This document shows, piece by piece, positions 1 through 30,141 of a stretch of 30,141 bases of DNA (position 1 is its first letter; each line of letters begins with the position of its first letter). Below the pieces are notes generated by a model. It made no database searches. It saw nothing but the letters and a program-made list of their open reading frames with translations, and was not told the DNA's origin. The stretch lies in the IMG/VR virus record IMGVR_UViG_3300042402_005289, positions 1 through 30,141 of that record. The stretch is one strand, 5' to 3'. A program made the translations under genes and the position numbers. This stretch comes from a virus.

Positions 1-349
1 AGATTTCGTCTACTTCGCTGGCCTTGTTCCTCTTGTTTTTCTTGTCTGTCTTTTTTGCCCGGTCTTCCAGGTAGCCGGACAGATGGCTGTATTCGAGATT
101 TACATTTTTGGCCGGATGGCTATCGATCGATTTTTGCTGATTTTTTAAATTTTCTTGATTCAATAAATCACTTAGATCTTTGTCCATCCCAGAGGGGTCC
201 TCCATGTATGACCAGGATTCGATAACTTCTTTTTTGAATTCAGCTTTGTCTTTAGCGGCTGCGTAGCGCGACTTAATTGAATAAAACAATCTTTCACTGC
301 AGATGCCAAGCGCGACGCCGACTACTGAAAAAAGTATAAGCTCTGCCAC
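1..349 (-). CDS. Partial gene, small membrane-anchored protein (N-terminal 116 residues seen)
   Basis: I do not recognise this protein. Reading leftward from a GTG at 349, the frame stays open to the window edge, so the C-terminus is missing. The first ~20 residues (AELILFSVVGVALGICSE) form one membrane segment, followed by a charged Lys/Glu/Asp/Asn-rich tail. The GTG lies 2 nt after the stop of the upstream gene and has a GGGAAG ribosome site at good spacing, so it is probably the last visible gene of the 2327-to-left-edge operon. Membrane location is predicted from sequence; function is unknown. Confidence 0.7.
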   Translation of the reverse strand, partial: MAELILFSVVGVALGICSERLFYSIKSRYAAAKDKAEFKKEVIESWSYMEDPSGMDKDLSDLLNQENLKNQQKSIDSHPAKNVNLEYSHLSGYLEDRAKKTDKKNKRNKASEVDEI

Positions 350-351
350 TT

Positions 352-645
352 TTACTTCCCTTTCTTCTCGCCTGTGATCATTGATGTCGCGCGGGAGCCA
401 ATAACGTTTGCTAATGATGCAGTTAAAAGAACAAAAGCTGTTCCTTTAATCGAATCCCAATATTCAATATCGAACGATCGCATACGTCCGGTAAACTGGT
501 TTTCTGAATAAAGAGCAAAAATATCAACTGCAGCCCAGAATATGGATCCGAACAAAAATGACATAACCGCCAATAGGGCAGCGGCCTTGGTGGATATTTT
601 GATTAATCCTAAAGCTCCAGCTTCTGATAAGTCTAATTTTTTCAT
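352..645 (-). CDS. Small protein with two predicted membrane segments
   Basis: 97 residues, not recognised. Two hydrophobic stretches (about residues 21-43 and 67-84) suggest an inner-membrane hairpin with a short Lys-rich C-terminus. The ATG overlaps the upstream stop by one base (TAATG) and has an AAAGGA site, so translation is coupled to the preceding gene. The next gene begins 2 nt after its stop and is also membrane-anchored; the two could work together (inference). Confidence 0.75.
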   Translation of the reverse strand: MKKLDLSEAGALGLIKISTKAAALLAVMSFLFGSIFWAAVDIFALYSENQFTGRMRSFDIEYWDSIKGTAFVLLTASLANVIGSRATSMITGEKKGK

Positions 646-1355
646 TATTTGATTCCTTTTCTAAAGTCCGAACTAAGTTTAAGCATGAACCAGTCTCGTT
701 CCCACATCATGCCTATTGCACAGTATCCTATAATGTCCATGTAAGTATCAGCGATCGGTTCATTTCTGGCCTCGCCGGAAGAGTTAATCGAGAGATTCTT
801 CAAGCGCGCTATTTTGTCATGAACCCTGACTAGTAGACCCTGTCTTCCGAATCGAGCAATGTTGTCGTGCCCATAGTCGTGCTGTTTTTCGGCGAGAGTC
901 TGGGCAATTGATGCGCAGGACATGAAGACGCCTACGGCATGATCGGTTGAATTTTTTGTTTTTTTGTTGCCTGCAGCGGGAGCTTCTGGTTCCGCCGGAG
1001 GAAGTGAGTTAAAAATTCCACGATTTATACCAGCCGCAGCAGCAATCGATCCTAAAATTTTCCATTCTTCAACCCAATAAGCGTTATCTGAATCGAACCA
1101 GTTAAAAGAATTAATCATTCCTTCGAATTGATTATCGATCAATTTAATACATTCTGTAATTATGTTTAAACTATCTGGAGCTGCCTGGCCAGAGAATGGA
1201 ACTGGAAACAGATTTTTACTGTTTTTTTCAAATTGATCCAGGTGCCCGGCAATTTGGTTGCATTTTCCGAATATTTCCCACACGCACGCGTTAGCTGCAT
1301 CTTCCCAGAATAAATGAGTGCCTGGATCTTGGTCTTCTACCACCGTCAATGACAT
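645..1355 (-). CDS. DUF1599/Nmad1-like (nucleotide-modification-associated) protein
   Basis: 236 residues. The C-terminal third carries the pattern I associate with DUF1599 (nucleotide modification associated domain 1): K157..DYG at 160-162, a VRVHDKIARLKNL block at 176-188, and EPIADTYMDIIGY at 199-211. The family is an all-helical, MazG-like domain found in phages and thought to act on nucleotides or modified bases. The first ~145 residues, ending in a Pro/Ala-rich linker, are an extension I do not recognise. The start directly abuts the upstream stop (TAGATG) and its stop overlaps the next start. The first codons contain a C-box-like stretch (see 1340-1350). The family call is fairly confident, the substrate unknown. 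Confidence 0.75.
   Translation of the reverse strand: MSLTVVEDQDPGTHLFWEDAANACVWEIFGKCNQIAGHLDQFEKNSKNLFPVPFSGQAAPDSLNIITECIKLIDNQFEGMINSFNWFDSDNAYWVEEWKILGSIAAAAGINRGIFNSLPPAEPEAPAAGNKKTKNSTDHAVGVFMSCASIAQTLAEKQHDYGHDNIARFGRQGLLVRVHDKIARLKNLSINSSGEARNEPIADTYMDIIGYCAIGMMWERDWFMLKLSSDFRKGIK
1340..1350 (-). other. C-box-like sequence at a gene start
   Basis: The start region of the DUF1599-like gene reads TTGACGGTGGTAGAA on the minus strand, matching the C-box consensus TTGACGGTGGCGGAA at 13 of 15 bases. Here it is coding (LTVVE), unlike the intergenic copies, so it may be coincidence or a binding site near a start codon. Confidence 0.3.
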
Positions 1356-1829
1356 CTATAGGTCTCCATCTAATAGTTTTTCCCACGTCTCTGGTGGGTT
1401 CACCCTTATCTCAAATCTAACCAGATCTGCTAGCTCGTCAAGCATTTTGATCCACCTATCTTCTGCCGGGTCGTCGCTGTCGTCGCTGTCGAGCTTGTCC
1501 AGCATTGCCATGATCTTGTCTTTTGAAAAACATGCAATTATTGATTTATCATTAGCTCCTCTGGCCAGGACCGGGCCGTCTGAGCCCAGAGCTTCGAAAG
1601 GCACGTGGATGGCCGTAACAACAATGTCATCTTCCGTGAAGATAAATACGGTATTTTGAGCAGGGCCGGAGCTGTCTAGCATTTCTTGAGCAACCAGTGC
1701 TGCGATATCTTCGTTTATCTTGGCCCCAAGTAAAGATTCTTTTAGATTTTTAAATATTTTATCTTTGTTTTGATTTTCGTCATCGAAGCCTAGCTCTATC
1801 CATTTTTTCTTAGAATCCCAGTTGATCAT
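1356..1829 (-). CDS. Unknown acidic protein
   Basis: 157 residues, not recognised. Predicted mixed alpha/beta with a strongly acidic stretch (LDSDDSDDPAED, about residues 112-123) and no membrane segment. I chose the ATG at 1829 because AAGGAGATCGACA precedes it; an upstream in-frame ATG has no such site. It overlaps the end of the upstream gene by 20 nt and abuts the start of the next, typical of a translationally coupled phage operon. Confidence 0.75.
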   Translation of the reverse strand: MINWDSKKKWIELGFDDENQNKDKIFKNLKESLLGAKINEDIAALVAQEMLDSSGPAQNTVFIFTEDDIVVTAIHVPFEALGSDGPVLARGANDKSIIACFSKDKIMAMLDKLDSDDSDDPAEDRWIKMLDELADLVRFEIRVNPPETWEKLLDGDL

Positions 1830-2160
1830 TGTCGATCTCCTTTTCGTTGGCGGTAATGGTTTTTTGTTCAATTTCTACTGCAGCGTCGTAGATGACCTCC
1901 CAGTAGATGTCCCACAATCTTGGGTCTTCCATGCAATAGGAGGAGATTAGGTGGAGGATGTCTTCTGAACATGTCTGGATAAATTTACGAGAATTAGTAG
2001 AATTAACAGCGTCGAGCTCTTCGAGTGTTGTGGACTCATGAGATTCTCTAAGAATAGAAATAGGGTCAAAAGGCAAAGAATACATAATTAAATTTATGCG
2101 CGCCTGTGACTTCGGGTCGATGTAGTCGCCCAGCATCCATGGTTCTTCGTTGATGTCCAT
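1810..2160 (-). CDS. Unknown small acidic protein
   Basis: 116 residues, not recognised; predicted helical and soluble. The start at 2160 follows AAAGGTAATC and lies 2 nt after the upstream stop; the longer reading frame upstream would overlap the zinc-protein gene and is rejected. It is the second gene of the leftward operon. Confidence 0.72.
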   Translation of the reverse strand: MDINEEPWMLGDYIDPKSQARINLIMYSLPFDPISILRESHESTTLEELDAVNSTNSRKFIQTCSEDILHLISSYCMEDPRLWDIYWEVIYDAAVEIEQKTITANEKEIDNDQLGF

Positions 2161-2162
2161 GA

Positions 2163-2327
2163 TTACCTTTCGTATTTTTTTGTTTCGTAACAATCGAGAC
2201 AGAGGGGATCGCTCCAACGTTGGTCCCCATAGATATCTGCCTTATCGAAGCTGGCTTCACATTCGAAGCAGATAATGGTTCCATCATCTTCTGGCGTCCA
2301 TGATTCTATCGGTAGCTGTTTGATCAT
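2163..2327 (-). CDS. Small two-CxxC zinc-binding protein
   Basis: 54 residues with CFEC and CLDC pairs about 23 residues apart, a typical single zinc-ribbon or treble-clef layout, so a small DNA-, RNA- or protein-binding protein is likely. The start is chosen from AAAGGAGAAAC directly upstream. It is the first gene of the leftward operon, with a canonical promoter 26 nt further upstream. The function is not otherwise deducible. Confidence 0.78.
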   Translation of the reverse strand: MIKQLPIESWTPEDDGTIICFECEASFDKADIYGDQRWSDPLCLDCYETKKYER

Positions 2328-2352
2328 GTTTCTCCTTTGATCTGGTCTACAC

Positions 2353-2381
2353 ACTCTATCCACCACCGTTGATTATGTCAA
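2353..2381 (-). promoter_or_regulatory. Promoter of the leftward operon, with C-box-like spacer
   Basis: TTGACA (2376-2381), 17-bp spacer, TAGAGT (2353-2358), reading leftward into the 2327 gene. The spacer contains TCAACGGTGGTGGA, which resembles the C-box TTGACGGTGGCGGA at 11 of 14 positions and could be a regulator site. Confidence 0.75.
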
Positions 2382-2453
2382 CTGCATTTAAAATTATTCT
2401 ATGTAAAAGATAATGTAATTTTTTCAAAATATGAACCAGACATACAAGCGCGA

Positions 2454-2467
2454 CGAACATATGTTCG
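2454..2467. promoter_or_regulatory. LexA (SOS) operator
   Basis: CGAACATATGTTCG is a perfect 14-bp palindrome and fits the Gram-positive/actinobacterial LexA consensus CGAAC-N4-GTTCG. It lies 15 bp before the start codon of the 2483 gene, just upstream of a TAACAT -10 (2470-2475), so LexA bound here would block that promoter. Confidence 0.82.
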
Positions 2468-2469
2468 AT

Positions 2470-2475
2470 TAACAT
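2470..2475 (+). promoter_or_regulatory. -10 box for the LexA-controlled gene
   Basis: TAACAT fits TANNNT and ends 7 nt before the ATG at 2483, predicting a leaderless or nearly leaderless mRNA. No ribosome site precedes the ATG and no good -35 is visible. Confidence 0.5.
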
Positions 2476-2482
2476 TTACAGC

Positions 2483-2875
2483 ATGGACAACAACACAAAA
2501 TTTAATACTTATCTAGGGGCACTTGGCGAATACATTTCGCGAGAAGGAAATTCAAAAGTTCCAGCAATTCATATTGAAAAATATAAAGAAAATGAAATAT
2601 CTCTTGGTGCATGGGTTGGATATATTCGACAGAGATATCGTAAAAATCTTCTTCCTCTGGATCGAGTAAAAAAAATGGAAGAAATTAATCATTGGCAGTG
2701 GGGCCCTTTCCAGCCAGGACCAGCTACAGACGATGAAAGAAATATTCAGATTTATTCAATGAGATCTAGCGGAGCTTCACTTCGAGAGATCGCAGATGAG
2801 TTTGATCTTTCGCGTCAGCGTGTTCATCAGATAATCAAACGTTCTCAAGCAGGCTCTTCCACCACCGTCAATTAG
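2483..2875 (+). CDS. Helicase-associated-domain protein with sigma-4-like HTH
   Basis: 130 residues. Residues ~7-75 match the helicase-associated (HA) domain pattern: VP..H...Y.. then LGAWVGYIRQRYRKNLL and a Trp-rich end (HWQW). Residues 99-120 (SLREIADEFDLSRQRVHQII) form a helix-turn-helix like sigma region 4.2. A DNA-binding role is likely; HA domains are common in actinobacterial and phage proteins. It sits behind a LexA box, so it is probably induced by DNA damage. The last codons (..SSTTVN, stop) lie inside a C-box copy, meaning that repeat overlaps the gene end. Confidence 0.82.
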   Translation: MDNNTKFNTYLGALGEYISREGNSKVPAIHIEKYKENEISLGAWVGYIRQRYRKNLLPLDRVKKMEEINHWQWGPFQPGPATDDERNIQIYSMRSSGASLREIADEFDLSRQRVHQIIKRSQAGSSTTVN

Positions 2876-3024
2876 TTCCCACGAGAAACAGTTTGTTGTT
2901 ATTGAATTAATAAGGCAGGGCGACGCGATGGTAACAAGTAGAAAATTTCCGAACGAATGGTCATCAAAAGACAACTTCGGCAGCTCCAGGAAAGAGCCCC
3001 GGGCTGTTAAACCCAGCGGGGCTC
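2857..3024. repeat. Composite element copy 0: C-box and D hairpin, no clear B-box
   Basis: C-box TTCCACCACCGTCAA at 2857-2871 and a D hairpin at 2994-3024 (GAGCCCCGGGCTG / CAGCGGGGCTC). No CATTATC-type B-box is seen between them, which makes this the most divergent copy. The C-box overlaps the end of the HA/HTH gene and the D hairpin lies inside the 2928 reading frame. Confidence 0.65.
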
Positions 3025-3242
3025 CAAACAGCATGGCGGCAGGAATCATCGGGTTCGTTCTACTTGTGGTTGTTGTGAGCTTGCTCGGCTCGGCTCTTGC
3101 GCGTGTACTCCACACGGCAGGCGTAGTCCAGTGGCAGTTGTCGGTGCTGGAAGTCTTTGCCATATCTTCTATTTCTGTGACGCTTCGCGCTATTGATAGA
3201 GCAGTTTTCGGAGCGATAGATCGGTTCGGTGGCAACAAGTAG
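2928..3242 (+). CDS. Probable small membrane protein
   Basis: 104 residues from the ATG at 2928, which follows an AGGG site; not recognised. Hydrophobic segments at about 36-59 (AAGIIGFVLLVVVVSLLGSA) and 70-87 suggest two membrane spans. Residues ~23-33 are encoded by a D hairpin, so the first 35 residues may not be native and the ATG at 3033 (MAAGIIGF) is an alternative start without a ribosome site. Its 3' half overlaps an opposite-strand frame (3060-3308); at most one of these overlapping segments is likely to be fully functional. I favour this strand because its composition is more protein-like. Confidence 0.5.
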   Translation: MVTSRKFPNEWSSKDNFGSSRKEPRAVKPSGAPNSMAAGIIGFVLLVVVVSLLGSALARVLHTAGVVQWQLSVLEVFAISSISVTLRAIDRAVFGAIDRFGGNK

Positions 3243-3308
3243 CGCACGAGCAACCAGCGCAACAAAAAATGCAAAACTGGCGAGAAGCAAGAATGTCAGT
3301 AAGTTCAT
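3060..3308 (-). CDS. Possible small membrane protein overlapping the opposite-strand gene
   Basis: 82 residues. Its ATG overlaps the upstream stop (ATGA) with AAAGGT in front, a typical coupled start, and residues 2-27 form a strong membrane segment. The rest is Arg/Asn/His-rich and antisense to the 2928 gene, which argues against it. It may be a real short membrane protein with an unimportant tail, or spurious. Confidence 0.35.
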   Translation of the reverse strand: MNLLTFLLLASFAFFVALVARALLVATEPIYRSENCSINSAKRHRNRRYGKDFQHRQLPLDYACRVEYTRKSRAEQAHNNHK

Positions 3309-3532
3309 TGCATTACCTTTTCATTAAGAGCGATTATCTGCTTTAACACTTCACGAATATCGGGAATCTCGTAACTGTTGAGAGTGTCTAGATCTCTCTG
3401 TGCCTGTGCTGGCGTGTATGAGTCGTTAATTAGATCATCGCATACGCTTTTGGCGAAGTGAGTCATAGAGAGACAAACGAGAAATAATTTGTCAGCAAGT
3501 TCAGTACCAAGTGTTATTTCATTGCTGGGCAT
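3305..3532 (-). CDS. Unknown small helical protein
   Basis: 75 residues, not recognised; predicted all-helical and soluble with two Cys (CLSM.., SVCDD). The ATG follows AAAGG at good spacing. It is the leftmost gene of the repeat-punctuated block: two degenerate A-boxes lie just upstream. Its promoter is unclear; TTTTGC, 17 bp, GATAAT ending in the 3555 A-box is one possibility. Confidence 0.7.
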   Translation of the reverse strand: MPSNEITLGTELADKLFLVCLSMTHFAKSVCDDLINDSYTPAQAQRDLDTLNSYEIPDIREVLKQIIALNEKVMQ

Positions 3533-3554
3533 AGTGAGCCTTTCTAGTAATTTA

Positions 3555-3613
3555 CATTATCCTGAGTATTGTTTTTAAGCAAAAGATTCACCTATTACAT
3601 TATCCTTGAGTAA
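3555..3613 (-). repeat. Two degenerate A-boxes
   Basis: Plus-strand CATTATCCTGAGTA (3555-3568) and CATTATCCTTGAGT (3598-3611) are diverged copies of CATTATCCTTTAGT, the complement of the A-box. They lie upstream of the 3532 gene in a 190-nt gap. Confidence 0.6.
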
Positions 3614-3680
3614 ACGATTCTGCTACCTGTAGAGCAAAACTTTATTTATGAACACTAACAGTGTTAGGGGAAGTCACATT

Positions 3681-3694
3681 ACTAAAGGATAATG
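3681..3694 (+). repeat. A-box
   Basis: Exact ACTAAAGGATAATG, 30 bp downstream of the VWA gene stop, in inverted orientation to the two copies at 3555-3613. A CACTAACAGTGTTAG inverted repeat precedes it at about 3654. Confidence 0.8.
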
Positions 3695-3723
3695 TAACTC
3701 CCCCTACCAACTGCTGGAGAGGT

Positions 3724-5259
3724 TTACGGCATAGGTAAATTACCCATGTGCGCTTTCCATGTTTGCTTAAACTGATAAGGATAAACAGTTTGGGCTTTGC
3801 CACCATTCGCCAACTTTGACAACTGGATTAACGCTTCCTCAATGTGAGGCACGATAATATAGTTATGCTTATTGGCGTATGTTAGACACTGCATGGAAAG
3901 TAGTTCATGGAAGCCATCGTTTTTTCCGCAAACTCCACCATCCGTGATCCACACCAACGGAGAAGTTTTGTGTTTTTGATTTTCTACTCCCCAAACTATT
4001 GCTGGGTAGTCAACTCCATTGCCATAGCCATAGTCAATGCCTGATAGTGATTCCACCATTTTGCCTTTGTCAGCAACAACCCATAAGTTAGAACCCTTGT
4101 CATTGTTCCTGTCGCTGTAAATAGCAACAGTACAGCCAGGTGCGTAACTGATAATTTTTTCTATCTGTTCTTCAGTGAATGACATGGAGCCACTTCCATC
4201 AATGATTACCATGCCACCGCTGCCCTTTATCTTTTTGTCAAAAACCCTCATTGCTGGGTCTGTGAGTAGTCGGTGCATACGACGGGGGCGACGACCCATA
4301 TTTGTAGCAATGCGCTTTTTACCGATAGTGCCTTTCAGCATTTTTGGTAATGGCACACGCTCTACTCGTAACTCTGCCCACGATGGGACTCCACCAGCAC
4401 TAACTGGAGAAATGTTACCGAGAGGGTTTCCGTCTTTCTTGGCTTCCGTGTAGTCACCCTTATTCCCAATGCCTGACTTCTTCTCTACATCATCCTTTGG
4501 TAACGAGCCACTGCTAGGAACACCCTTTGGGGCTGGTGGTGGTGGGGGTGGTGGTGGGAAAGAAGCAATCCTGTCAACCCATTCCGCAATTCGTTCGGTC
4601 TGAGCAAAACCAACAGGCTCTAATCCACCATGTTCACGAGTATCGCCAAGACTCGTGTATTTGCTGGATTTTTTCATTTCCTTTAATGCTTTCTTGCTTA
4701 TCGCCAGTAGAGAATCTCCCCAATGACGATTATGCCTGCGAACACCATTAAGGAAAGGCTTTAGCCCATTCGTGTTAGTCGCTGCGATAGTCATGGCAAC
4801 TGCTCCTGCCCAATCTCCCGTCTTGGAAAGACGTTCTCCTGTTGCTAGTTCAGAGCCATTGATTAGTGATTCCTTGACTGGAATGCCGACAGATTCACAT
4901 AGGAAGTTCACACGAAGTTCCTCAACAACTCTCATGGCCTGCTCTGAAGCAATGCCACGAGAAATGAAGTTACTAAACTGCTCAGGGGTCGGTGAGATTT
5001 TGCTGTGCATTAGTTCGTGAGCCCGAACAGCACGACTGTAGTCGTCATCAGCAAATGGAGCGTACATAACTCTGTTGCCAATATCTGTTCTTGGTTCTCC
5101 CGAAATAGCACGACAATCCTCAACTTGCCAAACTTCGTGAGCAATATCTTTTCTGCCAATTATCGTAGGTTCGGCTTTCGCCGTTCCCACACTCACGGAA
5201 TCGCTGGAGTGTGGGAACGGTTTGCCACCGCTACTTTTTGTTGAGTTAAGGGTTGTCAT
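3724..5259 (-). CDS. HExxH metalloprotein with VWA/MIDAS domain (partner of an AAA ATPase)
   Basis: 511 residues. An N-terminal HELMH (81-85) followed by an EELRVN block (114-119) looks like a zinc metallopeptidase core. A proline run (235-242) and Lys/Gly-rich linker lead to a C-terminal von Willebrand A domain with the MIDAS motif DGSGS (354-358) and a WITDGG motif (438-443). It resembles the CobT-like or peptidase partner encoded next to CobS/MoxR-type AAA proteins in phages; such pairs remodel or insert metal into target complexes. The start overlaps the ATPase stop (TGATG) with GGAG 7 nt upstream, so the two are co-translated. The target is unknown; cobalamin synthesis is unlikely without other genes. 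Confidence 0.85.
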   Translation of the reverse strand: MTTLNSTKSSGGKPFPHSSDSVSVGTAKAEPTIIGRKDIAHEVWQVEDCRAISGEPRTDIGNRVMYAPFADDDYSRAVRAHELMHSKISPTPEQFSNFISRGIASEQAMRVVEELRVNFLCESVGIPVKESLINGSELATGERLSKTGDWAGAVAMTIAATNTNGLKPFLNGVRRHNRHWGDSLLAISKKALKEMKKSSKYTSLGDTREHGGLEPVGFAQTERIAEWVDRIASFPPPPPPPPAPKGVPSSGSLPKDDVEKKSGIGNKGDYTEAKKDGNPLGNISPVSAGGVPSWAELRVERVPLPKMLKGTIGKKRIATNMGRRPRRMHRLLTDPAMRVFDKKIKGSGGMVIIDGSGSMSFTEEQIEKIISYAPGCTVAIYSDRNNDKGSNLWVVADKGKMVESLSGIDYGYGNGVDYPAIVWGVENQKHKTSPLVWITDGGVCGKNDGFHELLSMQCLTYANKHNYIIVPHIEEALIQLSKLANGGKAQTVYPYQFKQTWKAHMGNLPMP

Positions 5260-5984
5260 CAGGAAACTCCGTCCACTGAAAATGCGTCAAGGATTTGCTT
5301 TGCACGACGACCGAATGTGAGTTCACACGCACGTTCCATGCCGACAGATTTGCGCAATTTGTCGAGAGCAAGAAATGCTCGCAAAGAGATTCTGTCGTCG
5401 CCAGCGTCAGCCATGCGAACTGCGTATTTACGCAAGTCAGACGAAAGACGAAGTAGAGCAGTTGGGTGCGGAGCGTCAATACGGATACGAATTGGGAAAC
5501 GGTCTGCCAACGCTGTTGGGAGTTCTCCCATATTCTCAATGTTCGTTGTCATGATCGCTGAGAATCCTTCAGACGGTTTGAGTACATCGCCAGTTTCGGG
5601 ATGCTCAAATGATGCTGATTCAGGTGAGTCAAGCATGGCGAGAAGCGTTGCGAAAACGTCGCCACCTGCCTTGTCAATTTCGTCAACGATCAAGCGACCG
5701 CCATTAACGCCGTTGCCTTTCCATGCTTTGAGAGCAGAACCATCAAGCCACTGGAAGCCACCATGCTTAGAAGGCATGAATCCACCAGTAACGTCCATGT
5801 TCGTCATGTCCTCTGTGCAAACAAGACGAAATGCTCCTGCTTCTACATTGCCCATGCTCATTCCTGCATAAGTCTTTCCGATACCGCTTGGTCCGAAAAG
5901 AATTATTCTGTCAATTCCTGCCTCTAGGCATTCGTTAAATGCTTTCCAGCATTCGGGTAGTGTGTTGTCTGTGGTTGTAACCAT
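5259..5984 (-). CDS. MoxR/CobS-like AAA+ ATPase
   Basis: 241 residues. Walker A GPSGIGKT (31-38), Walker B RLIVDEID (97-104), sensor-1 TTN (146-148) and an arginine-finger-type ALADRF (158-163) define a compact AAA+ module of the MoxR/dynein-related kind. It is short, essentially a bare ATPase domain, and is followed by the overlapping HExxH/VWA gene, the usual pairing for a ring ATPase and its MIDAS-domain adaptor. GAGGAG precedes the ATG; a TTAACA-17-TAATCT promoter lies about 40 nt upstream. Confidence 0.88.
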   Translation of the reverse strand: MVTTTDNTLPECWKAFNECLEAGIDRIILFGPSGIGKTYAGMSMGNVEAGAFRLVCTEDMTNMDVTGGFMPSKHGGFQWLDGSALKAWKGNGVNGGRLIVDEIDKAGGDVFATLLAMLDSPESASFEHPETGDVLKPSEGFSAIMTTNIENMGELPTALADRFPIRIRIDAPHPTALLRLSSDLRKYAVRMADAGDDRISLRAFLALDKLRKSVGMERACELTFGRRAKQILDAFSVDGVS

Positions 5985-6024
5985 TGTCTAGTCTCCTCTA
6001 GTAGTTGGGATGGATTACTTAGTC

Positions 6025-6053
6025 AGATTAACATGGCAGGGACAGACTGTTAA
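6025..6053 (-). promoter_or_regulatory. Class-P promoter of the AAA-VWA pair
   Basis: TTAACA (6048-6053), 17 bp, TAATCT (6025-6030). The spacer begins GTCTGTCCC, the conserved class-P operator half. Confidence 0.75.
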
Positions 6054-6084
6054 TTAAATTGAGTGTGAGTGAAAGCAGTTCTTA

Positions 6085-6370
6085 CATCATCCTTTAGTAA
6101 CGGCGACCCTTTCCCCCACCGTCAATCTCTACCCGTGAGGAACAGTGAGAGAGAACCACATAATTTTTTTGCAAATTATTTTTCTTACATTATCCCAGCA
6201 TGCCCCCGACAGAGACGAATTGATGTTGCTTGCGTGTGCGGGTTGGAGCCCCGGGCTCTGCACGCGTAGCGGGGCTTACACTGAGCTCGATTTATGGATG
6301 TTGCATTATCCTTTAGTAAGCGAATTTACATTATCCTTTAGTAACAAGACGGCCGTTGTAAAGGATAATG
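6085..6370. repeat. Composite element copy 1 in a 400-nt gene-free gap
   Basis: The gap 5985-6383 has no convincing gene. It holds an A-box variant CATCATCCTTTAGT (6085-6098), C-box (6111-6125), B-box (6188-6209), D hairpin (6247-6277), two A-boxes (6304-6317, 6329-6342) and an inverted partner TAAAGGATAATG (6359-6370). The last two could pair as a 13-bp stem with a loop containing AAGACGGCCGTT. Confidence 0.8.
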
Positions 6371-6383
6371 TAGAGCCGAATCA

Positions 6384-6863
6384 TCACTCACGCTCTGGTG
6401 GGCAAGTTGCTTCGTAGAGACCATTCTTTATCTTCTTATAGTGGAGAGACTCCTTGATGTACCCTAAGGTTGTCTGATACGAGAACCCAGCGACCTCAAC
6501 AAGTTGGTCTATGGAGAACTGCTCTCCTACATGGTCTTGTGCAAACTGCTCAAAAGCTGACCACTTGTCTCGTCGCTTCTCGGGCTTCTCGCTCTCATCA
6601 CTGACAGAATGTCCAGTGAATCCATCTACTATATATTTTGCGATGTCGTCGGGAACGCCGTAGGTGCGTAGGAAATGCAATGGGTGACGGGTGCTTCCTT
6701 CACGCTGCCAAATGAGCAATACGTCCATTCCACGAACGGTCTCGGTGGCACGAGTGCTTTCATCTTTCGGAACTGAAAATGCATCTTTATATTTTTTTAC
6801 AAGTTTTTGCCATAAGCCTTTATGGACTTCCAATACGAGTTCGGGGGTGATGGTCGTTTGCAT
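6384..6863 (-). CDS. Winged-helix-like protein starting inside an A-box
   Basis: 159 residues, family not recognised. The C-terminal ~40 residues (116-150: FSIDQLVEVAGFSYQTTLGY...) look like a helix-turn-helix or winged-helix, so DNA binding is plausible; the centre has a charged linker (SDESEKPEKRRDK). The start codon is the ATG of the A-box ACTAAAGGATAATG and overlaps the upstream stop (TAATG), so translation is coupled. The AAAGG of the box sits only 3 nt from the ATG, close for a ribosome site. Confidence 0.75.
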   Translation of the reverse strand: MQTTITPELVLEVHKGLWQKLVKKYKDAFSVPKDESTRATETVRGMDVLLIWQREGSTRHPLHFLRTYGVPDDIAKYIVDGFTGHSVSDESEKPEKRRDKWSAFEQFAQDHVGEQFSIDQLVEVAGFSYQTTLGYIKESLHYKKIKNGLYEATCPPERE

Positions 6864-6874
6864 TATCCTTTAGT
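6861..6874 (-). repeat. A-box forming a stop/start junction
   Basis: Exact A-box. In this copy ACT AAA GGA TAA is the end of the 58-aa gene (..TKG, stop) and the final ATG starts the next gene. Confidence 0.85.
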
Positions 6875-7039
6875 GTCACTTTCCGTTTGGCTTGCTGTCG
6901 TTAGTAGTATTCGTAAGTCTAATAATATGTCCATTATTACCGTTGCTGATACTGTCTCGCGGTTCGCACATTCCGCGAGAGCAGTATCAACTATGGCACA
7001 TGAACGCTCAATCCATCGTGGGATATCACGCTCAGTCAT
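6863..7039 (-). CDS. Unknown 58-residue helical protein
   Basis: Not recognised. It begins MTERDIPRWIERSCAIVD and is predicted helical and soluble. It lies 3 nt after the stop of the 239-aa gene and its stop overlaps the next ATG within the A-box, giving a three-gene coupled unit. The ribosome site is weak (GGCGA). Tight fit between neighbours is the main support. Confidence 0.68.
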   Translation of the reverse strand: MTERDIPRWIERSCAIVDTALAECANRETVSATVIMDILLDLRILLTTASQTESDTKG

Positions 7040-7042
7040 TGC

Positions 7043-7762
7043 TTATTCGCCGTTTTTTTCTTTTTTGCGCTTTGGTGCATCACGTAATTTGCTTGTGTAT
7101 CCACGAGCGACGGTGGCAAAACGAGTGAACATGACAAATGAAATTATGGTTTGGGCAAGTTTTCCCATTTCAATTTCCTCTAATTCTTTTGCTCCGTAAT
7201 TCTCAAATCCCAGCAACTCACTCATTGTGGAAATTCCCTCGTCAAATACAGGAACACCAAAATCGTCATACTTGTATGGAGCGATTACCGTGTAGAGATT
7301 ACGACATTCCCAATCAACGGCAGTGACCATTAGTGTCTCTCTCACTTCACTAAATGGGTTTTCCCGAAAATCTTTTTCAAGACCGCCCCCCTGTATCTGT
7401 CCAGCAACGATTGAATTCTCGGCAGGGCTAGTATAACCCTCTGCAATAATTGCAATAAATGAAAATTCCTTAGCAGGCAAATGCTTTACTATGTCTCCAA
7501 TGCAATCGTAAATGTCATCACGATGAATAAGCGGGAGTACAGCAACCTTGTAGGGCTTGCTTGTGTCGTTCTCGTGCTGAAATTCCATAGCCTCGTCAAA
7601 GGCTTCATCGCTTTCCTCTGTGCTAACAAAACCAATCATCATGACAGACGGGTTGTCCTGCATTGCTTCTTCTTTGCACATTTCTGTTTTTGCGAAGATA
7701 GACCTATGCATGAATTCTTCGCACATAGTCTGCATATCTAGTACCGTTGGTTGAATGTCCAT
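7043..7762 (-). CDS. Unknown 239-residue soluble protein
   Basis: Not recognised. Mixed alpha/beta with a central block of hydrophobic strands (YKVAVLPLI, FSFIAIIAEGY, TLMVTAVDW) and a basic C-terminus (KLRDAPKRKKEKN). No membrane segment or catalytic motif is obvious. AACAAGGAG precedes the ATG. It heads a coupled series with the 58-aa and 159-aa genes and is probably transcribed with the 43-aa gene 42 nt upstream. Confidence 0.8.
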   Translation of the reverse strand: MDIQPTVLDMQTMCEEFMHRSIFAKTEMCKEEAMQDNPSVMMIGFVSTEESDEAFDEAMEFQHENDTSKPYKVAVLPLIHRDDIYDCIGDIVKHLPAKEFSFIAIIAEGYTSPAENSIVAGQIQGGGLEKDFRENPFSEVRETLMVTAVDWECRNLYTVIAPYKYDDFGVPVFDEGISTMSELLGFENYGAKELEEIEMGKLAQTIISFVMFTRFATVARGYTSKLRDAPKRKKEKNGE

Positions 7763-7804
7763 TTTATTCTCCTTGTTTAGTAGGTTGTATTAAGTCTCTT
7801 ATTT

Positions 7805-7936
7805 CTATTCTTCTTCGTAATCTTCGTAATCGGCATAATCTGGATTCTGACTGTATAATTTTTCTGCCCAATAAGCGTCGTCAGCACGTTCTTCTGCTGG
7901 GTGACCGCAACATGGTCTATCTTCGCAACTGCACAT
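7805..7936 (-). CDS. 43-residue Cys-rich acidic protein
   Basis: The N-terminus MCSCEDRPCCGHPAEER carries four Cys and a His that could bind a metal; the C-terminus is Asp/Glu/Tyr-rich (YADYEDYEEE). Small proteins with this N-terminus occur in actinophages, from memory; no function is known to me. AAAGGAGAATCAA precedes the ATG, and a class-P promoter lies about 30 nt upstream. Confidence 0.75.
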   Translation of the reverse strand: MCSCEDRPCCGHPAEERADDAYWAEKLYSQNPDYADYEDYEEE

Positions 7937-7966
7937 TTGATTCTCCTTTCGTAGTGGGTTGTTTTT

Positions 7967-7995
7967 AGTGTATCAGCAATGGTACAGATAAGCGA
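7967..7995 (-). promoter_or_regulatory. Class-P promoter
   Basis: TCGCTT (7990-7995), 17 bp starting ATCTGTACC, TACACT (7967-7972). An A-box lies 5 bp upstream of the -35. It drives the 43-aa gene and probably the three genes after it. Confidence 0.8.
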
Positions 7996-8000
7996 CTTTA

Positions 8001-8014
8001 CATTATCCTTTAGT
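8001..8014 (-). repeat. A-box
   Basis: Exact copy between the XRE gene end and the class-P promoter at 7967-7995. Confidence 0.85.
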
Positions 8015-8020
8015 AACCGA

Positions 8021-8248
8021 TTAATTTGCCAGCATGACATTGGGCTCCAAATTGAGAGCGTGACAGAGTGAAATAAAACTTTCCAAACTTGGCGAGTAAT
8101 GTTCGTTCTCTATTCTGTTAATTGTTTTCCTATCAAGACCTGCTAGTTCGGCAAGTTCGCCCTGAGATAATCCCCGAAGTGATCGCTCTTCTTTTAGTCT
8201 TGCTGGAAAAATCTTTTCTACTATTGTTTTGGTATTGCGTGTAGTCAT
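8021..8248 (-). CDS. XRE-family (Cro/CI-like) helix-turn-helix regulator
   Basis: 75 residues, a single lambda-repressor-like DNA-binding domain: LSQGELAELAGLDRKTINRI at 27-46, then ENEHYSPSLESFISLCHALN, the usual XRE order. Start chosen at 8248 because AAGGA precedes it. It is the only XRE protein seen in the window, so it is a candidate reader of the shared operators (inference). Its own promoter has a different spacer, AACCTGTGTAGGTACAG, which could be a self-regulation site. Confidence 0.87.
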   Translation of the reverse strand: MTTRNTKTIVEKIFPARLKEERSLRGLSQGELAELAGLDRKTINRIENEHYSPSLESFISLCHALNLEPNVMLAN

Positions 8249-8282
8249 AATTGTTTTCCTTTCTTTGAGTACCGCAGGTGGA

Positions 8283-8311
8283 ACTGTACCTACACAGGTT
8301 CTCAATCACAA
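8283..8311 (-). promoter_or_regulatory. Promoter of the XRE regulator
   Basis: TTGTGA (8306-8311), 17 bp, TACAGT (8283-8288). The spacer lacks RTCTGTACC; instead ACCTGTGTAGGT overlaps the -10, an inverted repeat that might be an autoregulatory operator. A C-box starts 5 bp upstream. Confidence 0.7.
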
Positions 8312-8315
8312 CCCT

Positions 8316-8505
8316 TTCCGCCACCGTCAAAAGCCAATAGGGGAATAGCGAGTGTAAAACTTGGCGCATTATCCCAACACGCCCCCGCAGCGACATTACC
8401 TAAATACGCCCCCATTCGACAAAAGCGCGGCGAGCAGGTTGAAGCCCCGCGGCCCTCCCTGCCGTAGCGGGGCTTATTCCGGCAAAAGTTACATTATCCT
8501 TTAGA
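8316..8505. repeat. Composite element copy 2
   Basis: C-box (8316-8330), B-box (8367-8388) followed by a partial second B-box CATTACCTAAATACGCCCCC (8394-8413), D hairpin (8442-8475) and an A-box variant ending in TTTAGA (8492-8505). The A-box supplies the stop codon of the 107-aa gene to its right. Confidence 0.82.
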
Positions 8506-8824
8506 TAGGAATTGCATGAGCTAGACGAGCGTCTACGATCTCGACACCATCTACGGGAGCAGACCACATGCGATGGACTATTGTCCAAAAACTTGGAACG
8601 GTGTAGGCAATCTCATCTCGTGACACTCCGTGCGAATCAAAACCCTCTTCCGTGCCAAACCGCGAAATAGAGACATATTCGGTGGCGGTTACATTATCCT
8701 TCAGTAACAGGCAGTGAGCCCCAACGAGTATTTCCCGACGAGCGATGCCGCTAATGAAGGAAAAGAATAAGATGATAGTGCTCCAAATCAGAGCAAATGG
8801 ATTCGTGTTGTCTTTCTCGTTCAT
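8501..8824 (-). CDS. Small membrane protein with an A-box inside its coding sequence
   Basis: 107 residues, not recognised. Residues ~10-29 (FALIWSTIILFFSFISGIAR) form a membrane segment; the rest is soluble and ends ..LAHAIPI. Codons ~41-46 (LLKDNV) are an A-box variant at 8692-8705, in the one frame that has no stop. Either the repeat inserted in frame, or two short genes have fused across a repeat. The stop lies in another A-box. It starts 1 nt after the upstream stop, as third gene of the 9463 operon. Confidence 0.65.
   Translation of the reverse strand: MNEKDNTNPFALIWSTIILFFSFISGIARREILVGAHCLLLKDNVTATEYVSISRFGTEEGFDSHGVSRDEIAYTVPSFWTIVHRMWSAPVDGVEIVDARLAHAIPI
8692..8705 (-). repeat. A-box variant inside a reading frame
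   Basis: Plus-strand CATTATCCTTCAGT, one base from consensus, translated as part of LLKDNV in the 8501-8824 gene. Confidence 0.8.
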
Positions 8825-8825
8825 G

Positions 8826-9278
8826 TCACCTAACCCTTCTTACTTCTGGTTCGTCTTGAACCTTGATCCAATTTGGCTCTGGCTCATTCCACGTGAAGAA
8901 GTTGATGATGTCGTTATAGACGTGAAGGACCATTAGTCCACCCTTGCTGATGATGTAGACGTAATCGCACCACGAATCTTGATAATTTGCAGGCGTATAC
9001 CATTCATTAGGGTTGCCTTGTTCCTCGTTGCCAGCAATACCATAGCCTTCTACAACTTCCCAGCGAGATTCCTCTGGCTCCTCGTTTGGCTGCCACGGCT
9101 TGAGAGTAGACCAGTAGAAGTGGTCGTCTACGAGAGTTTTCACTGCTTTATCGTAGCCGTCACGTTGTACAATTTCCCAAATGCTCTTGCCTTGATGTGC
9201 TGGATACCCATCCCAATGGGCATAGCGCCCCTTCCACGAGTCTCCATCTTGCTTTGCAATGATGCTTCTAGTCCCCAT
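8826..9278 (-). CDS. MGTRS-type phage protein of unknown function
   Basis: 150 residues beginning MGTRSIIAKQDGDSWKGRYA, followed by HWDGYPAHQG. This N-terminus recurs in a widespread actinophage and plasmid family with no assigned role, as I remember it. Rich in Trp and Tyr, soluble, no membrane segment. The start overlaps the upstream stop (TAATG) and has GAGGGAG in front, so it is coupled to the 61-aa gene. Confidence 0.82.
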   Translation of the reverse strand: MGTRSIIAKQDGDSWKGRYAHWDGYPAHQGKSIWEIVQRDGYDKAVKTLVDDHFYWSTLKPWQPNEEPEESRWEVVEGYGIAGNEEQGNPNEWYTPANYQDSWCDYVYIISKGGLMVLHVYNDIINFFTWNEPEPNWIKVQDEPEVRRVR

Positions 9279-9463
9279 TACACTCCCTCGCTTTCAGATA
9301 CATCCCAGGGAATATCCCAGTTGTGACTTCCGTCTAGGTCTTTGGACTTCAGTTCGTCGTCTGTGAGTTTGTAGTAAGCCTCTAGTGCGGACTCTTTGTC
9401 TTCTGCCTCAACTTCATAAGAGTGTGAGATGTCTTCACTAACTGAAACAATAAACTTTTTCAT
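9278..9463 (-). CDS. Unknown 61-residue acidic protein
   Basis: Begins MKKFIVSVSEDISHSYEVEA, then an Asp/Glu-rich helical region; it resembles small ferredoxin-like-fold phage proteins but I cannot assign a family. It is the first gene of the three-gene unit ending at 8501, behind a class-P promoter. A purine-rich AGAAAAGAG serves as ribosome site. Confidence 0.75.
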   Translation of the reverse strand: MKKFIVSVSEDISHSYEVEAEDKESALEAYYKLTDDELKSKDLDGSHNWDIPWDVSESEGV

Positions 9464-9495
9464 TTTTTCTCTTTTCTTTTCTAGTAGGTAATTAA

Positions 9496-9524
9496 AATAT
9501 ACCAGTGCTGTTACACATAAGCAA
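9496..9524 (-). promoter_or_regulatory. Class-P promoter
   Basis: TTGCTT (9519-9524), 17 bp starting ATGTGTAAC, TATATT (9496-9501). The C-box begins 3 bp upstream of the -35. Confidence 0.78.
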
Positions 9525-9527
9525 CTC

Positions 9528-9801
9528 TTCCGCCACCGTCAATTGTTACCGAGCTCAAAAAAGTAAAATATTTTGCAAATAATTAAATAACATTATCTCA
9601 ATACGACCCCGCATGTATCTGCCCCCGAGCAATGAGGTGGCCGCCGACCTAAGCCCCGGCGTCGACCCGACTTCGGCGGGGCTCATACCGCCAATCGCTT
9701 ACATTATCCTTTAGTGATGAGTGCGTTACATTATCCTTCAGCAACGAGCGCATGAGAACCTATACCAAAGGATAATGTAGAGGGTTACATTATCCTTTGG
9801 T
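9528..9801. repeat. Composite element copy 3 with A-box triplet
   Basis: The gap 9464-9811 holds no gene. It has the C-box (9528-9542), B-box (9591-9612, with a second partial GCCCCCGA tail), D hairpin (9652-9683) and A-boxes at 9702, 9729 (variant), 9764 (ACCAAAGGATAATG, inverted) and 9788 (CATTATCCTTTGGT). The last two form a 15-bp perfect inverted repeat in which both arms carry the same rare CCAAAGG/CCTTTGG change. Confidence 0.85.
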
Positions 9802-9811
9802 AATCGGCGGG

Positions 9812-10297
9812 CTAGTCGTCGGTAGGTTCACCGCTGGGGATCTCTCCAGTGGTTAGCCATGAGTACATTTCATCACTGGACAGTGAGACAACGGTAGGGC
9901 TAGAGTTCAGCGCCTTCTCTGCTTCCTCTTTGATAATCTCTGTCATGATCTCGGACAGTGCGAGGTGGGCAGAGATAGAAGCAAACTCAGGTGCTAGATA
10001 TTTTTCGGGAACGTCGTAACTCTCTCCGTCGTAGTAGCCCTTAGCATTGAGTCCACCGACGAGAACAACATCACCAACCAGTGGGCGACTAAACATAATG
10101 GAAGCCATTACGTTTGCTGGAAGCCCGATGAGCAAGCCTTCATCGTGAACGTAGCCGACCAAATCATCAACGTCTTTATGAGTCACTGTGTCAATGTAGC
10201 CACCTACAGCGTCACGTATAGTCGGGTATTCATTATCTTTCTCTAGTTCTAACGGCAAGACCTCGCCTGTCGTTTTAAGTAGTAATGCCTTTACCAT
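9812..10297 (-). CDS. DUF3846-like protein
   Basis: 161 residues. The N-terminal half (VKALLLKTTGEVLPLELE.., GGYIDTV, DDLVGYVHDEGLLIGLPANV, GDVVLVGG) follows the DUF3846 pattern common in phages and plasmids; its function is unknown. The C-terminal 60 residues are helical and acidic. I chose the ATG at 10297, after AAAGGGG, rather than a longer frame that would translate an A-box. It lies about 95 nt after the ParA-like gene and has no class-P promoter of its own, so the two are probably cotranscribed. Confidence 0.8.
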   Translation of the reverse strand: MVKALLLKTTGEVLPLELEKDNEYPTIRDAVGGYIDTVTHKDVDDLVGYVHDEGLLIGLPANVMASIMFSRPLVGDVVLVGGLNAKGYYDGESYDVPEKYLAPEFASISAHLALSEIMTEIIKEEAEKALNSSPTVVSLSSDEMYSWLTTGEIPSGEPTDD

Positions 10298-10332
10298 TTC
10301 TGACCCCTTTCGGTCTCTGTTTAACTTATTTA

Positions 10333-10381
10333 CATTATCCTTTAGTAATTGGTGGGATCGCCATAACGACGACCCCACCAA
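10333..10381. repeat. A-box and hairpin between the ParA-like and DUF3846 genes
   Basis: Exact A-box (10333-10346) next to an 8-bp hairpin TTGGTGGG/CCCACCAA (10349-10381). It could attenuate transcription between the two cotranscribed genes. Confidence 0.6.
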
Positions 10382-10391
10382 CTAGGCGAGA

Positions 10392-11000
10392 TTATTTCAT
10401 CACTTCAGCGAGGTGGGTCTCTATGAAGTCGGTTGTCCACTCGCCCCAATGCTCGTCTCGGCTTCCGTATATTCCTGCGTCAATACTGCGAGCAACATCG
10501 GTTCTAATCTCAAAGACGGTAGGCACGTTTCGCAAAACCGTTGCAACGTCTTTGACGGTCAGTGCGTTGGCTTTCTGATACAAGACCACGCAAGCGTCGT
10601 AGAGGTGATCGGGTGGGATCATTGGGAACGCTATTGACGCTGCCCTAATGCTCAGGTACTCGTTGCGAACTACTTGGACACGTAGGTCGGGTAACCCAAA
10701 TCCATATTGACGGGTCATTTCCATTCCAGCGTCAATGACTACGAAATCGTAATCGCCAATGCTTAACATACCGTTTAATTCATTAGGCGTTACGCCCTTG
10801 ACGGTGATGCCGTAATGTCCTTCATTCTCTCGGAACGTATTTACGGTTAGACCGAGCAACGCTGTGCAATCGTCGTTCTTTGATGGGTCAAGTAAGAGAA
10901 CTCGCTCAGGAGATTTCTTACCCAATGCCAATGCAATGGAACAGGCGACGGTCGTTGTCCCGACTCCACCCTTTTGCGCTGTTACTTCTATGACCTTCAT
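10392..11000 (-). CDS. ParA/MinD-superfamily ATPase with altered P-loop
   Basis: 202 residues. The N-terminus MKVIEVTAQKGGVGTTTVAC has the deviant Walker A of ParA proteins, keeping the signature lysine K10 but with Thr in place of the usual P-loop lysine (KGGVGTTT rather than KGGVGKT), a variation seen in some ParA-like proteins such as TadZ/CpaE types. LLLDPS (35-40) and DFVVIDAG (85-92) supply the switch and Walker B regions. No ParB gene or parS array is evident, so it is an orphan; partition, positioning or regulation are possible. AAAGGGG precedes the start; a class-P promoter is 43 nt upstream. Confidence 0.83.
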   Translation of the reverse strand: MKVIEVTAQKGGVGTTTVACSIALALGKKSPERVLLLDPSKNDDCTALLGLTVNTFRENEGHYGITVKGVTPNELNGMLSIGDYDFVVIDAGMEMTRQYGFGLPDLRVQVVRNEYLSIRAASIAFPMIPPDHLYDACVVLYQKANALTVKDVATVLRNVPTVFEIRTDVARSIDAGIYGSRDEHWGEWTTDFIETHLAEVMK

Positions 11001-11042
11001 TTCTATACCCCTTTACGGTAATGGCGGATTTGCCATATCATT

Positions 11043-11071
11043 ACTGTACCACGCTAGGGACAGACTAGCGT
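11043..11071 (-). promoter_or_regulatory. Class-P promoter of the ParA-like gene
   Basis: ACGCTA (11066-11071), 17 bp starting GTCTGTCCC, TACAGT (11043-11048). An A-box lies 4 bp upstream of the -35. Confidence 0.8.
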
Positions 11072-11075
11072 TTTA

Positions 11076-11117
11076 CATTATCCTTTAGTAGTGGGGGCAG
11101 GTTTTAACCCACCCCCA
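11076..11117. terminator. A-box plus terminator hairpin
   Basis: Exact A-box (11076-11089) followed by TGGGGG...CCCCCA (11092-11117), a 12-bp stem with two mismatches just after the stop of the 140-aa gene. There is no long T run. Confidence 0.7.
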
Positions 11118-11122
11118 ACTAA

Positions 11123-11545
11123 CTAGGAAGCCTTTACTTTTTTGGCTGGCTTTACGTCGGCTGGCTTCATTGCGCCTTTGGCAGGCTTGACAAGAACACG
11201 CACCGTGTCTGTCGTTTCCACGACGGTTTTGATTACCTTCGCTGGGATCTCGCCCTTTGCGATTGCGCTGTCCCATGCTTTGGTGTCAATCGCTGGCTTC
11301 GTCACACGACGGAAAAGAGCAGGAGAAACTGCCTCTTTGAGTTTATCAAGCGACCACGAGCGTCGTGGTGATGGCGACACAGAGACAGTGAGTTCTGCGA
11401 ATGTGTGGCTGTCAATGCCCGACACTGCGTAAGTCTCTAACAACAACTCACGAGCCTCGTCGTATGCGATTTCTGCTTGTTCTTTAGCGGTAACAGCCTT
11501 TAGGAAGGCTTCGGTTGCTTGGCTAACTTCTGAATGTGTAGTCAT
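11123..11545 (-). CDS. Unknown protein with Lys/Ala/Pro-rich tail
   Basis: 140 residues, not recognised. An N-terminal helical region (to ~45), a central part with SPSPRRSWSLDKLKEAV, and a basic C-terminus with repeats of VKPAK, which suggests nucleic-acid binding or an unstructured tail. Start set by GAGGTACTAGAA upstream. It is a single-gene unit with its own promoter and terminator hairpin. Confidence 0.78.
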   Translation of the reverse strand: MTTHSEVSQATEAFLKAVTAKEQAEIAYDEARELLLETYAVSGIDSHTFAELTVSVSPSPRRSWSLDKLKEAVSPALFRRVTKPAIDTKAWDSAIAKGEIPAKVIKTVVETTDTVRVLVKPAKGAMKPADVKPAKKVKAS

Positions 11546-11586
11546 TTCTAGTACCTCTGTTCTTGTTGGTTATGGGTTACCCCATA

Positions 11587-11615
11587 ACCTTACAAGACGG
11601 GGAACAGATTTGCAA
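11587..11615 (-). promoter_or_regulatory. Class-P promoter (variant)
   Basis: TTGCAA (11610-11615), 17 bp starting ATCTGTTCC, TAAGGT (11587-11592). A B-box is 22 bp upstream of the -35. Confidence 0.72.
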
Positions 11616-11636
11616 TACTCTTGACAATCTTTTTTG

Positions 11637-11822
11637 CATTATCTCAATCCGCCCCTGATAGCCCTTTCCGCCACCGTCAATTACTACAAGGTTCAGCAAA
11701 AATGTTCAGCAAATGTTTAATTGTTTGGAAATCGTGAAATCTGCATTATCCCAACACGCCCCCGACCATGAGAGCCTGCGTGGCGGTGTGAGCCCCGGCC
11801 TCGACCCGTGTTCGGCGGGGCT
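11637..11822. repeat. Composite element copy 4, between divergent promoters
   Basis: The 334-nt gap 11546-11879 contains no gene. A B-box (11637-11658), C-box (11666-11680), second B-box (11744-11765) and D hairpin (11791-11822) lie between a leftward and a rightward class-P promoter. Because nothing is transcribed into it from either side, the D hairpin cannot serve as a gene-end terminator here. Confidence 0.82.
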
Positions 11823-11845
11823 CTTATCAGATTAGTGTCATCTAA

Positions 11846-11874
11846 TCGCTAATCTGTACCTTGTTGGGTATTGT
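11846..11874 (+). promoter_or_regulatory. Class-P promoter, rightward
   Basis: TCGCTA (11846-11851), 17 bp starting ATCTGTACC, TATTGT (11869-11874), preceded by GTCATCTAA as in the other rightward copies. The predicted start of transcription falls on the ATG at 11880. Confidence 0.82.
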
Positions 11875-11879
11875 TGTGC

Positions 11880-12119
11880 ATGGCAAAAAAACAGAACCCA
11901 TATCCACACTATGAAGTATGCGAAATAGAAATAGTTTCACCTGACTTCGCTCGTGTCGGCTGGTCAATCAAGCACATGGAGACTGGCGAGTTAGTCACCG
12001 TTCTCGACCATGCAGACCCACATTTCCCGTGGTTCGCTAGTTCTAGGAATTGCGCTATCGCCTATGTGCGGTTTCTGAATTGCATTGTGCATGATGAACC
12101 CGTGTGCCATTGCGATTAA
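11880..12119 (+). CDS. Unknown 79-residue protein, probably leaderless
   Basis: Not recognised. It begins MAKKQNPYPHYEVCEIEIVS and ends VHDEPVCHCD, with Cys and His near the C-terminus that might bind metal. The ATG has no ribosome site and lies 6 nt after the -10 box, so the mRNA is probably leaderless. It is followed by a terminator hairpin that is duplicated at 21296. Confidence 0.72.
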   Translation: MAKKQNPYPHYEVCEIEIVSPDFARVGWSIKHMETGELVTVLDHADPHFPWFASSRNCAIAYVRFLNCIVHDEPVCHCD

Positions 12120-12140
12120 TCGCACTATCCTGGATAGTCG

Positions 12141-12223
12141 GTGGCTTGCTCTCGTCGGGAGAGCAAGCCACTTTACATTATCCTTTAGTGAGAACGAGCG
12201 AGCCACTTACATTATCCTTTAGT
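12141..12223. terminator. Terminator hairpin and two A-boxes (duplicated block)
   Basis: GTGGCTTGCTCTC/GAGAGCAAGCCAC (12141-12171), a perfect 13-bp stem, then A-boxes at 12176-12189 and 12210-12223. The segment 12140-12189 is identical to 21295-21344 except for one loop base. Confidence 0.85.
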
Positions 12224-12233
12224 AAGAATGATG

Positions 12234-12239
12234 TAGATT
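12234..12239 (+). promoter_or_regulatory. Possible -10 box of the 42-aa gene
   Basis: TAGATT fits TANNNT and ends 7 nt before the ATG at 12247. There is no class-P -35; the adjoining A-box occupies the -35 region. Confidence 0.4.
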
Positions 12240-12246
12240 ATGGGCT

Positions 12247-12375
12247 ATGGTATTCACTGAGAAATTGAATAAAGTACTTGACCTCATTTCCGCAGCAGAT
12301 AGTTTGCTAGACGAAGCCCGTAATGCTATTGCCGTTGTTCGGCGTGGCAGGCTTTTTTTGGTTTCCAAAAACTAA
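12247..12375 (+). CDS. Unknown 42-residue helical protein in an A-box cassette
   Basis: Sequence begins MVFTEKLNKVLDLISAADSL and ends ..RLFLVSKN; predicted amphipathic helix with a basic, hydrophobic end. It is not recognised. No ribosome site precedes the ATG, which suits a leaderless mRNA. The stop TAA lies inside the A-box at 12371, and an inverted A-box lies 23 nt before the start, so the gene is exactly bracketed by the repeat. Confidence 0.58.
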   Translation: MVFTEKLNKVLDLISAADSLLDEARNAIAVVRRGRLFLVSKN

Positions 12376-12419
12376 AGGATAATGCAAAATGGGGGGGCAG
12401 GCTTTCGCCCACCCCCCCA
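12371..12419. terminator. A-box and G/C-run terminator hairpin
   Basis: Exact A-box (12371-12384), then TGGGGGGGCAGGC...CCCCCCCA (12390-12419). It lies between convergent genes and is very like the hairpin at 11092-11117. Confidence 0.75.
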
Positions 12420-12435
12420 CTAGGAACTCAATCGT

Positions 12436-12843
12436 TTACAGGTACTGAGCCACACCCTTGTAGGTGCTTGTGCCGACGAACTCGTCGTCTGTCATTTTGA
12501 GAATGGAAATCGCATTTTTGATTTCCTCAATCTGGTTAGCGTGGTAGTGACCAATGTGTTCTGGTGACTCTGGCAGTTTTACGCTTGGCGAGAGGTTGAA
12601 GGTAAGGGTTACTTCTCTCATTTCGTCTCTCCACGAGTCCTGCACTCGTGATGACTTAAAGGTAAGTTTGCTCGTGCCGACAAGTTTAACAAGAGACTTC
12701 TCAAAGGCTTCGTGTTCCTTTTCGTAGGCTTCTCTTGCTTTCTTGTAGTCTGCTACTTCCTTCTCTCGCTTCGCAAGAGCAACCTCTAGTGCTTTGATGA
12801 GTTTGGCTGTACTTACTTTTACGTTCATTGACTTGGTTGTCAT
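12436..12843 (-). CDS. Coiled-coil protein of unknown function
   Basis: 135 residues. Residues ~14-52 are a long Lys/Glu/Ala-rich amphipathic helix, probably a coiled coil, followed by a beta-rich region and a final helical segment. I cannot name the family. Good ribosome site (AACAAGGAG) and its own class-P promoter. Confidence 0.78.
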   Translation of the reverse strand: MTTKSMNVKVSTAKLIKALEVALAKREKEVADYKKAREAYEKEHEAFEKSLVKLVGTSKLTFKSSRVQDSWRDEMREVTLTFNLSPSVKLPESPEHIGHYHANQIEEIKNAISILKMTDDEFVGTSTYKGVAQYL

Positions 12844-12883
12844 TTTTTCTCCTTGTTACTTCTAGTAGGTGGGTAACAAGATA

Positions 12884-12912
12884 AGTGTACTGCACAGGGT
12901 ACAGATACTCAA
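12884..12912 (-). promoter_or_regulatory. Class-P promoter
   Basis: TTGAGT (12907-12912), 17 bp starting ATCTGTACC, TACACT (12884-12889); a B-box begins 8 bp upstream. Confidence 0.8.
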
Positions 12913-12919
12913 TACTTTA

Positions 12920-13118
12920 CATTATGCCAACACGCCCCCGACTGGAGAGGTTGAGCGACGACGGACAGAGCCCCGGCATCTCGCCGACTTTTGCGGGGCT
13001 TCGATGGGCAGTCGTTTACATTATCCTTTAGTAAAAAATGGGGGGGGACTCTCAGTACTGGTGGGTACTGAGAGTCCCTAACTAAAGGATAATGCAGAGG
13101 GTTACATTATCCTTTAGT
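12920..13118. repeat. Composite element copy 5 with A-box triplet and hairpin
   Basis: B-box (12920-12941), D hairpin (12969-13000), A-box (13019-13032), hairpin GGGACTCTCAGTA/TACTGAGAGTCCC (13045-13078), inverted A-box (13081-13094), A-box (13105-13118). No C-box. The last two A-boxes form a 14-bp stem with a 10-nt loop. Confidence 0.85.
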
Positions 13119-13126
13119 AACAACCG

Positions 13127-13591
13127 CTAACTAAATAGCGACTGAACTGCATCGGCTAGGGGACCACGACCTGAGTCGTCACCGCCCATAACCTCAACCT
13201 CGTTTAAGTCCTGAAATCGGACAACGCTAGTTACTGAGTCGGCAGATGCACAGACAAGTAGGCGAACACGACGACGTGCTTCATGCTTGCTGGGTGCTGG
13301 CAAATCTTCATCGTTGCCGTCGTAATTATCGGGCAATGGTGAAGCCCAACCAGTAGTTACCAATACGATACAGTCATACCATTTCGCTGCGAACCTCGCC
13401 CCATCGCTGGAGAGAAGATCGTAGATGTCCTCTGCTTCGGTCACTTGGTCAAATAGATGAACCTCATCGCCGTCTGTCTCTACACCAAAAAGCAACGGCT
13501 TCGCTAACTCAAAAGCCTTATCTTCATTCTCACGAATGAGCAAATCGTGTATCTGTTGCTCAATGTTTTTGGAGATGTCTAGTGGTTTCAT
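13127..13591 (-). CDS. Unknown 154-residue protein
   Basis: Not recognised. Alpha/beta and acidic, with hydrophobic strands (CIVLVTTGWAS, RVRLLVCASADS) separated by an Asp/Glu/Asn-rich loop (PDNYDGNDEDLPAPS). No membrane segment. Good ribosome site (AAAGGGAAAT) and its own class-P promoter. Confidence 0.76.
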   Translation of the reverse strand: MKPLDISKNIEQQIHDLLIRENEDKAFELAKPLLFGVETDGDEVHLFDQVTEAEDIYDLLSSDGARFAAKWYDCIVLVTTGWASPLPDNYDGNDEDLPAPSKHEARRRVRLLVCASADSVTSVVRFQDLNEVEVMGGDDSGRGPLADAVQSLFS

Positions 13592-13626
13592 ATTTCCCTT
13601 TCATATGTGTCGTTGGTGACATTCTT

Positions 13627-13655
13627 ACTGTACCTCATAGGGGACAGATTAGCAA
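13627..13655 (-). promoter_or_regulatory. Class-P promoter
   Basis: TTGCTA (13650-13655), 17 bp starting ATCTGTCCC, TACAGT (13627-13632). GTACC and its inverse flank the spacer centre, giving a near-palindrome. Confidence 0.82.
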
Positions 13656-13659
13656 TTTG

Positions 13660-13862
13660 CATTATCCTTTAGTAGTGGGGCTATCCGCCACCGTCAAAGA
13701 TTAGGGGACAACGTGACTCCGCTCAAAGTCACAGCCCTCTAGATGGTGAGAAACTTCTTTAATCGGATGACATTATCGCAACGCGCCCCCGACGATGAGT
13801 TGGCTGGAGTCTGGCTTGGGGCGACGGACAGAGCCCCGCTGCTCACCGCTTCAGCCGGGGCT
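13660..13862. repeat. Composite element copy 6, between divergent promoters
   Basis: The gap 13592-13957 has no gene. A-box (13660-13673), C-box (13683-13697), B-box (13771-13792) and D hairpin (13832-13862) separate leftward and rightward class-P promoters. A short inverted repeat GTGACTcCGCTCAAAGTCAC lies between C and B. Confidence 0.82.
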
Positions 13863-13885
13863 TCGTCCCGATAAAGGTCATTTAA

Positions 13886-13914
13886 TCGCCAACCTGTCCC
13901 CGTAGTGGTACGTT
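13886..13914 (+). promoter_or_regulatory. Class-P promoter, rightward
   Basis: TCGCCA (13886-13891), 17 bp starting ACCTGTCCC, TACGTT (13909-13914). Confidence 0.78.
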
Positions 13915-13957
13915 GTGAATGTCGGCAGCGGGTCGGCACATACGGAGAGGGTACGAA

Positions 13958-14179
13958 GTGGAAAAATTGTCTTGCTTAGATTTTGGCAGTGGTGAGTGCG
14001 TAGGCGATGTGGAACTATCCCTCGCACAGCCTGTGCGCTATCGCACGAACGGGGAATTCATCATGTTCCCTCGTTGCGAAAAGCACTGGGACGAATACGC
14101 AGATAGGGCTCAGGCTCGCCAGGAGCGCCAGTGGGCGGCAGAACGGGCAGAGCGTGACGAATGGGCGAACTTTGAGTGA
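13958..14179 (+). CDS. Unknown 73-residue protein, GTG start
   Basis: Begins MEKLSCLDFGSGECVGDVEL and ends with a charged Arg/Glu/Trp-rich helix (ERQWAAERAERDEWANFE). Not recognised; the PRCEKHWDEY part could bind metal with the two N-terminal Cys. I chose the GTG because GGAGAGG lies 7 nt upstream; an upstream in-frame ATG at 13919 sits right after the -10 and would be a leaderless alternative. Confidence 0.68.
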   Translation: MEKLSCLDFGSGECVGDVELSLAQPVRYRTNGEFIMFPRCEKHWDEYADRAQARQERQWAAERAERDEWANFE

Positions 14180-14194
14180 GTCGCGCCAAACTTT

Positions 14195-14277
14195 GCGAAC
14201 GTGCCGAGAACGTCTCTCGGCACGTTCGCTCTATTAGTTTGATCAAAGCCCCGGCCGAGGGCGAGCTCAGCGGGGCT
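14195..14277. terminator. Terminator hairpin followed by a D hairpin
   Basis: GCGAACGTGCCGAGA/TCTCGGCACGTTCGC (14195-14229), a perfect 15-bp stem followed by TCTATTAG, is a good terminator of the 73-aa gene. A D hairpin follows (14247-14277). There is no B- or C-box, the left neighbour being a gene end rather than a promoter. Confidence 0.85.
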
Positions 14278-14300
14278 CCAACCGCATTCGCGTCATCTAA

Positions 14301-14329
14301 TCGCTAATCTGTCCCTGTCGTGGTATGTT
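14301..14329 (+). promoter_or_regulatory. Class-P promoter, rightward
   Basis: TCGCTA (14301-14306), 17 bp starting ATCTGTCCC, TATGTT (14324-14329), preceded by GTCATCTAA. The leader includes an ATG-TAG minimal frame right after the -10. Confidence 0.82.
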
Positions 14330-14358
14330 GTGAATGTAGTCAAGCGAAAGGAAAAGTA

Positions 14359-14628
14359 ATGCAACAATCACATTCAAGAGTCACAGAGTTAGAGCTGGGG
14401 GCTCCCGTCGTAGTGGGGCATAGGCTCCTACTCTGGAAGCGTTCATTCTTCTACGCAAACCGTGTATCATACATTGTGTTCTGCAAAGCAGACCCCGATG
14501 AGGTTCACGGCTACGCTGTATGGCGAGTAGAGAAAAACGCTCACGGCGAATACTACGCCGAGACAGGCTACTACTTCGCCGAGTCCGATCTAGTCGAAGC
14601 CATACAGGCATACGACGCTAGAGATTAA
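14359..14628 (+). CDS. Unknown 89-residue protein, paralogue of the 19681 gene
   Basis: Family not named. The C-terminal half, HGYAVWRVEKNAHGEYYAET then GYYFAESDLVEAIQAYDAR, aligns with the product of 19681-19995 (HKYVTWIISARPEGFLAEAG, HYFLSNEIERSVGDYEAR): both share Y..W, AE.G.YF and Y.AR, and an upstream H..L..KR. It is probably a small single-domain alpha/beta protein. AAAGGA lies 7 nt before the ATG. Confidence 0.75.
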   Translation: MQQSHSRVTELELGAPVVVGHRLLLWKRSFFYANRVSYIVFCKADPDEVHGYAVWRVEKNAHGEYYAETGYYFAESDLVEAIQAYDARD

Positions 14629-14635
14629 CGAGTTA

Positions 14636-14741
14636 CATTATCCTTTAGTGTTAGCGGGGGGTTCGCCCCCCGCTTTACATTATCCTTTAGTGTTAAACCT
14701 CTTTCTAAAGGATAATGCAGGCGGTTACATTATCCTTTAGT
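14636..14741. repeat. Four A-boxes and a hairpin between convergent genes
   Basis: A-boxes at 14636-14649, 14678-14691, 14704-14717 (inverted, first base T) and 14728-14741, with AGCGGGGGG/CCCCCCGCT (14653-14674) between the first two. The last two make a 13-bp stem with a 10-nt loop. Probably a bidirectional gene-end signal. Confidence 0.85.
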
Positions 14742-14773
14742 AAGAAAAGCACTTTAGTCGTCGCCGTGTTTCG

Positions 14774-15277
14774 TTAAACTCGCTTTGCACATACTGGACC
14801 GATACCACGAGCGACACTTTTTGCATCGGTTAGGTCTGCTCCACAGACACAGCACATAGACATTTCTACGCCTAAGGCGGTGGCTCGCTCAACGGTCATT
14901 CTGTCGCTTGCGCTTAATCTCTGAATACTTCCACGCTCGTACTCAAAGCGCTCACTTTTTGTTGATGCTGTCGGGATAAAACGCATAGCGTACAAGTTGC
15001 CCGTTTCACGGCTCTGCTTGACCCTGTAAATACCTTCGGGGGTCTCGTACATTCCCGTAACGGTCACGGGGTCGCTTGGTGCTGACACTCTTACTTGGTC
15101 ATTTGCCATAGAGCGTTCTACTGCTTCTATTTGGCGAATTGTTAATGAACCATAACGCTCAAACTTAGAGAGTAGGTCTGCATAGAACGAACTACGCCCT
15201 GAGTTGATAACGCAAAACTTTACTACTTTGAGAGTGCGTTCGTCGGGATTGTTATTCTCAATTTCTTTGATGTCCAT
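14774..15277 (-). CDS. DUF6011-type zinc protein
   Basis: 167 residues. The C-terminus has CCVCGADLTDAKSVARGIGP followed by VCAKRV, the Cys-rich signature I associate with DUF6011-type actinophage proteins, which probably binds zinc. The middle (VTVTGMYETPEGIYRVKQSR) is a beta-rich module also typical of them. The N-terminal ~70 residues are helical. The start at 15277 is chosen by AAAGGGGCAACA; function unknown. Confidence 0.82.
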   Translation of the reverse strand: MDIKEIENNNPDERTLKVVKFCVINSGRSSFYADLLSKFERYGSLTIRQIEAVERSMANDQVRVSAPSDPVTVTGMYETPEGIYRVKQSRETGNLYAMRFIPTASTKSERFEYERGSIQRLSASDRMTVERATALGVEMSMCCVCGADLTDAKSVARGIGPVCAKRV

Positions 15278-15311
15278 TGTTGCCCCTTTCATGGGTGTAG
15301 TGGTTATTCAT

Positions 15312-15340
15312 ATTGTACCTTATCGGGTACAGACTAGGGT
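15312..15340 (-). promoter_or_regulatory. Class-P promoter
   Basis: ACCCTA (15335-15340), 17 bp starting GTCTGTACC, TACAAT (15312-15317). TGTACC...GGTACA is a full inverted repeat here, the best view of the presumed operator. An A-box lies 7 bp upstream. Confidence 0.82.
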
Positions 15341-15347
15341 CGTTTTA

Positions 15348-15361
15348 CATTATCCTTTAGT
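15348..15361 (-). repeat. A-box supplying a stop codon
   Basis: Exact copy; CAC TAA of the box ends the 65-aa gene. Confidence 0.85.
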
Positions 15362-15554
15362 GTTCGGGGTCGTCTGTCTGATGTTCGGGATCGTCTGTCC
15401 CTGCTTCGTAGGCGTGCGAGAGCCAGCAAAATGATGCACAGACAGGGCATACGACTACCTGCGGATAGTTCACGAGAACTCCATGCTCGTCTAAAACCTG
15501 AGAGCGTGTGAGTGGGTGTAGGGAACGGCAGTGTGAAAAATAGTAAGTCTTCAT
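15357..15554 (-). CDS. Small Cys-containing protein with duplicated tail
   Basis: 65 residues beginning MKTYYFSHCRSLHPLTRSQV, with CPVCASFC later; C and H residues suggest metal binding. The tail DDPEHQTDDPEH comes from a ~20-bp tandem duplication (15362-15400). The stop is formed by an A-box. No strong ribosome site is seen before the ATG (GTAAGTAAT), and its promoter is unclear. Confidence 0.6.
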   Translation of the reverse strand: MKTYYFSHCRSLHPLTRSQVLDEHGVLVNYPQVVVCPVCASFCWLSHAYEAGTDDPEHQTDDPEH

Positions 15555-15640
15555 ATTACTTACGAGAAACCTTCGGTAAAAAGATGTCAAGGAAAAATGA
15601 TTAAAACATTTCCTCAAGAACGTGACATCACGAAAGTTCC

Positions 15641-15782
15641 TTCCGCCACCGTCAATAATTTTGAGTCGTTCGGGGAACGCAGTAAATTTGCATTATCGCA
15701 ACGCGCCCCCGACAGTGATCCAGATTTTGCAAAAAACAGGAGCACGGACAAAGCCCCGCGTGAGACCGTTCCTGCCGGGGCT
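15641..15782. repeat. Composite element copy 7, between divergent genes
   Basis: The gap 15555-15896 contains no gene apart from this element: C-box (15641-15655), B-box (15691-15712), D hairpin (15752-15782), then the rightward class-P promoter. Confidence 0.83.
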
Positions 15783-15841
15783 CTTTCGGATCATCCTCGA
15801 AAGCTGACTTTACGCGGCAATTCCGGGTTAGCGTCATTTAA

Positions 15842-15870
15842 TCGCCAATCTGTACCTAGCGAGGTATGCT
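15842..15870 (+). promoter_or_regulatory. Class-P promoter, rightward
   Basis: TCGCCA (15842-15847), 17 bp starting ATCTGTACC, TATGCT (15865-15870), preceded by GTCATTTAA. Confidence 0.82.
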
Positions 15871-15896
15871 GCAAGCAACCCAACGAAAGGAAAGTA

Positions 15897-16241
15897 ATGA
15901 GAAAAATCAACTATGACACGATCACCGTTTTCGACGATTGCGCCGAAGCCGATGAGTGGGAAAAAGAAAACGACAGAGAATGGATCCCTGTCGGCTGCAT
16001 TGACACCGAGATTCCCTACCGCTGGGAAGGCTCACAAGCGAAGATAGAACTGCATGCTGACCTGAATCAGTACTGGTGCGATGGCACCGTTCCTGGGTCT
16101 ACTCGTGACTGTCTCATCAAGGATTGGAAAGTGGTTGTTTGGAAAGACAAGAACAACGACAACGACTACGAACTCCACTACGCAGAAAACGAACAAGACG
16201 GCAATGAAATCCTAGAGAGTCTCGCTGTTACATTATCCTAG
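15897..16241 (+). CDS. Unknown 114-residue acidic protein
   Basis: Begins MRKINYDTITVFDDCAEADE; rich in Asp, Glu, Asn and Trp, with WEKENDREW, KDWKVVVWKDKNNDND and a final helical segment; not recognised. A longer upstream frame would run through the composite element and promoter and is rejected; GAAAGGAAAGTA precedes the ATG. The last codons (VTLS, stop TAG) are supplied by an A-box variant. Confidence 0.76.
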   Translation: MRKINYDTITVFDDCAEADEWEKENDREWIPVGCIDTEIPYRWEGSQAKIELHADLNQYWCDGTVPGSTRDCLIKDWKVVVWKDKNNDNDYELHYAENEQDGNEILESLAVTLS

Positions 16242-16244
16242 AGT
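16231..16244 (-). repeat. A-box variant supplying a stop codon
   Basis: Plus-strand CATTATCCTAGAGT; its TAG ends the 114-aa gene. One of the few cases where a rightward gene ends in the box. Confidence 0.75.
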
Positions 16245-16253
16245 ATGTATTGA

Positions 16254-16279
16254 GGCTCGCTCCCGTGTGGGGGCGAGCC
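16254..16279 (+). terminator. Terminator hairpin
   Basis: GGCTCGCTCCC/GGGGGCGAGCC with a short loop directly after the 114-aa gene, followed by an A-box. The sequence resembles the 12141 and 21296 terminators. Confidence 0.75.
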
Positions 16280-16284
16280 ACTTA

Positions 16285-16599
16285 CATTATCCTTTAGTGT
16301 TAGCGGCGAGCCTGACCCCGGGGGCTTTCCGCCACCGTCAAATAGTACAAGCAGGTATGACATCATTCTGAGCTCATGGCTGAAAGATGCACATTATCTG
16401 AACACGCCCCCGATGACGCAAATAAAAAGTTTGACGCGAGAAGCCAGACAAAGCCCCGCGGCTCACCGCCTTCAGCGGGGCTTCGATGCTCGAGACTTTA
16501 CATTATCCTTCAGTGAAAGAAGCTCGGGAATCCCAGCGCGGGGGCGCGCTGGGATTCCCCTAACCAAAGGATAATGTGGGGAGTACATTATCCTTTGGT
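16285..16599. repeat. Composite element copy 8, orphan (no gene attached to its left)
   Basis: The 363-nt gap 16242-16604 has no convincing gene. A-box (16285-16298), C-box (16327-16341), B-box (16392-16413), D hairpin (16451-16483), A-box variant (16501-16514), hairpin GGGAATCCCAGCGCG/CGCGCTGGGATTCCC (16526-16559), then ACCAAAGGATAATG (16563-16576) and its complement (16586-16599), again with matched CCAAAGG/CCTTTGG arms. Unlike most copies it has no leftward promoter on its left. Confidence 0.83.
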
Positions 16600-16604
16600 G
16601 TTAA

Positions 16605-17033
16605 TCATTCAATCGGGAACGACTGAGCCTTTTTGATTAGCACGAGTAGTAGCGATTCTCTAGTGGGGACTAGATCCCTAATGAGTTCTAACGTTTCCGT
16701 GTGAAACTGATTGAATGACTTTTCACTGAAACGCGCAACGCCTACTTGGTTGTGAAACCTTGTAGACGGGAACTGCTGCACGTTGAATGGTTCCCAAATA
16801 GTGACGGTGAAACCGGCTGCGGGCTGCCACCAAAGCAAGCGCATAGTGGCGGTGTACTGTTTGCGCTTTGGGTCGTGGGTGAACTCTAGTTCTACTTGCT
16901 CGCCTGCCATTGAATTAGTGCCGCTGTATCGCTGATCTAGTACTGGCGATCGCCACACGTATTTAATGCTACGGTCACCAATGATCGGTTGTGGGAACTT
17001 CAGGGTAATTTCTGGGTTTTGGGTTGTAGTCAT
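16605..17033 (-). CDS. Unknown 142-residue protein, probably leaderless
   Basis: Not recognised. Beta-rich in the first 100 residues (ITLKFPQPIIG, QVELEFTHDP, YTATMRLLWWQP), helical at the end; soluble. The ATG at 17033 falls exactly where transcription from the -10 at 17040-17045 should begin, and there is no ribosome site, so a leaderless mRNA is likely. Confidence 0.75.
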   Translation of the reverse strand: MTTTQNPEITLKFPQPIIGDRSIKYVWRSPVLDQRYSGTNSMAGEQVELEFTHDPKRKQYTATMRLLWWQPAAGFTVTIWEPFNVQQFPSTRFHNQVGVARFSEKSFNQFHTETLELIRDLVPTRESLLLVLIKKAQSFPIE

Positions 17034-17039
17034 ACCCAA

Positions 17040-17068
17040 AGAGTACTAGCAAGGGTACAGATTAGTGA
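17040..17068 (-). promoter_or_regulatory. Class-P promoter
   Basis: TCACTA (17063-17068), 17 bp starting ATCTGTACC, TACTCT (17040-17045); a B-box begins 9 bp upstream. Confidence 0.8.
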
Positions 17069-17076
17069 ATGTTTGA

Positions 17077-17203
17077 CATTATCTCAGCACGCCCCCGACA
17101 GGTGAATGAGCAAGAGCAGGTTCAAGCCCCGCGGCCAGACGCTTGTAGCGGGGCTTCGATGTGAAACATTGTCAGTCTCGGTCGGGGGCGCATTTGGATA
17201 ATG
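17077..17203. repeat. Composite element copy 9, symmetrical with two opposed B-boxes
   Basis: B-box (17077-17098), D hairpin (17124-17156) and a second B-box in the opposite orientation (17182-17203, TCGGGGGCG then CATTTGGATAATG). The D hairpin sits between divergent promoters with a B-box facing each gene. Confidence 0.82.
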
Positions 17204-17212
17204 TTGCTTTAA

Positions 17213-17241
17213 TTAACAATTTGATACTGACTAACTATAAT
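17213..17241 (+). promoter_or_regulatory. Sigma-A-type promoter, not class P
   Basis: TTAACA (17213-17218), 17 bp, TATAAT (17236-17241). The spacer lacks the RTCTGTACC motif, so this two-gene unit may escape the shared control. Confidence 0.8.
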
Positions 17242-17275
17242 GACAACGTAAGCAACTACTAGAAGGAGTACTACT

Positions 17276-17572
17276 GTGAACGATATTTATTGCCCAGTAT
17301 GTGGCGAACCGTGGGACAACGACACGCTACATGAATACGCCGAGGAATATGAAACAACCTATAGAGCGACCTACAAATTATTTTTTTCCGATGGTTGCGC
17401 TGTGGCGTTCAAAGAATGGGACATAGCGTGTGAACGCCCTGAGGGTGGTTCATCACGAGCCTTGTTTTCGTCATTGTTGGCAGAGATGCTAGGCGATGAC
17501 GTGGACGGAATAATTAGCGAAATGCAGGACGCTGAGTTGCTTGGCTTACTGAACGACAATAGTAAAGGATAA
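17276..17572 (+). CDS. Unknown protein with N-terminal CxxC
   Basis: 98 residues from a GTG with AAGGAG 8 nt upstream. The N-terminus MNDIYCPVCGEPWDNDTLHE recalls small actinophage proteins that start with a zinc-knuckle-like CPVCGEPW; a third Cys follows in SDGCAV. The rest is helical and acidic. The end (..NSKG, stop) is encoded by an A-box. Confidence 0.78.
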   Translation: MNDIYCPVCGEPWDNDTLHEYAEEYETTYRATYKLFFSDGCAVAFKEWDIACERPEGGSSRALFSSLLAEMLGDDVDGIISEMQDAELLGLLNDNSKG

Positions 17573-17574
17573 TG
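17561..17574 (+). repeat. A-box giving a stop codon and a ribosome site
   Basis: AGTAAAGGATAATG. GGA TAA ends the 98-aa gene, and the AAAGGA lies 8 nt before the next ATG (17578), where it serves as ribosome site. Confidence 0.8.
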
Positions 17575-17577
17575 TAA

Positions 17578-17889
17578 ATGCTAACAATAAACGAAAATAA
17601 CCTATTATTGAACGGCGATATTGTTGCCACGCTACCAAACACAAGCGCACGGCAAGTGCTATTACGCGCATTGCTTGAAAGCCTATCTAATCGCGATGGC
17701 GTATTTCTTGCGCTATCTCACTTAGGGGAAGCGCGTACTGCTGATATCGCTCATCTTGTTGGCATAGATAGGTCAAATGCTGGCAGGGTTCTAGACAGCC
17801 TATTGTTAGAGGGAATGGTAAAGGTAGTAAACGATTGCAATAAGGCTGGAACGGTAGGGCGACCATCTAGGGTTTGGGCGACCGTTTAA
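17578..17889 (+). CDS. Winged-helix DNA-binding protein
   Basis: 103 residues. Residues ~42-102 look like a winged helix: ALSHLGEARTADIAHLVGID, SNAGRVLDSLLLEGMVKVV, then a wing ending TVGRPSRVW. It is probably a transcription regulator, and with the 98-aa gene forms the only two-gene rightward unit in the central block. It is a second candidate for a regulator of the shared signals. The A-box follows its stop directly. Confidence 0.77.
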   Translation: MLTINENNLLLNGDIVATLPNTSARQVLLRALLESLSNRDGVFLALSHLGEARTADIAHLVGIDRSNAGRVLDSLLLEGMVKVVNDCNKAGTVGRPSRVWATV

Positions 17890-17953
17890 CATTATCCTTT
17901 AGTGTGTGCGCGTCTATATTGGCGCGCACACACTTGAACACTAAAGGATAATG
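17890..17953. terminator. A-box-bracketed hairpin between convergent genes
   Basis: A-box (17890-17903), hairpin GTGTGTGCGCG/CGCGCACACAC (17902-17933), inverted A-box (17940-17953). The whole 64-bp block is an inverted repeat and could end transcription from both sides. Confidence 0.85.
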
Positions 17954-17971
17954 TAAAGAGTACGAAAACTA

Positions 17972-18442
17972 TTATTCGCTCATCGGGTTTGGGGCAATTT
18001 CTCCGAATACAGCCTCGTACATTTCTCGCCCTGCTTTCCACTCGTCCCACGACCCGTCAGATGAGACACGGATACACGACCCGTAAATAACCTTTGCTCT
18101 TATTAGTGAGGCGGTTACTACTGCGTCGTATGGCTTGTAAGCCGTTTTGCAAAATGAGAAATGGTCGGGCTCATCTTTGCGCCACTCGGGTTGAGTCGGG
18201 ATAGCGTCCCACCAAAACGACTCGTGCCCATTGTCGCCGTTTTCATCGCTCACGCCATTAAATGCGAAATAACCCTCAGTACACACGGGCTGAGTGTTGG
18301 GTGCACCAAACGCGTCACCTAGTGCAATTCCGTTTTCTTGTGCATAATCGCAAATTGCTTTTACGTCTAGTCCCAATTTGCCAAACATATAAGCCGACCC
18401 TGCGTTATTCATTGGTCGCGAAACATAGTGCGTATAGCCCAT
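17972..18442 (-). CDS. MGYTHY-type phage protein of unknown function
   Basis: 156 residues beginning MGYTHYVSRP, the N-terminus of a recurrent phage protein family, then NGYFAFNG-like TEGYFAFNGV and HESFWWDAIP blocks typical of it, and FCKTAYKPYD. The function is unknown to me. AAGGAG precedes the ATG; class-P promoter variant about 30 nt upstream. Confidence 0.83.
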   Translation of the reverse strand: MGYTHYVSRPMNNAGSAYMFGKLGLDVKAICDYAQENGIALGDAFGAPNTQPVCTEGYFAFNGVSDENGDNGHESFWWDAIPTQPEWRKDEPDHFSFCKTAYKPYDAVVTASLIRAKVIYGSCIRVSSDGSWDEWKAGREMYEAVFGEIAPNPMSE

Positions 18443-18472
18443 TTCTTTTCTCCTTGTCTAGTAGTTATTATT

Positions 18473-18501
18473 AGATTACTTTACGATATTCAGACTAGCG
18501 A
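18473..18501 (-). promoter_or_regulatory. Class-P promoter (spacer variant)
   Basis: TCGCTA (18496-18501), 17 bp starting GTCTGAATA, TAATCT (18473-18478). The spacer differs from CTGTACC and is shared only with the 18832 promoter. Confidence 0.75.
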
Positions 18502-18509
18502 TTAAATTA

Positions 18510-18523
18510 CATTATCCTTTAGT
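18510..18523 (-). repeat. A-box
   Basis: Exact copy 8 bp upstream of the -35; in the parallel promoter at 18832-18860 a B-box takes this position. Confidence 0.85.
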
Positions 18524-18529
18524 GATAGT

Positions 18530-18802
18530 TCACAAGTCAGGGTTGAACCAACCCCAAGAACCATCAACGTTAATTACTACGTCCTCGGGCGCTAGGCAGT
18601 TGATTAGCGGAACAGCAGTACTATTCCAACTCCATGTAAAGTTTGGCTTTAGCGAAATATCGCAAATGGGTTTAGTTTCTCTATTGTCGCTTGTGATTAG
18701 TAACGTGGCAAGAACGACGACAACGGAAGTCGCCAATCCCCATACTATTATTCTTACGAAAGTGCGTAGCGTGTAGTAAGCAGATGACTTTTCATTGTTC
18801 AT
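18530..18802 (-). CDS. Single-pass membrane protein
   Basis: 90 residues. A hydrophobic segment at ~16-37 (VRIIVWGLATSVVVVLATLL) follows a short basic N-terminus; the remaining ~50 residues, with two Cys, would lie outside the membrane. Not recognised. AGGGGAAAGT precedes the ATG; promoter of the GTCTGAATA type. Confidence 0.75.
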   Translation of the reverse strand: MNNEKSSAYYTLRTFVRIIVWGLATSVVVVLATLLITSDNRETKPICDISLKPNFTWSWNSTAVPLINCLAPEDVVINVDGSWGWFNPDL

Positions 18803-18831
18803 ACTTTCCCCTTTTTCTAGTAGTTGTTATT

Positions 18832-18860
18832 AGACTACTTGACGCTATTCAGACTAGCGA
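18832..18860 (-). promoter_or_regulatory. Class-P promoter (spacer variant)
   Basis: TCGCTA (18855-18860), 17 bp starting GTCTGAATA, TAGTCT (18832-18837); a B-box lies 8 bp upstream. Confidence 0.75.
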
Positions 18861-18868
18861 TTAAATGA

Positions 18869-19036
18869 CATTATCTCAACACGCCCCCGACAAGAACAAG
18901 CGTGAGAGGTTTCAGCTTAAGCCCCGCAGGCCAGCCTGTCCCCCGGGGCTCCTACCGGATTCAGCCACAAGCGCATGACTCGAAATTGGCAAGCGCCGTT
19001 ACTAAAGGATGATGCCGGATTACATCATCCTTTAGT
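18869..19036. repeat. Composite element copy 10 with co-varying A-box pair
   Basis: B-box (18869-18890), D hairpin (18919-18950), then ACTAAAGGATGATG (19001-19014) and CATCATCCTTTAGT (19023-19036). Both arms carry the same T-to-C/A-to-G change, keeping a perfect 14-bp inverted repeat. Confidence 0.85.
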
Positions 19037-19050
19037 AACGATTGCTCCTA

Positions 19051-19470
19051 CTAGAGTCCCCGTTCCCTGCGCTGTTGTTCTGTCACAGGGCGCAACGTTG
19101 TCTCGCTGCCGGTTGGGGCATCGTGGTGAGATAGTGAGTATTCAACTCGGTCGGAATAAACCTCATAGTGCATGCGCCATTCACTTCTGACTGTCATGGC
19201 TATAAGCATTTCTTCAACTTTGTCTACCTTGAAATGTCCGGATATATCGCCGTTCCAAAGTCGCAAATTCTCAACGGACCACCAATCAGTTTCGTTGCTG
19301 TGGCGTAGTTCCATTGTTGCCTCTCCGAACTCGGCTACTGAGTCGCTCCAGCAATAACCAAAACACTCGGATGCTTCTTTATAGTCTCCGGTGTTTTCGT
19401 CATAGGCGGTGCAAGTGCATAGGTTGGTTATTTCTCCGGCTGTGATGAGTGTTTTTTTGGTTGTTGTCAT
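19051..19470 (-). CDS. Unknown 139-residue protein, probably leaderless
   Basis: Not recognised. An N-terminal region with four Cys (NLCTCTAYD.., ECFGYCW) then a beta-rich, Trp-containing middle and a basic C-terminus (TEQQRRERGL). The ATG lies 6 nt after the TAAATT -10 with no ribosome site, so it is probably leaderless. Confidence 0.76.
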   Translation of the reverse strand: MTTTKKTLITAGEITNLCTCTAYDENTGDYKEASECFGYCWSDSVAEFGEATMELRHSNETDWWSVENLRLWNGDISGHFKVDKVEEMLIAMTVRSEWRMHYEVYSDRVEYSLSHHDAPTGSETTLRPVTEQQRRERGL

Positions 19471-19476
19471 GTCTTC

Positions 19477-19505
19477 AATTTACCATTGAGGGTACAAACT
19501 AGCGT
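19477..19505 (-). promoter_or_regulatory. Class-P promoter
   Basis: ACGCTA (19500-19505), 17 bp starting GTTTGTACC, TAAATT (19477-19482); an A-box lies 5 bp upstream. Confidence 0.8.
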
Positions 19506-19510
19506 TTTTG

Positions 19511-19524
19511 CATTATCCTTTAGT
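19511..19524 (-). repeat. A-box supplying a stop codon
   Basis: Exact copy; TAC TAA ends the 51-aa gene within the box. Confidence 0.85.
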
Positions 19525-19675
19525 AATGTTCTTTTCTCCAAATTTGCAAAACTTCTTTTTTCGTGTAATACAAGTAAAAGTGATAAGGGTAGTCATGAGT
19601 CCCATCACAGGGCAAGCGATAAAACCCCGTTTTTGTTTTTTCTATACTTTTTAGTGTTGGTGTAATTTTTGGCAT
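19520..19675 (-). CDS. Unknown 51-residue basic protein
   Basis: Begins MPKITPTLKSIEKTKTGFYR and ends ..VLQIWRKEHY; Tyr- and Lys-rich, not recognised. It starts 5 nt after the stop of the 104-aa gene and ends in an A-box. GGTTGGTGAG upstream may be its ribosome site. Confidence 0.65.
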   Translation of the reverse strand: MPKITPTLKSIEKTKTGFYRLPCDGTHDYPYHFYLYYTKKEVLQIWRKEHY

Positions 19676-19680
19676 TGCGC

Positions 19681-19995
19681 TCACCAACCTCCCCGAGCCT
19701 CATAGTCTCCAACTGAACGCTCAATTTCATTTGACAGAAAATAGTGTCCTGCCTCTGCAAGAAAACCCTCAGGGCGAGCGGAAATAATCCACGTCACGTA
19801 CTTGTGATATGACCCCCTATTGTTGGACTCACAGAGTGCAATCCAACTAGAGTAAGTATCCCCAATAACTCTCTCCGTGAGACGCTTGCAACGCAATACG
19901 GTGTGATCGGAAATGGACATACCTTTTGCAAGTAAGTTGAATTCTGCTTGTGTCTGCCCGTTGTGATCGTTAATTGTTTCTAATTCTGTTTGCAT
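19681..19995 (-). CDS. Unknown 104-residue protein, paralogue of the 14359 gene
   Basis: The C-terminal ~75 residues match the 14359-14628 product (shared GxxxxxH, KR, Y..W, AE.G.YF, Y.AR). The N-terminal ~25 residues are extra. The fold is probably the same; function unknown. AGGAGAAAAA precedes the ATG at 19995. It is cotranscribed with the 51-aa gene. Confidence 0.76.
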   Translation of the reverse strand: MQTELETINDHNGQTQAEFNLLAKGMSISDHTVLRCKRLTERVIGDTYSSWIALCESNNRGSYHKYVTWIISARPEGFLAEAGHYFLSNEIERSVGDYEARGGW

Positions 19996-20031
19996 TTTTT
20001 CTCCTAGCAATTGGTAGTAGGTGTTGTTAGT

Positions 20032-20060
20032 AACGTACCTTGCAGGTAACAGGCTAACTA
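20032..20060 (-). promoter_or_regulatory. Class-P promoter (variant)
   Basis: TAGTTA (20055-20060), 17 bp starting GCCTGTTACC, TACGTT (20032-20037). TTACC...GGTA form an inverted repeat. A B-box lies 8 bp upstream. Confidence 0.72.
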
Positions 20061-20068
20061 TAAATAAA

Positions 20069-20181
20069 CATTATCGCAACACGCCCCCGATATGATCAGT
20101 CTGCGAGCCGGAGGGGAGAAGCCCCGCGTGGGGCGTGCGAAGCCGGGGCTTTAATGCTCGACAACAGCATTATCCTTGAGT
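20069..20181. repeat. Composite element copy 11
   Basis: B-box (20069-20090), D hairpin (20119-20152, stem extended by AAGCCCCG/CGGGGCTTT) and A-box variant CATTATCCTTGAGT (20168-20181). No C-box. Confidence 0.8.
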
Positions 20182-20196
20182 GTCGGCGAGCGGCGC

Positions 20197-20529
20197 TTAC
20201 CCGTGCCAGTTTTCAGACCGCTCTATGAAGTTGCGCAAACTTTCCTCGTCGGTCATTTTTTCTTTCTCGCCTTCTTCGATAATCCAACCGAAAACGTCCT
20301 GACGTATGGCGCATCGTTCTTCTACTGCTTTCACAGCTTGAGCGGGCGTGAGTGCCTTTTCGCCAAAACCACGCAACCCGGCGTCCCATTCCCAACCGAA
20401 CGACTCAACAAGATCGGCATCGTCGTAGCACTCGTAGAGCTCTGACTCAAAAAGGTTCTGGGGGTCGCTGTAGAGCGGCATTGCTTTAATTGCGGCGACT
20501 ATTTCGTCGTGTTGTGGGTGAGTTTTCAT
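20197..20529 (-). CDS. Unknown 110-residue acidic helical protein
   Basis: Not recognised. Predicted mostly helical; acidic stretches (ELYECYDDADLVE, EEGEKEKMTDEE). AAGGAGAAAGAA precedes the ATG. It lies 26 nt downstream of the 98-aa gene with no promoter between, so the two form an operon. Confidence 0.77.
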   Translation of the reverse strand: MKTHPQHDEIVAAIKAMPLYSDPQNLFESELYECYDDADLVESFGWEWDAGLRGFGEKALTPAQAVKAVEERCAIRQDVFGWIIEEGEKEKMTDEESLRNFIERSENWHG

Positions 20530-20555
20530 TTCTTTCTCCTTTTGTTTGGGTTTGT

Positions 20556-20852
20556 TTAATAATTCATTTTGTCAAAAGCGGCGGCGGCGCCTTTAGCCAT
20601 TGCGTCTTGACGAAAGGCATAGGTCGTGTCAAACGCAACCCGCAGAACATTCCGGTGAAGTACTGAGATCTCCTCTTTTTCCAGAACGTCGTAATTTGCA
20701 TTGTCGCCATACTCGCACTCAAGCACGACTGCCACGCTGTGCTTTGTGAGCACGCTTTTAACCTTGACGAACTTAATTTCGCCATTCACTTTTGCGGCGA
20801 AAACTACTTTTTTGTTTTTGTCAATAGCGGCGCCGATGTCCCATACCTTCAT
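20556..20852 (-). CDS. Unknown 98-residue beta-rich protein
   Basis: Not recognised. Begins MKVWDIGAAIDKNKKVVFAA; alternating strands (IKFVKVKSV, SVAVVLECEYG) then a helical end (AMAKGAAAAFDKMNY). AAGGAGACAAGAAC precedes the ATG; class-P promoter 42 nt upstream. Confidence 0.77.
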   Translation of the reverse strand: MKVWDIGAAIDKNKKVVFAAKVNGEIKFVKVKSVLTKHSVAVVLECEYGDNANYDVLEKEEISVLHRNVLRVAFDTTYAFRQDAMAKGAAAAFDKMNY

Positions 20853-20893
20853 GTTCTTGTCTCCTTGTGTGTGTTGTTCCTGCCGATGACTTA

Positions 20894-20922
20894 AAAATAC
20901 CAGCAGGGGTACAGATTAGCGA
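20894..20922 (-). promoter_or_regulatory. Class-P promoter
   Basis: TCGCTA (20917-20922), 17 bp starting ATCTGTACC, TATTTT (20894-20899). Confidence 0.82.
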
Positions 20923-20957
20923 AAAAGCTACCCTAATCAGGTTGAGGCGAGGCGAAC

Positions 20958-20989
20958 AAGCCCCGGCTTCGTCCGCGCTCAGCGGGGCT
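20958..20989. repeat. D hairpin between divergent promoters, no B-box
   Basis: AAGCCCCGGCTTC...CAGCGGGGCT. Both flanks carry class-P promoters; no C- or B-box is recognisable. Confidence 0.78.
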
Positions 20990-21012
20990 CGCATGGGGTT
21001 GGTGTTCTTTTA

Positions 21013-21041
21013 TCGCTAATCTGTACCTGTCATGACAGAAT
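21013..21041 (+). promoter_or_regulatory. Class-P promoter, rightward (weak -10)
   Basis: TCGCTA (21013-21018), 17 bp starting ATCTGTACC; the -10 position reads CAGAAT, not TANNNT. The spacer has CTGTCATGACAG, a perfect palindrome that replaces the usual GGTA half. Confidence 0.65.
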
Positions 21042-21080
21042 AGGAACACGGGGGAAACGCCCTCGGGATTAGGGGAGATT

Positions 21081-21272
21081 ATGCCACTCTGGAAACAAAG
21101 AACAGAAGTAGACAAGGGCTACAAAGACATCGTGCTGAGGGAATTGGGAATAGAACAAGACCCCAAAGACTGGGAGCGCTCAAATTGGGTGATCTTTTTG
21201 TTGTGCGCTGGTTTTGACATAGAAACGATTACAAGGTTTCTAGCAGACGACGGTCGCTTCGTTTACGACTAA
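21081..21272 (+). CDS. Unknown 63-residue protein
   Basis: Begins MPLWKQRTEVDKGYKDIVLR; charged N-terminal half, hydrophobic centre (WVIFLLCAGF) and an ITRFLADDGRF end, reminiscent of a short helical domain. Not recognised. AGGGGAGATT precedes the ATG. Confidence 0.74.
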   Translation: MPLWKQRTEVDKGYKDIVLRELGIEQDPKDWERSNWVIFLLCAGFDIETITRFLADDGRFVYD

Positions 21273-21294
21273 AAAGATTATCCTAGATAGTTCG

Positions 21295-21374
21295 GGTGGC
21301 TTGCTCTCGTAGGGAGAGCAAGCCACTTTACATTATCCTTTAGTAATGGGTCGGGGTTTTCTCCCGACCCATTA
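21295..21374. terminator. Two terminator hairpins around an A-box
   Basis: GTGGCTTGCTCTC/GAGAGCAAGCCAC (21296-21326), A-box (21331-21344), then TAATGGGTCGGG/CCCGACCCATTA (21344-21374). The first hairpin and the A-box duplicate 12140-12189 with one mismatch in 50 bp. It separates convergent genes. Confidence 0.87.
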
Positions 21375-21396
21375 CGGTCTATTGTCGTAACGACCC

Positions 21397-21618
21397 CTAG
21401 TCGTACCACCTAGATGCTGGCAACTCGCACAGTAGGCAGATCGCGTTTCTTAGTTTTGCGAGAACTCGTGGGCTATGTCTTATTTTTGCAATGTCTGCAC
21501 TAACTCCGTAAACTTCGCGGAGTTGGTGAACGGTGAAATCGTTACAGCAATACGAACAGATAAACCCTTCGCTGTCTTTGTCGTAAGCGACCGTCTCTAG
21601 ATCTTTGTATTCATACAC
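21397..21618 (-). CDS. Small protein with two CxxC pairs
   Basis: 73 residues. CSYC (~21-24) and CLLC (~62-65) bracket a helical middle with LREVYGVSADIAKIR, suggesting a zinc-binding fold such as a treble clef or HNH-like scaffold without visible catalytic His. The GTG start has AGAGGA about 11 nt upstream, rather far, so the start is uncertain. Confidence 0.68.
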   Translation of the reverse strand: MYEYKDLETVAYDKDSEGFICSYCCNDFTVHQLREVYGVSADIAKIRHSPRVLAKLRNAICLLCELPASRWYD

Positions 21619-21634
21619 AGTTAGTGTTTCCTCT

Positions 21635-21771
21635 CTTTATCCTTTAGAGGTTGCTTACCTCTGCTGATCGGACATTCAATAGAAAGAAAAACATCATCGC
21701 AATGTTCCCCCGAGTGCGTGATGCATCCACTTCACGACAAAGCCCCGCTGTAAACCGGCCCTAACGGGTCT
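21635..21771. repeat. Composite element copy 12, degenerate right end of the repeat block
   Basis: Decayed A-box CTTTATCCTTTAGA (21635-21648), decayed B-box CATCATCGCAATGTT then CCCCCGA (21692-21713), and a damaged D hairpin (21739-21771, CGGGTCT instead of CGGGGCT). The damaged arm contains the last codons and stop of the 173-aa gene. No intact repeat is found to the right. Confidence 0.72.
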
Positions 21772-22282
21772 CCATGCTTGGGAGAGTCTTCATCGAGCGC
21801 AGCTGATGCTTACCTAAGCGCCAAGACTCACGCCAGCCATTTGGATTGAAAAGGTTCTCGTCTTTTTTGACTTCGTACCCGTAGGCCCATCCGACAAAAA
21901 AGAAAACGTTCCCCATGAGTTGTGCAAATATATATCGCCTCTGAATGGGGTCGTTGTCTCGGATGATAAGGCCACCACGTGGGTGACTAGTTGCTCGAAT
22001 CTCATTTTCTCCGTCATCGGGAATTTGGTGAAACTCATTTATGGGGTTGTGCCACAGTTTTTCATTGATGCGCGCCCAGGCTAGTTCTGCTCCAGCCCCA
22101 ACTCTTTCCTGTTGGATTCTCTCGTCCATCGAGCGATCATATGTTGATGCATGGTTCAGTCCCTGTTTGCCAGACTCGGTTATGCGTAGCCTGACGGCTT
22201 TATCAACTTCTGCCCAGTCACTGTCTGTCATTGCGTATCTCATCCCGTAAAGATATAGCCATTGCTCAGGTATTACAACCAT
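21761..22282 (-). CDS. Unknown phage-type protein ending in a D element
   Basis: 173 residues from the ATG at 22282. The middle part (ENEIRATSHPRGGLIIRDND then PIQRRYIFAQLMGN, FFFVGWAYGYEVKK) resembles a domain I remember from phage proteins with a GEIR..HP.G.L..R..D...GW..G layout; function unknown. An upstream frame to 22360 would include a terminator hairpin, so I start later, although no strong ribosome site is present. The last codons (METR, stop) are part of a degenerate D hairpin. Confidence 0.65.
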   Translation of the reverse strand: MVVIPEQWLYLYGMRYAMTDSDWAEVDKAVRLRITESGKQGLNHASTYDRSMDERIQQERVGAGAELAWARINEKLWHNPINEFHQIPDDGENEIRATSHPRGGLIIRDNDPIQRRYIFAQLMGNVFFFVGWAYGYEVKKDENLFNPNGWRESWRLGKHQLRSMKTLPSMETR

Positions 22283-22325
22283 TGAGGCTGTTCGTTTGAG
22301 GACTTTGTATTTAGCAGCTTCTATG

Positions 22326-22379
22326 CAGATACGCAAAAGCCCCCATGAGACTTTTCTCATAGGGGCTCTTGTATCTGCG
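22326..22379. terminator. Strong terminator hairpin
   Basis: GCAGATAC ... AAAGCCCCCATGAGA / TCTCATAGGGGCT ... GTATCTGC, a nested inverted repeat about 54 nt long downstream of the 286-aa gene; read leftward the inner stem ends in GGGGGCTTTT. It is not one of the central-block repeats. Confidence 0.82.
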
Positions 22380-22419
22380 ATTGAACGTAGAACGTATCTA
22401 TCGCAAAAACGTTTAATCC

Positions 22420-23280
22420 TTAAGCTCTTGCTCCTGGCTTGTTGGCGAGGAATTCAACCAAGCTCCTAATCCCTTGGTTGGGCAACCCACTGCATGTTAC
22501 GTAGATATTGAACGTACCATTTGGCTGCTTTTCTTGTTCGATCACCAACTGAGAAAGATCAAATCCGTAGTTCTGCCATTTCCAGCGGAATGTTTGCCAA
22601 TAGCTCGACTTTGAAGTTCCTTCAGTTGCAAGCATTCTCGTATTGGGGCGTGAAACAACTTCAAGAAACTTTAGCTCTTGAGCGTTTATTGCGTATTTGC
22701 CCGCATGTGAAAGAGACGATTGCGACACGCTAACTTTTTTACTGTTAGAGAATACGGGAGACCCGGAACGTACTGCATCCTCGATCTTTTTCAGCTTTTG
22801 CTGCAAAGCAGCGTATCGCGAATGACCCTGTGGGGACATTTTCCCACTATCCGTGTATCGAACATAATGAGAGATCATTCCGTTCTCATTGCGAGTGCGA
22901 AGCTCGAAACACGATCCGAACCCACCAAGGCCAACATTTGCTCGACGTGATTTAGATTTTGCAGCGATATGCCACTCTTCAGGAGAGGCCATGAGTGTGA
23001 GCATCAACATTTCTGTATTTGTTAATTTTGGAACCCGTACCACAGCAGCGGCGCTGGAGTTGACACCAGTCAAGGATGGAGGAAGGTCCATCTTAATTGG
23101 AGCAGAGAGTCCCATGTTCTTAATAATTTTCGCCATTGACGTAAGTGTTGAAGGGTCAACAGGGGTGTCCGTAGGGTACATCGCTTTCTCGTTGATTGCT
23201 TCAACCAGCAATTTCTCAATCTTGGAAGTTGATAAGGTTTTTCCTTTGACAACTTCATTTGACGTTTTTGTATCGACCAT
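22420..23280 (-). CDS. Unknown 286-residue protein
   Basis: Not recognised. Ser/Thr/Lys-rich N-terminus (~1-25), helical to ~65, then mixed alpha/beta with two similar stretches (EWHIAAKSKSRRANVGLG and SYWQTFRWKWQNYGFDLS) and a final strand-rich part (GTFNIYVTCSGLPNQGIR). No membrane segment. GGAGG 5 nt before the ATG fixes the start. It has its own canonical promoter and a strong terminator. Confidence 0.78.
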   Translation of the reverse strand: MVDTKTSNEVVKGKTLSTSKIEKLLVEAINEKAMYPTDTPVDPSTLTSMAKIIKNMGLSAPIKMDLPPSLTGVNSSAAAVVRVPKLTNTEMLMLTLMASPEEWHIAAKSKSRRANVGLGGFGSCFELRTRNENGMISHYVRYTDSGKMSPQGHSRYAALQQKLKKIEDAVRSGSPVFSNSKKVSVSQSSLSHAGKYAINAQELKFLEVVSRPNTRMLATEGTSKSSYWQTFRWKWQNYGFDLSQLVIEQEKQPNGTFNIYVTCSGLPNQGIRSLVEFLANKPGARA

Positions 23281-23327
23281 ATGGTCCTCCATTCGGTTTT
23301 TTGTATCCCGCTTTTGCGGTAGTTGGA

Positions 23328-23356
23328 AAGTTAACACTTGTGATAACTAATGACAA
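23328..23356 (-). promoter_or_regulatory. Promoter of the 286-aa gene
   Basis: TTGTCA (23351-23356), 17 bp, TAACTT (23328-23333). The class-P spacer motif is absent. Confidence 0.75.
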
Positions 23357-23387
23357 CCTGAATTCAAAACTTTTTATTAAAGGTTGA

Positions 23388-23416
23388 TTGACCGTGTTGA
23401 GGATCGATTATATCCT
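23388..23416 (+). promoter_or_regulatory. Promoter of the Lys/Ala-rich protein gene
   Basis: TTGACC (23388-23393), 17 bp, TATCCT (23411-23416). Divergent from the 286-aa gene promoter. Confidence 0.65.
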
Positions 23417-23463
23417 TGTGCGGCAATAGCTATTACCCAAACCAAATCCCCGATAGGAACCAT

Positions 23464-23823
23464 GTGGCCTCGAAAAAGACAACCCCTTCAGTAAAAAAGT
23501 CAACGACTTCAAAGAATGACGCAACGAGGAATTCAAAAGCAACACCAAATAAAACAACTGCAAAAAAAATAAACAAAACTATTGTTAAGAAAGCTGCTGC
23601 CAAGAAGGCTGCTCCAAAGAAAGCTGCTCCCAAGAAGAACCCATCCGTGAATTCGAAAGAACAGTCAAGCAGCGGTCTTGCCAATGGAACAAAAAAGGTT
23701 ACGCCATTTCAAATGGCTAGTACTAAAACTACGACAACACCGGTAATGCAACTTATTGCAAATGTTACAAAGACTGCAACTTCTATCTCTGTACATAGAG
23801 ATATTCGCTCAGACAAGAGATAA
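23464..23823 (+). CDS. Lys/Ala-rich, histone H1-like basic protein
   Basis: 119 residues from a GTG preceded by ATAGGAACCAT. Residues ~2-65 are almost only Lys, Ala, Thr, Ser, Asn and Pro with AKKAAPKKAAPKK repeats, like the tails of actinobacterial HU/histone-like proteins and H1. The C-terminal half is less basic. A DNA-binding or nucleoid role is likely from composition alone; there is no HU core, so it would be a tail-only protein. Complementary strand has a spurious hydrophobic frame. Confidence 0.75.
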   Translation: MASKKTTPSVKKSTTSKNDATRNSKATPNKTTAKKINKTIVKKAAAKKAAPKKAAPKKNPSVNSKEQSSSGLANGTKKVTPFQMASTKTTTTPVMQLIANVTKTATSISVHRDIRSDKR

Positions 23824-23832
23824 GGTAAGGGC

Positions 23833-24090
23833 ATGATTACTAAAAACTTCACCGCAGCTGAAATTGAATTCAATGACTGGATCCGTATTGGTCTAGAGAA
23901 AGGCTGGTGCGGGCCCCCCGTTTGCTACACCCACGACGCCTTGCCTACTTCGCAAGAGGAAGATGACGCGTGGAGCGAGGGAGACGACCCATGCATGCAT
24001 ATTATCCGTCTTTACGAAAACGAAGAGCACATGGAGCAAGTTAAGGAAAATCATTCGCCGAGCGTATGGCGCGATCGTTTCAAGGGATAG
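23833..24090 (+). CDS. Unknown 85-residue acidic protein
   Basis: Begins MITKNFTAAEIEFNDWIRIG; Cys, Trp, Asp/Glu-rich (CGPPVCYTHDALPTSQEEDD), not recognised. It starts 9 nt after the Lys/Ala-rich gene with TAAGGTAAG as ribosome site, so the two are cotranscribed. Confidence 0.73.
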   Translation: MITKNFTAAEIEFNDWIRIGLEKGWCGPPVCYTHDALPTSQEEDDAWSEGDDPCMHIIRLYENEEHMEQVKENHSPSVWRDRFKG

Positions 24091-24093
24091 TTA

Positions 24094-24351
24094 GTGCCGC
24101 ATTACACCGTTACCTGGACTCACAGTATTGAGTGCGAGAGTACCGAGCAAGCTGTGCACGCAGCGTTTAGAGAAATGCTGAAAGCAGGAGTGGGGAACGG
24201 CTTGAATAATAGTTTGATTGTTTCTGATGATCAAACTGGCAACTCAGTTGAAATGACTATTCTTGATGGTGTTGTTAAAGTAGAGCCGATGTTGGTAGCG
24301 CAACTTCTTGGGTTCAGGCACATCATCTGGGCGGGTCAAGCAAGAAAGTAA
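24094..24351 (+). CDS. Unknown 85-residue protein, GTG start
   Basis: Begins MPHYTVTWTHSIECESTEQA; first strand followed by an STEQAVHAAFREML helix and a GNSVEMTILDG strand pair, a layout like small ferredoxin-fold phage proteins. Not recognised. It starts 3 nt after the preceding stop with AAGGGA in front, and is third in the rightward operon. Its stop abuts the stop of the convergent 81-aa gene. Confidence 0.74.
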   Translation: MPHYTVTWTHSIECESTEQAVHAAFREMLKAGVGNGLNNSLIVSDDQTGNSVEMTILDGVVKVEPMLVAQLLGFRHIIWAGQARK

Positions 24352-24597
24352 CTACTTTTTCCTTGCTATCCATCTGTAGGGGGCAAGTACAACGCGTCCA
24401 ATTTTCCATGTTCGCGACGCCTTGACTGCTTGCAACTCTAGCCTTACTGCCCGCAGCTCTCGTTCGGCTTTTTCTTTTCTGTAGTTTGCTTCGTCGCGTT
24501 CTGCCCGCATCCCGATGAATTGATCAGCGCGACGCATTGCCTGAAGTTCTTCCTCGATTGCTGCTTCTGTTTTTTTTGGTGCGTTTTTTTTGCTCAT
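24352..24597 (-). CDS. Coiled-coil protein with basic C-terminus
   Basis: 81 residues, Glu/Lys/Arg/Ala-rich; ~10-60 predicted coiled coil. The end ASRTWKIGRVVLAPYRWIARKK is like a C-terminal tail seen on some glycosyltransferase-associated proteins, from memory, with no catalytic domain here. The start at MSKKN is chosen over an upstream ATG; no ribosome site is obvious. Confidence 0.68.
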   Translation of the reverse strand: MSKKNAPKKTEAAIEEELQAMRRADQFIGMRAERDEANYRKEKAERELRAVRLELQAVKASRTWKIGRVVLAPYRWIARKK

Positions 24598-24654
24598 TGC
24601 CAAAATATAGTACATGGCAAAGGTTAAAGCAATGAGCTTAGATTTAGGGGTTGT

Positions 24655-24768
24655 CTATTCCCACATCTCGTAGTTGCTGATGTCAAATTCACGAAATCTT
24701 AAAGCTGCCAAGGTGACCGCGAAAGCAGCAAGTGGAGCGATGACAACGAACAATAAAACCTTTTTCAT
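24655..24768 (-). CDS. 37-residue membrane minigene
   Basis: MKKVLLFVVIAPLAAFAVTL followed by AALRFREFDISNYEMWE: a basic start, one membrane segment and a short polar tail. The ATG overlaps the upstream stop (ATGA), which supports its reality. Function unknown. Confidence 0.62.
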   Translation of the reverse strand: MKKVLLFVVIAPLAAFAVTLAALRFREFDISNYEMWE

Positions 24769-24905
24769 CTTTTACCACTGCAGCATTTTATGATCGCATG
24801 GCGCGCTGGGCGGATTGTTTTCAACTCTGATGCAGGGATGAGGCGTTTGACAACTTCCTCTTGCTCTGGAGTCTCTGGGGCTTGGTTCTCTTCGGTGTCT
24901 TCCAT
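24765..24905 (-). CDS. 46-residue minigene
   Basis: Begins MEDTEENQAPETPEQEEVVK and ends ..HAIIKCCSGKR: acidic first half, basic second half with adjacent Cys. Not recognised. It lies between the 68-aa and 37-aa genes and overlaps the latter by 4 nt. No strong ribosome site (GTTAG). Confidence 0.55.
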   Translation of the reverse strand: MEDTEENQAPETPEQEEVVKRLIPASELKTIRPARHAIIKCCSGKR

Positions 24906-24935
24906 CTAACAATTGTGACATAAAGATCGTTAATT

Positions 24936-25142
24936 TCAGAACAGCGGAGGCTGGTTCAGGTCTTCCCCGTTCAAGCCTTTACAGACGTCATGTCGGTAAC
25001 GAAATTGCTCCTGCTCAATGGACGCCACGGTCTTACCCTTCCCTCTAAGCCAAACAAGGGTCAATCGGCTGACCGTTGAATCAGAAGGCCGCACGGACAG
25101 GCCGCAAACATCACAGGAATACATAGGGGTAATTTCATTCAT
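24936..25142 (-). CDS. Small zinc-binding protein
   Basis: 68 residues: CDVCGLSVRPSD at ~9-20, then a basic middle and YRHDVCKGL near the end, so C-x2-C and an H-x2-C pair could bind zinc. The ATG at 25142 follows AAGGAG with 8-nt spacing. First full-size gene of a leftward minigene operon (25225 to 24352). Confidence 0.76.
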   Translation of the reverse strand: MNEITPMYSCDVCGLSVRPSDSTVSRLTLVWLRGKGKTVASIEQEQFRYRHDVCKGLNGEDLNQPPLF

Positions 25143-25159
25143 CAAACATCTCCTTGGAG

Positions 25160-25225
25160 CTATCTATCAATCGCCCGTAGGGCAATGTAGATGATACTCA
25201 GAACTATCACGATTATGTAGGTCAT
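25160..25225 (-). CDS. 21-residue hydrophobic peptide
   Basis: MTYIIVIVLSIIYIALRAID plus a final Arg: a single membrane helix with a basic end. The ATG lies 4 nt after a -10 box, so it would be leaderless. Very short frames like this are uncertain, but the composition is that of a small membrane peptide. Confidence 0.42.
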   Translation of the reverse strand: MTYIIVIVLSIIYIALRAIDR

Positions 25226-25229
25226 AATG

Positions 25230-25261
25230 AAATTATCCTTTTCTTGTCACGTAGACAAGAA
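25230..25261 (-). promoter_or_regulatory. Promoter with overlapping palindrome
   Basis: TTGTCT (25253-25258), 17 bp, TAATTT (25230-25235), reading leftward. The palindrome TTCTTGTC-ACGTA-GACAAGAA (25241-25261) covers the -35 and is a likely operator. The leftward minigene operon begins here. Confidence 0.6.
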
Positions 25262-25419
25262 TACGTCACTGGACCGACTAATCAGGGGTCTCCGAAGAGA
25301 AGTATTGATTCTGCGAAACTGCTAGGATTGGGTTCGAGGTCAGTTGGGCTGAAGTTTTTACTCTTTCAGCAGTTACTCATATTCTGTTGTTCGCTTTAAA
25401 TAAAAGGTGGATATTTAAA

Positions 25420-27342
25420 ATGAAGTTATATTTTGAGAAGAATGAAGTCGTTTTTGATTTTCCATTTGAAAGATCCCAAGTCGACGAGCTCAAGTCCATT
25501 CCTGGAGCCAAATGGGACAAGGGGAACAAGGTCTGGCGACTGCCCGTAACGTCAATTCAAGCCGGGCGCGATTTTGCAATTAAGCATGGGTTCGACGTAA
25601 CAATTGATGTTCTCAAGTTTGACGCTCCAAAGTTAGGGAAGACGTCTTCGGCTCGGGTAGTAATAGAAGACGACACAATCTTTATGTACTTCTCGTACGA
25701 GCGCGTGATAATAAAAGCTGTCAAACAAATACCCGCTGTCTCATGGGACTCCAAACGACACGGGTGGCAAGCTCCCCTGTCTTCTGCATCTAATGTGATT
25801 GAGTGGGCCGAAGCTTTCAATGTACCCATTGACGACAAAGTCATCGCAGTCAGTGACGAGATACGTCAAAAAATGAATCAGTTAATCGAGGCCTCCAGAT
25901 CAACGGACGCACTGATTGAGGTCGAAGCAATAAACGGGGAAATGCTCCCGTACCAAAGGGCTGGGGTTATGTATGCATCAAACGCCCGCCGCACATTCAT
26001 CGCCGACGAAATGGGGTTGGGAAAATCTCTGCAGGCAATTGCAACCATTGAGTACGTTCAAGATAGTTACCCAGTCGTTGTCGTGTGTCCCCCGAGCCTT
26101 GTTCTCAACTGGCAAGCAGAGTACACAAAATGGCTTCCCAATAGAAAAGTCTCAGTAGTTACTAACCGTAAAGATTTTCCAGAGTCTGGCTCATACGACG
26201 TAGTCGTGGTTGGTTACAGCAATATCCAGACATGGGAAAAGAAACTATCGAATCATCGCTCGTATGTCTTTGACGAATCCCACTACTGCAAGACACCCAC
26301 GGCAGCCCGCACCAGGTCGGCAGTAAAGATTGCAAAGTCGGCACCCAAGGAAGGTCTAGTTCTTTGCTTGACCGGCACGCCGGTAACGAATCGCCCCAAT
26401 GAGTATGCTTCCCAGTTGGAGATTCTCGGAAGACTGAAAGAGTTCGGTGGGCTTTGGGGATTCTATCGTCGATACTGCGGCGCATTTCAAGACCAGTTCG
26501 GGCAATGGAACATAAGTGGGCACTCGCACCTTGATGAGTTGAACGAAAGACTACGCTCAGCCTGTTACATCAGACGAACCAAAGATCAAGTGCTTACCGA
26601 ACTCCCGCCCGTGATACATAGCAGGATAGTTGTCGCAGGAACATCAGCAGGCATGAAGGAGTACGCAAAGGCAGAGAAAGATATTCTGTTTTATATCGCT
26701 GAAAGAGCGCGAGAGCTTGCCATTAAAGAGGGAAAAGACTCTAGCTACAAGGCTGCGATGGCTGCGATGATTCGAGCGGAAGCAAATGAGCATTTAGTTC
26801 GACTTTCGGTTCTACGTCGTCTCGCAGCAAAGGCGAAGATGGAAGAAGTACTGGAGTGGGTGGCAACCCGTGTAGAAAATGGCAAGAAAGTCGTAGTCGC
26901 AGCGCACCACAGAGAGATAGTTGATGAAGTTGCTCGCCGTTACGGAGGAATAAAGATTCAAGGCGGGATGGCGGTAGAGGACGTTGAAGAAAACAAGAGA
27001 AAGTTTCAGGAACTCCCCGTAGAGGAAGTTCCAGTCATAGTGCTTTCCATGCAGGCTGCTAAGACTGGTCATACACTCACAGCGTCAGAAGAATGCTTAT
27101 TCGTTGAACTCCCGTGGACGCCCGCTGACGTAGATCAAACTTTCAGTAGATTGCACAGGTTAGGGCAAAAAGGCAGTGTCACTGCTACCTACATGCTTGC
27201 TGCTGGGACTATCGATGAGGACATCTATGAGCTCATTGAACGTAAACGCACAATCGTTGATGCCGCAGTTGATGGCATAGAAGCCATAGACAACGAAGGC
27301 GCTGTTCAGCTTATTATGAACCTTCTCAGCAGAGCTAGCTGA
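25420..27342 (+). CDS. SNF2-family DNA-dependent ATPase (SMARCAL1/HARP-like)
   Basis: 640 residues. Two similar N-terminal repeats (about 1-60 and 78-135) share an IPG/A.xWD...W..P pattern (IPGAKWDKGNKVWRLP; IPAVSWDSKRHGWQAP) and recall the HARP repeats of annealing helicases. The ATPase follows: Walker A DEMGLGKS (196-203), DESH (285-288), LTGTP (317-321) and the late motif DQTFSRLHRLGQ. SNF2 enzymes of this kind in phages are thought to act on forked or replicating DNA. The ATG at 25420 is 11 codons inside the longest frame and follows AAAGGTGG. Confidence 0.88.
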   Translation: MKLYFEKNEVVFDFPFERSQVDELKSIPGAKWDKGNKVWRLPVTSIQAGRDFAIKHGFDVTIDVLKFDAPKLGKTSSARVVIEDDTIFMYFSYERVIIKAVKQIPAVSWDSKRHGWQAPLSSASNVIEWAEAFNVPIDDKVIAVSDEIRQKMNQLIEASRSTDALIEVEAINGEMLPYQRAGVMYASNARRTFIADEMGLGKSLQAIATIEYVQDSYPVVVVCPPSLVLNWQAEYTKWLPNRKVSVVTNRKDFPESGSYDVVVVGYSNIQTWEKKLSNHRSYVFDESHYCKTPTAARTRSAVKIAKSAPKEGLVLCLTGTPVTNRPNEYASQLEILGRLKEFGGLWGFYRRYCGAFQDQFGQWNISGHSHLDELNERLRSACYIRRTKDQVLTELPPVIHSRIVVAGTSAGMKEYAKAEKDILFYIAERARELAIKEGKDSSYKAAMAAMIRAEANEHLVRLSVLRRLAAKAKMEEVLEWVATRVENGKKVVVAAHHREIVDEVARRYGGIKIQGGMAVEDVEENKRKFQELPVEEVPVIVLSMQAAKTGHTLTASEECLFVELPWTPADVDQTFSRLHRLGQKGSVTATYMLAAGTIDEDIYELIERKRTIVDAAVDGIEAIDNEGAVQLIMNLLSRAS

Positions 27343-27796
27343 CTTCCGGAATTTGAGACTCCGTACCGTTTTCAGTACCATTCCTGATTATCTCCTCAGC
27401 GATCAATCGTGCGTACTTGCGGCGTAGTCGCCAAATCTTCTTGTTTAACTCGATCATCTCATCGCTTACGCGTGCCTTGATGATTGCTTTATCATCGAAA
27501 ACCCCGTGTGTGTTAAACATTGCGTCCTGTATGTCTGCGTCTTCTATGATTATGTCCGATATCCAGCCCGCACGCTTGTCTATCGCGAGCATTAAGTCGC
27601 AAAGTCCCTCAATGCCAAATTCAGCATGGACTTTATTCACGGCAAGTGAGCAAAAGTTCGTCCGGTAGAGCAACTGTGCTCGTTGGGATTGAGACATGAA
27701 CTCGGACAGCCATACAGCGAGTTCTTCTCTCGATGGGGTTGCATCCTCGTGCATGAACTCTTCTGAAAACTCGTCTTCGTTATCGGGTTGGTTCAT
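27335..27796 (-). CDS. Unknown 153-residue helical protein
   Basis: Not recognised. Largely helical, acidic at both ends (DNEDEFSEEFMHEDA; ENGTESQIPEVS), with an RRKYARLIAEEII stretch near the end. GAGGG precedes the ATG. Its last 8 nt overlap the end of the convergent helicase gene. Confidence 0.76.
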   Translation of the reverse strand: MNQPDNEDEFSEEFMHEDATPSREELAVWLSEFMSQSQRAQLLYRTNFCSLAVNKVHAEFGIEGLCDLMLAIDKRAGWISDIIIEDADIQDAMFNTHGVFDDKAIIKARVSDEMIELNKKIWRLRRKYARLIAEEIIRNGTENGTESQIPEVS

Positions 27797-27849
27797 GTGC
27801 CCTCGATTTGCTAGTTGCTAATCAAAATAAATAATAACAGTAGTTGGAT

Positions 27850-28875
27850 CTAAGCCCGTGACAACAGATAATCCTGCGCACGCAGCTTCGAACGGGTCAC
27901 CCATGAATTCGAGTCCATAGACGCAATCGCACGTTCCTTCACTGTCGCATCACGATAATGATCTAGGTATTCTCCGATGGCATTTACCGTTGACCAAGCG
28001 TTGAACCCGTAGTTCTTGGCGTTGTTCTCGTTCATGTACACAGCTTTGACAAGCGCAATGATGTTGTCTCTGTTCTTCTGCTGCCTATCCGTCTGCTTGA
28101 TAGATAAAGGAAACACTTGATTGAGAACATCGTCCATGATTTTCGATGAAGGAGGAACGCTTATGGATAGAAGCTTGTTGGCTGTAGCAGTAAACTCCGT
28201 AGCCCATGTGCGTGAAATGCGCAAAACGTCATTCGCCTGCTCCATAGCCCGTTCTGCATTTCGTGTATGCCGCGCTGTGAACACGCGGTTAGCGGCAGAA
28301 ACTCCAAGGACTACCGTGTTCTTACATACCGCCCGTATGCTCGTGTTGGCGAAGGTGATAGCGATCTTCCCGTCGTGCCCGTTACGGACGAGCAGGTATC
28401 TCGCAATCTCGTCGTTTACGCCCATAGGGTCAATGACCAGCGGTCCTAGGTCGATGGATGAAAAGAACTCACGTCCTCCGTTGAGCACTCCACACGTGTC
28501 TACTACAGCATCGCCCGATGAGGCTCCGACGATAGCAAGTGCGTAGTCAAGGCATTCACGGTTCTGCTGGACAACGTATCGAGTCCCCACGGTAGCCAAT
28601 CCATTGAACGTTCCGTCCGGATTGACTCGTACGGTCGCTCTGCTGTCTGGAATCATTACGTATTGACCGTCTGGGTTCCTGATCGGCTGTCCTTGATCGT
28701 CACACACCGCAACGCGAGTGGTGACAACGTCGAAATCTGCCTGAGCTGCTGCGAGCATTGCTTCCGCTGTCTGCAAGCCCTCCATCGGCACCCCTAGGCG
28801 ATGCCAAGGGATTTCCCTGTTGGAATAAGCCATTCTGGCTTGACCGTCTGATGCGAATTCTAACTGATGAGCCAT
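27850..28875 (-). CDS. DUF932 phage/plasmid-like protein
   Basis: 341 residues, the usual size for the DUF932 / TIGR03299 family: a start like MAHQLEFASDGQARMAYSNR, then EIPWHRLGVP, YVVQQNRECLDYA, and the KIAITFANTSIRAVCKNTVV region, ending in a helical part. Members are common in phages and plasmids; the molecular role is unknown. GGAAG is present upstream but the ribosome site is weak. Confidence 0.86.
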   Translation of the reverse strand: MAHQLEFASDGQARMAYSNREIPWHRLGVPMEGLQTAEAMLAAAQADFDVVTTRVAVCDDQGQPIRNPDGQYVMIPDSRATVRVNPDGTFNGLATVGTRYVVQQNRECLDYALAIVGASSGDAVVDTCGVLNGGREFFSSIDLGPLVIDPMGVNDEIARYLLVRNGHDGKIAITFANTSIRAVCKNTVVLGVSAANRVFTARHTRNAERAMEQANDVLRISRTWATEFTATANKLLSISVPPSSKIMDDVLNQVFPLSIKQTDRQQKNRDNIIALVKAVYMNENNAKNYGFNAWSTVNAIGEYLDHYRDATVKERAIASMDSNSWVTRSKLRAQDYLLSRA

Positions 28876-29070
28876 TGCCTGTGTGTCTTCCTATGTAGTT
28901 AGATAAATCTATCTGAAGGAAGTGTACAAGGTGCCTAGCGTCGGAGAACGAAACAAACATGATGAAAGAGGCGATTACTATGCAGCAACCCGTAGACGTT
29001 GCGGCACAACGATATAAAGCCTCGGGTCTAGAAAGACAAAGACCTCGAATTTAGAAAAACGGCTCTACGT
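28876..29070. other. Gap without a confident gene
   Basis: A 31-codon rightward frame (28961 on, MMKEAITMQQPVDVAAQRYK) is possible but unsupported. A partial palindrome AGATAAATCTATCT near 28901-28914 lies in the expected promoter region of the DUF932 gene. Confidence 0.35.
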
Positions 29071-29370
29071 TTATTCCTTGACAGAGACGAGCCTCAGGCG
29101 AGGCGTTTGACCACTAGGGGTATTTCGTGGCTTCTTTACGTAAGTTGGGTGATCATGACGTGACTTTATTCGCGCCTCACAACGAGCGTTATACCACGCA
29201 ACACAGAAGAGGGTGGCGAATACAGTTGCGGCGAGCGTCATGACGATCCCTACGTACAAGAGCGGTAGCGATTGGCTGTCAAAGGCGACCTTGATGTACA
29301 GCGACGACACAGGGGGTAGTAGCAGCACTAGTGCAGCACGTATCTTGCCAAATTTGATGTATGAGTTCAT
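29071..29370 (-). CDS. Small two-span membrane protein
   Basis: 99 residues. Two hydrophobic segments (~9-25 AALVLLLPPVSSLYIKV and ~33-57 LPLLYVGIVMTLAATVFATL) precede a basic cytoplasmic-type tail (KSRHDHPTYVKKPRN). Not recognised. GAAGAG precedes the ATG at 29370; a longer frame upstream is rejected. Confidence 0.75.
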   Translation of the reverse strand: MNSYIKFGKIRAALVLLLPPVSSLYIKVAFDSQSLPLLYVGIVMTLAATVFATLFCVAWYNARCEARIKSRHDHPTYVKKPRNTPSGQTPRLRLVSVKE

Positions 29371-29423
29371 TATCTCTTCTTTCAGTAGGTTCCAGTATGT
29401 GGGCACATGATGTGCTCTTGTGC

Positions 29424-29453
29424 ACAATACCCGTGGCACTTGGCAAAAGTCAA
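29424..29453 (-). promoter_or_regulatory. Promoter of the membrane-protein gene
   Basis: TTGACT (29448-29453), 18 bp, TATTGT (29424-29429). GCCACGGGTATTG across the -10 recurs near 30107-30119 on the same strand, upstream of the 30090 gene; a GCACATGATGTGC palindrome lies downstream at 29403-29415. Confidence 0.72.
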
Positions 29454-29459
29454 GCATTA

Positions 29460-29489
29460 TTGAACAAGACACAAGAAAGAATCTAAGAT
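29460..29489 (+). promoter_or_regulatory. Promoter, rightward
   Basis: TTGAAC (29460-29465), 18 bp, TAAGAT (29484-29489); the predicted transcript start lies within ~5 nt of the ATG at 29501, so near-leaderless. Confidence 0.6.
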
Positions 29490-29500
29490 ATTGTCACGTT

Positions 29501-29776
29501 ATGGGAATAATCTACAAACAAGCAGCCGCAACAGACGATAATACGAAAGCAGACATTAGTTCGCTTGGGCAGTATGCGAAGTGGTTTGTGCTACACAATC
29601 TTAGCTTTTCTCTCAGGAACGATGGCGGGACCTGGGTGTGCGAGGCGCTAGGTAGGCATGGGGATTTGCCATTCTCTGCACGAAGCAACAGGTGCGGATC
29701 TTCAGAGCAAGCAGTCTATGAGTGCTTCGTTTCTGCACGTAATACCTTACGTGGAGAGCCTTACATAATGGGTTGA
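29501..29776 (+). CDS. Unknown 91-residue protein
   Basis: Begins MGIIYKQAAATDDNTKADIS, then LGQYAKWFVLHNLSFSLRND and a SSEQAVYECFVSARNTL helix, the layout of a double-stranded-RNA-binding-like or small alpha/beta fold, but not recognised. The ATG at 29501 is favoured over a longer frame because it follows the promoter closely. Overlaps the convergent gene by 16 nt at its end. Confidence 0.7.
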   Translation: MGIIYKQAAATDDNTKADISSLGQYAKWFVLHNLSFSLRNDGGTWVCEALGRHGDLPFSARSNRCGSSEQAVYECFVSARNTLRGEPYIMG

Positions 29777-30090
29777 TCTGATCCATGTTCGCAGTGAGCA
29801 AACTCACAGCACGGCACGTCACCAACGTATGAATGGTGTCCTTGACCAAAGTGCTCAGCAAGCATGGGGAAAGTGCGAAAGAACGTAACGATGCAGTCGT
29901 GGCACATGATCCATTCGGCGCTGATCCGCTTCTCGAACAGTATGTCGAGTTGATCGCTGAATCCTCCATAGTAGCCAAAGGACTCAAAGGGGAGTATCCA
30001 ACCGTGGTCGGGGTAAATGCGCTGGGCAGTGCATGGATGTGATTGACCACAAGCAGAGCATCTAGCGTATCTGTCTTGGTTGATTGCCAT
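29761..30090 (-). CDS. Cys/His-rich zinc-binding protein
   Basis: 109 residues with four Cys pairs or near-pairs: CSACGQSHPC, MCHDC, then PCCEFAHCEH, enough for two zinc sites. The middle is aromatic-rich (WILPFESFGYYGGF). Not recognised. ATG at 30090 with a weak upstream site (GAGAGAC); a promoter like that at 29424 may lie upstream. Confidence 0.76.
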   Translation of the reverse strand: MAINQDRYARCSACGQSHPCTAQRIYPDHGWILPFESFGYYGGFSDQLDILFEKRISAEWIMCHDCIVTFFRTFPMLAEHFGQGHHSYVGDVPCCEFAHCEHGSDQPIM

Positions 30091-30141
30091 GCCTGTAGTC
30101 TCTCATCAATACCCGTGGCGCCTGCGCAACTTGGGAGGGGA

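Follow-up and report, generated by a model that had tools for sequence, protein, structure and literature searches.

A Conserved SOS-Box-Like Palindrome in the Promoter of a Leaderless HA/HTH Gene Points to Host LexA Control in a Family of Putative Actinophages

Introduction

Phage genes under LexA control have been described mostly in temperate phages. Examples include the LexA-controlled antirepressors of coliphage 186 (Tum), N15, and SPC32H (PMC9437464, PMC4551915). In GIL01 of Bacillus and CTXphi of Vibrio, host LexA acts in lysogenic promoters (PMC6182141, PMC4551915, PMC9437464). SPbeta carries the SOS-box genes yolC, yolD, and yorB, and LexA binding in vitro has been found for some (PMC8270828). 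Other host regulators are read in a comparable way, with CtrA sites in phages of Alphaproteobacteria ("lytic deferment") and Spo0A sites in phi29 (PMC9437464).

Here, we examine a viral record from IMG/VR, analyzed over its full 30,141 bases (the window), in which an SOS-box-like palindrome lies in the promoter of a small gene, P0001. Phage genes under LexA are known; what is new here is the gene family, its leaderless promoter, and its occurrence in large, apparently non-integrating actinophages. We did not find an SOS-boxed HA/HTH actinophage gene described in the literature searched, mostly without subscription papers, and that search returned no paper linking helicase-associated (HA) domains with phages of actinobacteria.

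Results

The features of the window discussed below are as follows.

645-1355, minus strand: DUF1599 (nucleotide-modification-associated) gene
2454-2467, no strand: putative LexA/SOS-box palindrome CGAACATATGTTCG, in the promoter spacer directly upstream of the -10 element
2470-2475, plus strand: -10 element TAACAT (TANNNT), its position kept in 53 of 53 distinct orthologs
2483-2875, plus strand: leaderless P0001 gene, encoding a 130-aa protein with an HA domain and a sigma-region-4-like HTH (Pfam, AlphaFold model)
2928-3242, plus strand: possible second gene of the unit, 52 nt downstream of P0001, for a 104-aa hypothetical protein that has a hydrophobic stretch
3724-5984, minus strand: conserved pair of a 511-aa phrog_33218 protein and an AAA_5 ATPase
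10392-11000, minus strand: ParA-like 202-aa protein (profile match)

The pattern CGAAC-N4-GTTCG has a single exact match in the window, the perfect palindrome CGAACATATGTTCG; by chance, 0.0175 such matches would be expected, as simulated for the window with a first-order Markov model. Only 2 nt separate the palindrome from TAACAT, which places the box within the core promoter of the HA/HTH gene. TAACAT in turn ends 7 nt before the ATG, and there is no Shine-Dalgarno sequence. Relatives of P0001 were collected from 67 IMG/VR loci, with more from an alignment-based scan and two orthologs in MAG contigs from a GTDB scan; the set used for promoter counts comprises 53 distinct proteins from IMG/VR and GTDB. 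In every one of these, a TANNNT element ends 6-8 nt before the ATG, compared to approximately 12% in shuffled sequence, and a Shine-Dalgarno-like tetramer is absent from all but one, which indicates that the leaderless promoter is a trait of the whole ortholog family. The original prediction, a reading of the window's letters, had placed a perfect CGAAC-N4-GTTCG at the promoter of a leaderless gene. The palindrome is indeed exact and adjoins the -10 element, and the leaderless start is well supported.

P0001 matches the HA family PF03457 over residues 5-69 (6.5e-12; 46 bits against a Pfam cut-off of 28.4) and Sigma70_r4 (PF04545) over residues 97-120 (5e-6, also above the Pfam cut-off), in agreement with the two-part architecture first proposed. 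A profile search for sigma factor region 2 in P0001 found it absent, and the region-4 HTH alone matched; we rejected the assignment of P0001 as a sigma-70 factor, as it has region 4 without region 2. The AlphaFold model (pLDDT 85, pTM 0.57) predicts a DNA-binding fold, with helices at residues 3-21, 41-53, and 59-66 in the HA part, a three-helix HTH (84-95, 100-107, and 111-123), and a low-confidence linker between the two. Foldseek searches of the PDB with this model gave nothing below 0.001, returning generic HTH proteins and resolvases only, and a PDB profile search gave one match, to a designed repeat protein, within the HTH.

P0001 is present in all 23 relatives compared, with conserved neighbors. 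Its gene lies on the plus strand inside a conserved minus-strand block and therefore forms its own transcription unit. On one flank are the DUF1599 gene, which is syntenic with P0001 in 20 of the 23 relatives compared, and a hypothetical gene; on the other are the 511-aa protein and the AAA_5 ATPase, possibly a MoxR/VWA-like pair, in which the VWA part is a guess. The 104-aa protein has tblastn relatives in the same position at 7 of 23 loci compared and no match in Pfam or NCBIfam. We infer that it is co-transcribed with P0001, such that the unit would include this small downstream protein in some relatives. Searches of INPHARED phages with 25 kb of the window (megablast) and with P0001 (tblastn) gave no match, and the locus therefore has no characterized relative there.

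The original prediction had looked to related loci for the same palindrome, and here the outcome divides by clade. All 29 orthologs of the window's clade retain the ten half-site bases, as anticipated, while the palindrome is absent from 24 of 24 orthologs in other, more distant clades. On the tree, this pattern corresponds to a single gain (clade support 98/95) and zero losses among the 29 proteins. Across the 15 promoter clusters of the palindrome clade, the half-site bases are invariant, the central bases vary (ATAT, ATGT, ACTT, ACCT, ATAC, and others), and the 35 nt upstream average 32% identity. The spacing from box to ATG is 14-17 nt, and its shifts of 1-3 nt move with the start of the -10 stretch. 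Judged from these alignments, invariant half-sites amid drifted flanks, in step with the -10 element, mark a strongly selected protein-binding site. A clade at 54% identity retains the right half, TGTTCTA, at the place of the palindrome.

WhiB genes, a marker of actinophages (PMC10202952), occur in 30 of 35 related records and point to actinobacteria as hosts of this viral family. A GTDB MAG labeled Actinomycetota includes one related phage contig, and a second relative falls in a bin with a gammaproteobacterium; our host assignment draws on the WhiB genes and the one contig in the Actinomycetota MAG. That MAG contains three other exact palindromes, of which one lies 147 nt upstream of recA, one opens a DUF6504/dnaE2 cassette, and one is inside a gene. 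The names DUF6504 and dnaE2 are those that we take to fit the sequences in this MAG. No lexA gene was seen in the MAG itself. Within its family, 53 of 61 genomes encode the LexA DNA-binding domain (PF01726), and all 12 of the lexA genes inspected there have one or two upstream boxes at no more than one mismatch, often paired 58 bp apart (up to three boxes at two mismatches). Of 23 palindromes fetched from the same family, 16 lie upstream of recA or dnaE2/DUF6504; six genomes have the exact 14-mer of the window as their DUF6504/dnaE2-cassette box. Because the same palindrome precedes lexA, recA, and dnaE2 in the candidate host family, it is probably the SOS box of the presumed host lineage. It also resembles tCGAAC-N4-GNNCGa, the sequence bound by Streptomyces LexA, in which the outer t and a are given in lower case (PMC9380542).

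The match between phage and host boxes does not extend fully to the flanks. A matrix derived from host boxes gives the window box 16.5 and the runner-up site in the window 3.7, but phage boxes mostly score under host boxes (7-19 versus 18.6-32). Host boxes nearly all have T before CGAAC, whereas phage boxes have G in 13 of 15 clusters and A in the window. One side of the outer T...A pair (TCGAAC-N4-GTTCGA) is present in the window, as A at 2468, and the pair is absent from most of the clade. A T after the box is common to the corresponding promoter stretch of box-less relatives, CGTACTAAT, so that this flanking base may be promoter-derived. The missing outer T and the lower matrix scores suggest that the phage sites may be weaker, tuned LexA sites; a possible alternative is that the P0001 box is read by a binder other than LexA.

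Palindromes of this kind number 0-3 per searched record (up to approximately 170 kb). A perfect copy precedes whiB in one relative (G004). Leaderless whiB-like genes lie directly under CGAAC-N4-GTTCG in at least three unrelated IMG/VR contigs (L243, L254, and L260), found among the matches listed by an IMG/VR pattern scan; one of the three is Pfam-confirmed. In four relatives (G007-G010), a conserved 137-aa gene to which no function is assigned has a second SOS-like palindrome 112-113 nt upstream, at the following positions.

L068, 3116: second palindrome
L069, 3106: second palindrome
L075, 2165: second palindrome
L076, 1853: second palindrome

G036 and G037 have several full and partial CGAAC..GTTCG palindromes within approximately 700 nt (L073 2100-2870, and L087), and their P0001 ortholog is box-less. 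In G018, G024, and G026-G029, the second palindromes either fall within possible coding DNA or have no clear gene after them; we did not treat these as operators.

The window also contains repeats of other types. Between 3595 and 21352, mostly on the minus strand, there are at least 29 copies of TTACATTATCCTTTAGTA (minus strand TACTAAAGGATAATGTAA) and approximately 11 copies of a second type, ACATTATCTCAACACGCCCCCGA, with a GATAATG core common to both. They alternate with GC-rich, terminator-like inverted repeats (AAGCCCCG...CGGGGCTT), and the whole appears to be a series of short transcription units in which a promoter or operator recurs. The TACTAAAGGATAATGTAA/TTACATTATCCTTTAGTA repeat is absent from the relative G021; it is unlikely to be the target of P0001, since G021 has an ortholog without the motif. 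Another motif, TTGACGGTGGYGGAARR, is family-wide and occurs on the minus strand of the window at 2353-2372, 2852-2871, 6106-6125, and other positions. Its 183 distinct sites in the fetched loci often lie shortly before start codons and occur whether or not a clade has the SOS box; the motif resembles the start-associated or stoperator-like sequences of mycobacteriophages.

Finally, we considered the lifestyle of these viruses, whose related records reach 172 kb. A Peptidase_S24/LexA-type repressor (PF00717) was found in 0 of 16 relatives' records, a count that concerns the S24/LexA class only and records of up to approximately 170 kb that may be incomplete. Tyrosine integrase (PF00589) was found above the cut-off in 0 of 20 records, with one sub-threshold fragment containing stops, and the large serine recombinase domain (PF07508) in 0 of 16. 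With no repressor of this class and no credible integrase or serine recombinase in these records, a prophage awaiting induction is not evident, and neither is a classical prophage switch, the sense in which we took the "induction switch" of the original prediction. The ParA-like protein occurs in 4 of 16 records (the window and relatives G020, G024, and G102). It has a possible partition function, leaving an episomal state of these phages possible. The data would suit equally well a regulator gated by the SOS response in the course of infection, or an escape from a stalled or episomal state. The 154-kb record of G021 encodes a B12-dependent ribonucleotide reductase, a portal protein, a Toprim/AAA (primase/helicase-like) protein, and four tRNAs; a tRNA search of the window found none.

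Discussion

Control of the P0001 gene by host LexA, as originally proposed, is well supported in silico, because the box is invariant in its clade amid drifting flanks and the same palindrome precedes host lexA, recA, and dnaE2. We consider it probable that the palindrome is a host LexA operator from which an SOS-induced, leaderless HA/HTH regulator gates part of the phage program, and damage-gated expression of a phage regulator is our best reading of the locus. In an undamaged actinobacterial host, LexA seated in the promoter next to the -10 element would block RNA polymerase. Single-stranded DNA from UV, other damage, or the infection itself would activate RecA and lead to LexA self-cleavage, upon which the leaderless mRNA would be produced. 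The HA/HTH protein would then act as a small DNA-binding transcription regulator whose sigma-4-like HTH reads phage or host promoters, and the SOS response would thereby gate or time part of the phage program. The steps that we infer are LexA binding, induction by damage, the targets of the regulator, and the benefit to the phage.

If LexA binds as proposed, P0001 could still be a damage or repair accessory that aids phage replication or repair under stress and has no role as a regulator. Most SOS genes are repair genes, HA domains are familiar mainly from SF2 helicases, and the best viral Foldseek matches of P0001 are helicases bearing HA. However, P0001 consists of HA and HTH alone, with no catalytic domain, and its HTH resembles those of sigma region 4, Mor, and late activators; we regard the accessory role as rather doubtful, though deserving some weight. 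The identity of the binder could also differ. The palindrome might be the operator of a regulator that the phage encodes, in the simplest case the HA/HTH protein, and its likeness to an SOS box would then be convergence. This would agree with the many records that have the palindrome at the HA/HTH gene alone, the outer flanks that are unlike those of host SOS boxes, and the TGTTCTA half-site retained in the 54%-identity clade. We rank such autoregulation below LexA control and think it unlikely, because the recognition segment, SRQRVHQ, is essentially the same whether or not a clade has the palindrome. The box on other phage genes, including whiB in G004 and the leaderless whiB genes of other viral contigs, together with this unchanged segment, points to a trans-acting host factor, and the palindrome has the same sequence as the host boxes at lexA, recA, and dnaE2.

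Two further explanations dispense with regulation of the gene. Replicating phage DNA would multiply the number of sites, as expected of a decoy that titrates LexA, but 0-3 sites per record are few, and a decoy needs no promoter geometry, whereas the box at the P0001 gene is always beside the -10 element and in step with it. A decoy is thus very improbable. In favor of a chance palindrome without function, host genomes hold approximately 3 exact matches per 1-2 Mb genome, compared to 1-2 for a reversed control pattern. The low expectation in the window and the invariance of the box in 29 of 29 orthologs despite saturated flanks leave a chance origin a negligible prospect, and a functionless palindrome is already refuted by this conservation.

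If host LexA control of P0001 is correct, DNA damage, for example from sunlight UV, could steer infections without lysogeny, with small-genome actinobacteria as candidate hosts. The SOS box offers a clue to host range and a single 14-bp target for mutation or in vitro work. We tentatively raise a broader proposal, to which we lend limited credence, that large non-integrating freshwater actinophages take the SOS alarm as a cue for timing or postponing part of a program that is otherwise lytic. LexA would silence a leaderless sigma-4-like regulator until host DNA damage, as an analogue of CtrA/Spo0A "lytic deferment", and the leaderless whiB genes of other viral contigs would apparently have reached the same trick separately.

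Among described systems, the predicted arrangement shares with 186 Tum, N15, and SPC32H a phage gene held by host LexA through an SOS box and released by DNA damage. It differs from the Tum type in that no S24/LexA-type repressor and no credible integrase were found in these actinophage records, and in that the gene is leaderless and encodes a protein with HA and a sigma-4-like HTH that is no known antirepressor. Direct use of host LexA in phage regulation, predicted here, is also seen in GIL01 and CTXphi, but these are temperate phages with SOS boxes in their main promoters, whereas the box described here serves one isolated gene opposite to its conserved neighbors. SPbeta is likewise a large phage with scattered SOS boxes before small genes whose role is unassigned; in contrast to the actinophages, it is an integrating prophage of another host phylum, and its proteins are unrelated. 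As a protein, P0001 resembles Mor/C and sigma-region-4-like activators (PF08765, PF04545; PHROG 836/532) in its small size and C-terminal HTH, although the matches are confined to the HTH, and an N-terminal HA domain replaces the Mor dimerization domain. The phages with CtrA and Spo0A sites offer a parallel for the proposed timing of infection through a host master regulator, apart from classical lysogeny, with LexA and the SOS response here in place of CtrA or Spo0A and, most likely, an actinobacterium as the host.
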